Source: Bacilli bacterium (GTDB lineage: Bacteria; Bacillota_I; Bacilli_A; ML615J-28; CAG-698). From it: DNA of 64,000 bases. Positions 1-64,000 of this stretch are shown one piece after another. The notes below the pieces were generated by a model, which saw only the letters and a list, made by a program, of their open reading frames with translations, did no database searches and was not told the origin of the DNA. The position numbers and the translations under genes are program-made. The stretch spans positions 1 through 64,000 of the forward strand of contig JAQUZE010000008.1 in the NCBI GenBank assembly GCA_028691515.1, written 5' to 3'. The first letter of the stretch is position 1, and the number at the start of each line of letters is the position of its first letter.

Positions 1-1728
1 ATTGTTGAAACAATTGGTGAATTTGATGAAGATTATGCAACTTATGGAGAAGGCAGTGTAAAAATTGTTTTAAGATTTAATGATCAATTAGAAAGTGGAA
101 CTTATAGATTAGAAACAAGTCTTGCTTCTAATGATTCATATAATGTAAATATAACAAAAAGAATGAGTAATGAAGCAGAATTTAGAGAATTTAAGTTTAA
201 TGATGTAGTTTATGATAGTTTTGGGAAAAGTGAATTAATTAATTATATACCATATGGTATATTTTATAATAGTAATGATATAAATACAAAATTTGTTAAT
301 TTTAATGATGTTGAATCTACTATATTACCTAGTTATTTAGATAGTTATATATTATCTATAAAGGCATTATTAACAAATGTTGATTTTAGTGTTTATATTT
401 ATAATGCAATAACACTTCAACATGAATATAGAATTGTATACACAATTGAAGCCGAAGATGGAACGGAAAAAACATTTACTCATCGATTGATTGAAGAAGA
501 ACCAAATTCATCTATCATAAAATCATTTAAAGATGGTAATGAATTGACTATGCCTATTAATGAATCTAGTTTGCTCAGAGAAGAAACTTCTTTCTTTAGA
601 ATTGAATATGATTTAGCTAATGTTTATTTATATGATAATAGTTTTACAATTGATAGTAATTATATAGGAGATGATCCAAATAATGCAAATTTAAATCAAG
701 CTTACTTTATTAATTATTTTAATAACGGATTTGAAGTTGATTATGATTATTCATCAGCAATTGGAGAATATTTGTTTATTCCTAAGTTTCAACAAGAAAA
801 ATTAATTTATGGACAAGTAGTTAATTGGGAATTTAATTTTGAAACTATGAGTATTACTAAATTAGCTAGTGATGTTAGTAATTTAACAAATATTACTTTT
901 GTATCAGATACTGTTTATGCAGGCTTAAATATTATTATAGATAATGTTATAATTAATGAAGCATCTTATCTTTCTTATCTAGATGCACCAGCTTCAAGAA
1001 AAATTACAGCTCTTCCTTCATCAGGAATAAGTTATAATGAGTATGAGGAAGAACAAAGTTTCTATATAATCGGCCAAGTATATAAAAGTGACTTAAATTA
1101 TTATTCACCATCATTTTATTTGCCGACTGGAGCAATAATAAGAAAAATTATTGATGTAAGTAATGCTGATAATCCTGAATTGCAATCAGTCGATTTATTT
1201 GATGATTTTACTTTTGACATTTCTGGTGAATTTAAATATGTTCAATATAGAGTATATGCTGAAGATTACATTATAGATGATCCAGAATATGGTACACACT
1301 ATACAGATTATTTCATATCTGTTCAAGATATTACTAACAATATATATTTTAATATTATTGTTCTTGTTGACGATAGTGTAGTAAGTTTTGATTTTGAAAA
1401 AGTATATATTACTTTTAATGTTTACCAAGCAGGTCTTGTAAAAAGTTCTATGTCTTTATTTAGTTATTTTGATGGAACTAGAGTAGGTATAAATGAGCAA
1501 TTTAGAAGTTCCACTAGTGGAAATTATATGATTGGTATGGATTTGTCTGAAGAATATGATTTTGAAATAGAGATTTTAACAACTAATGTAAATATTCAAG
1601 GAAAAACAGTGATTATTCCCTCAGAGATTATACCAAGACGTTATGATATGATTTTAAGAATTGTTAATAATAATCAAGAACTAGAATGGGGCCAACAAGA
1701 AATAATTGATTATATTCCTAATATATAA
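1..1728 (+). CDS. C-terminal part of a large putative surface/extracellular protein (5' truncated by window)
   Basis: Frame 1 is open from base 1 (IVETIGEFDEDYATYGEGSVKIVLRFNDQ...) into the tracked ORF starting at 163, so the ATG at 163 is probably internal. Ends at TAA 1726-1728. Confidence 0.8.
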   Translation: MVETIGEFDEDYATYGEGSVKIVLRFNDQLESGTYRLETSLASNDSYNVNITKRMSNEAEFREFKFNDVVYDSFGKSELINYIPYGIFYNSNDINTKFVNFNDVESTILPSYLDSYILSIKALLTNVDFSVYIYNAITLQHEYRIVYTIEAEDGTEKTFTHRLIEEEPNSSIIKSFKDGNELTMPINESSLLREETSFFRIEYDLANVYLYDNSFTIDSNYIGDDPNNANLNQAYFINYFNNGFEVDYDYSSAIGEYLFIPKFQQEKLIYGQVVNWEFNFETMSITKLASDVSNLTNITFVSDTVYAGLNIIIDNVIINEASYLSYLDAPASRKITALPSSGISYNEYEEEQSFYIIGQVYKSDLNYYSPSFYLPTGAIIRKIIDVSNADNPELQSVDLFDDFTFDISGEFKYVQYRVYAEDYIIDDPEYGTHYTDYFISVQDITNNIYFNIIVLVDDSVVSFDFEKVYITFNVYQAGLVKSSMSLFSYFDGTRVGINEQFRSSTSGNYMIGMDLSEEYDFEIEILTTNVNIQGKTVIIPSEIIPRRYDMILRIVNNNQELEWGQQEIIDYIPNI

Positions 1729-1757
1729 GAGACATTTATATGTCTCTTATTTTTTTG
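1727..1757 (+). terminator. Intrinsic terminator
   Basis: AAGAGACAT-ttat-ATGTCTCTT followed by a T run. Confidence 0.85.
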
Positions 1758-1824
1758 TTTGAAATAATATTTAGTGTATTTTTATAATTTTTATAGTATA
1801 ATACACCAATAAGGGGAAAATAAG

Positions 1825-3111
1825 ATGAAACTAAATGAAATACATTACAAAACAATAAAAGAAATAGATGAATTACCTCGTTTCGATATGAAAATGCTAC
1901 CTCTAAAAGCTAAGTGGTATTTAAGACCAGTTAGTTGGCTGTTAAGTTTTCCTGAGAATGTTATTTGTAATACAAAAATACATAAGAAAAATATGCGAGA
2001 ACTAAATAAAGGATATTTATTATTATGCAATCATAATAGTTTTACAGATTTTAAAGTTTTAACGAAAGCAATTTTCCCTAGACCAGCAAATTATGTTGTT
2101 GCTATAGATGGGTTTATTAATAGAGAAAAGTTATTAAGAAATGTTGGGGGAATTTGTAAGAGAAAATTTATATCGGATATAAATATTATTAGACAAATTA
2201 AACATAGTGTTATTGATAATGAATATATTTGTGCATTATACCCTGAAGCTAGATATTCTCTTGTGGGGACAAATGCTATTTTACCACCTAGTTTAGGAAA
2301 GATGATTAAATATTTAAATGTCCCTGTTGCTACTTTTATATGTCATGGAAATCATTTGCGTCAACCTGTTTGGAATCTTCACAAAAATAAAGTAAAAATC
2401 AATGCTTATTTAGAAAGGTTATTAACTTCTAAAGAAATAAAGAAATTATCTGTTGATGAAATTAATGAAAAGATAAATCAAGCATTTATTTATGATGATT
2501 TTAAATACCAAAAAGAAAAGAATATTCATAATTATTATAATAAAAGAGCCGAAGGCTTAAATAGTGTTTTATATCAGTGTCCTAGTTGTCATGTTGAACA
2601 CAAAATGTATACTAAAGATAATTATATTTGGTGTGATGCTTGCGGTAAAAAGTATGAGATGGATACTCTTGGGAGACTAAAAGCTTTGGAGGGTGTCACA
2701 GAGTTTTCACATATTCCTGATTGGTATGAATGGGAAAGAAGCCAGGTAAGAGAGCAAATTGAAAGTGGAAAATACCGTTTAGAAATGAAAGTGGATATAG
2801 ATTCTTTGCCTAATAGCAAAGGTTTTTATAGAATTGGTAAGGGAAGTATTGTTCATGATTATGACGGTTTTAATTTGCATTTTAAAAATGGTGAAGAAGA
2901 ATTAATAATACATAAATCTGTTTTAGAAAATTATAGTATACATATTGAATACAATTATGCTGGAAAAGGTGATGCTTTTAGTTTTTCAACATTTAACGAT
3001 ACATATTACTTATTTCCTATAGATAGAAAAGATATAATTACAAAAATACATTTTGCAGTAGAAGAATTATATAAAATTAAAGCAGAAGAAATTCATAGAA
3101 ATAAAAAATAA
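1825..3111 (+). CDS. PlsC-like 1-acylglycerol-3-phosphate acyltransferase family protein with C-terminal zinc-ribbon-like CxxC...CxxC
   Basis: NHNSFTDF (NHxxxxD-like), YPEARYS; CPSCHVEH...WCDACGKKYE. Confidence 0.65.
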   Translation: MKLNEIHYKTIKEIDELPRFDMKMLPLKAKWYLRPVSWLLSFPENVICNTKIHKKNMRELNKGYLLLCNHNSFTDFKVLTKAIFPRPANYVVAIDGFINREKLLRNVGGICKRKFISDINIIRQIKHSVIDNEYICALYPEARYSLVGTNAILPPSLGKMIKYLNVPVATFICHGNHLRQPVWNLHKNKVKINAYLERLLTSKEIKKLSVDEINEKINQAFIYDDFKYQKEKNIHNYYNKRAEGLNSVLYQCPSCHVEHKMYTKDNYIWCDACGKKYEMDTLGRLKALEGVTEFSHIPDWYEWERSQVREQIESGKYRLEMKVDIDSLPNSKGFYRIGKGSIVHDYDGFNLHFKNGEEELIIHKSVLENYSIHIEYNYAGKGDAFSFSTFNDTYYLFPIDRKDIITKIHFAVEELYKIKAEEIHRNKK

Positions 3112-3132
3112 GCATAAGCTTATTTTTTTTAT
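3101..3132 (+). terminator. Intrinsic terminator
   Basis: AAAAATAAGC-ata-GCTTATTTTTTTT. Confidence 0.75.
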
Positions 3133-3213
3133 TTTATAGAAAAAAATGTTATAATATATTAAAGATTATTTTATATTTGATTTATTAGTTTTACATTTTT
3201 TTGAGGTTTTTTT

Positions 3214-3611
3214 ATGGAAAAAAAAGTTGACTCTAGAAAAGAAATGATTTTTGTGGCAATTAACTCCGTTGAGCATATTTTATGGATTCTTGACAATTAT
3301 TACGACCAGAGACAAGTTGTATTATCATTATTAAAGGAAGTATATAATTGGTACTATAATCAAATTTCTATAAAAAAGGCAAGGTCTTTTGCTTTTCTAG
3401 CGCATGATTATGCAAGAAAAGAAGATATAAAATTTATAAAGTTAATTTATAGAGGAGTGGTCATACTCTGGCTACAGCACATGTTAAAAAACATGGTTTA
3501 ATTGCTTTAGATTATTGCTTAAAAGCAGTTAGAGAATTTACGAAAGAACAAATAATTATTAATCATGAATTAGATTTTCAAAAAAGTTTACTATCTAAAT
3601 TATGTTTATGA
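3214..3611 (+). pseudogene. Frameshifted 'putative immunity protein' (Imm-5-like) family gene
   Basis: ORF 3214-3501 reads well until about 3455, then continues in another frame as ...SGHTLATAHVKKHGLIALDYCLKAVREFTKEQIIINHELDFQKSLLSKLCL* ending 3611. Consistent with a 1-nt deletion near 3450-3456. Confidence 0.6.
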
Positions 3612-3687
3612 TTAATTCTAAATGTAGACTTTAATAAATATATATAATATAATATTTATAAAAATATAAGTAAAAAAGGAGAAAAAT

Positions 3688-4086
3688 ATGCGTCAAACTG
3701 AAAAAATTACGTTAAATTTTAGTAATGGATATCATGGAGAAGTAATTGCACCAAGAGGAACTTTAAATATTGGTACTGAGGAGAATACATTTGCACCATA
3801 TAATTTATTATATGGCGCATTAGGAAGTTGTTATTATGCAACATTTTTATCAATGGCTAAAAAAATGAAATTAGATATAATTGAGGCAAAAGTTGTAATA
3901 TCTGGTGAGAAAAAAGATGATGATATTGCAACGTTAGCTCATGTTTTAGTAGATGTACAAATTAAAAGTCCATCAGATGAAAAGAAACTTATAAGAAGTG
4001 CTGAGCTTGGGGCTAAATATTGTTCTATATATAATACGATTAGTCAAATTGCTGAAATGGAATTAAAAATAGAAATATTGAGGTGA
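3688..4086 (+). CDS. OsmC family protein
   Basis: OsmC-like architecture (YNLLYGALGSCYYATFLSMAKKMKLDI...AELGAKYCSIYNTI). Confidence 0.7.
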   Translation: MRQTEKITLNFSNGYHGEVIAPRGTLNIGTEENTFAPYNLLYGALGSCYYATFLSMAKKMKLDIIEAKVVISGEKKDDDIATLAHVLVDVQIKSPSDEKKLIRSAELGAKYCSIYNTISQIAEMELKIEILR

Positions 4087-4091
4087 TTTCT

Positions 4092-5339
4092 TTGAAAATT
4101 AATTATGAATTAAATGGAGGCATTTTTAGTCCTAAAAATGATATTAAAATAAAATTTTATAAAGATTTATATGATTTTATTAATAAACATTATAATCAAG
4201 TGTTAAAAAAAATAGAGTTTATTGATTTTATTCATTTGGAGCCATATTTAATTGGTAAATATGCGGGTAAATATTTTTTGGAAGAAAAGCCAGGAACAAC
4301 ATTAGAAGATCAAAGCGAAGATTTCTTTATTGGATATTGTTATAAAAACAATATCCATATACATTTAATTAATTTATTAATCTCTTTTTTTGAAAATTGG
4401 AGAACAATTGAGCGTTGTAATGAACTTTATGCAGATGATTTTTTTGCTAGTTCGTGGGCTTCAATGGTAGATACTGCAAAATATTTTAAGTTTGAAACAA
4501 AAGAACAATTAAAAAATAGTAAAGAAGCTCCGCAAATAAAAAATAGCGAAGTTATTTGGAATTTTATGACAACTTATCCTGGGGCAGTTATTGAAACATA
4601 TGATACTAATGAATCAAAAATAGCAGTACCTATTCCTAAAAGAGATAAATATTTGTTTTTGGGGTGGTATAAGGATTCAAAATTTAGGATTTCTTTTAAT
4701 GGCTTAGTAAATAAAAATTTATCTTTATATGCTAAATGGGCTACTGTAGTTAGTCTTCATTCAAATGATGGTTATAATACGTTTGATGAATTGTATAGTG
4801 ATTTTCTTAATGATTTTTCTTTAGTTATTAAAGAAAAAGTTACAAAAGATAGTGTTTTAAATAAAATCCATGGAGAAGTTTGTGATTTTCTTGTAAAGAG
4901 TTATGGTGGTAAATTAAATGCTTTCTTTAGTAATAAAAAAATGTATAATAAATGGATTTGGTTAATAAATTATTTACAAAATAATGTTAATGATAATGTT
5001 GAAAAACAAAAATTTTTGTTTCAAAATAGTAAATTTAATTCTGAACCACAAGTTCGTTATGAATTAAATTCTTTATTTGTTGGTAGATTTCATTTGGCTT
5101 GGCCCAAAACAGTTGATTATAGCGGATCTGGTATTAAAGATGATTTGGTAAATTCTACTGCCTCTTTAATTACTAAAAAGTATATACAATCTGATAAAGA
5201 AATTATTTTACCAAAGAGATTTTCTAATAAAAAAATTATTGGATGGTCTCTTAATAGAGAAGGAACATCGATTATTTTAAAAGCTAATGCGAATACTCAC
5301 GCTTTTAAAATATTATATGCTATTTATGAAAAGGAGTAA
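4092..5339 (+). CDS. InlB B-repeat (Listeria-Bacteroides repeat)-like protein without evident signal peptide
   Basis: LNGG and FLGWYKDSKFRISFNGLVNKNLSLYAKWA motifs. TTG start at 4092 preceded by GAGGTGA; the track start (GTG 4083) overlaps the RBS. Confidence 0.6.
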   Translation: MKINYELNGGIFSPKNDIKIKFYKDLYDFINKHYNQVLKKIEFIDFIHLEPYLIGKYAGKYFLEEKPGTTLEDQSEDFFIGYCYKNNIHIHLINLLISFFENWRTIERCNELYADDFFASSWASMVDTAKYFKFETKEQLKNSKEAPQIKNSEVIWNFMTTYPGAVIETYDTNESKIAVPIPKRDKYLFLGWYKDSKFRISFNGLVNKNLSLYAKWATVVSLHSNDGYNTFDELYSDFLNDFSLVIKEKVTKDSVLNKIHGEVCDFLVKSYGGKLNAFFSNKKMYNKWIWLINYLQNNVNDNVEKQKFLFQNSKFNSEPQVRYELNSLFVGRFHLAWPKTVDYSGSGIKDDLVNSTASLITKKYIQSDKEIILPKRFSNKKIIGWSLNREGTSIILKANANTHAFKILYAIYEKE

Positions 5340-5351
5340 TACTCCTTTTTT
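5328..5351 (+). terminator. Intrinsic terminator
   Basis: AAAAGGAGT-aat-ACTCCTTTTTT overlapping the end of the upstream CDS. Confidence 0.75.
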
Positions 5352-5410
5352 ATAAAAGTAGTAAAGAATATTTATATTAAAATTACAAATTAGTGAAAAG
5401 GGTGATTAAA

Positions 5411-6259
5411 GTGAAAGATACGATTATTATTGGTGGTGGACCTGCGGGTATGAGCGCAGCGATTTATTTAAGAAGATTTCGTAAGGATGTAACTGTTATT
5501 ATGAAAGACTGTGGAGCACTTGGTAAAACTGAAGTTGTGGAAAATTATTACGGTTTTAACACTATTGGTGGTTGTGAATTAGTAAAAAATGGGATAGAAC
5601 AAGCAAAAAAACTTGGAGTCGAAATTATTGAAGATGAGGTTATTAATCTGTCATTTGATGGTAACTATGTTGTAAAAACATCTAATAATGAATATATTTC
5701 TAAAACAGTATTATTAGCAACTGGTTCAAACAGATCTAAACTACGTGTAAAAGGATTTGAAGAATATGTTGGTAGTGGAATCAGTTTTTGTGCTATTTGT
5801 GATGGATTTTTTTATAAGAATAAAAAAATTGCTATTATTGGTAATGGGAAATATATGGAAGAAGAACTGAATGTATTAAAACAATATACTAATGATATTT
5901 TAATATTCACAAATGATACAAAGATTGAAGTTGATGTGGATTTTCCAGTTATAAATTCTTTAATTGTAGAGCTACAAGGTAATGAAAAATTAGAAAAAAT
6001 AATTACTAAAGATAATGAATATTTTGTTGATGGAATTTTTGTAGCAATGGGTACTGCATCAGCATCTGATTTTGCTACAAAAATGGGAGCAGAAGTTTCT
6101 GGGAATAAAATTGTTGTTAATGCTGAACACCAAACTAATATACCAGGGTTATATGCAGCTGGTGATTGTATTGGAGGATTGTTGCAAATTTCTAAAGCTG
6201 TAAGCGATGGAGCTGTTGCTGCCACATCCATTAATAAATATTTAAGAAGTTTGTCTTAA
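5411..6259 (+). CDS. trxB: Thioredoxin reductase-like NAD(P)/FAD-dependent oxidoreductase
   Basis: TIIIGGGPAGMSAAIYL, CAICDGFFY (CxxC), GLYAAGDCIGG. GTG start at 5411 fits better than 5393. Confidence 0.8.
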   Translation: MKDTIIIGGGPAGMSAAIYLRRFRKDVTVIMKDCGALGKTEVVENYYGFNTIGGCELVKNGIEQAKKLGVEIIEDEVINLSFDGNYVVKTSNNEYISKTVLLATGSNRSKLRVKGFEEYVGSGISFCAICDGFFYKNKKIAIIGNGKYMEEELNVLKQYTNDILIFTNDTKIEVDVDFPVINSLIVELQGNEKLEKIITKDNEYFVDGIFVAMGTASASDFATKMGAEVSGNKIVVNAEHQTNIPGLYAAGDCIGGLLQISKAVSDGAVAATSINKYLRSLS

Positions 6260-6309
6260 ATATTAAGATATTTTAGTGTATAATGGTTTTAATTAGAAGG
6301 AGTGAAATT

Positions 6310-7542
6310 ATGAATGAAAAATTATTAAGAAAATTTGCTAATTTAGCTGTTAAAGTTGGAGTTAATATTAAAGAGGGACAATTATTAGTTGTTAATGCTC
6401 CTGTTGAATGTTACGATTTTGTTAGATTGATTGTTGAAGAAGCATATAAGGCAAAAGCAGGAAATGTTGTCGTTAAATGGAATGATGCAGTTACTAGCAA
6501 ACAATATTATTTAAATGTTAGTGATGATGTTTTAAAAGAAATCCCAGATCATATTGTTAAACAAGGACAATATTTTGTTGAAAAGAATGGTGCTTTTTTA
6601 TCTATAGCATCTCCTAATCCTGGATTGATGTCGGATGTAAATCCGATGAAAATGATGATTGCTCAAAAAGCAGCTAATGAAAAGATGTCTTTTTTAAGAA
6701 AATATACGATGAGTAATGGTGGGCAATGGACAGTTATTGCTGCACCAAATTATGAATGGGCAAAGAAAGTATTTCCAGATGCTAAATTTTCTGAAGTTGT
6801 TGATAAATTATGGGATGCAATTCTTGCAGCATCAAGAGTTAGAGAAGATAATGACCCTGTTCAAGAATGGACAGAACATATGGAGCGCTTAGCTGCTCAT
6901 AATAAAAAGTTAAATGAATATAATTTTCAGAAATTGAATTTTAAAAATGATTTAGGAACTGATTTGGAAGTTAAATTAGTTGAAAATCATATATGGGGTG
7001 GCGGTGGAGAAATCGCTCAAAATGGAGTATATTTTGCGCCAAACATTCCAACTGAAGAAACTTTTTCTATGCCACATAAGGATGGCGTTAATGGTAAGGT
7101 AGTTTCAACAAAACCTCTAAATTATTCAGGAAAACTTATTGAAGGTTTTTGGTTAGAATTTAAAGATGGTAAAGTAGTTAAATATCATGCTGATAAAGAA
7201 GAAGATGCTTTGAAAAGTTTGTTAGAGCTTGATGAAGGTAGTAGCAGATTAGGAGAGGTTGCTTTAATTTCGCATGATTCTCCAATATCAAATACGAATA
7301 TATTATTCTATAATACTTTATTTGATGAAAATGCTTCATGTCATTTAGCTTTAGGAAATGCTTATACTATGAATATTAAAGATGGCCATAAATTATCTGA
7401 AGAAGAATTAATTAAAAAAGGTTATAATAAATCAATGACTCATGTTGATTTTATGTTTGGTAGTGCTGATATGAAAGTTATTGGAACAACCCAAGATGGA
7501 AAAGAAGTTACGGTGTTTGAAAAAGGAAATTTTGTATTTTAA
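6310..7542 (+). CDS. Aminopeptidase, M29 (AmpS/PepS-like) family
   Basis: MNEKLLRKFANLAVKVGVNIKEGQLLVV..., C-terminal MTHVDFMFGSADMKVIGTTQDGKEVTVFEKGNF typical of M29. ATG 6310 preceded by AGAAGGAG. Confidence 0.85.
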   Translation: MNEKLLRKFANLAVKVGVNIKEGQLLVVNAPVECYDFVRLIVEEAYKAKAGNVVVKWNDAVTSKQYYLNVSDDVLKEIPDHIVKQGQYFVEKNGAFLSIASPNPGLMSDVNPMKMMIAQKAANEKMSFLRKYTMSNGGQWTVIAAPNYEWAKKVFPDAKFSEVVDKLWDAILAASRVREDNDPVQEWTEHMERLAAHNKKLNEYNFQKLNFKNDLGTDLEVKLVENHIWGGGGEIAQNGVYFAPNIPTEETFSMPHKDGVNGKVVSTKPLNYSGKLIEGFWLEFKDGKVVKYHADKEEDALKSLLELDEGSSRLGEVALISHDSPISNTNILFYNTLFDENASCHLALGNAYTMNIKDGHKLSEEELIKKGYNKSMTHVDFMFGSADMKVIGTTQDGKEVTVFEKGNFVF

Positions 7543-7577
7543 AACAAATATAATTTAATAAAGGGGGAGGTGGTATA

Positions 7578-8696
7578 TTGAAATTATACAATTTTAGGGG
7601 TGAATATATAGAAGATAATAAAGGACCATTGGATTTTTTTATAAAAACTTTAAATGGAATGGCTTATGGACTTTTTGCTACCTTAATTATAGGTACAATT
7701 ATTGCTACTCTAAATCAATATATTATTAAACTCGATGCACTTGAAGAAGTGGCTAACATTGTAAAAGGACTTATGGGCGTAGGAATTGGTTTGGGAGTTG
7801 CTTGGAGCCTAAAATTTGATGGACTTAAATTAATTGTTGGCGCTGTTAGTGGTGGTATAGCTTATAGTATGGCTCCTTATATTGGTGATAATTTCACTTA
7901 TGCTTTTTTAGGTGAATCTATTGCTTTAAGAGCTGATCCATTAGTTATTTATATTACTGTTGTTGGTACTTTATTGTTTATGAAAACAATATTACCTAAA
8001 AAAACTCCTCTAGATATAATTTTAATTCCTCTTGTTGGAATAATATGGGCATTTGCTATAAGCCTTGTTGCAACAATTCCTATAAGTTTAGGAATAAAAG
8101 CAATTGGCACATTTATTATTCTTGCTACAAATATAACTCCATTTTTTATGGGAATAGTAATAGCAGTAGTTATGGGTATGGCTTTAACAGCCCCAATTTC
8201 AAGCGCAGCAATTGCAGTTTCAATTCAACTTGGCACAAATGCAGTGGGTTTTAGTCAGTCTGAGTTACAAATATTGGGAATTGCAGGAGGTGCGGCTTTA
8301 ACAGGATGCTGTGTCCAAATGTTAGGGTTCGCAGTTATGTCTAGAAAAGATAATAATATTGGCACAATTTTATCAGTTGGAATTGGAACTAGTATGTTAC
8401 AATTTAAAAATATTTTAAAAAAACCGATTATTTGGCTACCAACAATTATAGTTAGTGCAATTTTGGGGCCTTTATCTACTGTGTTATTTAAAATGAAGAC
8501 AACTAGTATTGGGGCAGGTATGGGAACTTCTGGCCTTGTTGGTCAGATTTCCACAATAGACTCAATGGGAGTAAATAGTGCATCCATTCTATCAATTATT
8601 ATTTTACAAATTGTCCTACCAATTGTTTTGGTTTTAGTTGTTGATATTATATTTAGAAAATTTGGGTTAATAAAAAAAGGAGATTTAGCCATTTAA
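7578..8696 (+). CDS. Multi-pass membrane protein, PTS_EIIC_2-like sugar transporter subunit IIC family
   Basis: Multiple hydrophobic spans; GMALTAPISSAAIA and GAGMGTSGLVGQI motifs. Confidence 0.6.
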   Translation: MKLYNFRGEYIEDNKGPLDFFIKTLNGMAYGLFATLIIGTIIATLNQYIIKLDALEEVANIVKGLMGVGIGLGVAWSLKFDGLKLIVGAVSGGIAYSMAPYIGDNFTYAFLGESIALRADPLVIYITVVGTLLFMKTILPKKTPLDIILIPLVGIIWAFAISLVATIPISLGIKAIGTFIILATNITPFFMGIVIAVVMGMALTAPISSAAIAVSIQLGTNAVGFSQSELQILGIAGGAALTGCCVQMLGFAVMSRKDNNIGTILSVGIGTSMLQFKNILKKPIIWLPTIIVSAILGPLSTVLFKMKTTSIGAGMGTSGLVGQISTIDSMGVNSASILSIIILQIVLPIVLVLVVDIIFRKFGLIKKGDLAI

Positions 8697-8744
8697 GACA
8701 TGGTTAAGAAAATAGTGTATAATATATAGGAAGGAGGTATTTTT

Positions 8745-9341
8745 ATGCCAACTAATACATTTATTAATTTGTCAAAAGATAAAAGATTAAGAATACTAAG
8801 AGCGGCTAAAAGTGAATTTTCACGAGTACCTCTCGAAAAAGCCGTTATTGCCAATATTGTTAAAAACGCAAAAATTCCTAGAGGAAGTTTTTATCAGTAT
8901 TTTGATGATATTGAAGATTTATATAAATATCTTTTGGATTATTTATATGGTTTTGATAAATATAGATTTGTAAAGACATTAGAGAAAACTGACAATGATG
9001 TATATGAAGCACTAAAATTAAACTTTGCTAATAAAGTAAGTAGTTTAGAAAAAGAAAAAAACAGACAGTTTAGACTTAATGTTATGCAGACAATGATGAA
9101 TTTTCAAAAATCTGAAACTAAGGCTATTGCTCTAAAATATAGTTCTGAAGATTATTTAGAAGAAGATGTTTTACCATTTGAAATGGTAAAAAAAGGAACA
9201 GCAAATAAGTTAAGAGATTTAGTTATGATTATAGGGAAAAATTGTATTTCAAATTATTTGTTAAAAATGATTGGAAAAGAAGAAACAATTAATGATTATA
9301 ATCAATACATAGATTTTTTGAAAATAGAATTTACAAAATAA
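8745..9341 (+). CDS. TetR/AcrR family transcriptional regulator
   Basis: N-terminal HTH: RILRAAKSEFSRVPLEKAVIANIVKNAKIPRGSFYQYFDDIEDLY. Confidence 0.8.
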   Translation: MPTNTFINLSKDKRLRILRAAKSEFSRVPLEKAVIANIVKNAKIPRGSFYQYFDDIEDLYKYLLDYLYGFDKYRFVKTLEKTDNDVYEALKLNFANKVSSLEKEKNRQFRLNVMQTMMNFQKSETKAIALKYSSEDYLEEDVLPFEMVKKGTANKLRDLVMIIGKNCISNYLLKMIGKEETINDYNQYIDFLKIEFTK

Positions 9342-9365
9342 ACCGGTAAAACGGTTTATTTTTAT
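9340..9365 (+). terminator. Intrinsic terminator
   Basis: AAACCG-gtaaaa-CGGTTTATTTTTA. Confidence 0.7.
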
Positions 9366-9417
9366 TAGTATATAGTTATAATATGTGATATAATAGAATT
9401 AATTAAATAGAATAGTT

Positions 9418-9646
9418 TTTGGTTGCATTAAATGCATTAATAGGGAATCTAGTATTAATCTAGAACAGCCCCCGCTACTGTAATTGAGGAGTAAATCTTT
9501 GAAATATCACTGAGAAATCGGGAAGATTAAGATTTATGAGGATACTTAAGTCAGGAGACCTGCCATTTACTAAATGAAGATCATTCCGGAGGGGAAATGG
9601 CTGTTATTTAAGAGAAGAGATAATGCCACCGGAAGGTGGTTTTTTT
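9418..9646 (+). promoter_or_regulatory. Cobalamin (AdoCbl-type) riboswitch with downstream terminator expression platform
   Basis: Conserved blocks GGTTGCAT, AATAGGGAA, ACAGCCCCCGCTACTGTAA, TATCACTG, GGGAAG and B12 box AGTCAGGAGACCTGCC (9549-9564). Terminator GCCACC-ggaa-GGTGGTTTTTTT at 9625-9646; possible antiterminator TTCCGG/CCGGAA. Confidence 0.93.
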
Positions 9647-9655
9647 GGTGGATAT

Positions 9656-11338
9656 ATGAAAAAGTTATTTATTTTAATTTTAATAGTTGTTAGTTTACTT
9701 AGTATTAGTATTAATGCTAATTCAAAAGATACTAATGAAACCATTGATAATTATTTGTCAAATTTTTCTTCTGAGGATTTATTAGATATACAAAAAAATG
9801 CTGGAAATAATTTTGATGATTGGTTCTTCTTAAGTATTTTAAGAAGTAAAAAAGAAATTGATTATAATTTATACAAAGGTATGTTGCGTAATTATATAAT
9901 TGATTCTTATAGAGAAAAAGGTAATTTAAGTAATAATTTAATTACAGAATGGCATAGATTAATTATGCTTTCAAGTTCTGTAGGTCTAGATCCTAGAGCT
10001 ATTGTTTTAAATGATGAAAATTATAATTTATTAATTGATGGAATTTATAATACAAAGAATAATAATTTGCTTGAAAAACAAGGAATTAATAGTTATGTTT
10101 TTGCTTTAATTGCACTTGATTCTTTTGGATTTAAAGAAATAGATAATAATGATTATCATTCTAGAAAATCATTAATTGAAAATATTATAAGTTTTGAACT
10201 TGATGGTGGTGGATTTGCATATAGTAAAACTGAAGCAGATATTGATATGACAGCTTTAGTTATTCAAGCATTAAGTGAATATTATAACTCTTTATATGTT
10301 TATAATGTTTATAATAGAATACAAGAAAAGACAATAGAAACTAATGTTAAAGACGTAATTGATAGGGCATTAGTAATTATTTCAACATCACAAAAAAATG
10401 ATGGAGATTTTGAAAGTTATGAGATTAGTAATGTTGAAAGCACTGCACAAGTGTTAATTAGTTTAACGAGTTTAGGAATTGATATTGATAATGATTCAAG
10501 ATTTATAAAAAACAACAATACAGTTTATGATGGAATAATTAAATATCAAAATAGTGATGGTACTTTTAGAAGAAATGATTATTCAAATAAAATATCTGGA
10601 TATCAAGCATTTATGGGTTTAGTTGCCTATGATAGATGGCTTAATAATATGAGATCAATTTATGATTTAAAACCAGAAATGAATAATAATTTAAAAGAAG
10701 AAATTAATAGTTTAATTACTGATATTGATAATAGTAATTATTTGTCAATAAGCGAGCTTAAACAATTGTTAGAAAGATATAAAATACTTCCAGGAGTTGA
10801 AAGAAACTATGTGTATAATTTCTATAAGTTATATAATTCCTTAATTATAAATAATATTGAAGTAGCAATTGAAGAAGAATATAGTAATGATTTTTTATTT
10901 GAAGATCAAGAGTCTATAGTATCTGATGATGAAATTAAGGAGATTTCTGTACTAAGTTCTTCAAAGAAAATTAATGATTATTATAAGATGATTTATTTTC
11001 AAGAGAAAATACGAAGTTCAAATGTAGAAGATGATTTAAAGGATAAGTTGAATGAAAATATAATGTTTATCAAAGAAGAAAAAAAGAATATTATTTATAT
11101 AAATAATTTAATTAAAGAATACTTAATTCAAGAGAATGAAGAATTAAAGGAAGAAATTATTACCGCTTATAATAATTTATCTAAGGATTCTAAACAATAT
11201 ATTAATGATTATGAAGAAGTAGATTTAAATAATATCTTAAATAGTAGAAATTTAATTATCTGCGGTTTATTGATTTTAAGTATAGGTATTGCTTTTGCTT
11301 TTGTTTTTAGAATAATTAAAAGAAAGAGGAATAGTTAA
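9656..11338 (+). CDS. Secreted membrane-anchored prenyltransferase/terpene-cyclase-like alpha/alpha-barrel protein (transcobalamin/intrinsic-factor-like alpha domain)
   Basis: Signal peptide MKKLFILILIVVSLLSISINA; repeat motifs DGGGFAYSKTEADIDMTALVIQALSEYY and NSDGTFRR; C-terminal TM plus KRKRN. True ATG at 9656; the track start at 9623 runs through the riboswitch terminator. Confidence 0.8.
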   Translation: MKKLFILILIVVSLLSISINANSKDTNETIDNYLSNFSSEDLLDIQKNAGNNFDDWFFLSILRSKKEIDYNLYKGMLRNYIIDSYREKGNLSNNLITEWHRLIMLSSSVGLDPRAIVLNDENYNLLIDGIYNTKNNNLLEKQGINSYVFALIALDSFGFKEIDNNDYHSRKSLIENIISFELDGGGFAYSKTEADIDMTALVIQALSEYYNSLYVYNVYNRIQEKTIETNVKDVIDRALVIISTSQKNDGDFESYEISNVESTAQVLISLTSLGIDIDNDSRFIKNNNTVYDGIIKYQNSDGTFRRNDYSNKISGYQAFMGLVAYDRWLNNMRSIYDLKPEMNNNLKEEINSLITDIDNSNYLSISELKQLLERYKILPGVERNYVYNFYKLYNSLIINNIEVAIEEEYSNDFLFEDQESIVSDDEIKEISVLSSSKKINDYYKMIYFQEKIRSSNVEDDLKDKLNENIMFIKEEKKNIIYINNLIKEYLIQENEELKEEIITAYNNLSKDSKQYINDYEEVDLNNILNSRNLIICGLLILSIGIAFAFVFRIIKRKRNS

Positions 11339-11874
11339 TGAAAAAAGATATTCTCTTGATTTTCTTTTTAATCGTTATAGTTATTATTGTTGTTGGTGGT
11401 GTAAAAATTGAGAGTGTTGAAGAACATTATTTAAATAATATTGATAATATTACTGAAGAAAGCGAAGTTATTACTTTAGAAATTGATTGTCATAAAGTAT
11501 TTGAAAATTGGGATAATTTAAATCCAAGTTTACAAAATGGTGTTTTACCTTTAGATGGTTATATTTTGAAATCAGTTGATTTAGTTTTAAGGGAAGCGGA
11601 TACTGTTTATGATATCTTATTAAGAGCAAGTAAATATTTTCGTTTCCACCTTGAGACTAAAGGCTATGGGACAAGCAAATATATAAGAGGTATAAATTAT
11701 CTATATGAATTTGATTGTGGTGCTTTAAGTGGTTGGGTTTATTTAGTTAATGGAATTAAAGGAGATTTATCTGTTAGTGATTATAAATTAAAAAATAATG
11801 ATTACATAAATATTGTCTATTCTTGTGATTTAGGCGATGACATTTTGGAGGAAAATTATGAAAACATTCGCTAA
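11338..11874 (+). CDS. DUF4430 (transcobalamin-like C-terminal) domain protein, membrane-anchored
   Basis: ADTVYDILLRASKYFRFHLETKGYG...YLYEFDCGALSGWVYLVNGIKGDLSVSDYKLKNNDYINIVYSCDLGDD. Confidence 0.85.
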   Translation: MKKDILLIFFLIVIVIIVVGGVKIESVEEHYLNNIDNITEESEVITLEIDCHKVFENWDNLNPSLQNGVLPLDGYILKSVDLVLREADTVYDILLRASKYFRFHLETKGYGTSKYIRGINYLYEFDCGALSGWVYLVNGIKGDLSVSDYKLKNNDYINIVYSCDLGDDILEENYENIR

Positions 11875-12739
11875 TTACCATCCTTTAACAATTTTTATGT
11901 TTTTTATAACTACTATTGTTCTTACTATGATTACTTATAATCCAATTATTTTAGGACTTTCTTTTGTATCTAGTATTATTTATTCTTTATATATTAATAA
12001 AGCAAAAGTTTTTTTTGCAAATATTTCATTTTATCTGTTTACATTTATTCTAATTATAGTTGCTAATCCTTTGTTTAGTCATAATGGGAAGACAATTTTG
12101 TTTTTTTTAAATGATAATCCAATTACTAAAGAAGCAATAATTTATGGAGTTAGTATTGGCACATTGTTTATTGCAATTATGTACTGGTTTTCTGTTTTTA
12201 ATCAAATAATGGAAAGTGACAAAACTATATTTTTATTTCAACGAATAATTCCTACTTTAGGTTTGATTATTTCAATGGGATTAAAGTTTGTTCCTAATTT
12301 TATTAAAAAAAGAAGAGAGATTAAAAATACTCAAAAAACTTTAGGATTATATTCTAAAAAAGGACTTGTTGAAAATATAAAAAATTCTATTAAGGTATTT
12401 TTGGCTTTGTTGACATGGGCAATTGATAGCTCTCTTGATACATCTTTATCTATGAAAGCAAGAGGATATGGGAAAGGTAAAAGAAGCAATTATTCTTTAT
12501 ACAAATTTAGAATTAATGATTTAATCGTTATTTTAATTAATATATTAATAATAGGCTTATTTATTTATATGTATGTTAATAAAAAATTAGATTTTTATTA
12601 TTATCCGATGATTTCTAAGATTAATTTTGATGTATATCTTATTGTGTTTTCATCATTGTTATTTATTTATATGTTGTTACCAGTTTTATATGAAATAAAG
12701 GAGAAAATCAAATGGCATTACTTGAAATCAAAAATTTAA
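11858..12739 (+). CDS. ecfT: Energy-coupling factor transporter transmembrane protein EcfT
   Basis: SMKARGYGKGKRSNY (A-R-G coupling motif), multi-pass, locus context. ATG 11858 preceded by GGAGG. Confidence 0.85.
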   Translation: MKTFANYHPLTIFMFFITTIVLTMITYNPIILGLSFVSSIIYSLYINKAKVFFANISFYLFTFILIIVANPLFSHNGKTILFFLNDNPITKEAIIYGVSIGTLFIAIMYWFSVFNQIMESDKTIFLFQRIIPTLGLIISMGLKFVPNFIKKRREIKNTQKTLGLYSKKGLVENIKNSIKVFLALLTWAIDSSLDTSLSMKARGYGKGKRSNYSLYKFRINDLIVILINILIIGLFIYMYVNKKLDFYYYPMISKINFDVYLIVFSSLLFIYMLLPVLYEIKEKIKWHYLKSKI

Positions 12740-14355
12740 GTTTTAAATACCCTTTAGAAGATAAATATGCGTTAGAAAATATTTCATTAACAATTAGTGA
12801 AGGAGATTTTTTGCTTGTTTGTGGGAAAACTGGGTGTGGGAAAACTACTTTATTAAAATTAATGAAAAAAGAATTAATGCCAAATGGAGCAAAAACTGGG
12901 CAAGTATTATTTATGGGAAATAGTATTGATAATAATGATCAACCTCAAAGTATAGGATATGTTTTTCAAAATCCGGATAATCAAATTGTGACTGATAAAG
13001 TATGGCATGAATTAAGTTTTGGTTTAGAAAATCTAAATACTAAAGTTGAGGTAATGAATAATAGAATTGCAGAAATTGCGAATTTTTTTGGAATTGATAA
13101 TTGGTTTTATGATAAAACTGCAAATTTATCTGGGGGACAAAAACAAATTCTTAATTTAGCATCTGTTTTAGTTATGAATCCTAAAGTTATTTTGCTTGAT
13201 GAACCTACTTCACAACTAGATCCCATTGCAAGAAGTAACTTTTTAGCATTGCTTACAAAAATTAATCAAGAATTAGGAATTACAATTGTTTTGGTAGAGC
13301 ATAATTTAGAAGATGTTTTTGGAATTGTTGATGAGGTTTTACTATTAGATTCTGGTAGATTGCTTATTAAAGGTTTGAAAGAAGAAGTAAATTATTATAT
13401 TAGAAAAAACAATTTAGATATTAGGGAGGCGTTGCCAAGTGCTTTACAAATAACTAATTCACTTAATTTAAAAGTTAGTTATTTTGTAAAAGATGCAAGG
13501 CAAGCGTTAATTAATAATTACTTTAATGTTAATTGTAAGATGTCATATAAAGTGCCTATTTTGAGTGAAGATACAGTTATAGATTGTAAGAATATCTTTT
13601 ACAGCTATGATAGAAAAAAGCAGGATATCTTAAATAATTTAAACATTAAGGTTTTGAAAGGAGAAATTCTTACAGTTCTTGGAAGTAATGGAAGTGGTAA
13701 AACTACTTTATTGAATGTTATTTCTGGGGTAATAAAGCCATATAGTGGAAGAATATTTATAAATGGTAAAAAAATTAAAGAGTATAAAAATAATTCTTTA
13801 TATATAAATAATTTAACGGTTCTTCCTCAAAACCCTTTAAATGTATTTTTAAAGAAAAGAGTAATTGACGATTTGAATGATAGTTTACTTATTGGAGGAA
13901 GTAGTGAAGAAGATAAAAATGAAATAATTGATATATTTCAATTAAAATCATATTTGTATTCTCATCCTTTTGATTTATCTGGTGGAGAAGTTCAAAAATG
14001 TGCACTTGCAAAGATTTTATTACTAAAACCTAAAATAATGCTTTTGGATGAACCAACTAAAGGTTTAGATGCTTTTGCGAAGAAACAACTAATAAATATA
14101 TTAAAAAGATTACAATTAGATGGAGTAACTATTGTTATAGTGACTCATGATATAGAATTTTCAGCAGCTATTAGTGATAGAATTGCAATGCTATTTGATG
14201 GTAGAGTTAATAACCCAACAAATATTCATGATTTTTTTAGTAATAATATTTTATATACAACTAAAGCTTCTTTAATTTCTAAAAACTTTTATCAAAATAC
14301 AGTTACAAATCAAGAATTAATTGCTCTTGCTTTAGAAAATGGATTAAAAAAATGA
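12712..14355 (+). CDS. ecfA: Energy-coupling factor transporter ATPase with two fused ABC domains (EcfA-EcfA')
   Basis: Two Walker A (GKTGCGKTT, GSNGSGKTT), two signature motifs (LSGGQKQ, LSGGEVQK), two Walker B (VILLDEPTS, IMLLDEPTK). Confidence 0.92.
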   Translation: MALLEIKNLSFKYPLEDKYALENISLTISEGDFLLVCGKTGCGKTTLLKLMKKELMPNGAKTGQVLFMGNSIDNNDQPQSIGYVFQNPDNQIVTDKVWHELSFGLENLNTKVEVMNNRIAEIANFFGIDNWFYDKTANLSGGQKQILNLASVLVMNPKVILLDEPTSQLDPIARSNFLALLTKINQELGITIVLVEHNLEDVFGIVDEVLLLDSGRLLIKGLKEEVNYYIRKNNLDIREALPSALQITNSLNLKVSYFVKDARQALINNYFNVNCKMSYKVPILSEDTVIDCKNIFYSYDRKKQDILNNLNIKVLKGEILTVLGSNGSGKTTLLNVISGVIKPYSGRIFINGKKIKEYKNNSLYINNLTVLPQNPLNVFLKKRVIDDLNDSLLIGGSSEEDKNEIIDIFQLKSYLYSHPFDLSGGEVQKCALAKILLLKPKIMLLDEPTKGLDAFAKKQLINILKRLQLDGVTIVIVTHDIEFSAAISDRIAMLFDGRVNNPTNIHDFFSNNILYTTKASLISKNFYQNTVTNQELIALALENGLKK

Positions 14356-15038
14356 AAAAACAATTGAAATATTTGATTATTTTTTTAATAATTCCCTTAA
14401 TAATTTTTATATCATACATGCTTTTTAGAAATAAACATTATGGTTTATTATCAATGATAGTAGCTTTTATGGCGTTAATTCCTTTTATTCTTTCTTTTGA
14501 AAATAGAAAACCAAAAGCGGAAGAATTAGTTATAATTGCAGTAATTATTTCTATTAATGTTGTTAGTAGGATAATTTTTGCTTCTGTACCTCATTTTAAA
14601 CCAGTAACTGCTATTATAATTATTGCGGCTTTAGCATTTGGTAAAGAAACAGGTTTTATGATTGGGATGTTGAGTGCTGTTCTTTCTAATTTTTACTTTG
14701 GTCAAGGTCCATGGACTCCGTTTCAAATGTTTTCATGGGGTATGATTGGATATATTGCAGGTATTTTTAAGGATAAACAAATTATTAAAAATATTGCTTT
14801 TATTTTATTACTTGGAATTTTGGGGGCGGTTATTTTTACTGGAGTTGTTGAAGTATGGACCGTTTTACAAATTGATCAAGGGTTTAATTTTGCTAAATAT
14901 TTAACTATATTATTAGCTTCAACACCAATATTGATTGTGTATATTCTTTCTAATTGCATCTTTATTTTTTTACTAGCTAAACCTTTATTAGAAATTTTTA
15001 ATAGAGCTAAGAATAAATATGGAATTTTTTTGAGTTAA
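14352..15038 (+). CDS. ECF transporter S component, probable cobalamin-specific (CbrT-like)
   Basis: Multi-pass membrane protein (KPVTAIIIIAALAFGKETGFMIGMLSAVLSNFYFGQGPWTPFQMFSWGMIGYIAGIF), last gene of the riboswitch-led operon. Confidence 0.75.
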   Translation: MKKQLKYLIIFLIIPLIIFISYMLFRNKHYGLLSMIVAFMALIPFILSFENRKPKAEELVIIAVIISINVVSRIIFASVPHFKPVTAIIIIAALAFGKETGFMIGMLSAVLSNFYFGQGPWTPFQMFSWGMIGYIAGIFKDKQIIKNIAFILLLGILGAVIFTGVVEVWTVLQIDQGFNFAKYLTILLASTPILIVYILSNCIFIFLLAKPLLEIFNRAKNKYGIFLS

Positions 15039-15062
15039 TTATTTTAAATAATTAACTCATTT
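15032..15062 (+). terminator. Intrinsic terminator-like hairpin
   Basis: GAGTTAATTATTT-t-AAATAATTAACTC, weak T tail. Confidence 0.5.
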
Positions 15063-15081
15063 ATGATATAATGTTGTTGCT

Positions 15082-15126
15082 AAGATGTTGTTCCTTGCCT
15101 AACCATCTTAAAGTAAAAAACAAGGA
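15082..15126 (+). promoter_or_regulatory. preQ1 class I-like riboswitch
   Basis: P1 AAGATG (15082-15087)/CATCTT (15104-15109); loop CCTTG (15093-15097) complementary to CAAGG (15121-15125) across an A-rich linker, giving an H-type pseudoknot that sequesters the SD. Located before queT. Confidence 0.75.
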
Positions 15127-15133
15127 GTGTTTT

Positions 15134-15610
15134 ATGAATACAAAAAGTATTGCTCGTAACGGGATTATTGCTGCCCTTTATATCGTATTTACAATAATTA
15201 ATCCCTTTTCTTATGGAAATATTCAATTTCGAATATCTGAAATATTAGTTTTATTGGTTTTTTTTAGGAAAGATTATATGTTAGGGTTAATTGTTGGATG
15301 TATTATTGCCAACTTTTTCTCGCCTCTAGGGTGGATAGATGTTGTTTTTGGAACGCTTGCTACTGTATTAGCTTTAGTTGCTGTTATGAATAGCAAAAGA
15401 TTATATATTGCTGCGGTTTTTCCTGTAGTAGTTAATGGCTTAGTTATTGGTTTTGAATTATATTTGGTAGAAAAACTACCTTTTATTCTTTCAGCAGTAC
15501 AAGTTGCTTTGGGAGAACTTGTGGTAATGATTGTTGGGGTTATAATATTTACTATTTTAAAAAGAGAAAAAGACTTTTTAAAATTGATAGATGCTAATCA
15601 AAATATTTGA
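15134..15610 (+). CDS. queT: QueT family queuosine-precursor transporter
   Basis: ARNGIIAALYIVFTIINPFSYGNIQFRISEILVLL...FSPLGWIDVVFGTLAT...ELYLVEKLPF. Correct ATG 15134 (track start 15071 lies upstream of the riboswitch). Confidence 0.88.
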   Translation: MNTKSIARNGIIAALYIVFTIINPFSYGNIQFRISEILVLLVFFRKDYMLGLIVGCIIANFFSPLGWIDVVFGTLATVLALVAVMNSKRLYIAAVFPVVVNGLVIGFELYLVEKLPFILSAVQVALGELVVMIVGVIIFTILKREKDFLKLIDANQNI

Positions 15611-15620
15611 TTAAAACTTA

Positions 15621-15636
15621 ATGTAAGTGTTTTCAT
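15621..15636 (+). promoter_or_regulatory. 16-bp cre-like operator box, copy 1
   Basis: ATGTAAGTGTTTTCAT; identical to 16972-16987; fits the cre consensus WTGNNARCGNWWWCAW except central C->T. Confidence 0.5.
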
Positions 15637-15648
15637 TGAAACTTTTTG

Positions 15649-15677
15649 TTTACATTATTCTTTTTCTATAATATAAT
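15649..15677 (+). promoter_or_regulatory. Sigma-A type promoter of attenuator copy 1
   Basis: TTTACA (15649-15654), 17-bp spacer, TATAAT (15672-15677). Confidence 0.75.
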
Positions 15678-15705
15678 AGCTTCAATAAAGTTGGAGGAAA
15701 GATTT

Positions 15706-15771
15706 ATGAATTCTATTATTTGCAATCAATTTTATTATTATTATTACTTACCAAGAAGATATCAAAGTTAA
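15706..15771 (+). CDS. Tyr-rich leader peptide MNSIICNQFYYYYYLPRRYQS* (21 aa, not in ORF track)
   Basis: ATG 15706 with GGAGG SD at 15693-15697. Five consecutive Tyr codons. Parallel ORF precedes the paralogous gene. Confidence 0.8.
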   Translation: MNSIICNQFYYYYYLPRRYQS

Positions 15772-15808
15772 CTTAAATATATTCTTGGCTTTTTAGCTTG
15801 GGAAATAT

Positions 15809-15905
15809 ACTGTTATTACTAGATATCATCTAAAATTGATTAAGTAATAACAGTAATAGAATCTATAAAGATTTTAATGTGTTATTACTTATAACACATT
15901 TTTTT
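15809..15905 (+). promoter_or_regulatory. Transcription attenuator copy 1 (alternating 1:2, 2:3, 3:4 helices; terminator)
   Basis: 1:2 ACTGTTATTACT (15809-15820)/AGTAATAACAGT (15843-15854). 2:3 AAGTAATAAC (15842-15851)/GTTATTACTT (15881-15890). 3:4 AATGTGTTAT (15876-15885)/ATAACACATT (15891-15900) then T7. Confidence 0.82.
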
Positions 15906-15924
15906 ATTTTATAAGGAGGAAAAA

Positions 15925-16917
15925 ATGAAAAAGTTTAAAAATTTATTTATTATGTTGTTATTGTTATTTGTTGGTTTTGTTGCTACTGGTTGTGATGGTT
16001 TAAATGGAAAAATTAAAATCGGAATTTTACAGTATTTAGAAATTGAAGCATTAAGTGATGCTAGGCAAGGATTTATTGATGGTTTAAAAGCTGAAGGATT
16101 TGTTGATGGAGATAATATTGTTATTGACTTACAAAATCCTGAAACAGATGCAGCAACTATGTCTATGCAAGCAAAAAAACTTGTTAGAGAGAGCGATTTA
16201 ATATTAGCTATTGCAACACCTGCAGCTAGTGCTATTGTCAATGAAGCAAAGGACCAGGAAAAAGATACGCCAATTTTATTTACTGCTGTGACAGATCCAG
16301 TTTCATCTTCATTGATTGCTAGTAATGAAAATCCTGGTGGGAATGTTACTGGAACTAATGATATGAATCCAATAAAAGAGCAAGTTGGGCTTGTTAAACA
16401 ATTAATTCCGGATGCAAAAGCCTTAGGAATAATTTATACAGCAAGTGAAACTAATTCAGAAATACAAGCAAATATTGCAAAAGAAGAAGCAGAAAAATTG
16501 GGGTTAACTGTTGTAATTAAGACTATTGATAGTATTAATAATTTAAATCAGACGGCTTCACAACTTGCTCTAGAAGTAGACGCACTTTATATTCCAACTG
16601 ACAATGCTATTGCTGGAGCTATGGGTGTCATTAATGAAGTAGTTTTAGATAAAAATATTCCAGCAATTACTGGTGAGGTTAATCCAGTTTATGATGGTGG
16701 TTCAATAAGTTATGGTATTGATTATTATAAGTTAGGTCTTGAGACAGCAAAAATGGCAGTTAAAATTTTAAAAGAAGATAAAAAGCCAAGTGAAATTCCT
16801 TCAATTGGGTTAGAGCTAGAGAAGTTTAGTTTAGTTATTAATAAAAAACAATTAGATCAAATAGGAATAACTGTTCCCGCTGAATTAATAAATTTAGCTT
16901 CAGATGTAATAGAGTAA
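15925..16917 (+). CDS. ABC transporter substrate-binding lipoprotein (TrpX/ABC_sub_bind family), predicted tyrosine-related
   Basis: Lipobox VATGC; ARQGFIDGLKAEGFVDGDNIVIDLQNPETD; TAVTDPVSSSL; YIPTDNAIAGAM. Confidence 0.85.
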   Translation: MKKFKNLFIMLLLLFVGFVATGCDGLNGKIKIGILQYLEIEALSDARQGFIDGLKAEGFVDGDNIVIDLQNPETDAATMSMQAKKLVRESDLILAIATPAASAIVNEAKDQEKDTPILFTAVTDPVSSSLIASNENPGGNVTGTNDMNPIKEQVGLVKQLIPDAKALGIIYTASETNSEIQANIAKEEAEKLGLTVVIKTIDSINNLNQTASQLALEVDALYIPTDNAIAGAMGVINEVVLDKNIPAITGEVNPVYDGGSISYGIDYYKLGLETAKMAVKILKEDKKPSEIPSIGLELEKFSLVINKKQLDQIGITVPAELINLASDVIE

Positions 16918-16962
16918 ATAGCTATATTTTTATATGTTTATTTAGATTTATGAAATTAAGTA

Positions 16963-17016
16963 AAAAAAGCCATGTAAGTGTTTTCATGTGTTATTCATTT
17001 ACTTACTGGCTTTTTT
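16963..17016 (+). terminator. Intrinsic terminator of SBP copy 1, overlapping the promoter region of copy 2
   Basis: AAAAAAGCCA(t)GTAAGT (16963-16979) / ACTTACTGGCTTTTTT (17001-17016), one bulged T. Confidence 0.75.
16972..16987 (+). promoter_or_regulatory. 16-bp cre-like operator box, copy 2
   Basis: ATGTAAGTGTTTTCAT, identical to 15621-15636 while flanks have diverged. Confidence 0.5.
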
Positions 17017-17026
17017 GTAATATAAT
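16998..17026 (+). promoter_or_regulatory. Sigma-A type promoter of attenuator copy 2
   Basis: TTTACT (16998-17003), 17-bp spacer, TATAAT (17021-17026). Confidence 0.7.
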
Positions 17027-17054
17027 TATTTCATATAATAAGGAGGAAATAATT

Positions 17055-17123
17055 ATGAATTCTATCATAATTAATCAATTTTTTTATTATTTTTACTTTC
17101 CAAGGAGATATCTTGTAAATTAG
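17055..17123 (+). CDS. Phe/Tyr-rich leader peptide MNSIIINQFFYYFYFPRRYLVN* (22 aa, not in ORF track)
   Basis: ATG 17055 preceded by AGGAGG. Block FFYYFYF; aligns without gaps to the copy 1 leader through PRRY. Confidence 0.8.
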   Translation: MNSIIINQFFYYFYFPRRYLVN

Positions 17124-17158
17124 CAATATAGTCTTGGCTTTTTAGCTAGAAATAATAT

Positions 17159-17248
17159 TTGTTATTACAAGATATCAGTAAATCTTGATTAAGTAATAAC
17201 AATAAAGAAATGAATCTTTAATGTGTTATTGCTTATAACACATTTTTT
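17159..17248 (+). promoter_or_regulatory. Transcription attenuator copy 2
   Basis: 1:2 TTGTTATTAC (17159-17168)/GTAATAACAA (17193-17202). 2:3 AAGTAATAAC (17191-17200)/GTTATTGCTT (17225-17234, one G-U). 3:4 AATGTGTTAT (17220-17229)/ATAACACATT (17235-17244) then T6. Upstream GATATCTTGTAA (17107-17118) complements TTACAAGATATC (17165-17176). Confidence 0.82.
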
Positions 17249-17268
17249 AATTTATAAGAGGAGAAATT

Positions 17269-18255
17269 ATGAAAAATTTGAAAAGTATACTTATAGTATT
17301 ATCATCAGTTTTGATTATAATAATTGTCAGTGGATGTACAAATGTTAATAAACGTATTAAAATAGGTATTTTGCAATATTTAGAAATAGAAGCATTAAGT
17401 AATGCAAGACGAGGATTTATTGATGGTTTAGAAGCATCAGGGTTTATAGATGGAATAAACATAGATATTGAATTGTTAAATCCTGAAACAGATGCTTCAA
17501 CTATGTCTATTCAAGCAAAAAAACTAGTTAGAGAGAGTGATTTAATTTTAGCAATTGCAACACCTGCAGCAAGTGCTATTGTAAATGAGGCCAAGGACCA
17601 GCAAAAAGATACGCCAATTTTATTTACCGCTGTAACAGATCCAGTTTCAGCAATGTTAATTGAAAGTAATGAAAATCCTGGTGGGAATGTTACTGGCACT
17701 AATGATATGAATCCAATTAATGAACAAATTGGCTTGATTAAACAAATACTTCCTGATGCTTTAAAGTTAGGTATTGTTTATACTTCTAGTGAAACTAATT
17801 CAGAGATACAAGCAACAATTGCGAAAGAAGCGGCAGAAAATTTAGGATTGATTGTGGAAATTAAAACTATTGATACAATCAATGATTTACAACTTGTTGC
17901 ATCAGCTCTCGCTCAAAATGTTGATGTTATATATATTCCTACTGATAATGCTATAGCTGGTTCGATGGGTGTTATTAATGAAATAGTATTGGAAGAAAAA
18001 ATTCCAGCAATTGCTGGAGAAATTAATTCTGTCATTGATGGCGGATCGCTTACTTATGGTATTGATTATTATAATTTGGGATTTCAAACAGCACAAATGG
18101 CTATTTCGATTTTAAGAGATGATATTAAACCAAGTCAAATACCTTCTACTGGATTAGAAGAGTTTAAACTGGTCATTAATAAGAAACAGTTAGATTTAAT
18201 TGGTCTTGAAATACCAAGTAGTTTATTAGATCAAGCTGAATTAGTATTAGAATAG
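17269..18255 (+). CDS. ABC transporter substrate-binding lipoprotein paralogue, predicted Phe/Tyr-related
   Basis: Lipobox VSGC; highly similar to the 15925-16917 product. Confidence 0.85.
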   Translation: MKNLKSILIVLSSVLIIIIVSGCTNVNKRIKIGILQYLEIEALSNARRGFIDGLEASGFIDGINIDIELLNPETDASTMSIQAKKLVRESDLILAIATPAASAIVNEAKDQQKDTPILFTAVTDPVSAMLIESNENPGGNVTGTNDMNPINEQIGLIKQILPDALKLGIVYTSSETNSEIQATIAKEAAENLGLIVEIKTIDTINDLQLVASALAQNVDVIYIPTDNAIAGSMGVINEIVLEEKIPAIAGEINSVIDGGSLTYGIDYYNLGFQTAQMAISILRDDIKPSQIPSTGLEEFKLVINKKQLDLIGLEIPSSLLDQAELVLE

Positions 18256-18266
18256 AGGTAATTAAA

Positions 18267-19175
18267 TTGGATGTATTAATAAATATTTTAACAGATTCAT
18301 TTCAAGAAGGATTAGTTTGGGCTATAATGGCACTAGGTATTTTTATTTCTTTTAGAGTTTTAAATTTTGCTGACTTAACTAGTGAGGGAACTTTGACTTT
18401 AGGTGCTGCAATTGCAGCTGCATTAATTATAAAGGGAGTTAATCCTGTTCTTGCAACACTTATTGCATTTCTTGGGGGAATGTTTGCTGGAATTATAACT
18501 GGTTTATTACATACTAAGTTAAAAATTCCTGGTATTCTTGCAGGTATTATTACAATGACAGGTTTATACTCCGTCAATTTAAGAGTAATGGGAAAGGCTT
18601 CTCTATATATAGGAGAAAATAAAACTGTTTTTTCTTATATCAATATGTTATTTGATGATAGAGCTTTATCAAAAACTGTTACAGCTTTATTAGTGGTTAT
18701 AATAGTCTTTTTAATATTGTATTGGTTTTTTGGTACAGAAATTGGTATGAGTATTAGGACTACGGGTATGAATCAAAAAATGAGTAAATCTCTTGGTATT
18801 AATACTGATTTAATGATTATTTTAGGACTTGCTTTAGCAAACGGATTAGTTGCTTTGAGTGGATCATTAATTGCTCAAAAAATGAATAGTAGTAATATGG
18901 ATATAGGAAAAGGAACTATTGTTATTGGACTTGCGTCTATAATTATAGGAGAAGCTATTATTGGTAAAAAGACATTTAAAGTATGGTTGTTTGCTATTAT
19001 TGTTGGTAGTTTTGTTTATCAATTATTAATTGCTATTGCTATTAATTTATTGGGAATGAATCCTAATGATTTAAAACTATTACAAGCAATTTTAGTTGCC
19101 ATAATACTTGGTACACCTTTAATTACAAAAATGATTAAAGATAGGAAAGTAAATAAGGAGCTGAGATCATGTTAG
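18267..19175 (+). CDS. ABC transporter permease (TrpY-like, BPD_transp_2 family)
   Basis: Multi-pass; NFADLTSEGTLTLGAAIAAALI; GMSIRTTGMNQKMSKSLGINTD. Confidence 0.85.
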   Translation: MDVLINILTDSFQEGLVWAIMALGIFISFRVLNFADLTSEGTLTLGAAIAAALIIKGVNPVLATLIAFLGGMFAGIITGLLHTKLKIPGILAGIITMTGLYSVNLRVMGKASLYIGENKTVFSYINMLFDDRALSKTVTALLVVIIVFLILYWFFGTEIGMSIRTTGMNQKMSKSLGINTDLMIILGLALANGLVALSGSLIAQKMNSSNMDIGKGTIVIGLASIIIGEAIIGKKTFKVWLFAIIVGSFVYQLLIAIAINLLGMNPNDLKLLQAILVAIILGTPLITKMIKDRKVNKELRSC

Positions 19176-19966
19176 AATTAAAAAATGTTACAAAAGTTTT
19201 TAATAAGGATCAAAATATCATTGATCGAAAAGTTGCTCTTGATAATTTGACCATTACAGTAGAAGATGGAGATTTTATAACTGTTATTGGTAGTAATGGA
19301 AGTGGGAAATCTACATTTTTAAATATTGTAACTGGAATGCATATAGCTGATATTGGTAATGTATTCTTAGATGGTATTGACATTACTAAAATGAAACAAT
19401 ATAAAAGAGCTAAATATATGGGGATGGTTTATCAAGATCCTATGCAAGGAACAGCTTCAAATATGTCTATTTTAGAAAATATGGAAATGGCATTAAAAAG
19501 AGGTAAAAGGAAGACTTTAAGGTGGGGGTTTTCTGCAAAAAATAGAGATTTATTTATAAGTTTACTTAAGAAATTAGATTTAGGACTAGAAAAAAGAATG
19601 AGTCAGAAAGTGGGTTTACTATCTGGAGGACAAAGACAGGCAATAACTTTATTGATGGCAACATTAAATAGTCCTAAATTATTATTGCTTGATGAACATA
19701 CAGCTGCACTAGATCCTAAAACTGCAAAAACAGTTTTAGAAATTTCTGAAAAAATAATTCAAGATGAAAAGCTTACTACAATTATGATTACCCATAATAT
19801 GAAAGACGCAATTAAATATGGAAATCGTTTATTAATGTTTAATGAAGGAAAAGTAATATTAGATGTAAGAGATGAAGAAAAGAAAAATCTGACAATTGAA
19901 AAGTTATTACAAAAATTTAGTTCAACAGATGTTATTTCGTCTGATCAATTAGTTTTAGCCAAGTAA
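19169..19966 (+). CDS. ABC transporter ATP-binding protein (TrpZ-like)
   Basis: GSNGSGKST, LSGGQRQA, LLLLDEHTAAL. Confidence 0.9.
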   Translation: MLELKNVTKVFNKDQNIIDRKVALDNLTITVEDGDFITVIGSNGSGKSTFLNIVTGMHIADIGNVFLDGIDITKMKQYKRAKYMGMVYQDPMQGTASNMSILENMEMALKRGKRKTLRWGFSAKNRDLFISLLKKLDLGLEKRMSQKVGLLSGGQRQAITLLMATLNSPKLLLLDEHTAALDPKTAKTVLEISEKIIQDEKLTTIMITHNMKDAIKYGNRLLMFNEGKVILDVRDEEKKNLTIEKLLQKFSSTDVISSDQLVLAK

Positions 19967-19984
19967 TTACTTGGCTTTTTTAAA
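19960..19984 (+). terminator. Intrinsic terminator
   Basis: GCCAAG-taatta-CTTGGCTTTTTT. Confidence 0.85.
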
Positions 19985-20046
19985 TTAAAAAACAAAAATG
20001 TCTGTTTCTTAATAATATAATGGTAGTTTAAAAAGAAAGGATTATT

Positions 20047-21648
20047 ATGAAAAGAAAAGTATTTTTGTTTTTTAGTTTTATTATTTTTACAGTTTTAATT
20101 GCTTTTTCAGTTATTATACCTAAAGCAGCAACTTATGACTGGGAGTTTTATCCAAGCGGGATAAATTATTTAGATCCTAATAACTTTGTTACTACAACAA
20201 ATAGTAACGATATAACAACAACTAAAACATATCGTTATATTAAAGTTAAACCATTAACAGCATATAAATTTAAAAAATATAATGAAGTTAATATAACTTG
20301 GAGTGGAATTTATTCATATGAATATAACGAAAATAAAGAGTTGACCAGAACCAATACATTTTTTGATTTCTCTGGAGGAGTAGATTTTTCCTTTACTACT
20401 CAAGAAGATACTATTTATTTAGTGATGGATATTCGCTATGAAATTAGTACGGAGAATGTTTATGCACAAAATATTGATGAATATTTTATTTTGTATGAAG
20501 CTGCAACTGATCTTAGTAATTATGAGATTGAACAATATCTTTATGAGGGTCCATTAAATACATTTGAAGAAGCTGACGTTAGTACAACAATTAGAGTTCC
20601 GTATGGTTCAAGTATTAATGTAGAAACATTAAAGTCACAAATTAAAGCTTATGATAATTATAATGGAGATATTACTAATTCAGTAATAATTGATTTGAAT
20701 GAATATACGGGAAACGAAAGTATTGTAAATAAATATGATGTTATCTTTAAAGTAAGTGATACTAATAACAATAATACGGAATTTAAAGTTATTGTTGATG
20801 TTTTTGATGATGTTTCGCCTGTTTTAACAGCTCCAAATACAATTTATGTTCATCCAAGTGAAATATTATCAGATGAATACTTATTATCTAAAGTTACAGC
20901 TACTGATAATTATGATTTAGATTTAACAAATTCAATTGAATTAATTAATGATGTTTATCCAACTTCTTCAACAATAATTGGAATATATCCTGTCACTTAT
21001 AGAGTAAGTGATAGCTCAAATAATATTACAGAGTTTACTATGAATATCAATGTACGAGATAATATAGCACCAGTAATTGAAGGGAATAATGTAATTGATA
21101 TAGGAAATTTAGAAGAATTTACAATTGAGCAAATTAAAGAAACATTAACTGTTACTGATGATATCGATGAAAATATAATATTAGAAGTTTATCAAGACAA
21201 TTACTCTCTTAACCAACATAAAGTTGGTAGTTATGATGTTGTTTTCTTTGCTAAAGATAATTCAAATAATTATGCTTATTTTACAGTAACTATAAATGTT
21301 GTAGATAGTGAAAGCCCTGTATTTGTGTTAGATAATGGTATTATTAATATTTCTTCAAGTGCTAATCCAATGAGTACTAATGATATTTTGTTACTATCAA
21401 GCAAATATTATGGATTTAATGAAGATAGCAAATATACAATTGTATTTGATGAATATAAAAAAAATAATGATCTTGGAAAACATGATGTTTTATTTGAATC
21501 ATCTGGAAAGAAGTATAAACTAAATATTAATGTGGTTGAGGATAAAAAAATAGAACCAACAATAGTTGATTCTAGTAGTTCAAAAATATTAGTTTTTTTT
21601 AGAAACATCAGAAGTTTCATTAGTAACTTTTGGAGCAGTATTTTTTAG
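20047..21648 (+). CDS. Secreted protein with tandem DUF5011-like Ig-like domains
   Basis: N-terminal signal sequence; repeats such as VKDVFDD...DNYDLDLTNSIEL...YPVTYRVSDSSNNITEFTMNINVRDNIAPVI. Confidence 0.7.
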   Translation: MKRKVFLFFSFIIFTVLIAFSVIIPKAATYDWEFYPSGINYLDPNNFVTTTNSNDITTTKTYRYIKVKPLTAYKFKKYNEVNITWSGIYSYEYNENKELTRTNTFFDFSGGVDFSFTTQEDTIYLVMDIRYEISTENVYAQNIDEYFILYEAATDLSNYEIEQYLYEGPLNTFEEADVSTTIRVPYGSSINVETLKSQIKAYDNYNGDITNSVIIDLNEYTGNESIVNKYDVIFKVSDTNNNNTEFKVIVDVFDDVSPVLTAPNTIYVHPSEILSDEYLLSKVTATDNYDLDLTNSIELINDVYPTSSTIIGIYPVTYRVSDSSNNITEFTMNINVRDNIAPVIEGNNVIDIGNLEEFTIEQIKETLTVTDDIDENIILEVYQDNYSLNQHKVGSYDVVFFAKDNSNNYAYFTVTINVVDSESPVFVLDNGIINISSSANPMSTNDILLLSSKYYGFNEDSKYTIVFDEYKKNNDLGKHDVLFESSGKKYKLNINVVEDKKIEPTIVDSSSSKILVFFRNIRSFISNFWSSIF

Positions 21649-21873
21649 TTTTTTTTCTAATTTTGTTAAAGGAACGGGGTCATACCCGCCTTTAGAAAAT
21701 GGATTACACCTTAAAATACGATAAAAAGTTAAAAAACTAGCTTTAAAAAAATTAAATTTTTCATAAACTCCAATAGCATAATTTGAGCAAGTTGGGCTAT
21801 ATTTACAATGAGCAGTATCATAAATTTTATGTGTTTGGTAAAAACGTATAAGTTTAATTGCTAATTTTCTCAT
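21589..21873 (-). CDS. yidD: YidD membrane protein insertion efficiency factor
   Basis: IRFYQTHKIYDTAHCKYSPTCSNYAIGVYEKFNFFKASFLTFYRILRCNPFSKGGYDPVP. Confidence 0.92.
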   Translation of the reverse strand: MRKLAIKLIRFYQTHKIYDTAHCKYSPTCSNYAIGVYEKFNFFKASFLTFYRILRCNPFSKGGYDPVPLTKLEKKLKNTAPKVTNETSDVSKKN

Positions 21874-21937
21874 AATTATTATACCTCTTATAATTAATTA
21901 TAAACTAGATTCAATAATTTTTCAAGTTAAAGCCTTT

Positions 21938-21969
21938 AAGTAATCATATGTATATGATTACTTTTTTTA
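21938..21969 (+). terminator. Intrinsic terminator-like hairpin in yidD/ytxK-like intergenic region
   Basis: AAGTAATCATAT / ATATGATTACTT followed by T7. Confidence 0.65.
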
Positions 21970-22041
21970 TGTTGTATTTTCTTTTATTTATAAATTGAAT
22001 ATTTCTTAGTTATATGTTAAAATATTTAAATAGGTGAATGT

Positions 22042-22959
22042 ATGAATCATGTAGAAATAAATAAATTTGTTGACTTAATAGATGAAGCTTGTCTTTTAAT
22101 TTATAATGTTAAACCTGAAAAATATGGTGTTATTTTAAAACGGGTTTCTCAAGAAATACTTGGAAATTTTAAAGATAATGACTTAGATGAAGCAACACGT
22201 GAAAAGTTAGGTAGTATTTATCAAAAAATTTATGAAACTGAATTAAAAGATGAAAATGAGGTATTGCTTGCTATTCAGTTGTTGCAAGCAAAGGCATTAA
22301 AACATATAAATTATAGTCTTGATTATTTAGTTCCTGATTTTATATCTTTATTAATTAATCAATTTATTGAAAGTAAAAGTTTATCTTTTCAAGATATTCT
22401 TGATGTTAATATTGGGACAGGTATGCTTTTACTAAATTTAATTATTCATTTAGATAATAAAAAAAATAATTATTATGGGATAAATAATGATGATAATTTA
22501 ATTGATATTTTAGTTGCTAGTAGTAATTTAATTAATAGAGACATTAATATTTTATACGAAGATATAGATGCTAAATTGGTAAATATTTATGACATGATGA
22601 TAGGTAATTTAAGTGGTGAATTATTATTTTCTAAGGATTTGCCATATAAAGTTATATTAGAGAGATTAAATAATTTAAAGAAAAATGGATATTTTGTGTT
22701 TTTAATTGATAATGATTTTTTTGCTAATCCTAATTTAGAAGAATTTAAAGAAAAATTTAATTTATTAGGTAGTTTTCTGGGGTTAATTAGTTTACCAAAA
22801 CAATTAGTACAAGAAGAAAAAAGCAGAAAATCAATTTTAATAGGAAAGAAAACAATAAATATAAAACAAAATATATTAATTGTAAATATTCCAGATTTTA
22901 AAAAAGAAACTTTGGAAAAAACTATAATAGATATTAAAACATTAATTAGTAAAATATAG
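22042..22959 (+). CDS. Class I SAM-dependent methyltransferase, YtxK-like
   Basis: DINVNIGTGMLLLNLIIHL-type motif region; position immediately upstream of ackA as in Bacillus. Confidence 0.65.
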   Translation: MNHVEINKFVDLIDEACLLIYNVKPEKYGVILKRVSQEILGNFKDNDLDEATREKLGSIYQKIYETELKDENEVLLAIQLLQAKALKHINYSLDYLVPDFISLLINQFIESKSLSFQDILDVNIGTGMLLLNLIIHLDNKKNNYYGINNDDNLIDILVASSNLINRDINILYEDIDAKLVNIYDMMIGNLSGELLFSKDLPYKVILERLNNLKKNGYFVFLIDNDFFANPNLEEFKEKFNLLGSFLGLISLPKQLVQEEKSRKSILIGKKTINIKQNILIVNIPDFKKETLEKTIIDIKTLISKI

Positions 22960-22968
22960 GAGGAAAGA

Positions 22969-24156
22969 ATGGAAAAAATATTAGCAGTTAATGCAGGTAG
23001 TTCATCATTAAAATTTCAATTGTTATTGATGCCTTTAGAGAAGGTTATTACTGAAGGACTTATTGAAAAAATAGGTTCAGAACAAGCAATATATACTATA
23101 AAATATGAAGGTGAAAAACATAAGAAGATATTACCTGTTTGTGATCATGCGAAAGCAGTTAGTATTCTATTAGAAGATATTATTAAAAGAAATATAGTAA
23201 GTTCTTTAGAAGAGATAAAAGGGATAGGTCATAGAATTGTACAAGGAGGATGGTATTTTCAAGATTCTGCCTTAATAGATGAAGATGTTTTAAATAAAAT
23301 TGAAGAGTTATCTACATTAGCTCCACTTCATAATCCTGCACATATTGTTGGAATTAAAGCTTTTCAAGCAGTTTTGCCTAACACTAAAGCAGTTGCTGTA
23401 TTTGATACTTCTTTTCACCAAACAATGAAACAAGATACTTTTATGTATGCAACTCCTTATGAATGGTATACAAAACACAAAATTAGAAAATATGGTGCTC
23501 ATGGTACAAGTCATAAATATGTTTCTATGTTGTGTGCAGAAGTCATGGGTAAAAAATCTGAAGATTTAAAGATTATTACTTGTCATTTAGGTAATGGAGC
23601 ATCAATAGCAGCAGTTAAAGGTGGGGTTTGCATTGACACTTCTATGGGTTTAACGCCTCTAGAGGGAATTCCAATGGGTACTAGAAGTGGAAATATTGAT
23701 CCAGCTGTTATCGAGTTTATTAGTGAAAAAGAAAATTTAGGAATTCAGGAAATTCTTTCTATTTTAAATCATAAATCTGGGTATTTAGGTGTTTCAGGTG
23801 TTTCAAATGATTCAAGGGAAATAGAAGATGGTGCTTTAGCTGGTAATGAAAGATGTAATTTAGCTTTAGAAATTCAATTTAAAAGAATTGCTGATTATAT
23901 AGGTAGTTATTATGTTTCAATGTCAGGACTAGATGCATTAGTATTTACTGCTGGGATTGGAGAAAATAGTAGTTATGCACGAGAAAAAATTTGTGAACGC
24001 TTGTCTGTTTTAGGTGTTGAACTAGATGAAGAAGCTAACAAATCCCGTGGAGAAGTGAAGTTGATTTCAAAACCTGAGAGTAAGGTTAAAGTATATATTA
24101 TTCCTACAAATGAGGAATTAATGATTGCAAGAGATGTAATTAGATTAACAAAATAA
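22969..24156 (+). CDS. ackA: Acetate kinase
   Basis: ILAVNAGSSSLKFQLL, GHRIVQGG, FDTSFHQTM, HLGNGAS, MGLTPLEG. Confidence 0.95.
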   Translation: MEKILAVNAGSSSLKFQLLLMPLEKVITEGLIEKIGSEQAIYTIKYEGEKHKKILPVCDHAKAVSILLEDIIKRNIVSSLEEIKGIGHRIVQGGWYFQDSALIDEDVLNKIEELSTLAPLHNPAHIVGIKAFQAVLPNTKAVAVFDTSFHQTMKQDTFMYATPYEWYTKHKIRKYGAHGTSHKYVSMLCAEVMGKKSEDLKIITCHLGNGASIAAVKGGVCIDTSMGLTPLEGIPMGTRSGNIDPAVIEFISEKENLGIQEILSILNHKSGYLGVSGVSNDSREIEDGALAGNERCNLALEIQFKRIADYIGSYYVSMSGLDALVFTAGIGENSSYAREKICERLSVLGVELDEEANKSRGEVKLISKPESKVKVYIIPTNEELMIARDVIRLTK

Positions 24157-24166
24157 AATATAATTT

Positions 24167-24193
24167 AAAGCCTCGAATTTTTCGAGGCTTTTT
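24167..24193 (+). terminator. Intrinsic terminator
   Basis: AAAGCCTCGAA-tt-TTCGAGGCTTTTT. Confidence 0.9.
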
Positions 24194-24247
24194 AAATTAT
24201 AAATTAATTATCGGAAATAATAATAATATAAAAATAAGGAGGAATAT

Positions 24248-26200
24248 ATGAAAAAAGGTTTATTTATTTTTATATTAATAGTTTTTTTAAATTTGCTCTC
24301 TGTAAATGCAAAAACAATTATCACTACAACAGGAGTTGATAAAACTGAGGCTATAACTGCAAAAAATGATCAAATATATCCTGGTATATATAATTGGGAT
24401 AAAGAATCTGATTATTTTACTAATTATTATAATTCTAAAGATGGAAAACTAACAAGAACCTTGTTTTCAGTTAACGATAAAAGTACTTTAGAAAACGGAA
24501 AAGTATTTACAAGTTTGGTTAATGAAAAAGATGATGGAAATGATTATCAAATATCTAGAATGCTTACTATTGGAATTAATAAATATTTAGTTTTTGGCGG
24601 ATTAATGATTAATGGAAATTATGTTCCGGTTATAAATTATTATGAAGATAATATTTTGATATGGCAATATTTATATAGTGTTGTTGGTAGAGGAAGATTT
24701 GTAAATGGAGTTCTAGATGATGGAGTAATCCATTGTATTGGAGAATATGAACAACCTGATTCATTTGTAACTGATATTTTAATTGCTGAAATCTCTTTAA
24801 CAGGTTTTTTAAATCAAATGAAATTAATAAAAGGTAATAAAAACGCAAAAGCTCATGATATATATAAATCAAAAGATGGGGTATATTTTGTGACAGAAAC
24901 AGAGTCATATACTTTGGATTATGATGGTGCTTATCAATACAGTAATGGAGTTTTTTTAAGCAAACTATCCCTTAATTATGACGATTTGAATATGTTTTGT
25001 GTGAAAAATTTTAGTGGTGCAGATTATTTTGCATCTATGTTTGTTGATGAAAAATTATATGTTTATTTAGCAGTAAAAGGAATGGGACCATTTCCATATA
25101 ATACTCCCTCTGGATATACAGAAGGAATTGTATGTTTGGATAAATATGCAGAAGATGTTAGTTTTTGTAAAGTAGAAATAAATCATAATTTAGAAAATAT
25201 TTTTTTATTAAATGATGATAATAGTTATTATATCGGTGGATATGCTAGTAGCAAAAATGAAATAATAATATATGAGTATAATAAAGAATTGATGTATGAG
25301 AGCGTTAAATATTATAATATCTTTAATAACGAAGAAATTATCTGTAGTATAGATACAGTGAAAGTTTATAATAATCATATACTTATAATTATTACAGAAA
25401 ATATTTATTCGGGGAATAAAAATTATTATTATTTTTGTATTAACCAATATATGAAAAATAATGATTTTTTATCATTTACACTTGATGGCGATGATTTTAA
25501 AAATATAGTTTTTTATGATAACTATATATATTTATTAACTACAAAAAAAATAAATAATAGAGAAGTTTTAAATGTGTATAAAATTGCTATTGTAAAATTG
25601 CATGAAAGGAATTTTACAAACGGAGATAAAGAGTATTTTAGTACTTTTATGACAATTAATTATCAAGAAATTGATGGTGAAAATGTCTTGTTTGAAGATG
25701 TTTCTACTTTAAAAACTCATAATTACTATTATGTACAAAATGATGAAAATTTAATGTGCATAAACGAGGCAATTGTAAAGATGTTACCAATTACAAATAT
25801 TGAAGATGGTATCATATATGATGTAGGTAAAATTATAACTTTTAATGGAATAGGATACTTGAATAATATTTTAATTAATTCAGGTCATAAAATTACAGAA
25901 GAAGGTTTTTATATATTAAAACAAGAGTCAGAAGAAGGAGATATTTATATTAAAGAATTTGCTGTGAAAAATTTAAAAACTATAGTTCCTGAGGAAATAT
26001 TAAATAATGAAAAAAACTCTCCTTCTATTATTAATAATAATGAATACGAAGAAGAAAATATTGTTTTACAAGTAGAAGATAAGATTATTAATTTATCTAA
26101 AAGTGATTATAGAGTATATCTATTTGTTATAAGTACACTTATTTTTATAGGGATTGGCTTTCTTTTGCCTAAAAAGTTTTTAAGGAGAAACAAAAAATGA
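24248..26200 (+). CDS. Large secreted protein, N-terminal signal, C-terminal TM plus basic tail; possibly beta-propeller-like
   Basis: MKKGLFIFILIVFLNLLSVNA; VYLFVISTLIFIGIGFLLPKKFLRRNKK; repeating aromatic/Gly segments. Confidence 0.5.
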   Translation: MKKGLFIFILIVFLNLLSVNAKTIITTTGVDKTEAITAKNDQIYPGIYNWDKESDYFTNYYNSKDGKLTRTLFSVNDKSTLENGKVFTSLVNEKDDGNDYQISRMLTIGINKYLVFGGLMINGNYVPVINYYEDNILIWQYLYSVVGRGRFVNGVLDDGVIHCIGEYEQPDSFVTDILIAEISLTGFLNQMKLIKGNKNAKAHDIYKSKDGVYFVTETESYTLDYDGAYQYSNGVFLSKLSLNYDDLNMFCVKNFSGADYFASMFVDEKLYVYLAVKGMGPFPYNTPSGYTEGIVCLDKYAEDVSFCKVEINHNLENIFLLNDDNSYYIGGYASSKNEIIIYEYNKELMYESVKYYNIFNNEEIICSIDTVKVYNNHILIIITENIYSGNKNYYYFCINQYMKNNDFLSFTLDGDDFKNIVFYDNYIYLLTTKKINNREVLNVYKIAIVKLHERNFTNGDKEYFSTFMTINYQEIDGENVLFEDVSTLKTHNYYYVQNDENLMCINEAIVKMLPITNIEDGIIYDVGKIITFNGIGYLNNILINSGHKITEEGFYILKQESEEGDIYIKEFAVKNLKTIVPEEILNNEKNSPSIINNNEYEEENIVLQVEDKIINLSKSDYRVYLFVISTLIFIGIGFLLPKKFLRRNKK

Positions 26201-28416
26201 TTAAATTACTATTTACATTAATTGGTATATTTTCCTCATTTACTTATGGTTATCAAGATTATAATTTATTAATGTATAGAATTGATTATAATTATACTAT
26301 TGTAGGTGAAGTTGAAAATTATTTGTTAGTTGATGATAATGAATATAAAATGCTTGGTGCTAATGATTATGAATATAGATTTGGATCGTTAAATAAAGGT
26401 AAAATATATGAAGAAAATAATCAAATTTATGTTTTTGGGATTAGAAATAATCAATTTGTTGTTAATATATTTACAAAGTATGGCCTCTTTATTGAAGAAA
26501 AAGTATTGATAAACAATGATATTCTTAATTATAAAATTTTTATTAATAATAATAAGATTTATATTTTGGGAAATATTAATAATTATACAGATAATAATTT
26601 AAATATTGAGGCTAAAAATAAAAATCTTGCAAGAAGTGATATTGCTGTTTATGAATTTGATTTTGAATTTAATGAAATTAACCATAATTTGATTGGTGGG
26701 AAATTAAATGAATCAGTGATTGATGTTACTATTTGTAATGGTATTACTTATATAATTGGACAAAAAGATAAAGAAACTGGTGGTGATTTGGGATATGGTG
26801 GTATCGATACTAAAAGTATTTTTATTGCAAAACTTGATGATAATTTAAATATAAATAATTATATTGTTTTAGACAAATCAATAAATATACTAAGTTTTTT
26901 TAGTTTTAATAATAATTTGTTTTTATCAACTAGTACAAACCTTATTAGTTTTTCAACTGATTTGAAACCCCAAAAGAATCTTAAATACTTAGAAAAAGTA
27001 GGATATATTCATTTAACATGTAATAATGAATTAATCGCATTTTCTAATAATAAAGGTTATGTATATGATGTTATAATAATGGAAGTTATTGATAGTTTTT
27101 ATTATCCAGATAATTTTAATTTTCAAAATATAAATTTTTTTGAAGACATTGATAAGTATATTTTGTGTGAATATGATGATTATTATGTTCTAATAGATAT
27201 TATAAAAACAAAAGATAGTAAAATAAGTGATGTATATATAAAAGATGAGGAAATAGTAGCTGTAAGTAGTGTTTTTGGAGAAGCTAGTTTAATTGAAAAA
27301 ATAGAAGAATATTATTTTGATCCTTTAGTATATGGAGAATATCCATTTAAATATATTATGGAAACAAAAAACAGATTAGAATTTTCAATATTAAATTCAA
27401 AAAGAGTTTTATTAGAGTCCAATGTTATAGAAAATGGGCTTTACCCATGTGGATACAATTTAAAATTTACGGGAAAAGCATATTTAAATGGACAAATTAT
27501 TGTAAATAATTATCCGTTAAATGTTCCTGGTAATTATAAATTACTTTTAGTTGATAATATAAATAATGAAAAATCTTTTAATTTTACTGTTTCAAAGTAT
27601 CAAAGAAAAATAAATGATTTTTATCAAGATTATTTTCAATATGAAATTATTAGAGGGGATAACTTGGAAATAAAATTATATGTTGATAACATTCATGATG
27701 AGTTTATTGGCTTATATGTTAATGAAGAATTATTTGATATTTCCAAAATAAATGAGGAAGAGAATTATATTTCTGTAAATATTAATAATTTGAATGAAAT
27801 TGGTTATTTTCCGTTATTAATTGAAGAACTAGTTTATAAAAAAGAAGGTAATTTATGTAAAGATATAATAAATAATTATTGTTATGTGAAAGTAAATCCT
27901 AAAAATCCTTCATTTAATTTAAGTATAAATGATGATGATAGTTTAATGTTTGAAGTTAATGATAATGATAATAGTTTAAGATCAATAAGATTATATTTGT
28001 ATAATAACAATTTAGAATATTTCTTTGATTATCCTTTTTTTAATGGGGCAGTTATCATTAATAATGTAAACGTTAATGAAACATATAATTTTAGTATTAT
28101 GATAGGTTATTATAGTGGAGGAGAGATTTCTTATACTAATGAAATTATAACGGGAAAAATTGCAATAGAAGATTCTGAATTAGTATTAGGAAATATATAT
28201 TTATTGAATAGTAATGAATCTGATATTAGATGTTCTATAGAAGTTAATGATTTAATTCAAGGTAATGAATTAAAACAATTAAGTTATTTAAATAATGATA
28301 TAATTCTAGATAGTAAATTTAGTTATTTTCCTGTAATAATTTTTTCATTAGTAGTTGGTGGTTTATTATTTGGAACAATAATAATTTTTAGAAATAAAAG
28401 AATTAATAAGTTTTAA
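26197..28416 (+). CDS. Large secreted protein, same architecture, overlapping start (ATGA) with upstream gene
   Basis: Signal MIKLLFTLIGIFSSFTYG; C-terminal FPVIIFSLVVGGLLFGTIIIFRNKRINKF; ATG at 26197 overlaps TGA 26198-26200. Confidence 0.5.
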   Translation: MIKLLFTLIGIFSSFTYGYQDYNLLMYRIDYNYTIVGEVENYLLVDDNEYKMLGANDYEYRFGSLNKGKIYEENNQIYVFGIRNNQFVVNIFTKYGLFIEEKVLINNDILNYKIFINNNKIYILGNINNYTDNNLNIEAKNKNLARSDIAVYEFDFEFNEINHNLIGGKLNESVIDVTICNGITYIIGQKDKETGGDLGYGGIDTKSIFIAKLDDNLNINNYIVLDKSINILSFFSFNNNLFLSTSTNLISFSTDLKPQKNLKYLEKVGYIHLTCNNELIAFSNNKGYVYDVIIMEVIDSFYYPDNFNFQNINFFEDIDKYILCEYDDYYVLIDIIKTKDSKISDVYIKDEEIVAVSSVFGEASLIEKIEEYYFDPLVYGEYPFKYIMETKNRLEFSILNSKRVLLESNVIENGLYPCGYNLKFTGKAYLNGQIIVNNYPLNVPGNYKLLLVDNINNEKSFNFTVSKYQRKINDFYQDYFQYEIIRGDNLEIKLYVDNIHDEFIGLYVNEELFDISKINEEENYISVNINNLNEIGYFPLLIEELVYKKEGNLCKDIINNYCYVKVNPKNPSFNLSINDDDSLMFEVNDNDNSLRSIRLYLYNNNLEYFFDYPFFNGAVIINNVNVNETYNFSIMIGYYSGGEISYTNEIITGKIAIEDSELVLGNIYLLNSNESDIRCSIEVNDLIQGNELKQLSYLNNDIILDSKFSYFPVIIFSLVVGGLLFGTIIIFRNKRINKF

Positions 28417-28429
28417 ATTGATGTAAAAT

Positions 28430-28459
28430 GATTTGCCTTTTAATAGGCAAATTTTTTAT
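28430..28459 (+). terminator. Intrinsic terminator
   Basis: ATTTGCC-ttttaata-GGCAAATTTTTT. Confidence 0.85.
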
Positions 28460-28519
28460 AAGAAAAAAATGAATTTTTATTTTAGATATGATATACTAAA
28501 TAGGTAAAGGTGGAAAAAG

Positions 28520-31500
28520 ATGGAATTCGTAAATTTATACACATTATCTGAATATTCGCTTTTAGAAAGTTCTAATCATATTAATAAACTTTTAAAAAAA
28601 GCAAAAGATTATAAGTATTCAAGTCTTGCAATTACTGATGTTAATAATACTAGTGGTCTTTTTAAGTTTTATAATAAAGCAAAAGAGCTAAATATAAAAC
28701 CAATATTAGGTATTAATATTAGTATTAAATCTGATTACTTTAATTCACTTTTACTATATGCTAAAAATATTCAAGGCTATCAAAATATTTTAGAAATTGC
28801 AAGTTATAAAACTAATTCACCAATTATTTCATTAGAACAATTAACGAATAAGTGTGATGATATAGTTGGTATTATCCCTTCTTGTGAAAATGAAGTTATT
28901 AAATTATTTTATGAAAACAATTTAATTGCTGCAGGATTAAAACTTAATGAATATAAAAATATTATTAAAGATTTATATTTGGGAATTGACTTACAAAGTG
29001 AAAAGAATAATAGAAATATTCAGTCTTTAATTAATTTTGCAAATAATAATGATATTAAATGTGTTGCTATAAATAAAACAATATATTTAGAAAAAGAAGA
29101 TGTTGATGTTTATAAAGTTTTAAGGTGTATTGATTTAGGTATTAATGAATATGCTTTGAAAGAATCTGAAGATAAGATGTTTTTATTAAATCAAAATGAA
29201 GCGATAAACTTGTTTAAAGAGTTCCCAGATTTAATCAAAAATACTAAGGTGATTAGTGATAAATGTAATGTTACAATAGATTTTTCTGGGTATCATCTTC
29301 CTGAATTTAAAATTAATAAAGGTGAAGTAAATGATTATTTAATTAATTTATGTAAAATAGGTTTAAATAAACGTTTAAGAGGAAAAAAATGTAATTTTTC
29401 TGTTTATAAAGAACGATTATTTTTAGAACTTGATGTAATTATAAGAATGGGATTTGCAGATTATTTTTTAATTGTCTATGATTTTATAAAGTATGCAAAA
29501 TCTAATGATATTCTAGTAGGACCAGGAAGGGGATCGGCCCCTGGTTCATTAGTTGCTTATGTTCTGGGTATTACGGATGTAGATCCAATAACTTATAATC
29601 TTCTTTTTGAAAGATTTTTAAATCCAGAGAGAATTAGTATGCCTGATATTGATACTGATTTTCCTGATAAAAAAAGAGATCAAGTAATAAAATATGTGGG
29701 TAAGAAATATGGTGCCGACCATGTAGCTCATATTTGTACTTTTGGCACATTTAAAATTAGGATGGCAATCAGAGATGTTTCTAGAGTTATGCAATTTAAT
29801 GAAAAAATAGTAAATGAAGTGTTAAAGTTTGTAAAAAATGATAATGACAATATCAAGCAATTAGTAGATGAAAATTTGAAGTTTAAAAGAATAATTGAAG
29901 AAAATGATGATATTAAAAAATTAGTCACTTTAGTTAATAAAATTGAAGGGCTTCCTAGACATTTTTCTACTCATGCTGCAGGTATTATTATAACAAAAGA
30001 ACATTTGACTAAATATACAGCCTTACAAAAAGGAGTTAATGATTTATTTCAAACTCAATATGATGCTAGTGATTTAGAAAAACTAGGTTTATTGAAAATG
30101 GATTTTTTAGGATTGAAGAATTTAAGTATTATTGAAGATGTAATTGAACATATTAATTATTATGAAAAAAAAGATTTTAATATTAATAACATAAATTTAT
30201 ATGATAGTAAAACTTTTAAAATATTTTCTACTGGGAATACGGATGGTATTTTCCAATTTGATTCTAGAGGAATGAAAGATTTGCTAATAAAATTAAAAAC
30301 AGAATGTTTTGATGATATTGTTAATGCAAATGCTTTGTATCGTCCTGGACCAATGGAGATGATTAATACATTTGTAAATAGAAAATTTGGGTTTGAAAAA
30401 ATAGAATACATCCATAATGATTTAGCAGATATTCTTAAACCAACTTATGGTATTATTGTTTTTCAAGAACAGATTATGTTGATAGCTCAAAGATTTGCTG
30501 GATATAGTTTAGGACAGGCAGATAGTTTAAGAAGAGCTGTTTCTAAGAAAAATATTGATATTATTGAAAAAGAAAGAGAAAAATTCATTAAAGGTTCAAT
30601 GAATAATGGGTATCAAAATGATCTTGCAAATATAATCTATGATTATATTGCTAAGTTTGCATCATATGGGTTTAATAAAAATCATGCTGTTGCTTATTCT
30701 CGACTTGCTTATATGATGGCTTATTTAAAAGCGCATTATTATAAGTATTTTATGGTTGTTTTAATGAGTTATAATTTAGGTAATGATAATTTAATTAAAA
30801 CTTATTTAAATGATTGTGAGAAAAACAATTTACATGTAAAATTACCATCTATTAATTATAGCAGTGCAAAGTTTGTATTTATAAATAACGAAACATATTT
30901 TCCTTTGCTGGGAATTAAAGGAATTGGAGAAGTTATTTTAAAAAATTTAATTGAGGAAAGAGATGTTAATGGACAGTATATTAATTATTATGATTTTATT
31001 AAAAGAACAAAGAAAATATTAAATAAAAAGAATATTGAGATGTTAGTTGATTCGGGTGCTTTAGATGAGTTTGGATTAACAAGAAAACATATGAATGAAG
31101 AGTATGAAGAAGCACTTATAATAACTGAATATTCAAAAGCTTTTGAAGGAAGATTAATAGAGAGCAAATCAAATAATGAAGAATATAGTTTTGAGGAGAT
31201 TGCAAGACGTGAAAGAGAAGCGTTAGGTCTAAATTTAAAATTTAGTATTTTCAAACGATATGATTTATATAAAAATAAAAATAATTTAAAAAATTTGTCG
31301 GATTTAAGTAAGGGTAATTTCATAAGTGTTATTGTTGGTGTTAGATATATTAGAATAATAAAAACAAAAAAGGGTGAAAATATGGCTTTTTTGCAAATTT
31401 TTGATGATACTGATATAATGGATGCTGTCATTTTTCCGAATGCTTATTTAAAGTATGAAAATATTTTGGAAAGTGATAAGATTTATTATTTAACTGGGAA

Positions 31501-31561
31501 TGTTGATGAGAGAAACGGAAAGCTTCAATTTATTATTAAAGATATAAGAAAAGAGAGATAA
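28520..31561 (+). CDS. dnaE: DNA polymerase III alpha subunit DnaE
   Basis: PHP N-terminus, VGPGRGSAPGSLVAYVLGITDVDPI, PDIDTDFPDKKRD, LYRPGPM, GFNKNHAVAYS. Confidence 0.95.
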   Translation: MEFVNLYTLSEYSLLESSNHINKLLKKAKDYKYSSLAITDVNNTSGLFKFYNKAKELNIKPILGINISIKSDYFNSLLLYAKNIQGYQNILEIASYKTNSPIISLEQLTNKCDDIVGIIPSCENEVIKLFYENNLIAAGLKLNEYKNIIKDLYLGIDLQSEKNNRNIQSLINFANNNDIKCVAINKTIYLEKEDVDVYKVLRCIDLGINEYALKESEDKMFLLNQNEAINLFKEFPDLIKNTKVISDKCNVTIDFSGYHLPEFKINKGEVNDYLINLCKIGLNKRLRGKKCNFSVYKERLFLELDVIIRMGFADYFLIVYDFIKYAKSNDILVGPGRGSAPGSLVAYVLGITDVDPITYNLLFERFLNPERISMPDIDTDFPDKKRDQVIKYVGKKYGADHVAHICTFGTFKIRMAIRDVSRVMQFNEKIVNEVLKFVKNDNDNIKQLVDENLKFKRIIEENDDIKKLVTLVNKIEGLPRHFSTHAAGIIITKEHLTKYTALQKGVNDLFQTQYDASDLEKLGLLKMDFLGLKNLSIIEDVIEHINYYEKKDFNINNINLYDSKTFKIFSTGNTDGIFQFDSRGMKDLLIKLKTECFDDIVNANALYRPGPMEMINTFVNRKFGFEKIEYIHNDLADILKPTYGIIVFQEQIMLIAQRFAGYSLGQADSLRRAVSKKNIDIIEKEREKFIKGSMNNGYQNDLANIIYDYIAKFASYGFNKNHAVAYSRLAYMMAYLKAHYYKYFMVVLMSYNLGNDNLIKTYLNDCEKNNLHVKLPSINYSSAKFVFINNETYFPLLGIKGIGEVILKNLIEERDVNGQYINYYDFIKRTKKILNKKNIEMLVDSGALDEFGLTRKHMNEEYEEALIITEYSKAFEGRLIESKSNNEEYSFEEIARREREALGLNLKFSIFKRYDLYKNKNNLKNLSDLSKGNFISVIVGVRYIRIIKTKKGENMAFLQIFDDTDIMDAVIFPNAYLKYENILESDKIYYLTGNVDERNGKLQFIIKDIRKER

Positions 31562-31563
31562 AT

Positions 31564-32520
31564 ATGGTAAAAAGAATAGGTGTTTTAACTGCTGGTGGAG
31601 ATGCTCCAGGAATGAATGCTGCAATTAGAGCTGTTGCAAGAACAGGGATGACTTATGGTTTGGAGCTTTATGGTATTCATGATGGTTATTTAGGAATGTA
31701 TGAAGGTAGAATTGAGCCAATGAATAGAAAATCAGTTTCTGAAAAAATGAGTAATGGAGGCACTTTTTTAGGAACTGCTAGATTAGCCGATTTTGCACTT
31801 GAAGAAGTTAGAAAAGTTGCAATAAGTAAATTAAAAGAGTTTGGAATTGATGCTGTTGTTGCTATAGGTGGTGATGGAACTTATAGGGGAGCTTTAGCTT
31901 TGCATGAAATGGGAATTAAGACTGTTGCTATTCCAGCAACTATTGATAATGATATTGAGGGTACTGATTTTACGATAGGTTTTGATACAGCATTGCAAAC
32001 AATCGTAGAGGCAGTGGACAAATTAAGAGATACTTCAAGTTCTCATGGGAGATGTTCTATTGTAGAAGTTATGGGTAGAAATTGTGGAGATCTTGCAATT
32101 TGGACAGGCATTGCAACAGGTGCAGAATATGTTATTTGTAAAGAAGTTGGTTATAATTTAAAAGATGTATTAGCAAATATTAATAAAGCAGCATTAGTTA
32201 AAAATCATGCTATTATTATAGTTGCTGAAAATATGGTTAATCTTAATGAACTTGCAAAACAAGTAGGAGAAAACACGCCTTTTGAAGCAAGAACTACTAT
32301 TTTAGGCCACGTTCAACGTGGTGGGTCACCAACACCAAGAGATAGGGTTTTAGCTTCTCAAATGGGTAGTGCTGCTATTCATGCATTGATGAAGGATGAG
32401 AGTGGCATTTCAGTTGCATTTAAAAATAACAAAATTATTACTATACCAATTAAAAATGCCATTAAGCAAGATGATACTCAAGTTTTGGATATGTGTAAGT
32501 TATTTAAAGAATTATGGTAA
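31564..32520 (+). CDS. pfkA: 6-phosphofructokinase
   Basis: RIGVLTAGGDAPGMNAAIRAV, AIGGDGTYRGA, PATIDNDIEGTDFTIGFDTAL, LGHVQRGGSPTPRDR. Confidence 0.96.
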   Translation: MVKRIGVLTAGGDAPGMNAAIRAVARTGMTYGLELYGIHDGYLGMYEGRIEPMNRKSVSEKMSNGGTFLGTARLADFALEEVRKVAISKLKEFGIDAVVAIGGDGTYRGALALHEMGIKTVAIPATIDNDIEGTDFTIGFDTALQTIVEAVDKLRDTSSSHGRCSIVEVMGRNCGDLAIWTGIATGAEYVICKEVGYNLKDVLANINKAALVKNHAIIIVAENMVNLNELAKQVGENTPFEARTTILGHVQRGGSPTPRDRVLASQMGSAAIHALMKDESGISVAFKNNKIITIPIKNAIKQDDTQVLDMCKLFKELW

Positions 32521-32525
32521 AAATT

Positions 32526-32556
32526 CTAAAGATATATGAAAATATATCTTTTTTTA
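32526..32556 (+). terminator. Intrinsic terminator
   Basis: AAAGATATAT-gaaa-ATATATCTTTTTTT. Confidence 0.8.
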
Positions 32557-32644
32557 TAAATCTAGTGACTGTAAATGTTTTTATTGTATTTAAAAATTTA
32601 TTAAAAAATGTTATAATACAATATAAACAATGAAGAGGTAAATT

Positions 32645-34573
32645 ATGAGCAAAAATAAAAAAACTTTTTATGTCACAACTCCAATTTATTATGCAAGTGG
32701 AACAGTTCATATAGGAAATTCTTATACAACGATTGCTGCAGATACAATGGCAAGGTTTAATCGACTTATTGGTAATGAAACTTTATTTTTAACGGGTATG
32801 GATGAGCATGGCCAAAAAATTGAGGAAGCAGCAAAGAAAGCTGGAAGAAAACCCAAACCTTTTGTTGATGATTTAGCTTTAGAAATTAAAAATATTTGGA
32901 ATAATTTGGACATTTCTAATGATATATTCATTAGAACCTCTGATAGTGAACATATACAGGGTGTTCAAAAAATATTTGAAAAGCTTTTAGAACAAAAAGA
33001 TATATATTTAGATAAGTATTCAGGAGATTATTGTGTTGCTTGTGAATCTTTTTTTACAAAAACACAAATTATTGAAGAAGGAATATGTCCAGATTGTGGG
33101 AAAAAGACAATTAAATTAGAAGAAGAAACTTATTTTTTAAATTTGAAAAAATATTCTAATAAATTATTAAAATATATAAATGATAATCCTGATTTTATTC
33201 AACCTGAAACAAGAAAAAATGAAGTGATTTCTTTTATTGAACAAGGATTAGAAAATTTAAGTGTTAGTAGAACTAGTTTTAATTGGGGTGTACCTGTATT
33301 GTCAAACCCCAAACATGTTGTCTATGTTTGGATTGATGCTTTAAGTAATTATATAACTGCTTTAGGATATGGAAGTATTAATAATAGTCAATTTAATAAA
33401 TATTGGGTACAAGGTGATGAAGTAGTTCATATTGTTGGTAAAGATATTTTAAGATTTCATGCAATTTATTGGCCAATTATGTTAATGGCTTTAAATATAC
33501 CTATTAAATTTAAACTTTATGTTCATGGATGGGTTTTAATGAAAGAGGGAAAAATGAGTAAATCTACTGGAAATTTGGTTTATCCCTTAGATGTTACAAA
33601 AAGATATGGTGTTGATGCTTTAAGATATTATTTATTACGTGAATTACCTTTAGGAAATGACTGCTATTTTAGTTATGAAAGATTTATTGAAAAATATAAT
33701 GCTGATTTAGCAAATGATTTAGGTAATTTAGTAAGTAGGACAGTTTCAATGGCCAATAAATATTTAAATGGTGAAGTATTAAAAACTGAATCTAATTTAA
33801 TTTATTCGAAAGATTTAAAGAAATTAGCTAATGAAGTTGTAAAAGATTATGATAATAGTATAAAAAATTTTAGAATTCAAGATTCTTTGATTTCCTTATG
33901 GACTTTAATTAGCAAAACAAATAAATATGTTGATGAAACTGAACCATGGAAATTGGCTAAAGAGGAAAAGAATAAAGAATTGATTAAAGAAGTAATTTAT
34001 CATTTAATCGAATCAATAAGAGTAATTAGTATATTATTAAGTTCGATTTTGCCATCTACATCTCTTAAAATTCAAGATGTATTAAATTTAAAAAATGATG
34101 ATATTAAATATCAAAATATTTATTTTGGCTTTTTAAGTAGTACAATTATAAAAGTTAAGGCTATTGTTTTATTTAAACGTCTTGATAAAGATGAAGAACT
34201 TGAATATCAAACTAATAAAAAACAAGGGATAGAAACTATGAAAGTTAAAGAAGAAATAACTATTGATGATTTTAATAAATTAGATTTTAGAATAGGAAAA
34301 ATCATTAAATGCGAAAAAGCAGAAAATGCTGATAAGCTTTTAATATTACAAGTTGATATTAATGGAAATATTAAACAAATTGTTTCCAGTATAGCTGATA
34401 ATTATGAAACTGAAGAATTGGTTGGTAAAAAAATAGTTGTTTTAGTAAATTTAAAAGCAACTAAATTTAGAGGGTATTTATCTGAGGGTATGCTTCTTGC
34501 AGCATCAAATAAAGATGGACAATTAGAAGTGCTAGAAGTAAATAAATTAGATAATGATGCGGTGGTGGATTAA
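32645..34573 (+). CDS. metG: Methionyl-tRNA synthetase with C-terminal tRNA-binding domain
   Basis: TPIYYASGTVHIGNSYTT, KMSKSTGNLV, C-terminal DFRIGKIIKCEKAENADKLLILQVD. Confidence 0.95.
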   Translation: MSKNKKTFYVTTPIYYASGTVHIGNSYTTIAADTMARFNRLIGNETLFLTGMDEHGQKIEEAAKKAGRKPKPFVDDLALEIKNIWNNLDISNDIFIRTSDSEHIQGVQKIFEKLLEQKDIYLDKYSGDYCVACESFFTKTQIIEEGICPDCGKKTIKLEEETYFLNLKKYSNKLLKYINDNPDFIQPETRKNEVISFIEQGLENLSVSRTSFNWGVPVLSNPKHVVYVWIDALSNYITALGYGSINNSQFNKYWVQGDEVVHIVGKDILRFHAIYWPIMLMALNIPIKFKLYVHGWVLMKEGKMSKSTGNLVYPLDVTKRYGVDALRYYLLRELPLGNDCYFSYERFIEKYNADLANDLGNLVSRTVSMANKYLNGEVLKTESNLIYSKDLKKLANEVVKDYDNSIKNFRIQDSLISLWTLISKTNKYVDETEPWKLAKEEKNKELIKEVIYHLIESIRVISILLSSILPSTSLKIQDVLNLKNDDIKYQNIYFGFLSSTIIKVKAIVLFKRLDKDEELEYQTNKKQGIETMKVKEEITIDDFNKLDFRIGKIIKCEKAENADKLLILQVDINGNIKQIVSSIADNYETEELVGKKIVVLVNLKATKFRGYLSEGMLLAASNKDGQLEVLEVNKLDNDAVVD

Positions 34574-35865
34574 TGGTTATATTATCATCACTTCAAACAT
34601 CATTTTTAATACCAATATTAATTATTTTAGGGATTTCAGCAGCTATAGAGTTATTTTTATGTAGTATTAATGTTAAGGTTATACCAGCGTTTGTTATAGA
34701 AATATTAATCGGTATAGCAATTGCTCCTTGGTTTAATAAATATATAATTGAATTAGAAATGGTTTCTTTTATTAACGCTTTATACATCGTTGGATTATCT
34801 CTAATTATTTTCTTATCTGGATATGAAGTTGAATTAGGCTTGTTGAAAGATAATGAACGAACTGGAAGTAAACATATTAATGTTTTTCGGATTGCTTTAG
34901 GGATATTTATTGCAGTATTATCAATTTCTGTTGGTTTAGGCTTTTTTATGTTTTTTACTCAGGATATAAGCATTAGTGAAAAGTGGTTACAAACTGGATT
35001 ATTACTTAGTATTGTATTTTCATCAAGTTTTGCTGGTTTAGTATCGCCATTAATTCATATTCAAAAAATGCAAAATACTATTCTAGGAAAAATATTTGAT
35101 ATTTTTTCTGATTTGTCTGAAATTATATCGATAATTTTATTATCAATTTTTATGATTATTACTGGTGTTACTAGTGGGCTAATTTGGATTTTATTAGTAA
35201 TGATTTTGATTTTAGTATTGTGGAGTAGATTATCATCTCGAAGATCATTTTTTGAAAAAGTAACATCAATTACTGATTATAAACAGTTGCCAGTTAGAAT
35301 GTTGATAATGTTAATATTAGGATTGGTATTGTTAAGTGATTTAGCTGGTGTAGAATATATTTTAGGCGCGTATGCGGCAGGGATGGTAACAAGAAGTGCT
35401 AATATCAAGAAAGAAACTTTTAAGAAGGTTGAACATATAATATATGCATTTTTTGTTCCGTTGTTTTTTGTAATTGTTGGAACAAGAATTGATATTGTTT
35501 CTTTTGTAAAAGAAGGAATTAATATTGTTCATGTACTTTATATTTTAATTGGTTTATTGGTTGCTAGAATTCCAATGTTATATTTATTGAGATGGTTTAA
35601 ATTAAAAAAATTATTACCAATGATTTTATTAAGTACAACGACAATTATTGTTTGTATTGCTGCCAGTCATATTGGAGTTCATCTAGAATTATTTACAGAA
35701 GCTTTTGGTGATGCAATAGTTCTTGCTGGAATTATAACTTGTATTGTTACTCCGATAATCTTTAGAGTAGTTTTTCCACTTGGGGAGCATACTGATTCAT
35801 ATCGTTTACAAAATTTAGTTAATCAAGAAGAATTGTTTAAGGATCATGAAAAAAGAAAAATTTAA
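34573..35865 (+). CDS. Cation:proton antiporter (Na+/H+ exchanger / KefB-like, CPA2)
   Basis: Multi-pass; LAGVEYILGAYAAGMVTRSANIKKETFKKVEHIIYAFFVPLFFVIVGTRIDI. Confidence 0.8.
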   Translation: MVILSSLQTSFLIPILIILGISAAIELFLCSINVKVIPAFVIEILIGIAIAPWFNKYIIELEMVSFINALYIVGLSLIIFLSGYEVELGLLKDNERTGSKHINVFRIALGIFIAVLSISVGLGFFMFFTQDISISEKWLQTGLLLSIVFSSSFAGLVSPLIHIQKMQNTILGKIFDIFSDLSEIISIILLSIFMIITGVTSGLIWILLVMILILVLWSRLSSRRSFFEKVTSITDYKQLPVRMLIMLILGLVLLSDLAGVEYILGAYAAGMVTRSANIKKETFKKVEHIIYAFFVPLFFVIVGTRIDIVSFVKEGINIVHVLYILIGLLVARIPMLYLLRWFKLKKLLPMILLSTTTIIVCIAASHIGVHLELFTEAFGDAIVLAGIITCIVTPIIFRVVFPLGEHTDSYRLQNLVNQEELFKDHEKRKI

Positions 35866-35917
35866 TTTTTATTTATTAATATGTCATAAAAATATTGGCT
35901 ATGCGAGATGATTTTGT

Positions 35918-35946
35918 TTGACTTTTTGTAGTGCTTATAGTATTAT
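35918..35946 (+). promoter_or_regulatory. Promoter of rplM-rpsI
   Basis: TTGACT, 17-bp spacer, TATTAT. Confidence 0.75.
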
Positions 35947-35952
35947 ATATAA

Positions 35953-36025
35953 GGTACATTTTAAACCCGAAAGCCCTCTGTTTAAATATGCCCACATATT
36001 TAAATAATTTTAAAAAATTATAGGA
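35953..36025 (+). promoter_or_regulatory. Candidate L13 leader (ribosomal-protein autoregulatory RNA)
   Basis: Position between promoter and rplM; TTTAAACCCGAAAGCCCTCTGTTTAAA hairpin plus GCCCACATATTTAAATAA. Confidence 0.5.
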
Positions 36026-36035
36026 GGAAATAATT

Positions 36036-36473
36036 ATGAGTAAATCATTTATGGCTAATGCACAAAATGTAGAGCGTAAATGGTATGTTGTTGATGCAAC
36101 AAATCTAGTGTTAGGTAGAATCTCAACTGAGGTTGCTACATTACTTCGTGGAAAACATAAGCCAACATTTACACCACATGTAGATTGTGGGGATTATGTT
36201 ATTATTGTTAATAGCGAAAAAGTAGCTCTTACAGGAGATAAACTTAATAAAAAAATGTATTACCGTCATTCAGGATATCCTGGAGGATTGAAAAGTAGAA
36301 CAGCTAAAGTTATGTTAGAAGTTCAACCACAAAAAGTATTAGAAAAATCAATTAGAGGCATGTTGCCTAAAGGATCTTTAGGTGATGACATGTATCGTAA
36401 ACTTTATGTTTATGTTGGTCCTGAACATCCACATCAGGCTCAAAAACCAGAAGTTTATAACTTGAAAGGTTAG
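36036..36473 (+). CDS. rplM: 50S ribosomal protein L13
   Basis: [44 protein letters not shown]. Confidence 0.97.
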
Positions 36474-36484
36474 GAGGAAAGAAA

Positions 36485-36877
36485 ATGGCAAAAGTACAAT
36501 ATTATGGCACAGGAAGAAGAAAAAGTTCTGTAGCTAGAGTACGTCTAGTACCAGGCTCAGGTCAAATTACTATTAATGGCCGTTCTTTTATTGATTACAT
36601 TCCATCAGCAGCAATTCGCTTGGATGTATTACAACCTCTTAATTTAACTAATACAACTTCTAGTTATGATGTATTAGTAAACGTATTGGGTGGAGGTATT
36701 TCAGGACAAGCAGGTGCTATCAGACATGGTATTACTAGAGCTTTAATGGAATTAAATCCTGATTTCCGTTCAGTTTTGAAAAAAGCAGGAATGGTTACAA
36801 GGGATCCTCGTGCTAAAGAACGTAAAAAATATGGTCTTAAAAAGGCACGTCGTGCACCACAATTCTCAAAACGTTAA
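36485..36877 (+). CDS. rpsI: 30S ribosomal protein S9
   Basis: [19 protein letters not shown]...[25 protein letters not shown]. Confidence 0.97.
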
Positions 36878-36883
36878 GTTTTA

Positions 36884-36914
36884 CTTGCAAGCTATTAGCT
36901 TGCATTTTTTTTAG
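36884..36914 (+). terminator. Intrinsic terminator
   Basis: TGCAAGC-tatta-GCTTGCATTTTTTT. Confidence 0.85.
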
Positions 36915-36959
36915 TTTGGTTTAAGAAGTTGTGATATAATATATAAGAGGTAAAAAAAT

Positions 36960-37631
36960 ATGAAAATATTAGTTGTTGAAGATGATAAAACATTGAATAT
37001 GAGTATTAGTAAAATGCTTGATAAAATTGCAGATATAGATAGTGTCTATGATGGAGAAGATGCGTTGTTTCAATGTGAGCAAGATATTTATGACTTAATC
37101 ATATTAGATGTTATGCTTCCACATATTGATGGATTTACCATTTTAGAAAAGTTAAGAAAATTTAGTAATTGTCCTGTTTTAATGTTAACAGCTAAAACAT
37201 CAGTTAATGACCGAGTTAAAGGTTTAAATCTTGGTGCTGATGATTATCTAACAAAACCTTTTTTTCGTGATGAATTAATAGCAAGAGTAGAAGCTTTACT
37301 TAGAAGGTATAATAATAATTTTCAAGGATTAAAATTAACATTTAAAGATATGGAATTTGATGTTGTACATAAAATTGTAAGGATTAATGGGAATAGTTTA
37401 GACCTTGTTGGAAAAACTTATGATATATTAGAATATTTAGTAAGAAATAAGGAAATAATTATTCCAAAAGAACAGTTGTTTAATAGAATTTGGGGATTTG
37501 ATTCAGATACTGTTTGGAGTGTTGTTGAAGTTTATGTTAGTAATTTACGAAAAACATTAAAAGATTTTGGGTATAATAATTATTTAAAAACTATAAGAAA
37601 TGTAGGTTATATGTGGAGTGAAAAAATTTAA
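36960..37631 (+). CDS. OmpR-family response regulator
   Basis: Receiver IILDVMLPHIDGFTIL plus winged-helix VVEVYVSNLRKTLKDFG...IRNVGYMW. Confidence 0.93.
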   Translation: MKILVVEDDKTLNMSISKMLDKIADIDSVYDGEDALFQCEQDIYDLIILDVMLPHIDGFTILEKLRKFSNCPVLMLTAKTSVNDRVKGLNLGADDYLTKPFFRDELIARVEALLRRYNNNFQGLKLTFKDMEFDVVHKIVRINGNSLDLVGKTYDILEYLVRNKEIIIPKEQLFNRIWGFDSDTVWSVVEVYVSNLRKTLKDFGYNNYLKTIRNVGYMWSEKI

Positions 37632-39042
37632 AAGCATTGAACAGAGAAATGTCAGTAAACAATTATTAAGAACAATAGCAACAAACATATCCGTTTTTTT
37701 AGTTTTTATAATAATATTAGGAGTTTTTATAAGTTTAATATTAAATTATTTATTTTTTAGTAGAACAAAAGCTGAAGTTGAAAATAGTTCTTTAAATATT
37801 GGTCGTTATATACAATCTACAGATGATAATCTCAGATCTCCTTATTCTGTACCTAAGGAAGTAAAAATAGGAGCAAGGATTTATTTTTTTGTTTATGAAG
37901 ATATTAATGAAAAACCAGCTGCTATTACTGAAAACATCATTACGTTATTTAATACGAATTATAGCCATATTGGAGCGGGAATGCTAACAACAACTGATTC
38001 TAATGATTATATTCATTCATTTAATGAAACAGTTCAAGATATGATTAATATTCGTAATGATGCATTAGAAAATGAAATTTTTAATATTGATCAAAGCAAT
38101 ATCGGGAAACATTATATTGAGAATATTGAAATTAATGGTTCTCAAAATAGTTTTCTTTCATTTGTTGTAAAAATAGATCATTTGCTTAACAAAAATGCAG
38201 GTGATGCAGATTATGTCAAAGTTTGTATGATGATTAGTGGAGAACTACAATCACAAGCTCAAATTATTAAAACATTTATTTATTCTTCAGTCATAATGAT
38301 AATTATTGCAGCTGTAGCAAGTTTTTATTTAGCACAAAGGTCCGTAAAAGGTTTTATGAAATCACTTGAGTTACAAAAACAATTTGTAAACGATGCCTCA
38401 CATGAGTTAAAAACTCCGTTAACTATTGTGCAAAGTAATTTAGAAAATATATTAGCACGATCAAATGCAACGGTATATGATGTTTCTGAAGAGATAGCAA
38501 GTGCTTTGAAAGAAGTAAATAGATTAAACACATTGACAGAAGATTTATTATCGCTAGCGAGAACTGATTCAGGTAAAATTGAGTATACTTATGAACAAGC
38601 AAGTATTAAAAATATATTTGATGAAGTAACATCAGCTTTTTCCGATCTTGCGATTATTCACAATAAAGAATTTGTTGCAAATTGTGCGGATTTTGATGCA
38701 AAAATTGATAAAACTAAAATCAAACAATTGTTGATTATTATTTTAGATAATGCTTTTAAATATACGAATAAGAATGATAAAATATCATTAGATATAATTT
38801 TTGAAAACACTGAAGTAATTATTACTTTAAAAGATACTGGTATAGGTATTAGTGATTATACAAAAAAACATATTTTTGAAAGATTTTATCGCGAAGAGAA
38901 AGCAAGAAATAGAGAAACAGGTGGAAATGGGTTAGGACTTTCAATAGCTAAGACAATTGTAGACGCTCATAAAGGAAAGATTACAGTTGACCATAATGAA
39001 CCAAAGGGAACTGTTGTTTCTATAAGACTACCTAAAAACTAA
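37618..39042 (+). CDS. Sensor histidine kinase
   Basis: FVNDASHELKTPLTIVQSNLE, DNAFKYTNKND, GIGISDYTKKHIFERFYR, GGNGLGLSIAKTIVDAHKG. Confidence 0.94.
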   Translation: MKKFKSIEQRNVSKQLLRTIATNISVFLVFIIILGVFISLILNYLFFSRTKAEVENSSLNIGRYIQSTDDNLRSPYSVPKEVKIGARIYFFVYEDINEKPAAITENIITLFNTNYSHIGAGMLTTTDSNDYIHSFNETVQDMINIRNDALENEIFNIDQSNIGKHYIENIEINGSQNSFLSFVVKIDHLLNKNAGDADYVKVCMMISGELQSQAQIIKTFIYSSVIMIIIAAVASFYLAQRSVKGFMKSLELQKQFVNDASHELKTPLTIVQSNLENILARSNATVYDVSEEIASALKEVNRLNTLTEDLLSLARTDSGKIEYTYEQASIKNIFDEVTSAFSDLAIIHNKEFVANCADFDAKIDKTKIKQLLIIILDNAFKYTNKNDKISLDIIFENTEVIITLKDTGIGISDYTKKHIFERFYREEKARNRETGGNGLGLSIAKTIVDAHKGKITVDHNEPKGTVVSIRLPKN

Positions 39043-39064
39043 GGGCATTTGCCCTTTTTTTTGT
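39040..39064 (+). terminator. Intrinsic terminator
   Basis: AAGGGC-attt-GCCCTTTTTTTT. Confidence 0.85.
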
Positions 39065-39141
39065 ATTTTGAAAAAAGTTTTTATGGCTTGATAAAAGATG
39101 GGTTTATGTATATAATATAAATAGAAGAAAAGGTGATAATA

Positions 39142-40494
39142 ATGATTAAAATATATAATTCTTTGTCAAATAAAATAGAAGAGTTTAAACCAATAATAAA
39201 AAATAATGTTATTTTGTATGTCTGTGGACCTACAGTTTATGATTATATGCATATTGGTAATTCTCGTCCTGTAGTTTTTTTTGATACAGTTGCCAGGTTT
39301 TTTAAATATAGTGGTTTCAATGTCACTTTTGTTTCCAATTTTACTGATATTGATGATAAGATAATTAATCGTGCTAAAGAAAAAAACATTTCAGAAGAAG
39401 AGTTAAGTCAGAAATTTATTAAAGAGATTAATAAGACTTATAAAAAACTTAATTGTCTTCAACATGATGCAAATCCTACTGTAAGTGAAAATATTGATAA
39501 TATTATTAATTTTATTGATTTGCTTGTAAAAAAAGATAATGCATATGTTATTAATGGAGATGTATATTTTGATGTTGCTAAAATAAAAGAATATGGAATT
39601 TTAAGTGGTCAAAGTATTGAAAAATTAATTGTTGGTTCTAGAATAGAAAAAAATTTAAATAAAAAAAATCCTGTAGATTTTACATTATGGAAAGCAACAA
39701 CAGAAGGTATTAACTGGGATTCTCCTTGGGGAAAAGGTAGACCGGGTTGGCATACTGAATGTGTAGTAATGTCTAGAAATATTTCTGGAGGACTAATTGA
39801 TATTCATGGTGGAGGAAGTGATTTGAAATTTCCTCACCATGATAACGAAATAGCTCAATCAATTGCTGCTTATAATAATAAAATAGCTAATTATTGGATG
39901 CATAATGGCAGAATCGATTTTTCAGGTGAAAAAATGAGTAAATCACTTGGAAATGTTATTTGGGCAAATGAGACAATTGATAAAGTTGGGTATCAAGCTT
40001 ATAGATTTTTAATGCTTAATGTCCCTTATAGGCAGCCATTATCTTTTAGAGAAGATTTATTAGAACAAGCTGTTATTGATTTTGAAAAAATTAACAGAGC
40101 TTTTATTTCACTTTTTAGAAAATTAGAATTTGAATATAATGATGTAAATATAAAAGAAGTCAAGGAATTAGTATTACTAGAAATAAAAAAGGAATTTATC
40201 GCAGCGATGGAAGATGATTTTAACACTCCTAATGCTATTACTAGTGTTTTTAAACTTATAAAGATTACCAATAAATTATTAAGAAATAAAAATATTTCAA
40301 AAGATTTATTAAAAGAAATATATTGTTTATTTTCTGAGTTTTTATGGGTTTTAGGTATGGAAATTAAAATAAATAAATTAACTACAGATGAAATGAAATT
40401 AGTTCAATCTTGGAAACAAGCGAGAAGTAATAAAGATTTTACTAAAGCTGATAATTTAAGAGATGAAATAACAAAAAAAGGTATTTTTATTTAA
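39142..40494 (+). CDS. cysS: Cysteinyl-tRNA synthetase
   Basis: YVCGPTVYDYMHIGNSRPVVFFD, GWHTECVVM, HGGGSDLKFPHHDNEIAQS, KMSKSLGN. Confidence 0.95.
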   Translation: MIKIYNSLSNKIEEFKPIIKNNVILYVCGPTVYDYMHIGNSRPVVFFDTVARFFKYSGFNVTFVSNFTDIDDKIINRAKEKNISEEELSQKFIKEINKTYKKLNCLQHDANPTVSENIDNIINFIDLLVKKDNAYVINGDVYFDVAKIKEYGILSGQSIEKLIVGSRIEKNLNKKNPVDFTLWKATTEGINWDSPWGKGRPGWHTECVVMSRNISGGLIDIHGGGSDLKFPHHDNEIAQSIAAYNNKIANYWMHNGRIDFSGEKMSKSLGNVIWANETIDKVGYQAYRFLMLNVPYRQPLSFREDLLEQAVIDFEKINRAFISLFRKLEFEYNDVNIKEVKELVLLEIKKEFIAAMEDDFNTPNAITSVFKLIKITNKLLRNKNISKDLLKEIYCLFSEFLWVLGMEIKINKLTTDEMKLVQSWKQARSNKDFTKADNLRDEITKKGIFI

Positions 40495-40880
40495 TGGATT
40501 ATAAATTATTAAATGGAGCAAATCTTGCTTTTGTTGGTGATGCGTATTATGAATTGGTTATTAGGGAGCATTTGATTAATAAAAAAATAACGAATTTACA
40601 TAAGCTTCATGATTTAAGTGTTAAGTATGTTAGTGCAACAGCACATAATTTAATAATGGAAAAGCTTTTGCCATTATTAAATGAAGAAGAAATAGACATT
40701 TTTCATAGAGGAAGAAATTATAGCTACTCAAGCAGAAGAAAAAATGTTAAAAGAGATGAATATATAAATAGCTCTGGGTTTGAAGCATTAATAGGCTATT
40801 TGTATTTAATTGATAATAAAAAAAGATTGGAAGAAATTATTAATTTAGCTATTAATATTGTAGAGGATTATAATGAGTGA
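40494..40880 (+). CDS. mrnC: Mini-ribonuclease III
   Basis: LAFVGDAYYELVIREHL...FHRGRNYS...YINSSGFEALIGYLYL; cysS-mrnC-rlmB synteny. Confidence 0.9.
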   Translation: MDYKLLNGANLAFVGDAYYELVIREHLINKKITNLHKLHDLSVKYVSATAHNLIMEKLLPLLNEEEIDIFHRGRNYSYSSRRKNVKRDEYINSSGFEALIGYLYLIDNKKRLEEIINLAINIVEDYNE

Positions 40881-41580
40881 AATTATTTATGGAAAAAATG
40901 TTTGTTTAGAAGCTATAAGTTCTGGAAGAAAAATTATAACTCTTTATACAGTTGGTAATAATTTAGAGTTTATTGAGTTAGCTAAAAAACATAATCTTAA
41001 TTGTAAAATAGTAGATAAAAAATTTTTAGATAAAATGGTTAATGGGTTTCATCAAAATATTTGTTTGGAAGTTGAAGAGTATCAATATTATGATTTAAAA
41101 GATGTAGTAAAAAATATAAATAATGATTTAGGTTTTTTACTAATATTAGATGGAATTGAAGACCCACATAATTTTGGAGCAATTTTGCGAACTTGTGAAG
41201 CAGCTCAAATTGATGGGGTAATAATTCCTAAAAATCGCTCTGTACAAATCAATAATACTGTTGCTAAAGTTTCAACTGGTGCTGTTGAATATGTAAAAGT
41301 TATAAAAGTTGCGAATATTGTACAAACAATTAAGTATTTAAAAGAAAATGGATATTGGATTGTTGGGGCTGAGGCTAGTGAAAAAAGCATTAATTATACT
41401 GATATTAAATATGATATGAAAGTTGTTTTAGTTATCGGTTCTGAAGGAAAAGGTATTTCACGTTTGGTTAAGGAATCATGCGACTTTTTAGTTAAAATTC
41501 CTATGAAAGGGCATATTACTTCCCTAAATGCTTCTGTCAGTACTGGAGTTTTAATTTACGAAATTATTAAGTATAGATAA
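40873..41580 (+). CDS. rlmB: 23S rRNA (guanosine-2'-O-)-methyltransferase RlmB/TrmH family
   Basis: IYGKNVCLEAI, LDGIEDPHNFGAILRTCEA, VIGSEGKGISRLVKESCDFLVKIPMKGHITSLNASVS. Confidence 0.93.
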   Translation: MSEIIYGKNVCLEAISSGRKIITLYTVGNNLEFIELAKKHNLNCKIVDKKFLDKMVNGFHQNICLEVEEYQYYDLKDVVKNINNDLGFLLILDGIEDPHNFGAILRTCEAAQIDGVIIPKNRSVQINNTVAKVSTGAVEYVKVIKVANIVQTIKYLKENGYWIVGAEASEKSINYTDIKYDMKVVLVIGSEGKGISRLVKESCDFLVKIPMKGHITSLNASVSTGVLIYEIIKYR

Positions 41581-41609
41581 AAAATAAATAATTCATAGGA
41601 GGTATAGTT

Positions 41610-42131
41610 ATGTATAACTATAATGATAATGAATTATTATATTTGATTAGAGAAAAACACGATGATGCACTTGATATAATGTTTTTAAAGTACTCACCAC
41701 TCATTAAGACAAGAATATCAAAATTTAGAATTCAAAAAGATTATGAAGATTTTTATCAAGAAGGGCTAATTGCCTTAAATATTGCAATATCTCGTTATAT
41801 TGATTTATATGATAAAACTTTTAATAAATATTTTGATTTGATTTTACAGAGAAAATTTATTCAAATTTTAAAGAAAGAAACTAATAATTTTTATAATGTA
41901 GTATATTTTGATGAGTTAAATTTTATTCACGAAGAAAAGGAGAAATATACAAGTAATAAAACATATCAAATAGGTATGTTAAGCGATTTTGAAAAGCATA
42001 TTTTTAAGTTTTATTCAGAATATAATCTTAAAGCAGGAGAAATAGCTAATAAATTAAATATTGATGTAAGAAGAGTTTATAATGCACTGAATAGGATTAA
42101 GAAAAAGATTAGGGATCAACAACACTTGTAG
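41610..42131 (+). CDS. Sigma-70 family RNA polymerase sigma factor (SigH-like position)
   Basis: YEDFYQEGLIALNIAISRY; C-terminal HTH KAGEIANKLNIDVRRVYNALNRIKKKI; upstream of rpmG-secE-nusG. Confidence 0.75.
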   Translation: MYNYNDNELLYLIREKHDDALDIMFLKYSPLIKTRISKFRIQKDYEDFYQEGLIALNIAISRYIDLYDKTFNKYFDLILQRKFIQILKKETNNFYNVVYFDELNFIHEEKEKYTSNKTYQIGMLSDFEKHIFKFYSEYNLKAGEIANKLNIDVRRVYNALNRIKKKIRDQQHL

Positions 42132-42165
42132 TTATTTTATTTAATAGATTGTCTATTAAATCATC

Positions 42166-42194
42166 TTGACATTATTGTGTTTTTTTGGTAAAAT
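42166..42194 (+). promoter_or_regulatory. Promoter of rpmG-secE-nusG
   Basis: TTGACA, 17-bp spacer, TAAAAT. Confidence 0.75.
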
Positions 42195-42220
42195 AATAAG
42201 GTGAATTTGAAGGTAGGATT

Positions 42221-42370
42221 ATGAGAGAAAAAGCAATTCTAATATGTGAAGAGTGTCTTTCGAGAAATTATATTGTTTCGAAAAATAAAACTAATAATCC
42301 TGATCGACTTGTTATTAAAAAGTTTTGTAAAAAATGTAATAAACATACTATTCATAAAGAAACTAAGTAG
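42221..42370 (+). CDS. rpmG: 50S ribosomal protein L33 (not in ORF track)
   Basis: [49 protein letters not shown]; zinc CxxC pairs; directly before secE. Confidence 0.95.
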
Positions 42371-42380
42371 GAGGAGCATT

Positions 42381-42830
42381 ATGTCTCAAAAAGCAGAAAT
42401 TAAAGAAAAAAAGAAAAATAGCGCATTATCAATATTTTCTAAAGAATATAAATATGAAGGATTAATTTTATTAGTGCTTGCTATTATTGCTATTGTATTA
42501 GGTTCACTTGTATTAGTTGGTGAATATAGTAGTGGTGAGTCAGGGTTAATAGTTAACGAAGATATTTGGTTAATTGGAGCTTATCCAGCTTTAGTTGCAT
42601 GGATACTTGTTGGACTTGGTGTTATAGGAGTGTCATTATCAGTATGGCCTTTCTTTAAACCATCAATATTTGAATTTAAGAGAGTAACTTGGTTAACAAA
42701 AGGAAAATTATTAGCTAATTCAATTACTGTATTAATTTTTGTTTTGATTATGTCATTATTCTTTTTTGGAATTGATTTTATACTAAGATATGTTATTAGT
42801 TTAATTGAACTAATAGCTGGATTATTCTAA
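42381..42830 (+). CDS. secE: Preprotein translocase subunit SecE with extra N-terminal TM segments
   Basis: FKRVTWLTKGKLLANSITVLIFVLIMSLFFFGIDFIL core; ATG 42381 with GGAGGAG RBS. The track start 42246 reads through rpmG out of frame. Confidence 0.88.
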   Translation: MSQKAEIKEKKKNSALSIFSKEYKYEGLILLVLAIIAIVLGSLVLVGEYSSGESGLIVNEDIWLIGAYPALVAWILVGLGVIGVSLSVWPFFKPSIFEFKRVTWLTKGKLLANSITVLIFVLIMSLFFFGIDFILRYVISLIELIAGLF

Positions 42831-42839
42831 GAGGATATT

Positions 42840-43373
42840 ATGACTGAAAGAGCTTGGTATGTAGTCCAAACTTATTCTGGGTGTGAAAGCGCAGCTAAGA
42901 ACAATATTGAATTAAGAGCCGAGTCAATGAATATGCAAGACATTATATTTAATGTTATTGTCCCAGAAGAAGTTCACATGGAAAAAAAGAAAAATGGAGA
43001 ACTAAAAGAAGTTTTCGTTAAACCTTTTCCAGGATATGTATTTATTGATATGATTGTTACTGATGAATCATGGTTTATGATAAGAAATACTCCTATGGTA
43101 ACTGGTTTCTTAGGTTCTAGTGGTGGAGGAGCAAAGCCTGTTCCTGTTCAAAACGAAGAAATGGAATCAATTTTGAAAATTGCTGGTTTAACAAAGAAAA
43201 GTAGTTTTTCTGGGAAAATTGGTGATAAAGTTAAAATTATTGCTGGAAACTTTTCTGGTCAATATGGAATAATTGATTTTATTGATGAGCAGAAACGTGT
43301 AGTAAAAGTTTTAATAGATTTTTTTGGGAGACAAACACCAGCAGAACTTTCTTTTGATGAAATAGTTTTATAA
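42840..43373 (+). CDS. nusG: Transcription termination/antitermination protein NusG
   Basis: AWYVVQTYSGCESAAKNNIE, PGYVFIDM, KVKIIAGNFSGQYGIIDFIDEQKRVVKVLIDFFGRQTPAEL. Confidence 0.96.
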   Translation: MTERAWYVVQTYSGCESAAKNNIELRAESMNMQDIIFNVIVPEEVHMEKKKNGELKEVFVKPFPGYVFIDMIVTDESWFMIRNTPMVTGFLGSSGGGAKPVPVQNEEMESILKIAGLTKKSSFSGKIGDKVKIIAGNFSGQYGIIDFIDEQKRVVKVLIDFFGRQTPAELSFDEIVL

Positions 43374-43377
43374 TAAA

Positions 43378-43415
43378 TGTAAATGTACGAATTTAATTTC
43401 GTACATTTTTTAATA
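43378..43415 (+). terminator. Intrinsic terminator
   Basis: AAATGTACGAA-tttaa-TTTCGTACATTTTTT. Confidence 0.85.
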
Positions 43416-43477
43416 TTTTTAATTTAATGAAACATATAATAAAGTTTAATTTGCTGTTTATTATGCGTGTTTTTATA

Positions 43478-43506
43478 TTGACTTTTATTACCTGTTATAG
43501 TATAAT
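43478..43506 (+). promoter_or_regulatory. Promoter of rplK-rplA
   Basis: TTGACT, 17-bp spacer, TATAAT. Confidence 0.8.
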
Positions 43507-43556
43507 AACTAAGCGTGCATATGTTACGTACTATTTTATATTTTATTTAAAAAGAA

Positions 43557-43583
43557 GTGGGAGAGGTTAAACTCTATTACCAC
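43557..43583 (+). promoter_or_regulatory. Putative ribosomal protein L1-binding element upstream of rplK
   Basis: GTGG-GAGAGGTTAAACTCTATTA-CCAC: outer GTGG/CCAC and inner AGAG/CTCT helices with asymmetric loop. Confidence 0.6.
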
Positions 43584-43610
43584 ATCACAGACAAAAAGGA
43601 GGTGTGTCTC

Positions 43611-44039
43611 GTGGCTACGAAAAAAGTTTCAAAAGTCGTAAAACTACAATTAGCTGCCGGAAAAGCAACGCCAGCTCCACCAGTTGGACCAAGTTTAGGT
43701 CAAACGGGAATTAACATTCAACAGTTCTGCGTTCAATTTAACGATAGAACAAAGGAAATGGCAGGGAATATTATACCAGCGGTTATTACAGTATACGAAG
43801 ATCGTTCGTTTTCTTTCATCACAAAGACTCCACCAGCTTCAGATTTATTAAAAAAAGCAGCTGGAATTAAAAGCGGTTCAGGTGTTCCACAAAAAGATAA
43901 AGTGGGAAAAATCACTAAAGATCAATTAAGGGAAATTGCTAAAACTAAAATGGTAGACTTAAATGCCTATGATGAAGAAGCAGCAATGAAAATTGTTGAA
44001 GGAACTGCAAGAAATATGGGAATTGTTGTTGAAAAATAA
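43611..44039 (+). CDS. rplK: 50S ribosomal protein L11
   Basis: GTG start: [44 protein letters not shown]. The track start 43557 lies in the leader. Confidence 0.97.
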
Positions 44040-44087
44040 TTGCAACGTATTTTCCCAATTAAGTTGAATTATTATACAACTTAAAAA

Positions 44088-44111
44088 GTGGGAGGTAATC
44101 CGTTAAACCAC
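44088..44111 (+). promoter_or_regulatory. Putative second L1-binding element upstream of rplA
   Basis: GTGGGAGGTAATCCGTTAAACCAC, similar to 43557-43583. Confidence 0.55.
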
Positions 44112-44129
44112 ATTTAAGGAGGAAAAGAT

Positions 44130-44840
44130 ATGGCTAAAAAAGGTCGTAAATATGCGGAAGCATTAAAATTAGTTGATAGAACTAAAAAATATAATCTTGA
44201 TGAAGCAATTGAACTTGTAAAAAAGACAAGTTATGCCAAATTTGATGCCACTGTAGAATTAGCTTTTAATTTAAATTTAAATCCTAAAAAAGCTGAGCAA
44301 AATTTAAGAGGAGCAATCGTGTTACCACATGGTAGCGGTAAAACTCGTAAAGTTTTAGTTCTTGCAAAAGGAGCAAAAATAAAAGAAGCTGAAGAAGCTG
44401 GTGCTGATTTTTTTGGAGAAACAGATTATATTGAAAAAATTCAAACAGGTTGGTTAGATTTTGATGTTATTGTTGCAACACCAGATATGATGGGGCAATT
44501 AGGAAGATTAGGGAAATTACTTGGCCCTAAAGGATTAATGCCAAATGCAAAAACTGGAACAGTAACAATGGATATTGCTAAAGCAGTATCTGAAATTAAG
44601 GCGGGAAAAGTAGAGTACCGTGTTGATAAAAGTGGAAACATTCAATTTATTGTTGGTAAAACAAGTTTTGATGATATAAAATTAAATGAAAATATCAAAA
44701 CAATATATGATGTTATTATAAAATCTAAGCCTTCTACTGTAAAAGGCGTATATATTGAAAACGTCTCAATATCAGCAACTATGGGACCTGGAATTAAAAT
44801 TAATTCTGATTCCATGGTAGCAACAAAATCAGTTAAATAA
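44130..44840 (+). CDS. rplA: 50S ribosomal protein L1
   Basis: [67 protein letters not shown]. Confidence 0.97.
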
Positions 44841-44859
44841 AATAGTAATTATAAAATAT

Positions 44860-44950
44860 GCCGTAGAATCGGGTGCTATAAAGGCTTAATAACCCGCCGA
44901 GGTAAAGAAGTATTTGTGCCTCTTTAACTACGGTTTAAAGAGGTTTTCTA
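44860..44950 (+). promoter_or_regulatory. L10 leader with intrinsic terminator
   Basis: GCCGTAGAATCGGGTGCTATAAAGGCTTAATAACCCGCCGAGGTAAAG, then CCTCTTTA...TAAAGAGGTTTT (44919-44947), upstream of rplJ. Confidence 0.85.
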
Positions 44951-44969
44951 AATTTTAGGAGGTGTAAGA

Positions 44970-45461
44970 ATGAAAGAAGCAACTCTATTAAAGAAAAGTG
45001 CTGAAGTTGATCAAGTAGCTGAAAAATTTAACGAAGCTAAATCATTAGTTTTTGTTGATTACTTAGGATTAACAGTTGAGCAAGTAACAGAGCTAAGAAA
45101 GAAATTGCATGATGAAGGAATAGACTTAAAAGTTATTAAAAATAATATTTTAAGAAGAGCTGCAACAAAAGCAGGTTACTCTAAACTTGAAGAGCATTTA
45201 AAAGGGCCAAGTGCCGTTGCAATCTCAAAAGATGCTACAGCAGCATCTCGGATTATCTACAATTTTGCTAAAGAAAATAAACAACTTACTGTCAAAACAG
45301 GTGTTGTTGAAGGTGAAATTTTAAATGTAGATGAATTAAAAGTTATTTCAACATTACCAAACAGAGATGGAATGTTATCGATGCTATTGAGTGTTCTACA
45401 GGCACCAATTCGAAATTTAGGTATTGTTATTAAATCTGTAGCTGAACAAAAAGAAATATAA
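44970..45461 (+). CDS. rplJ: 50S ribosomal protein L10
   Basis: KFNEAKSLVFVDYLGLTVEQVTELRKKLHDEGIDLKVIKNNILRRA. Confidence 0.96.
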   Translation: MKEATLLKKSAEVDQVAEKFNEAKSLVFVDYLGLTVEQVTELRKKLHDEGIDLKVIKNNILRRAATKAGYSKLEEHLKGPSAVAISKDATAASRIIYNFAKENKQLTVKTGVVEGEILNVDELKVISTLPNRDGMLSMLLSVLQAPIRNLGIVIKSVAEQKEI

Positions 45462-45479
45462 TTATTAGGAGGATTTAAC

Positions 45480-45848
45480 ATGTCAAAATTAAATATTGAA
45501 GAATTTCTTGGTCAATTAGAAGAAATGTCAGTTTTGGAATTAAATGATTTAGTAAAAGCAATTGAAGAAAAATTTGGAGTTACAGCTGCAGCTGCAGTTG
45601 TTGCTGGACCTGCTGTTGACGCAGTTGAAGAAGGACCATCTACAGTTAATGTTATTCTTGCTTCATTTGGGCAAACAAAAATTGCTGTTATTAAAGTTGT
45701 TCGTGAGATTACTGGACTTGGATTAAAAGAAGCTAAAGATTTAGTTGATGGAGCTCCAAAACCAGTAAAAGAAGGAATTTCTGTTGAAGAAGCTAATGCT
45801 ATTAAAGAAAAATTAGTTGCTGCTGGAGCAGAAGTAGAAATTAAATAA
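45480..45848 (+). CDS. rplL: 50S ribosomal protein L7/L12
   Basis: [12 protein letters not shown]...[36 protein letters not shown]. Confidence 0.97.
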
Positions 45849-45856
45849 TTAAACTT

Positions 45857-45888
45857 ATTAGGTATCAGAATTCTGATACCTTTTTCAA
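45857..45888 (+). terminator. Intrinsic terminator after rplL
   Basis: GGTATCAG-aatt-CTGATACCTTTTT. Confidence 0.85.
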
Positions 45889-45929
45889 TTAATTTATAAT
45901 ATTTTTTATAATATATGTATGGTGATAAA

Positions 45930-46256
45930 ATGCAATGTAAAATTAAAAGAACAATATTTGATTTGTTTACTTATTATGATTGTAACGATTGTATATATAG
46001 AAAACAAGATCAACATTTTAATTATGAAGATAGTTTTTTTCATATTTATTATCTTTATTCAACTTGTTTTATCAGTGAAGAAAGCAAAAGTTTATTCTTT
46101 TTTGATTCAAAAGTTAAGAGGTTTCTTTATGATGCTATATATTTTCAAAAGGAAATTTTATTTATTTTGGTTGAAGCAAGTGAAGAAGATACTATTTATA
46201 ATTACATCAATATTATTTCTTGTTTTTCAAAAAATATTCAAATATTAATTATATAG
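45930..46256 (+). CDS. Small hypothetical protein
   Basis: MQCKIKRTIFDLFTYYDCNDCIYRKQDQHFNYEDSFF...; more protein-like composition than the overlapping 45919 ORF. Confidence 0.45.
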   Translation: MQCKIKRTIFDLFTYYDCNDCIYRKQDQHFNYEDSFFHIYYLYSTCFISEESKSLFFFDSKVKRFLYDAIYFQKEILFILVEASEEDTIYNYINIISCFSKNIQILII

Positions 46257-46327
46257 TGCAAAATATTGTTAGTGATTTAAAAATATGTTATAATAAGATG
46301 TAATCACAGAGTAAAGGAGTAAAGATT

Positions 46328-46885
46328 ATGAAAATAATTGTTAAAGGAAAAAACAAGTATGAACCAACAAACGAAATCCGTGATTATGCCGAAAGAAAAT
46401 TGGCAAAAATGGATGTTTATTTCAAAAGACCTGAAGAGATTTCAGGAACAGTTTTGTGCAAACAATATGATGCATATAATGAGGTTGAAATAACGATTCC
46501 AACAAAAAATTTAATTTTGCGTGCAGAAGTAAAGAGTGAAACTTTTAACTCAGCTATTGATCTTGCGATTGATAAACTTGAATCTCAAATGAGAAAACAT
46601 AAATCTAAAATCTATTCAAGTTTAAAAAGGAGAGAAGGGGTTGGTGGTTATTATGCTGCTAATGATGATTTTGATTTAGAACAAATGAAAACTGAACTTA
46701 TAGCTACTAATCTTGTAAAATCAAAAAAAGTTGATTTAAAGCCAATGACTCCAGATGATGCTGTTGCGCAAATGGAGATGTTAGGACATAGTTTTTATAT
46801 TTTTCAAAATGTTGAAAACAATAAAGTGTGCGTGGTTTACTTAAGAGAAGACCATGATTACGGAATTATTGAAACAAGTTTATAA
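46328..46885 (+). CDS. hpf: Ribosome hibernation-promoting factor, long form
   Basis: MKIIVKGKNKYEPTNEIRDYAERKLAKMDVYF...C-terminal PMTPDDAVAQMEMLGHSFYIFQNVENNKVCVVYLREDHDYGIIE. Confidence 0.93.
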   Translation: MKIIVKGKNKYEPTNEIRDYAERKLAKMDVYFKRPEEISGTVLCKQYDAYNEVEITIPTKNLILRAEVKSETFNSAIDLAIDKLESQMRKHKSKIYSSLKRREGVGGYYAANDDFDLEQMKTELIATNLVKSKKVDLKPMTPDDAVAQMEMLGHSFYIFQNVENNKVCVVYLREDHDYGIIETSL

Positions 46886-46909
46886 AAGGGCGTATGCCCT
46901 TTTTTTCTC
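46883..46909 (+). terminator. Intrinsic terminator
   Basis: AAAAGGGC-gtat-GCCCTTTTTTT. Confidence 0.85.
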
Positions 46910-46964
46910 TTTGAATTTTTATGATTAGATGGTATTATATTTATTAGAAGAGGAGAAGAGATAG

Positions 46965-49820
46965 ATGATAAAAAAAGTAGCAACAATTTTTTTTGGCTTT
47001 ATAATTGTATTTTTGAGTGTGGTTGTTCTTAATGCACAAATGATTGGCATTCCTAAGTTTGATGGTTCTGGAACTATTAAATATAGGGATTCTAGTGAAG
47101 TTTTAATGAATGAAGTATATGTTCAAAAACCTACTGAACTTAGAGGAGTTTGGGTTACCCCTTTAGTTGGAGATATCCCATCTTTTACTAGTGAGACGCA
47201 ATATAAAGCAGCAATGAATAGTGTTTTTGACGTTATGGAATACTATAATATGAATGCAATTATTTATCATGTCAGGATAATGAATGATGCTTTGTATCCT
47301 TCTGAGTTAAACCCTTATTCATCATATTATAATGGAAATTCGGATTGGGATGCTTTAGAGTGGATTATTAGTGAATCTCATAGAAGAGGAATTGAATTTC
47401 ATGCTTGGATGAATCCATATAGAGTTAAAAATTCATATTCTGGGACTTTAGAAGATTTAGCTAGTACTTTCCCAGAAACAAATGCAGCTTCTAATCCAGA
47501 AAATTTAATTAAAAATTCAAGTCAGGTTATTTTAGACCCGGGCCAACCTGCTGTAAGACAATTTTTACTGGATACTTGTCAGGAACTAATGGATAATTAT
47601 GATATCGATGCAATTCATTTTGATGATTATTTTTATATTGATAATAATGATGATTCTGCAACATTTGAAAAATATAATCCTGATAATTTACTATTGGCAG
47701 ATTGGCGTAGATTACAAGTAGATACATTTATTGAAGATTTACATCATTTAATTGAAGAACATAATGTTAATAATAATAAGTATGTGCAATTAGGTATTTC
47801 TCCTTCTGGTGTATGGAGAAATGGGGATGGAATTGTTAGTTATGACTCTAATGGTAATGCAATAACAAATGGATCTAATACTTTATATGGTTTTGCTCAT
47901 TATGATAATTATTTATATTCAGATACAGTTAAGTGGATAAATGAGGAGTGGATAGATTATATTGTTCCGCAAGTTTATTTTGCCTTAGAACACGCAACTA
48001 CTCCATATGCAGATATTATGCAGTGGTGGGATAAAGTAGTCGAACATAAAGATGTAAGTCTATATGCCGGGATTGGATTACATATTGCTGGTTCTAGTGG
48101 AAATGTATATTCATGGCAAAATAGTCCATATGAATTATCTTATGAATTAAGATATAATGATGGTTTAAAAAATTCAAAAGGTTCAGTTTTGTTTAGTTAT
48201 AGGCATATGAAAGATGGTTATAATAATAAAACATCTATGAAGGGCCAAAATATGGAAAATGCTCGAAATGATTTGTGGACCGAAAAAATATTTTTACCTC
48301 AATCTAATGTCACTAATAATGTATTTCCAGGTTATGTTAGAAATTTAAAATTAGAAAAAACAAGTGAAAATAATATTATAAGTTGGGATAAAAACCCTAA
48401 TGCTAGATATTATGCTTTATATCGTAGTGAAGATGAGATAACTTATTCAACAAAGGAAATCTATGATATTTTTGGAAGTAATGATAATGAGAGATATGAA
48501 TATATTGATGAAACAGGTGTGTATAATTATGCTGTAGTGCCTGTTAGTAAAACAAATACTTTGGGGAATGGTACAATTATTAATTCTGATTTTACTAAAG
48601 ATACTTATACAGTAGAATTTTTTGATAAAGATAATAATTCTTTAAAGTTAGAGCAAGTTCCTCATGGAGCTACTATTTCTCCGCCACAATTACCAAGAGT
48701 AATTGGTTATACTTTTAAAGGATGGGATCAAGATTTTAGTAGTATTACTGAAGATTTAAAAATATATTCAATTTATGAAGCAAAAATTTATACAGTTGAG
48801 TTTTGTGACTTATATGGGATTGTAATAGATAGCCAAAATATAGCGCATGGTGAAGGTGCGGTAGAGGTAAATCCTATTATTTATGATAATAAATTATTTG
48901 TTAAATGGGACCAAGAATTTGACTATGTAACTTCTAATCTGAAAATTAATCCTGTTTATGAAGATGTTACTGATGAAACAAGATTAGCTGTGCAATTTTT
49001 AATGCCAGATGGTTCAATTATTAAGGAAGAGTTAGTAAAATATAAAACAGGTGCAACAGCACCAGTAGAAATTCCCAAAATTTCTGGATATCATTTTACT
49101 GGCTGGGATAAAGAATTTAATTTAATTACTACAGATTTAGTTATTACTGCTGTATTTTCTGAAGGAAATCAATTTATTGTAAAATTTATGGATAAATTTG
49201 ATAATGAAGTGAAAACTGAAAGTGTAATTGAGGGAAACTCTGCAACTTCACCAACGCTTGATGAAATAAATGGTTTTATCTTTAAAGGATGGGATCAAGA
49301 ATTTTCAAATATTGAAAGTGATTTAATTATTAGACCGCTTTATGAAGAATTAAAATTTTCAGTTAAATTTTATAGTTTTAATGATGAATTAATTAAAAAT
49401 GAAACAGTAAAATATGGTGAAGATGCTCTTGCTCCTAAAGTTGAAGAAATTGAAGGATATTTATTCAAAGGTTGGGATACGGAATTTACTAATGTTAAAG
49501 AAGATAAAATAGTTAAACCGCTTTATGAAGAAATAGTTGAAGAAGAAAGTATCTATTCAATTACTTTTAAAGATATTGATGGTAATGTTATAGAAGTAGT
49601 TGAAGCAAAGAGTGGAGATAATTTGGAAGATTATCAAGCTCCAGAAGTAAAGGGATATACTTTTAAAGAGTGGAATCAAGATTTGTCAAATATTGATCAA
49701 GATTTAATTGTAGAATCAATTTATACGAAAACATCAAGTTGTGGAAGTGTAAATGCTGTTCAATTATTTACTATTTTTTCTATGTTTGGTGCATTTTTCT
49801 TTTTAAGAAGAAAGAAATAG
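46965..49820 (+). CDS. GHL10-family (DUF187) glycoside hydrolase-like secreted protein with 6 InlB-like repeats; paralogue A
   Basis: ELRGVWVTPLVGDIPSFTSE...YHVRIMNDALYPS...RGIEFHAWMNPYR...DAIHFDDYFYI; six ~60-aa GW-D-x-x-F repeats (about 48600-49730); C-terminal SSCGSVNAVQLFTIFSMFGAFFFLRRKK. Confidence 0.85.
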   Translation: MIKKVATIFFGFIIVFLSVVVLNAQMIGIPKFDGSGTIKYRDSSEVLMNEVYVQKPTELRGVWVTPLVGDIPSFTSETQYKAAMNSVFDVMEYYNMNAIIYHVRIMNDALYPSELNPYSSYYNGNSDWDALEWIISESHRRGIEFHAWMNPYRVKNSYSGTLEDLASTFPETNAASNPENLIKNSSQVILDPGQPAVRQFLLDTCQELMDNYDIDAIHFDDYFYIDNNDDSATFEKYNPDNLLLADWRRLQVDTFIEDLHHLIEEHNVNNNKYVQLGISPSGVWRNGDGIVSYDSNGNAITNGSNTLYGFAHYDNYLYSDTVKWINEEWIDYIVPQVYFALEHATTPYADIMQWWDKVVEHKDVSLYAGIGLHIAGSSGNVYSWQNSPYELSYELRYNDGLKNSKGSVLFSYRHMKDGYNNKTSMKGQNMENARNDLWTEKIFLPQSNVTNNVFPGYVRNLKLEKTSENNIISWDKNPNARYYALYRSEDEITYSTKEIYDIFGSNDNERYEYIDETGVYNYAVVPVSKTNTLGNGTIINSDFTKDTYTVEFFDKDNNSLKLEQVPHGATISPPQLPRVIGYTFKGWDQDFSSITEDLKIYSIYEAKIYTVEFCDLYGIVIDSQNIAHGEGAVEVNPIIYDNKLFVKWDQEFDYVTSNLKINPVYEDVTDETRLAVQFLMPDGSIIKEELVKYKTGATAPVEIPKISGYHFTGWDKEFNLITTDLVITAVFSEGNQFIVKFMDKFDNEVKTESVIEGNSATSPTLDEINGFIFKGWDQEFSNIESDLIIRPLYEELKFSVKFYSFNDELIKNETVKYGEDALAPKVEEIEGYLFKGWDTEFTNVKEDKIVKPLYEEIVEEESIYSITFKDIDGNVIEVVEAKSGDNLEDYQAPEVKGYTFKEWNQDLSNIDQDLIVESIYTKTSSCGSVNAVQLFTIFSMFGAFFFLRRKK

Positions 49821-49955
49821 AATTGTTAATTTACTTTAAAATTAGAAATATATGGTTCTAATATTTATTTAGTTATAAAGTTAAAAATATTGAAATATTA
49901 CTCAATTTGTGGTATAATAATATAACATTAAAAAATGGAATGGAGAGTTTTAACA

Positions 49956-50558
49956 ATGAATTTAAACATAAGAACAGACAATGTAAAAAAAGTAAGAAAT
50001 AGCGGATTAATTCCGGGAGTAATTTATGGTAAAGAATTCAAAGCAATTTCTGTTGAAGCAGATGCTTTAGAATTTAAGAAAGTTCTTGCTGAAAATGGTA
50101 AGACAAAAGTATTTGAAATTGATTTAAAAGGAGAAAAACACAAAGTATATATTAAAGATTTTCAATCTTTTTTGCTAACTAAAAATGAAATAATGCATTT
50201 TGATTTACAAAAAGTACAAGCAAATGAAATAATGCATGTAAAAATTCCAATTAGTTTAGTTAATAAAGAGGAAATTGAAAAGAAAAGTTTATTAGTTTCA
50301 ATGGTTATGACAGAATTACCTTGCGAATTTGCAGTTGAAAATGGGATATCTGAAATTGAGGTTGATTTATCTGGGTTAGAATTAAATGATGCAATTTATG
50401 TTAAAGATTTAATTGTGCCTAAAGATGTAAAAGTTAATGTTGATGAAGATGAAATGGTGTTAGTAATTAGAGATATTAAGATGGCTGAAGAAGAAGAAAC
50501 TGATTCTGATCTTTTAGTTCCTGAAGAGGCTGAAGAAGAAGAAACAGAAGAAGAATAA
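49956..50558 (+). CDS. rplY: 50S ribosomal protein L25/general stress protein Ctc
   Basis: VRNSGLIPGVIYGKEFKAISVEADALEFKKVL...VYIKDFQSFLLTKNEIMHFDLQKV; acidic C-tail. Confidence 0.9.
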   Translation: MNLNIRTDNVKKVRNSGLIPGVIYGKEFKAISVEADALEFKKVLAENGKTKVFEIDLKGEKHKVYIKDFQSFLLTKNEIMHFDLQKVQANEIMHVKIPISLVNKEEIEKKSLLVSMVMTELPCEFAVENGISEIEVDLSGLELNDAIYVKDLIVPKDVKVNVDEDEMVLVIRDIKMAEEEETDSDLLVPEEAEEEETEEE

Positions 50559-50567
50559 AATTAATAA

Positions 50568-50602
50568 TTAAAACAAAGCATTTAAGGATGCTTTGTTTTT
50601 TT
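50568..50602 (+). terminator. Intrinsic terminator
   Basis: AAACAAAGCAT-ttaagg-ATGCTTTGTTTTTTT. Confidence 0.85.
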
Positions 50603-50679
50603 ATTTATAACTTTATACTTATTTTATAGGTAGAAAAAAATATAGTATTATGGTATAATATTAAACTAGAGGTGAAAAA

Positions 50680-53600
50680 ATGTTCAAGAAGATCTATACT
50701 TTTTTTATAATTATAATTTTTATTTTAATATCTGTTATAACGGTTAATGGTGTATTAATACCATTGCAAAAGACTGGTGATGGTGGTACGCTTTATTATA
50801 AAGGAACTACAGACCCCGTTCTAATTAATAGCACATATGAATATTCTGAATCAGAATTTAGAGGTGTTTGGATTACTCCTCTTGCGGGTAATATACCTAG
50901 ATATACAAGTCAATCCCAATATAAAAGTGTTATGACTCAAGTATTTGATAATATGGAACAATACAATTTAAATGTATTAATTTATCATGTGCGAATTATG
51001 AATGATGCTTTTTATGATTCTGAATTTAATAATTGGTCATCTTATTATAGTACAAATCCTGATTGGGAAGCTCTTTCATGGATTATTGATGAAGCTCATA
51101 AACGCGGAATTGAATTTCATGCTTGGATGAATCCCTATAGAATAACAAATAGTTATAGTGGTACTGTTGAAAGTTATGCTAGTTCAGTAAGTAATAAAAA
51201 AAATGCAGCCTCAAACCCAGATAATATATTAAAAAGTGGTAGTAAGCTTATTCTAAATCCTGGAGAACCTGCAGTCAGAAATTTTCTTGTTGATACTGTT
51301 GAAGAATTAGTTACAAATTACGATGTTGATGCTATTCACTTTGATGATTATTTTTATATTGATGGTGTAGACGATTCTTCAACAAGAGCCAAATATAACC
51401 CAAATAATTTGGGAGTAGCTGATTGGAGAAGAGAACAAGTTGATTTATTTATTCATGAACTAAAAGATTATTTAGATGTTTATAATCAAGAAAATAATAA
51501 ACATGTTGAGTTAGGTATTTCACCATCAGGAATTTGGCAAAATGGTGATGGAATTGTCACTTATGATAGTGAGGGTAATGCTATTACAACTGGATCTAAA
51601 ACTGGAGGAATGGAACATAATAATAACTATTTGTATTCAAATACTGTTAATTGGGTAAATCATGAATGGATTGATTATATTCTTCCTCAAAGTTATTGGG
51701 GATTTGAACATCCTGTTGCTGGATTTGCTGATGTTATGGGATGGTGGAATAAAGTAGTTAAATACAAAAATGTTAATTTATATTCTGGTATAGGAATTTA
51801 TATGGCAGAATCATCTAGTAATACTTATTCATGGCAGAATAATCCTGAAGAAATGAAAAACATGATGCTTTATCTTAATACATTGGAAAATGTTAAAGGC
51901 TTTAGTTTATATAGTTATGCTCATTTAGAAAAAGCAATTAATAGTAGTAAATCTAATCATATATTATTTAAAAATTTATTTAATAATGCTTATAATGTTG
52001 CTTGGACAGAAAATGTATTGCTTCCTGAAAAAATTGCCGGACCTAAAATTAATCCTGGAACTGTTACAAATGTAAACTTAATAAATGATGGAACAAGAAA
52101 TATTTTAAGTTGGGACTCTAATAGTTTAGCAAAATATTATGCAATTTATAAAAATGACGGTGAAATTACTTATGATAATAGTGAACTTTTTGATGTCGTT
52201 TTAGCTTCTACTACAGAGGTTGAATCATATAGTGATGTTGAAGCAAGTAATTATCATTATGCTGTTTTGCCTCTTAGTTATTCAAATACTACTGGTCAAG
52301 GTGTTGAAGTAGTAAGTGATGGCCAAGTAACCACTTATAAAGTTGAATTTTATGATGCTTCTGGAACTGTTATAAAAACTCAATATGTTGAAGAAAATAG
52401 TAGTGCGTCAGCACCAGTTGATCCCTTAAAACAAGGTTATACTTTTACAGGTTGGGATAAAGATTTTAATATAATTACAGATAATTTAAAAGTATATCCT
52501 GAGTATGAGATTAATACTTATACTGTTACTTTTAAAATTAATGGAGATATAATTAGCACACAAGATATTGTTTATAACAATAGTGCTATTTCTCCTACTC
52601 CAATTGAAATAGAGGGATATAGTTTTATTAAATGGGATAAAGATTTTACTAATGTTTCAAGTGATCTAATAATTAATGCTGTTTATGAAGTTAAATTATA
52701 TTTGATTGAATATTACGATGGTACTACTTTATTAAAATCTGAATATGTTGAACATGGTAAAAATGGAAATGCCCCATTACCTCCTGAAAAAATTGGTTTA
52801 GATTTTCTGAGTTGGGATAAGGAATTTAGTAATGTTACAGAAAATTTAGAAATTTATGCTATTTATAGTGATGCAATATATGAAGTTAAGTTTTTTGTTG
52901 ATGGGATACAAGAAGGACCTGTTCAATATGTTAATCATGGAAAGGATGCTATTGCTCCAGAGGTTTCAAAACCAGGATATGGTTTTGTTTCTTGGGATAA
53001 AGAATTAACTAATATAACTAAAAATACAAATATATATGCTATTTTTTCTGATGAGATATTTCAGGTGAAATTCTTTGTAAATGATAAATTAGTAAAAACT
53101 TATGTTGCACTATATGGAGAAAAAATAGAGAATCCTGATGTAAATATTGAGGGGATAATAATATTAACTTGGGATCAGGAATTTGATTATATTACTAAAA
53201 GCATGAATATAAATGCTATTTATGAAGTTAAGACTTTTACAGTTATTTATAAGGCAAATGATGTTGTTATTAAAACTGAAACTGTTGAATACGGTAAAGA
53301 TGGGATTGCTCCAGAAGTGCCAATTATTGAAGGCTATGAGTTTGATAAATGGGATAGTAATTATGAAAATGTTACTGAAGATTTACTAATTAATGCTCAA
53401 TATAAAAGAAGTATATATTCAGTGATTTTTAAACATAATAATAAAGTGATTTCTAGTCAAGAAGTATATTATGGAGAAAACGGGGTTGCGCCTGTTCTTG
53501 AACTACAAACTGGTTACAAATTTATAGAGTGGTCAAATTCCTTTAATAATATAAAAGAAGATTTAATAATAGAAGCTATAGTTGAACAAGAAATTTATAC

Positions 53601-53880
53601 TGTTATTTTTTATGATTTAGATGATAATATTCTTACATCTGTTGAAGTGCTTGCTGGAGAAGAAGCAATAGCACCAAATGCAGTTGAAATAAATGGGAAA
53701 ACTTTTAGTAAATGGGATAAAGATTTTGATGCAGTTTTCGAAGATTTAGAAATACGACCAATTTATACTGATGTTATAGAAATTGAAGATAATGCTAAAT
53801 GTAGTTCATTTAATATTTTTCAAGTAATTTCAGTATTTATGGCATTTGGGTTAATTGTTTTATTTAGAAAAAAATATTAA
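50680..53880 (+). CDS. GHL10-family secreted protein with 8 InlB-like repeats; paralogue B
   Basis: EFRGVWITPLAGNIPRYTSQ...RGIEFHAWMNPYR...DAIHFDDYFYI; eight ~60-aa repeats (about 52333-53770); C-terminal NAKCSSFNIFQVISVFMAFGLIVLFRKKY. Confidence 0.85.
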   Translation: MFKKIYTFFIIIIFILISVITVNGVLIPLQKTGDGGTLYYKGTTDPVLINSTYEYSESEFRGVWITPLAGNIPRYTSQSQYKSVMTQVFDNMEQYNLNVLIYHVRIMNDAFYDSEFNNWSSYYSTNPDWEALSWIIDEAHKRGIEFHAWMNPYRITNSYSGTVESYASSVSNKKNAASNPDNILKSGSKLILNPGEPAVRNFLVDTVEELVTNYDVDAIHFDDYFYIDGVDDSSTRAKYNPNNLGVADWRREQVDLFIHELKDYLDVYNQENNKHVELGISPSGIWQNGDGIVTYDSEGNAITTGSKTGGMEHNNNYLYSNTVNWVNHEWIDYILPQSYWGFEHPVAGFADVMGWWNKVVKYKNVNLYSGIGIYMAESSSNTYSWQNNPEEMKNMMLYLNTLENVKGFSLYSYAHLEKAINSSKSNHILFKNLFNNAYNVAWTENVLLPEKIAGPKINPGTVTNVNLINDGTRNILSWDSNSLAKYYAIYKNDGEITYDNSELFDVVLASTTEVESYSDVEASNYHYAVLPLSYSNTTGQGVEVVSDGQVTTYKVEFYDASGTVIKTQYVEENSSASAPVDPLKQGYTFTGWDKDFNIITDNLKVYPEYEINTYTVTFKINGDIISTQDIVYNNSAISPTPIEIEGYSFIKWDKDFTNVSSDLIINAVYEVKLYLIEYYDGTTLLKSEYVEHGKNGNAPLPPEKIGLDFLSWDKEFSNVTENLEIYAIYSDAIYEVKFFVDGIQEGPVQYVNHGKDAIAPEVSKPGYGFVSWDKELTNITKNTNIYAIFSDEIFQVKFFVNDKLVKTYVALYGEKIENPDVNIEGIIILTWDQEFDYITKSMNINAIYEVKTFTVIYKANDVVIKTETVEYGKDGIAPEVPIIEGYEFDKWDSNYENVTEDLLINAQYKRSIYSVIFKHNNKVISSQEVYYGENGVAPVLELQTGYKFIEWSNSFNNIKEDLIIEAIVEQEIYTVIFYDLDDNILTSVEVLAGEEAIAPNAVEINGKTFSKWDKDFDAVFEDLEIRPIYTDVIEIEDNAKCSSFNIFQVISVFMAFGLIVLFRKKY

Positions 53881-53883
53881 TTT

Positions 53884-53914
53884 TTAAAGAGTCTATATAG
53901 ACTCTTTTTTATAG
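53884..53914 (+). terminator. Intrinsic terminator
   Basis: AAAGAGTC-tatat-AGACTCTTTTTT. Confidence 0.85.
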
Positions 53915-54021
53915 GAAATTATTGTTGATTTAATAATAGTTGAAACAGATAATATAACTTGAAAAAACGGGTTAAAAATGATATTATAATTATATGAATA
54001 ATGTGAAAGAAAGGTGATATT

Positions 54022-56523
54022 ATGTTTAGATCATTAACTGATCCTGGATATAAAGAATTAAAAAGAGTTGAGAAACTAGCTAATAAGGTTGTTGCTTTGC
54101 AAGATCAGTATAAAGAAATGACAGATGAACAATTAAAACATAATACAGTTATTTTTAGAGAAAGAATTGAAAATGGAGAATCATTATCAGATATTGCTAT
54201 TGATGCTTTTGCAACTGTTAGAGAGGCTGGTACAAGAGTATTAGGTTTAACGGCTTTTAAAGTTCAAGTTATGGGTGCTTTTGCTATGCATGGTGGTAAT
54301 ATTGCTGAAATGAAAACTGGTGAAGGTAAAACTTTAACTTCTACATTAGTGGCATATTTAAATGCACTTTCTAAAAAAGGTGTTCATATAGTTACTGTTA
54401 ATGAGTATCTTGCTGCTCGTGATGCAAGAGAAATGGGAGAATTGTTTACTTGGTTAGGTCTAACTGTAGGATTAAATTTAAGAGGATTAAGTCCAGAAGA
54501 AAAAAGAGAAGCATATAATGCTGATATTACTTATAGTACGAATAGTGAATTAGGATTCGATTATTTAAGGGATCATATGGTTATTTATAAAGAACACATG
54601 GTCCAAAAAGAATTAAATTTTTGTATTATAGATGAGGTTGACTCAATATTAATTGATGAAGCTAGAACTCCGCTTATTATTTCGGGTGGGGCTAAAAACA
54701 CCGGAAATCTTTATCAACAAGCAGATTTATTTGCCAAGGGATTAAGAGAAACTGATTATGAAATCGATATTAAATCACGACATGTAACTCTTAATGAAGA
54801 TGGAATGGAAAAAGCTGAAAGATTTTTTGGGCTTGATAATTTATATGATATTAAATATGTAAGCTTACTGCATCATATTCATAATGCATTAAGAGCAAAT
54901 TACTCAATGGCAAAAGATATTGACTATGTTGTACAAGAAGGAAAAGTTATTATTGTTGACCCTTTTACAGGACGATTAATGCATGGTAGACAGTATTCAG
55001 AAGGGTTACATCAAGCATTAGAAGCAAAAGAAAGAGTTGAAATAAAAAAGGAAACAAAAACTGTTGCTACAATTACTTATCAAAATTTCTTTAGAATGTA
55101 TAAAAAATTGGCTGGTATGACTGGAACTGCTAAAACTGAGGAAGAAGAATTTAGAAATATATATAATATGTATGTTGTTGAAATTCCAACAAATGAGCCA
55201 ATTATTAGGCAAGATGAACCGGATTTAATTTTTATTACTAAAATGGCAAAGTTTAATGCTATTGCTGAAGATATTAAAGAAAGATATCAAAGGGGTCAAC
55301 CTGTTTTAGTAGGTACAATTGCTATTGAAACAAGTGAATTATTGTCCGAACTTCTAAGAAAAAGAGGAGTACCACATAGTGTTTTAAATGCTAAACAACA
55401 CGAAAGAGAAGCAGAAATTGTTGCTAATGCTGGTAAAATGAAATCAGTTACAATTGCTACAAATATGGCAGGACGTGGTACTGATATTAAATTAGGTCCT
55501 GGGGTTGTTGAATTAGGAGGTCTTGCGGTAATTGGTACTGAAAGACATGAGTCTAGACGTATTGATAACCAATTAAGAGGACGTTCTGGACGTCAAGGGG
55601 ATCCTGGATATACTAGATTTTATTTATCAACTGATGATGATTTAATGCAAAGATTTGGTACTGAAAGGTTCAAAACTATGTTGTCTTATGTTGTAAGTGA
55701 TAAAGAAGGAAATGAAGAAGCACTTGAATCCAAAATGTTTTCTAAATTTGTTGAAAATGCTCAAAAACGAATTGAAGGACAAAATTTTGATTCAAGAAAA
55801 CAAGTGTTAGAATATGATGAGGTTTTAAGAGCTCAAAGAGAAATTATTTATGAACAGAGAAATCAAGTTTTATTTTATGATGATATAAGTGAAGTAGTTC
55901 TTAAAAAAATTGAAAATGTTGGGAGAAAAATTGCGCTTAATTTTTCAAAAAGTGATAAGAAAAATGCTGATGTTGATGAGAAAGCTTTTTATAATGAATT
56001 GAGTTCTGTATATTTTCCTAAAGATTATTTAAATATAGATGATTTTCAAAATTTAAATTATGAAAGTGCTGTTAATTTATTCGTTAATAAATGTAATGAA
56101 TTGCTTAACGAAAAGAAAGAACAGTTTCCAGAAAATTTATTTAAAGAGTTTTTAAAAGTAATTTTTTTAAGGGTTATTGATACATATTGGATGGATCATA
56201 TTGATGCAATGAGTGAATTAAGACAAGCAGTTAGTTTACAGGCTTATGCTCAAGTTAATCCGTTAAGAGAATATAAAGAAGTTGGCTTTCAAACTTTTGA
56301 GGAAATGATCAATGGTATTGAAAATGATACAATTAAATTTATGAATAGAGCTCAAATCAGAGGAAATTTAGAGAGAGAACAAGTTATAAAACCTATTGCT
56401 GCTAGTGCGGGTAAGGAAGATAGCAATAGGAAAAAAACACCAGCTAAATCACAAAAAATTGGAAGAAATGATCCTTGCCCATGTGGTTCTGGAAAAAAAT
56501 ATAAAAATTGTCATGGAAAATAG
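54022..56523 (+). CDS. secA: Preprotein translocase ATPase SecA
   Basis: MKTGEGKTLTSTLVAYLNAL, IIDEVDSILIDEARTPLIISG, TNMAGRGTDIKLG, C-terminal DPCPCGSGKKYKNCHGK. Confidence 0.97.
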   Translation: MFRSLTDPGYKELKRVEKLANKVVALQDQYKEMTDEQLKHNTVIFRERIENGESLSDIAIDAFATVREAGTRVLGLTAFKVQVMGAFAMHGGNIAEMKTGEGKTLTSTLVAYLNALSKKGVHIVTVNEYLAARDAREMGELFTWLGLTVGLNLRGLSPEEKREAYNADITYSTNSELGFDYLRDHMVIYKEHMVQKELNFCIIDEVDSILIDEARTPLIISGGAKNTGNLYQQADLFAKGLRETDYEIDIKSRHVTLNEDGMEKAERFFGLDNLYDIKYVSLLHHIHNALRANYSMAKDIDYVVQEGKVIIVDPFTGRLMHGRQYSEGLHQALEAKERVEIKKETKTVATITYQNFFRMYKKLAGMTGTAKTEEEEFRNIYNMYVVEIPTNEPIIRQDEPDLIFITKMAKFNAIAEDIKERYQRGQPVLVGTIAIETSELLSELLRKRGVPHSVLNAKQHEREAEIVANAGKMKSVTIATNMAGRGTDIKLGPGVVELGGLAVIGTERHESRRIDNQLRGRSGRQGDPGYTRFYLSTDDDLMQRFGTERFKTMLSYVVSDKEGNEEALESKMFSKFVENAQKRIEGQNFDSRKQVLEYDEVLRAQREIIYEQRNQVLFYDDISEVVLKKIENVGRKIALNFSKSDKKNADVDEKAFYNELSSVYFPKDYLNIDDFQNLNYESAVNLFVNKCNELLNEKKEQFPENLFKEFLKVIFLRVIDTYWMDHIDAMSELRQAVSLQAYAQVNPLREYKEVGFQTFEEMINGIENDTIKFMNRAQIRGNLEREQVIKPIAASAGKEDSNRKKTPAKSQKIGRNDPCPCGSGKKYKNCHGK

Positions 56524-56533
56524 GAGATAAAGT

Positions 56534-57631
56534 ATGGAGCGATATGAAATTAATAAATACTATAATGGTTTTAGAGATAAATTATTAGAACTTAATAAAG
56601 CAATTGATATTAATAATTTAAAAAAAGAAGTTAAGGATTTATTAAAACTTACTATTGCTCCAAATTTTTATAACGAAATATCTAGTGCTCAAAAAACATT
56701 AAAAAAGATTAAAGATAATAATGGAATAATAAAAATTTACGATGAAATTTATAGGTTAATTGATGAATTAGAAATTTATATTCAAATGCTTGATGAAGGT
56801 GAAAATGTATTAGAAACAATTAAAAAAGAAATTCATTTAATTTCTAGTAAATTAGATAAATTTGAAATCATGATGTTGCTAAGTAAAGAATATGATAATT
56901 ATGATGCTATTGTTGAACTTCATCCTGGAGCAGGTGGTACTGAAGCTCAAGATTGGGCAGAAATGTTATTTAGAATGTACAATCGCTATGCTGAACAAAA
57001 AGGGTTTAAAGTTAGTGTAACTGATTATCAAGATGGAGAAGAAGCAGGGCTCAAAAGTGTTACTTTTGTTGTTTCTGGTGAAAAAGCTTATGGATATTTA
57101 AAAGGTGAACAAGGAGTTCATCGTTTGGTAAGAATTAGCCCTTTTGATAGTAATGCGAGAAGACATACTTCTTTTTGCGCTTGTTCAGTTACTCCTAAAA
57201 TTGAGGGTGAAATTGATATTGAAATTCATTCTGATGACATTAGAATCGATACTTATCGTTCAAGTGGTGCTGGTGGTCAACATGTAAACACTACTGATTC
57301 TGCTGTTCGAATTACTCATTTAAGAACAGGAATTGTTGTTTCTTGTCAAAATGAAAGAAGCCAAATTCAAAATAAAGAAGTTGCATTAAATATTTTAAAG
57401 TCAAAACTATATCAAATGGAATTAGAGGAACAAGAAAAACTAATTAGTAAAATGAGTGATAATATTGTTAATAGTTTTGGGAGCCAAATTAGATCATATG
57501 TTTTCCATCCTTATTCTATGGTTAAAGATCATAGAACAAATTTTGAAACTGGAAATTCTGAGGCGGTAATGGATGGAGATATTGACGGATTTATAAATGC
57601 ATATTTAATAAGCGAATATAATTCGAGGTAA
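56534..57631 (+). CDS. prfB: Peptide chain release factor 2, uninterrupted frame
   Basis: HPGAGGTEAQDWAEMLFRMY, RSSGAGGQHVNTTDSAVRITH; no in-frame stop or CTTTGA slippery site. Confidence 0.95.
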   Translation: MERYEINKYYNGFRDKLLELNKAIDINNLKKEVKDLLKLTIAPNFYNEISSAQKTLKKIKDNNGIIKIYDEIYRLIDELEIYIQMLDEGENVLETIKKEIHLISSKLDKFEIMMLLSKEYDNYDAIVELHPGAGGTEAQDWAEMLFRMYNRYAEQKGFKVSVTDYQDGEEAGLKSVTFVVSGEKAYGYLKGEQGVHRLVRISPFDSNARRHTSFCACSVTPKIEGEIDIEIHSDDIRIDTYRSSGAGGQHVNTTDSAVRITHLRTGIVVSCQNERSQIQNKEVALNILKSKLYQMELEEQEKLISKMSDNIVNSFGSQIRSYVFHPYSMVKDHRTNFETGNSEAVMDGDIDGFINAYLISEYNSR

Positions 57632-57634
57632 TGT

Positions 57635-58525
57635 ATGAATAAGATACTTACAAGAAAACGTTTATTTGATTTATTTATAATGACTTTTGGGGTTATGTTA
57701 GTTGCTCTTTCATATAGTTTCTTTTTACAACCCAATAACATAGTTATTGGGGGTGTTTCTGGAGTTGGTGTAATTTATCAATATTTATCAGGAATTGATC
57801 CTGCTTTGCTTATGTTGATTACTAATTTATTATTATTAATCATTGGATTGATTTTTTTAGGAAGATCATTCTTTTTAAAGTCTATTTATGGTTCATTGAT
57901 GTTTCCGGTATTTGTTAAGATATTTAATATAGTTTTTGATTATTTACCAAATAGTTTTCAAAATCAAATTACTAATATAGATCTCTTTTTAATTGTTGTT
58001 TTTTCTTCAATAATTATGGGCATTGGTCTTGGAATTGTTGTAAAAAGAGGAGGAACAACTGGGGGAACAGAAATACCTCAAAATATTTTATTTAAATATT
58101 TTCATATATCTTTTTCTGTTTCTTTATTAATTTTAGATGGAGCAGTTATATTAACAGGATTTTTAGTATTGAAATCTCTTAGTTTAGCTTTATATTCAAT
58201 AATTTTTACATTTATCTGTGGAAAAATAATGGATGCTGTTATTTTCGGAAGTTTTAATAAAAGAGCAGTTTATATTATTTCAGAAGCAGCTGAAGAAATA
58301 ACAGACAAATTAGTTGTTGCTTTAGATAGAGGGATAACTAGTATTAAGGTAATAGGCGAATATTCTCAAAAAGAAAAAAAGATGTTAGTGTGCGTTTTAA
58401 GCAACAGAGAATATTATAAATTAAGAACAATTGTTGAAAAAATAGATAAAACAGCCTTTTATTTTGCAGTTCAAGCAAGTGAAGTGAGGGGAGAAGGTTT
58501 TACTTATGAACCAATCGATGATTAA
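57635..58525 (+). CDS. YitT family (DUF2179) membrane protein
   Basis: PNNIVIGGVSGVGVIYQYLSGIDPALLMLITNLLLL...RGGTTGGTEI...DRGITSIKVIGEYSQKEKKMLVCVLSNREYYKLRTIV. Confidence 0.9.
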   Translation: MNKILTRKRLFDLFIMTFGVMLVALSYSFFLQPNNIVIGGVSGVGVIYQYLSGIDPALLMLITNLLLLIIGLIFLGRSFFLKSIYGSLMFPVFVKIFNIVFDYLPNSFQNQITNIDLFLIVVFSSIIMGIGLGIVVKRGGTTGGTEIPQNILFKYFHISFSVSLLILDGAVILTGFLVLKSLSLALYSIIFTFICGKIMDAVIFGSFNKRAVYIISEAAEEITDKLVVALDRGITSIKVIGEYSQKEKKMLVCVLSNREYYKLRTIVEKIDKTAFYFAVQASEVRGEGFTYEPIDD

Positions 58526-59273
58526 AATTATTGATGTGACAAAAAATAGAAAAAAATTCATAGTATCAACACTAAATAAAGATTATACTTTTGAAGAAGA
58601 TACTATTATTAAGTATGCGATTTATAAAAACAAAGAATTTACTGAAAAAGAATTTGAAAATATAGTTATTGATAATCAAAAGTATATTATATTAAATGTT
58701 GCTTTATATTATTTATCATTTAGAAGCAGAAGTATATATGAAGTATATTCTTATCTCAGAAAAAAAGATTATTCAGAAGATTTAGTTTTGGTAGTAATAG
58801 AAAAATTAAAAGATTTAGAATATTTAGATGATTTTTCTTTTTCTAAAGAATTACTAGATTATTATATTAGAAATAATAAAGGGCCTAAATTTATACTTGA
58901 AAAGTTAAAACAAAAAGGAATTGAAAGTTTTATTATTAATGAAATAATGCTCTTATTTGATAATGAAACAGAAACAAAAATTATACATACGATTATTGAG
59001 AAGAATATTAAGAAGAATATACATGAGCCTATAAAAAAACAAAAACAAAAATTATATAATAAACTTTTACGTGATGGTTTTTCAAGTAATAGAATATTAA
59101 GTATAATTAATCAATATAAGTTTATTGCAGATTGTGAACAAACTTTAATAAAGGAAATAGAAATAATAAAAAAACGCTATAGTAAATATGATGAAAAAAT
59201 TATGAAGAATAAAATTATTACTTCTTTATTAAATAAAGGGTATGATTATGCAATAATTAAAAAATACTTATAA
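58506..59273 (+). CDS. recX: Regulatory protein RecX
   Basis: ALYYLSFRSRSIYEVYSYLRKKDYSEDLVLVVIEKLKDLEYLDDFSFSKELLDYYIRNNKGPKFILEKLKQKGI. Confidence 0.88.
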   Translation: MNQSMIKIIDVTKNRKKFIVSTLNKDYTFEEDTIIKYAIYKNKEFTEKEFENIVIDNQKYIILNVALYYLSFRSRSIYEVYSYLRKKDYSEDLVLVVIEKLKDLEYLDDFSFSKELLDYYIRNNKGPKFILEKLKQKGIESFIINEIMLLFDNETETKIIHTIIEKNIKKNIHEPIKKQKQKLYNKLLRDGFSSNRILSIINQYKFIADCEQTLIKEIEIIKKRYSKYDEKIMKNKIITSLLNKGYDYAIIKKYL

Positions 59274-59335
59274 TAGTTGTAACTAATATAAATATTTTTA
59301 TATCGTATTTTGTTATAAGAGGAAAGGATTTTATA

Positions 59336-62005
59336 ATGAAGAGATTTAAAAAGAGTATAATTTTAGTTTTACTGATCGGTCTTTCAATTGTGTTGGGTGG
59401 GTTAGTAAATGTAAAAGCTATTGATATGGAATTGGTTTATGATTTAGATGGCCAACCAGTAAAATATTATCGTACAGATACAAATGTATTAATACCAAAG
59501 GACTATATTACTCCCGAAAGAGATTTTAGAGCAGCATGGGTAACTCCTTTAACGGGAGATATTACAGGATTCAATAGTGAAGGCCAGTTTAAAGCAGAAA
59601 TGACATCAGTTTTTCAAACGCTTGAATACTTCAATATGAATGCTATAGTATATCATGTGAGAATAATGAATGATGCTTTATATCCTTCTGTTTATAATCC
59701 ATTTTCAAAATATTATAATGCTGATTCTGATTTTGATGCTTTAGAGTGGTTAATTGATGAATCTCATCGAAGAGGAATTGAATTTCATGCTTGGATGAAC
59801 CCGTATAGAATTTCATCAACTGAAACTGGAAGAACAAAAGAGGAAATAGCTGCTAGTTATCAAGGTAATAATGCAGCATCAAACCCGGATAACTTATTAA
59901 TTGGAAGTGGTGGAGAAATTTTGAATCCTGGTGAACCTGCAGTTAGACAGTTTTTACTTGATACAGCTAGAGAATTATTAAATAATTACGATATTGATGC
60001 AATACATTTTGATGATTATTTTTATATTTCTGGAATTGATGATAGTACAACAAGAGCTAAATATAACCCAAATAATCTATCGATGGAAGATTGGAGAAGA
60101 GAGCAAGTTAATATTTTTATTAAAGATTTAAATAATCTAATTGATAATTATAATTCTTTAAATAAAAAAGCAGTACAATTGGGTATTTCTCCTTCAGGAA
60201 TTTGGAGAAATGGCGATGGAGTTGTTACATATGATGAGAATAATAATGCAATTACTAACGGTTCAAGCACAAGCGGATTTGCTCATTATGGAAATTATTT
60301 GTATTCTGATACTTTAAAATGGGCTAACGAAGGTTGGATTGATTATTTAGTACCTCAAAGTTATTGGTCTTTTGATCATAATACTGCTCGCTTTGCTGAT
60401 GTTATGGATTGGTGGGATAAGGCTTTAAGATATAAGGATGTTAATGTTTATTCTGGAATGGGTTTATATATGTCCGATAATAAAACAGCTAATAAATCAT
60501 GGTCTTATCAACCTGACGTTGAAGCAGAAAGACAAGTTAGGTATATTTCCAAATTAGATAAAATTACAGGAACTGTGGTTTTTGATTATCAGCAGTTAGC
60601 TGCTAGCAAAAGTTCTATTGGAAGAATGAATCAAGTTATGTCAAATGCATGGTATCAAAAAGCGCTACCTACTGAAGTATCTTCTTTAGGAGTTAATATG
60701 ATAACTCCAGATGAAGTAACTAATTTGAATATTTCTAAGACTTTACAAGGTTTTAAAATTCAATTTAATGAAGCTAATGATGCAAATAGATATGCAATTT
60801 ATAGAAGTTCTGGTGATTTAACTTATGCCCCAGAACAACTTATAGATTTAATTGGTAATTATTCACAAGATGGAGTAATTTCATATATTGATCAAGAAGT
60901 TAAAACTGGTAATTACAATTATGGTGTAAAAGCATTATCTAGATCTAATACTTTATCTAATCCGGTTGCTATTAATACATCTGGCGCCTTAGATGGAGAG
61001 TTGTTAGAATTAGAGCCAATAAAAAATATAATTATTACTGACAATTTATTTAAGGGAGAAAATATAAAGATTCGTTTTGATGCTATTTATTCAATTTATG
61101 GTGATATAGTAGAATACGAAGTATTTTATTCAACTGATTTAGTCACTTGGAATTCTATGAAAAATGAAGGTTTTCCTCTTACTCCTTCTAATGTGCAGTT
61201 AACACAAGAATTTACGATTGGTGATTATGATAAATTTTATTTAAAAATAAAAGCATATACTGATATTGCTTCAACTGAATCTGATGTAATTGAAATTAAT
61301 ACTACGCTTGATTATGGTAAGATAAATGGATTAACTTATTTTGAAATTCCTTTTAGAAATACAGAAATCACATTACAATGGAAAGCAAAAGATATTGAAG
61401 GTTTAACTTATAAAGTCCAATATTCATCAAATAATTATCAATGGACAGATATGGATTTATCTAATTCACCGATTTTTTATCAAAATGATTATTTAAAGAA
61501 GAAATACATTATTCCAAATGATTATTCTATAATTTATATAAGAGTTATAGGTTATGATGATTTTGGTATTGCTTTTAGTGATGTGTTAGAAATTGAAACA
61601 AAAGAATATATACAGTTTCCGGAAGAGTTTTTTATCAATAACCTTCCTAGTAATCAAAATATTATGGTTTTTGAGGGCGATGAAATTATTATTTCTTGGG
61701 AGTCTATGCCAGAAGGGACTAGTTATCTAGTTTCTTGGTCTAGTGATGGTCTTAATTATAATTCATTAAGAAATTATGACTCAACATATCAGTCTGAAAT
61801 TGGAATTGATACTACTTCATTTAAAATTACTGCAAGTTATTTGTATTATAAAGTTTATTTTAAGATACATGCTTTATATGGTAATAGTAATATTGAATTA
61901 GGAACATTTGAAGTGTATACAACACCATATTTTCATTATTTACCTTCGTTTATTTCATATATGTTTAATCAAAATTTAAACATGTTAAGAAAAATAAATA
62001 AATAA
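59336..62005 (+). CDS. GHL10-family secreted protein with Fn3-like C-terminal region, no InlB repeats; paralogue C
   Basis: DFRAAWVTPLTGDITGFNSE...YHVRIMNDALYPS...RGIEFHAWMNPYR...DAIHFDDYFYI. Confidence 0.85.
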   Translation: MKRFKKSIILVLLIGLSIVLGGLVNVKAIDMELVYDLDGQPVKYYRTDTNVLIPKDYITPERDFRAAWVTPLTGDITGFNSEGQFKAEMTSVFQTLEYFNMNAIVYHVRIMNDALYPSVYNPFSKYYNADSDFDALEWLIDESHRRGIEFHAWMNPYRISSTETGRTKEEIAASYQGNNAASNPDNLLIGSGGEILNPGEPAVRQFLLDTARELLNNYDIDAIHFDDYFYISGIDDSTTRAKYNPNNLSMEDWRREQVNIFIKDLNNLIDNYNSLNKKAVQLGISPSGIWRNGDGVVTYDENNNAITNGSSTSGFAHYGNYLYSDTLKWANEGWIDYLVPQSYWSFDHNTARFADVMDWWDKALRYKDVNVYSGMGLYMSDNKTANKSWSYQPDVEAERQVRYISKLDKITGTVVFDYQQLAASKSSIGRMNQVMSNAWYQKALPTEVSSLGVNMITPDEVTNLNISKTLQGFKIQFNEANDANRYAIYRSSGDLTYAPEQLIDLIGNYSQDGVISYIDQEVKTGNYNYGVKALSRSNTLSNPVAINTSGALDGELLELEPIKNIIITDNLFKGENIKIRFDAIYSIYGDIVEYEVFYSTDLVTWNSMKNEGFPLTPSNVQLTQEFTIGDYDKFYLKIKAYTDIASTESDVIEINTTLDYGKINGLTYFEIPFRNTEITLQWKAKDIEGLTYKVQYSSNNYQWTDMDLSNSPIFYQNDYLKKKYIIPNDYSIIYIRVIGYDDFGIAFSDVLEIETKEYIQFPEEFFINNLPSNQNIMVFEGDEIIISWESMPEGTSYLVSWSSDGLNYNSLRNYDSTYQSEIGIDTTSFKITASYLYYKVYFKIHALYGNSNIELGTFEVYTTPYFHYLPSFISYMFNQNLNMLRKINK

Positions 62006-62010
62006 ATATA

Positions 62011-62050
62011 AAAAAGAAGCAATTTTTATAATTGCTTCTCTTTTTTTAAT
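62011..62050. terminator. Bidirectional intrinsic terminator between convergent genes
   Basis: AAAAAAGAAGCAATT-tttat-AATTGCTTCTCTTTTTTT; T runs on both strands. The stop codon of the minus-strand gene lies in the loop. Confidence 0.85.
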
Positions 62051-62844
62051 TTTTTTAATACTTTATATACACCGTGATTATCTACTGTGTCTGTTAAAAT
62101 ATTAGCTTTAGCAAGTAATTCTGAGTGTGAATTCCCCATAGCTATACCTGTATTTACATATTCAATCATTTCTATATCATTGTGTCCATCGCCAATTGCA
62201 ATTGTGTTTTTAATTTTTATATCATAGTATTCAGCAATATGTTTTAAGCCCACTGCCTTTGATGTATTGTGACTATAAATTTCTGAAATCACAAAACTAT
62301 CACTTTTCCAAAATCGTATTTTAAATTCATTTGTAAATTTATTAGAAATATAGTTAGCTAATTTACTTTCAGAACCATTTTTTGAAAATACTATTGCACC
62401 ATTTGGGTTTTCGTGTAATATTTCTTCAAATTCTCCAATATGTAAATTTCCTCCATCTTTATGAAGATAATGTTTGATACTATCATCTTGTTTCCATAAA
62501 TAGATATCATCTTCAACTTCGCTGAATATATTTAAAATGATATCTTTATTATCTCTTATTATTGTAAAAATATGCTGACGATTAATTGTTTCCATATGTT
62601 TTGGGAATAATAAATCAGATGGGTTATGAACAAGAGCACCATTATAATTTACAATTGGAGTTTTTAATTTTAATAAATCATAGTATTTCTTTGTTGAACG
62701 ATAAGGACGACCTGTTGCTAAAACAACATAGTGTTTTTTGGCAATTTTTTTTAGGTATTTAAAACTTTTTTTATCAATTTGATCAAAATGTTGAATTAAA
62801 GTTCCGTCTAAATCTATTGCAATTAAAAATTTTTGTTTTTTCAT
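62026..62844 (-). CDS. Cof-type HAD-IIB family hydrolase
   Basis: IAIDLDGTLIQHFDQIDKKSFKYLKKIAKKHYVVLATGRPY; NTIAIGDGHNDIEMIEYVNTGIAMGNS. Confidence 0.92.
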   Translation of the reverse strand: MKKQKFLIAIDLDGTLIQHFDQIDKKSFKYLKKIAKKHYVVLATGRPYRSTKKYYDLLKLKTPIVNYNGALVHNPSDLLFPKHMETINRQHIFTIIRDNKDIILNIFSEVEDDIYLWKQDDSIKHYLHKDGGNLHIGEFEEILHENPNGAIVFSKNGSESKLANYISNKFTNEFKIRFWKSDSFVISEIYSHNTSKAVGLKHIAEYYDIKIKNTIAIGDGHNDIEMIEYVNTGIAMGNSHSELLAKANILTDTVDNHGVYKVLKKLKKEKQL

Positions 62845-63024
62845 ATTATCACCATTATATTTTCATATAATATCATAAAAATAAATAAATTTCAATTTTT
62901 AAAGAAAAACACTCATTTTAAATATAATATACATTAAAGTAAAAATTTTATCTAAGTTATAATTGATTGCAAAAAAGTGACAAATGTAGTAAAATAAAAA
63001 CAATAAGAATAGGGGGTGGCTTGA

Positions 63025-63837
63025 TTGTTTTTAAGTATAAGTGATATTCTTCGAGAAGTGTATGATAATTTCTTTGTTGAATTTTCTTGGTCAAGTTTAC
63101 TGACTTTATTCTTTGGAATACTTATAGGTATTCTTTTTTGTCTGATGACATATTTGGTATTTATTACAGTAAGGTTTAAAAATGATAAATCTTTAAGTTA
63201 CATTAAAGAAGTTGATATTAGTAATGATGATTTAAAAAGAAGTGTAACAAACGCTAGAAATCAATATATTGAAGAATGTTCTTACTTGAAATCAGGAGAG
63301 AAAATTGTAAAATTAAAAGATATTTCTTTATCGTTAATAGATGATATTGCTTTGTTTTATTATCCCGATTCTAAACATCCCAAGTATGAATTGTCCATTT
63401 CTGAGGCTTTGTTATTAACACATTATATAGCAGATAGAATTGATACCATATTTAAAGGACCAATATTGAAAAGACTAAAAGAAATTAAAATATCAAGTAT
63501 TTTAAATGTTCTTGATGCAAAAAAAATAGCAGAAGAAAATAAAATTGTTAAAACTGTTACAAATACTAAAGTAAGAAGTTTCTTTAGAACTGTCGGTGGA
63601 GTTTTAAATTATGTAAATCCAGTTTATTGGATAAAAAAGTTAATGATTGATGCTACTTTTACGGCTGCATTAAATAAAATTTCATTAACTATTATTGATA
63701 TAATAGCTGAAGAAACAAATAGAGTTTATAGCAAAAGCTTATTTGTGGATAAATTGAATTTAGATATTGACAATTCAGCTGAAGAAATTCAAAGAATAAT
63801 TGAAGAAGATGAGGAAAATAAAAATGAAACAAAATAG
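63025..63837 (+). CDS. Conserved hypothetical membrane protein
   Basis: N-terminal TM (LLTLFFGILIGILFCLMTYLVFITV), soluble C-terminal domain; no family recognised with confidence. Confidence 0.6.
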   Translation: MFLSISDILREVYDNFFVEFSWSSLLTLFFGILIGILFCLMTYLVFITVRFKNDKSLSYIKEVDISNDDLKRSVTNARNQYIEECSYLKSGEKIVKLKDISLSLIDDIALFYYPDSKHPKYELSISEALLLTHYIADRIDTIFKGPILKRLKEIKISSILNVLDAKKIAEENKIVKTVTNTKVRSFFRTVGGVLNYVNPVYWIKKLMIDATFTAALNKISLTIIDIIAEETNRVYSKSLFVDKLNLDIDNSAEEIQRIIEEDEENKNETK

Positions 63838-64000
63838 AAAGAATTTCTTTATTCCTAAAATTAAAGAAGATAATATTGAAGAAATAAAAAAAGAAGAAGA
63901 TAATAAAAAGAATTTTGTGGCACCTATTTCAGGGAGAAAAGTAAAAGATAAACCTTATTTTCCCTATGTTAAGTATGGAAATAAGGGGTTACAATATGAA
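63824..64000 (+). CDS. Hypothetical protein, 3' truncated by window
   Basis: ATG 63824 overlapping the end of the previous ORF; open to the window end: MKQNRKNFFIPKIKEDNIEEIKKEEDNKKNFVAPISGRKVKDKPYFPYVKYGNKGLQYE. Confidence 0.55.
   Translation, partial: MKQNRKNFFIPKIKEDNIEEIKKEEDNKKNFVAPISGRKVKDKPYFPYVKYGNKGLQYE

Follow-up and report, generated by a model that had tools for sequence, protein, structure and literature searches.

Leader-peptide attenuators upstream of tandem aromatic amino acid-binding lipoprotein genes: a probable mixed Tyr/Phe sensor of order-wide descent

Two genes for substrate-binding proteins (SBPs) of the aromatic amino-acid type lie in tandem in the window (the whole stretch of 64,000 nt analyzed here), each behind a short leader ORF, and the two leaders differ in their aromatic codons: the control block reads FYYYYYL in copy 1 and FFYYFYF in copy 2. 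The question is whether the second copy has been retuned from Tyr to Phe, and whether leader codons can be read as a code for the substrate of the protein downstream, as the initial annotation held. The reading favored here, at a probability of roughly 0.7, is that copy 2 is a ribosome-mediated attenuator, predicted to sense shortage of charged tRNA-Tyr (and probably tRNA-Phe) and to control the SBP2, permease, and ATPase genes; it would be a mixed sensor, descended from a leader distributed across the order.

Layout and origin of the two units

Unit 1, read directly in the window, consists of promoter, leader, attenuator, and SBP1 (15649-16917, + strand, as are all features of the two units); unit 2, the next one downstream, consists of promoter, leader, attenuator, SBP2, permease, and ATPase (16998-19966). 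Promoter 1 (15649-15677) has the layout of promoter 2 (16998-17026), a promoter-like TTTACT-17 nt-TATAAT whose match to the consensus is at chance frequency for such an AT-rich region. SBP1 (15925-16917) is monocistronic. The intrinsic terminator that follows it (16962-17016; fold of -17.8 kcal/mol, z = -4.5 relative to dinucleotide-shuffled sequences, then T6) overlaps promoter 2 with its 3' arm, and separates the SBP1 unit from unit 2. SBP2 (17269-18255) is followed by the ABC permease (18267-19175) and ABC ATPase (19169-19966) of its operon. Directly upstream of the two units, at 11837-15038, are ECF-type transporter genes: a membrane protein, a tandem ATPase, and an S component of a folT-like family. 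Neither a T-box nor any other Rfam element was found in the window, and the T-box covariance model had no match up to E = 5; T-boxes were detected at other loci of this SBP family.

Leader 1 (15706-15771) was read directly as MNSIICNQFYYYYYLPRRYQS plus stop. Leader 2 (17055-17123) runs from ATG to TAG, encodes MNSIIINQFFYYFYFPRRYLVN, and has the ribosome-binding site AAGGAGG at 17040-17046; orthologous leaders precede relatives of the SBP. A short ORF with a ribosome-binding site and a run of cognate codons, as expected of an attenuator, is present and is predicted to be translated. The gap-free alignment of the two leaders reported earlier holds through PRRY, but the end of copy 2 has one codon more. 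The proposal that the attenuator was duplicated together with its SBP is supported: SBP1 and SBP2 group as sisters on the tree (support 100/99). The extra unit would come from a lineage-specific tandem duplication, and the operon suggests which copy moved: single-copy relatives share the order leader-SBP-permease-ATPase, so that copy 2 stands at the ancestral operon position. It would be the in-place descendant of the order-wide Tyr leader, with leader 1 and SBP1 the added unit.

Related leaders were sought in 43 genomes of the order, 25 of which have the SBP, and in one scan of GTDB genomes. This gave 23 leader-bearing loci, both window copies included, of which 19 are nonredundant. At the 21 further loci, nearly all in the same order, the same leader precedes the same SBP-permease-ATPase operon and is always Tyr-rich. 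A pattern of Tyr codons, CCAAG..CTTGG, and a T-run matches nothing but the SBP loci in the 43 order genomes, with no control hits; two more places, designated L064 and L065, match it when 395 genomes of the class are scanned. Such out-of-order matches were first assumed to be due to chance, as L065 probably is, but this was overturned for L064, which proved to be a genuine homologue: a Tyr attenuator in another family (about 1390-1690; leader MILQFIQEQLYSYYYYNQGDVLINDLAF), before a permease and not an SBP. One SBP clade without the Tyr leader (L016 and L019) has another conserved 5' region in the 200 nt upstream of the SBP, GGATTGTCTAATTAA with a TTATTCC..GGAATA hairpin before a terminator; it is possibly another regulator.

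Alternative helices and a model of switching

From 5' to 3', the elements of the attenuator are the control codons, a, a', b, c, c', d, e1, and e2. Strand a (CCAAGG, Pro-Arg codons; 17100-17105) pairs with b (TCTTGGCTTTTT, 17132-17143) in a terminator-like hairpin with a U run. The CTTGG-type arm and the U run are present in 19 of 19 loci, and a:b may be a true upstream terminator; its U run pairs with b' as well. Strand a' (GATATCTTGTAA, 17107-17118) is the 3' end of the leader ORF; its partner is c' (TTACAAGATATC, 17165-17176), which overlaps the end of c (TTGTTATTAC, 17159-17168). Strand d (AAGTAATAACAA, 17191-17202) pairs either with c, as an anti-antiterminator, or with e1, which is otherwise part of the terminator T2 (e1, e2, and T6; 17220-17248, -8.7 kcal/mol). 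The arms that the initial annotation described in copy 2 are indeed retained: c:d (17159-17168/17193-17202), d:e1 (17191-17200/17225-17234), and the terminator with its T6. With the two helices it did not include, CCAAGR:TCTTGG (a:b, 17100-17105/17132-17137) and the leader-end helix a':c', there are five in all. The copy 1 attenuator (15751-15905) has a at 15751, a' at 15758, b at 15783, c at 15810, c' at 15816, d at 15842, and T2 at 15876-15905; its a':c' core is GATATC only.

Covariation was assessed by comparing duplex energies of strand pairs within a locus with those of cross-locus pairs (19 nonredundant loci, 20,000 permutations), a procedure that leaves some locus relatedness in the P values. 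For a':c' the mean is -11.24 kcal/mol for own pairs and -5.67 for cross pairs (best permutation -8.47; P <= 5e-5), and the helix is built from unrelated sequences in different loci (GGAUGUCAUGU/ACAUGACAUC, GUGUAUCGU/ACGGUACAC, AUCGUGUAA/UUACACGAU, AGAUAUUGUG/CGCAAUAUCU). The c:d and e1:e2 helices also covary (each P <= 5e-5), d:e1 more weakly (P = 0.01), and a:b reaches only P = 0.07 because the near-invariant CCAAG/CTTGG hardly varies. In two controls, a' with reversed c' and a' with the spacer after d, the signal was weak (P = 0.05 and P = 0.20). In copy 2, a':c' is equaled by 1 of 1000 shuffles; the leader-end helix of copy 1, with 152 of 1000 as good, is no better than shuffles. Outside the order, the same helices recur with different sequence at L077 (before an SBP; a':c' GATATTAT/ATAATATC, computed) and L064 (before the permease; GTGATGT/ACATCAC, by eye), both looked at after the model was formed. 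The terminator and antiterminator are mutually exclusive, with covariation in c:d, d:e1, e1:e2, and a':c', as in an attenuator.

Other pairings and constraints were considered. The control codons can pair with b' at about 12 of the 19 loci (P = 0.005), but in the window copies this pairing is faint or missing and was set aside. Strand d has a further complement in TTATTACTT (own-pair against cross-pair energies, P <= 5e-5), so that the control codons may pair with d. The conserved PRR of the leader peptide might suggest an arrest peptide; this reading was dropped on account of loci L024-L026, which keep CCAAGA in another reading frame, so that the constraint on strand a is at the RNA level.

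The helices come from covariation; from them we infer the dynamics of a mechanism, taking the stalling of ribosomes at hungry codons and the response of the polymerase from known attenuators. A ribosome that stalls at the control codons would cover a and leave a' free. Hairpin a:b would then be blocked, and a' would pair with c', tying up the end of c; d, left free, would pair with e1, the e1:e2 terminator would be blocked, and transcription would continue. With plentiful aminoacyl-tRNA the ribosome would go on to the stop codon, in or beside a', and cover a'; c:d would form first, and e1:e2 would then terminate. The Phe codons would make copy 2 a mixed Tyr/Phe sensor, not a Phe-specific one.

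Constrained folding with an assumed ribosome footprint masked (37 C, at equilibrium, without pseudoknots or kinetics) indicates the direction of such effects, not their size. With the stop-codon footprint masked and the transcript extended to d, the mean probability is 0.95 for c:d and 0.01 for a':c'; with the Tyr codons masked, a':c' rises to 0.29 and c:d is 0.71 (p = 2e-6 and 1e-5). Over the 19 loci, Tyr-codon masking favors a':c' and d:e1, and stop masking c:d (Wilcoxon p about 1e-5): in the model, it is the stalled ribosome, not the one at the stop codon, that favors the antiterminator. Copy 2 is the sharpest switch, with a T2 probability of 0.98 at the stop codon, 0.00 for a stall on Tyr, and 0.04 for one on Phe. 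The model gives no switching for copy 1, and with the ribosome at the stop codon it does not turn off L009 and L010.

Control codons, binding proteins, and the meaning of Phe

The control block of leader 2 (17079-17099) has four Phe codons to three Tyr, that of leader 1 one to five. Right-justified on CCAAG, the second-last codon is Tyr in all 19 nonredundant loci, copy 2 included, and is spelt TAC there and in most of the others (15/19 in total); in coding genes sampled from the window, TAT:TAC is 113:9. The last codon is Phe in 13 of 19 loci, probably in part because of RNA pairing. Two Y-to-F changes had been described in copy 2 along with an L-to-F; the first two stand, but with Phe the common state of the last codon, the third is more likely F-to-L in copy 1. 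Among core codons (-6 to -2), Phe occurs twice in copy 2, but also twice in L034 and once each in L009, L013, L017, and L025, and each of these loci has just one SBP with a leader. Copy 2, though rich in Phe, is thus not unique.

The binding proteins are 70% identical members of PF04392, the aromatic amino-acid binding lipoproteins, and match the solved structures CD0873 (6hni), SP1069 (3lft), and VC_1101 (3lkv), which hold Tyr, Trp, and Phe, respectively (PMC6816091). Glu-263, which hydrogen-bonds to the Tyr hydroxyl, and Tyr-279 are the Tyr signature of CD0873 (PMC6816091). Glu and Tyr stand at these positions in SBP1, SBP2, and all of the leader-bearing SBPs (23/23), so that both window proteins are predicted to be of the CD0873 type. 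They score 287.6 and 274.5 bits against the TrpX equivalog NF041285, below its cut-off of 390, and have Tyr, not Gln, at the position of SP1069 Gln-284. As proof of Tyr specificity in SBP2, however, Glu-263 had to be dropped: in other families of the class it is kept by SBPs that a Phe T-box controls and by the partner with the Phe leader in SBP pairs. What it tells apart is thus Phe/Tyr types and Trp types, but not Phe and Tyr. Other columns that split Phe- from Tyr-linked SBPs were rejected as confounded by clade, their location in the pocket not being established. Most likely SBP2 still takes Tyr, and perhaps Phe too.

Pairs of the kind postulated for the window do exist in other families of the class. 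A search of 394 genomes across the class (84 with the SBP; about 90 SBPs inspected) found SBPs in tandem, one behind a Phe-rich leader and the other behind a Tyr-rich one, at L123 (SFFFNFR/SYYYYFS), L124 (SSFFYFR/SYYYYFS), L128 (SFYYFS/SFFFFFR), L099 (SFFFFFT/FYYFYYYQ), and L141 (NYYYYYYS/YFNFFFFYF). Their attenuators look unlike those of the window; the L141 pair is a recent sister duplication with a clean Y-to-F switch. At L098 and L102, the first of two tandem SBPs has a Phe T-box (UUC) and the second a Tyr T-box (UAC); Glu-263 has been lost from the Phe member, where Trp or Cys takes its place, and the Tyr member has Glu. Where the T-box is of the Trp type (UGG), residue 263 is Ala or Val, save in the long-branched L030. 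The near-identical SBPs of L112 (UUC) and L116 (UAC) have different T-box specifiers, which suggests that both amino acids are taken or that specificity is drifting.

The initial annotation called for a survey of F/Y composition against SBP clade. A tree of 102 SBPs requires a single change between Trp and Phe/Tyr, if L030 is left out, but Phe and Tyr flip about seven times, one flip being copy 2 if its majority counts as Phe. The regulator is therefore a weak code for Phe versus Tyr, though it separates Trp cleanly, and the proposal that control codons assign the substrate of the SBP is not supported, given these flips and the pocket residues that SBP1 and SBP2 share. The retuning proposed for copy 2 fares better in part: its leader has shifted toward Phe, and real Phe/Tyr twins are found in other genomes, but reassignment to Phe is not supported, because the invariant Tyr codon is kept and because single-copy loci also show Y-to-F. 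Copy 2 is most likely a Tyr(+Phe) sensor.

How much the Phe codons mean is a separate matter. A serious contender, at somewhat less than even odds, is that they are near-neutral drift of a Tyr leader in which U-rich aromatic codons are tolerated, Phe sensing being incidental; this is compatible with the attenuator mechanism and differs only in what the Phe codons mean. The recurrence of Y-to-F in the five single-copy loci and the repeated flips of F/Y identity on the SBP tree speak for it. In copy 2, two changes in seven codons are close to the expectation from SBP2's own branch (0.26 changes per site), though both are to Phe. Against drift, core changes generally yield Phe more than they yield the other residues that TAT can reach in one step; Phe is thus favored over random drift. 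More tentatively, the window may illustrate a recurrent process in which aromatic SBPs and their regulator are duplicated in tandem and the regulator, be it leader codons or a T-box specifier, is retuned between Tyr and Phe before, or without, a change in the pocket; copy 2 would then be a dual sensor half-way to clean Phe leaders such as that of L141.

It seems doubtful that selection has made copy 2 responsive to Phe, with SBP2 carrying Phe (or Phe and Tyr) and SBP1 staying on Tyr. The Phe majority in leader 2, the clean twins (five by leader, two by T-box), a genome apparently without the terminal Phe and Tyr enzymes, and a folding model in which a Phe-codon stall works as well as a Tyr-codon stall are in keeping with it. 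Against this are the invariant Tyr codon, the core Phe codons of single-copy loci, key pocket residues identical in SBP1 and SBP2, and a number of changes that branch length predicts; moreover, a Phe-only leader 2 would uncouple permease and ATPase from Tyr starvation. A translated uORF followed by an ordinary terminator, with no part for the ribosome in switching (a fixed attenuator of low level, say), is very improbable. The strength of the terminator and the lack of switching by copy 1 in the folding model speak for it, but the leader-end helix covaries across loci differing in sequence, the Tyr codons are strictly placed just 5' of strand a, and the stop codon is close to a'.

A mixed Tyr/Phe sensor also suits what can be said of the physiology. 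The genome is 94.9% complete and has a shikimate operon without a leader; no Phe leader was found on this aro operon, and a genome search for PDT and PDH_N domains (prephenate dehydratase and dehydrogenase) found none. Both amino acids probably have to be imported, which makes a transporter sensor responding to both reasonable.

Relation to known attenuators, and implications

In enteric trp, phe, and his attenuators, a run of cognate codons within a short ORF is combined with alternative hairpins and an intrinsic terminator. The copy 2 attenuator shares these parts, and its chained helices recall the six-strand his leader. It differs in controlling an uptake operon, in having as strand a' the 3' end of the leader ORF, within the a:b loop, where a ribosome at the stop codon would cover it, and in its distribution, Acholeplasmatales and a few neighbors. 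The predicted uORF attenuator uORFC-13-1, upstream of aroF in Acholeplasma, has a Phe-coding U run beside its terminator (PMC8632094) and comes from the same wider group; the window leader does not belong with it, since it precedes an SBP and the aro operon here has no leader. His leader attenuators of Firmicutes, including Erysipelotrichales, were predicted comparatively where HisR and T-boxes are absent (PMC9413887); those are likewise leader-peptide attenuators recognized by comparison, but for histidine. In Streptococcus suis, TrpX of the same SBP family is under a T-box (PMC9382623), and Trp, Phe, and Tyr specifiers were found at loci related to the window SBPs: the control is again by aromatic tRNA charging, but a T-box senses tRNA without a ribosome. 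The neighboring Tyr-type SBPs CD0873 and CD0876 of C. difficile are also about 70% identical (PMC6816091); unlike the window pair, each is in its own ABC unit. The family described here was not found in Rfam or in the literature searched; its members are putative Tyr attenuators of Acholeplasmatales and neighboring families.

In this family, the switching strand would be the end of the leader ORF itself, and the conserved PRR of the leader peptide is explained by an RNA arm. The tandem copies offer a natural experiment in how regulatory specificity may change after duplication. The ease with which the regulator changes between Phe and Tyr counsels caution in assigning Phe versus Tyr substrates from leader codons or T-box specifiers, although the Trp split is clean.
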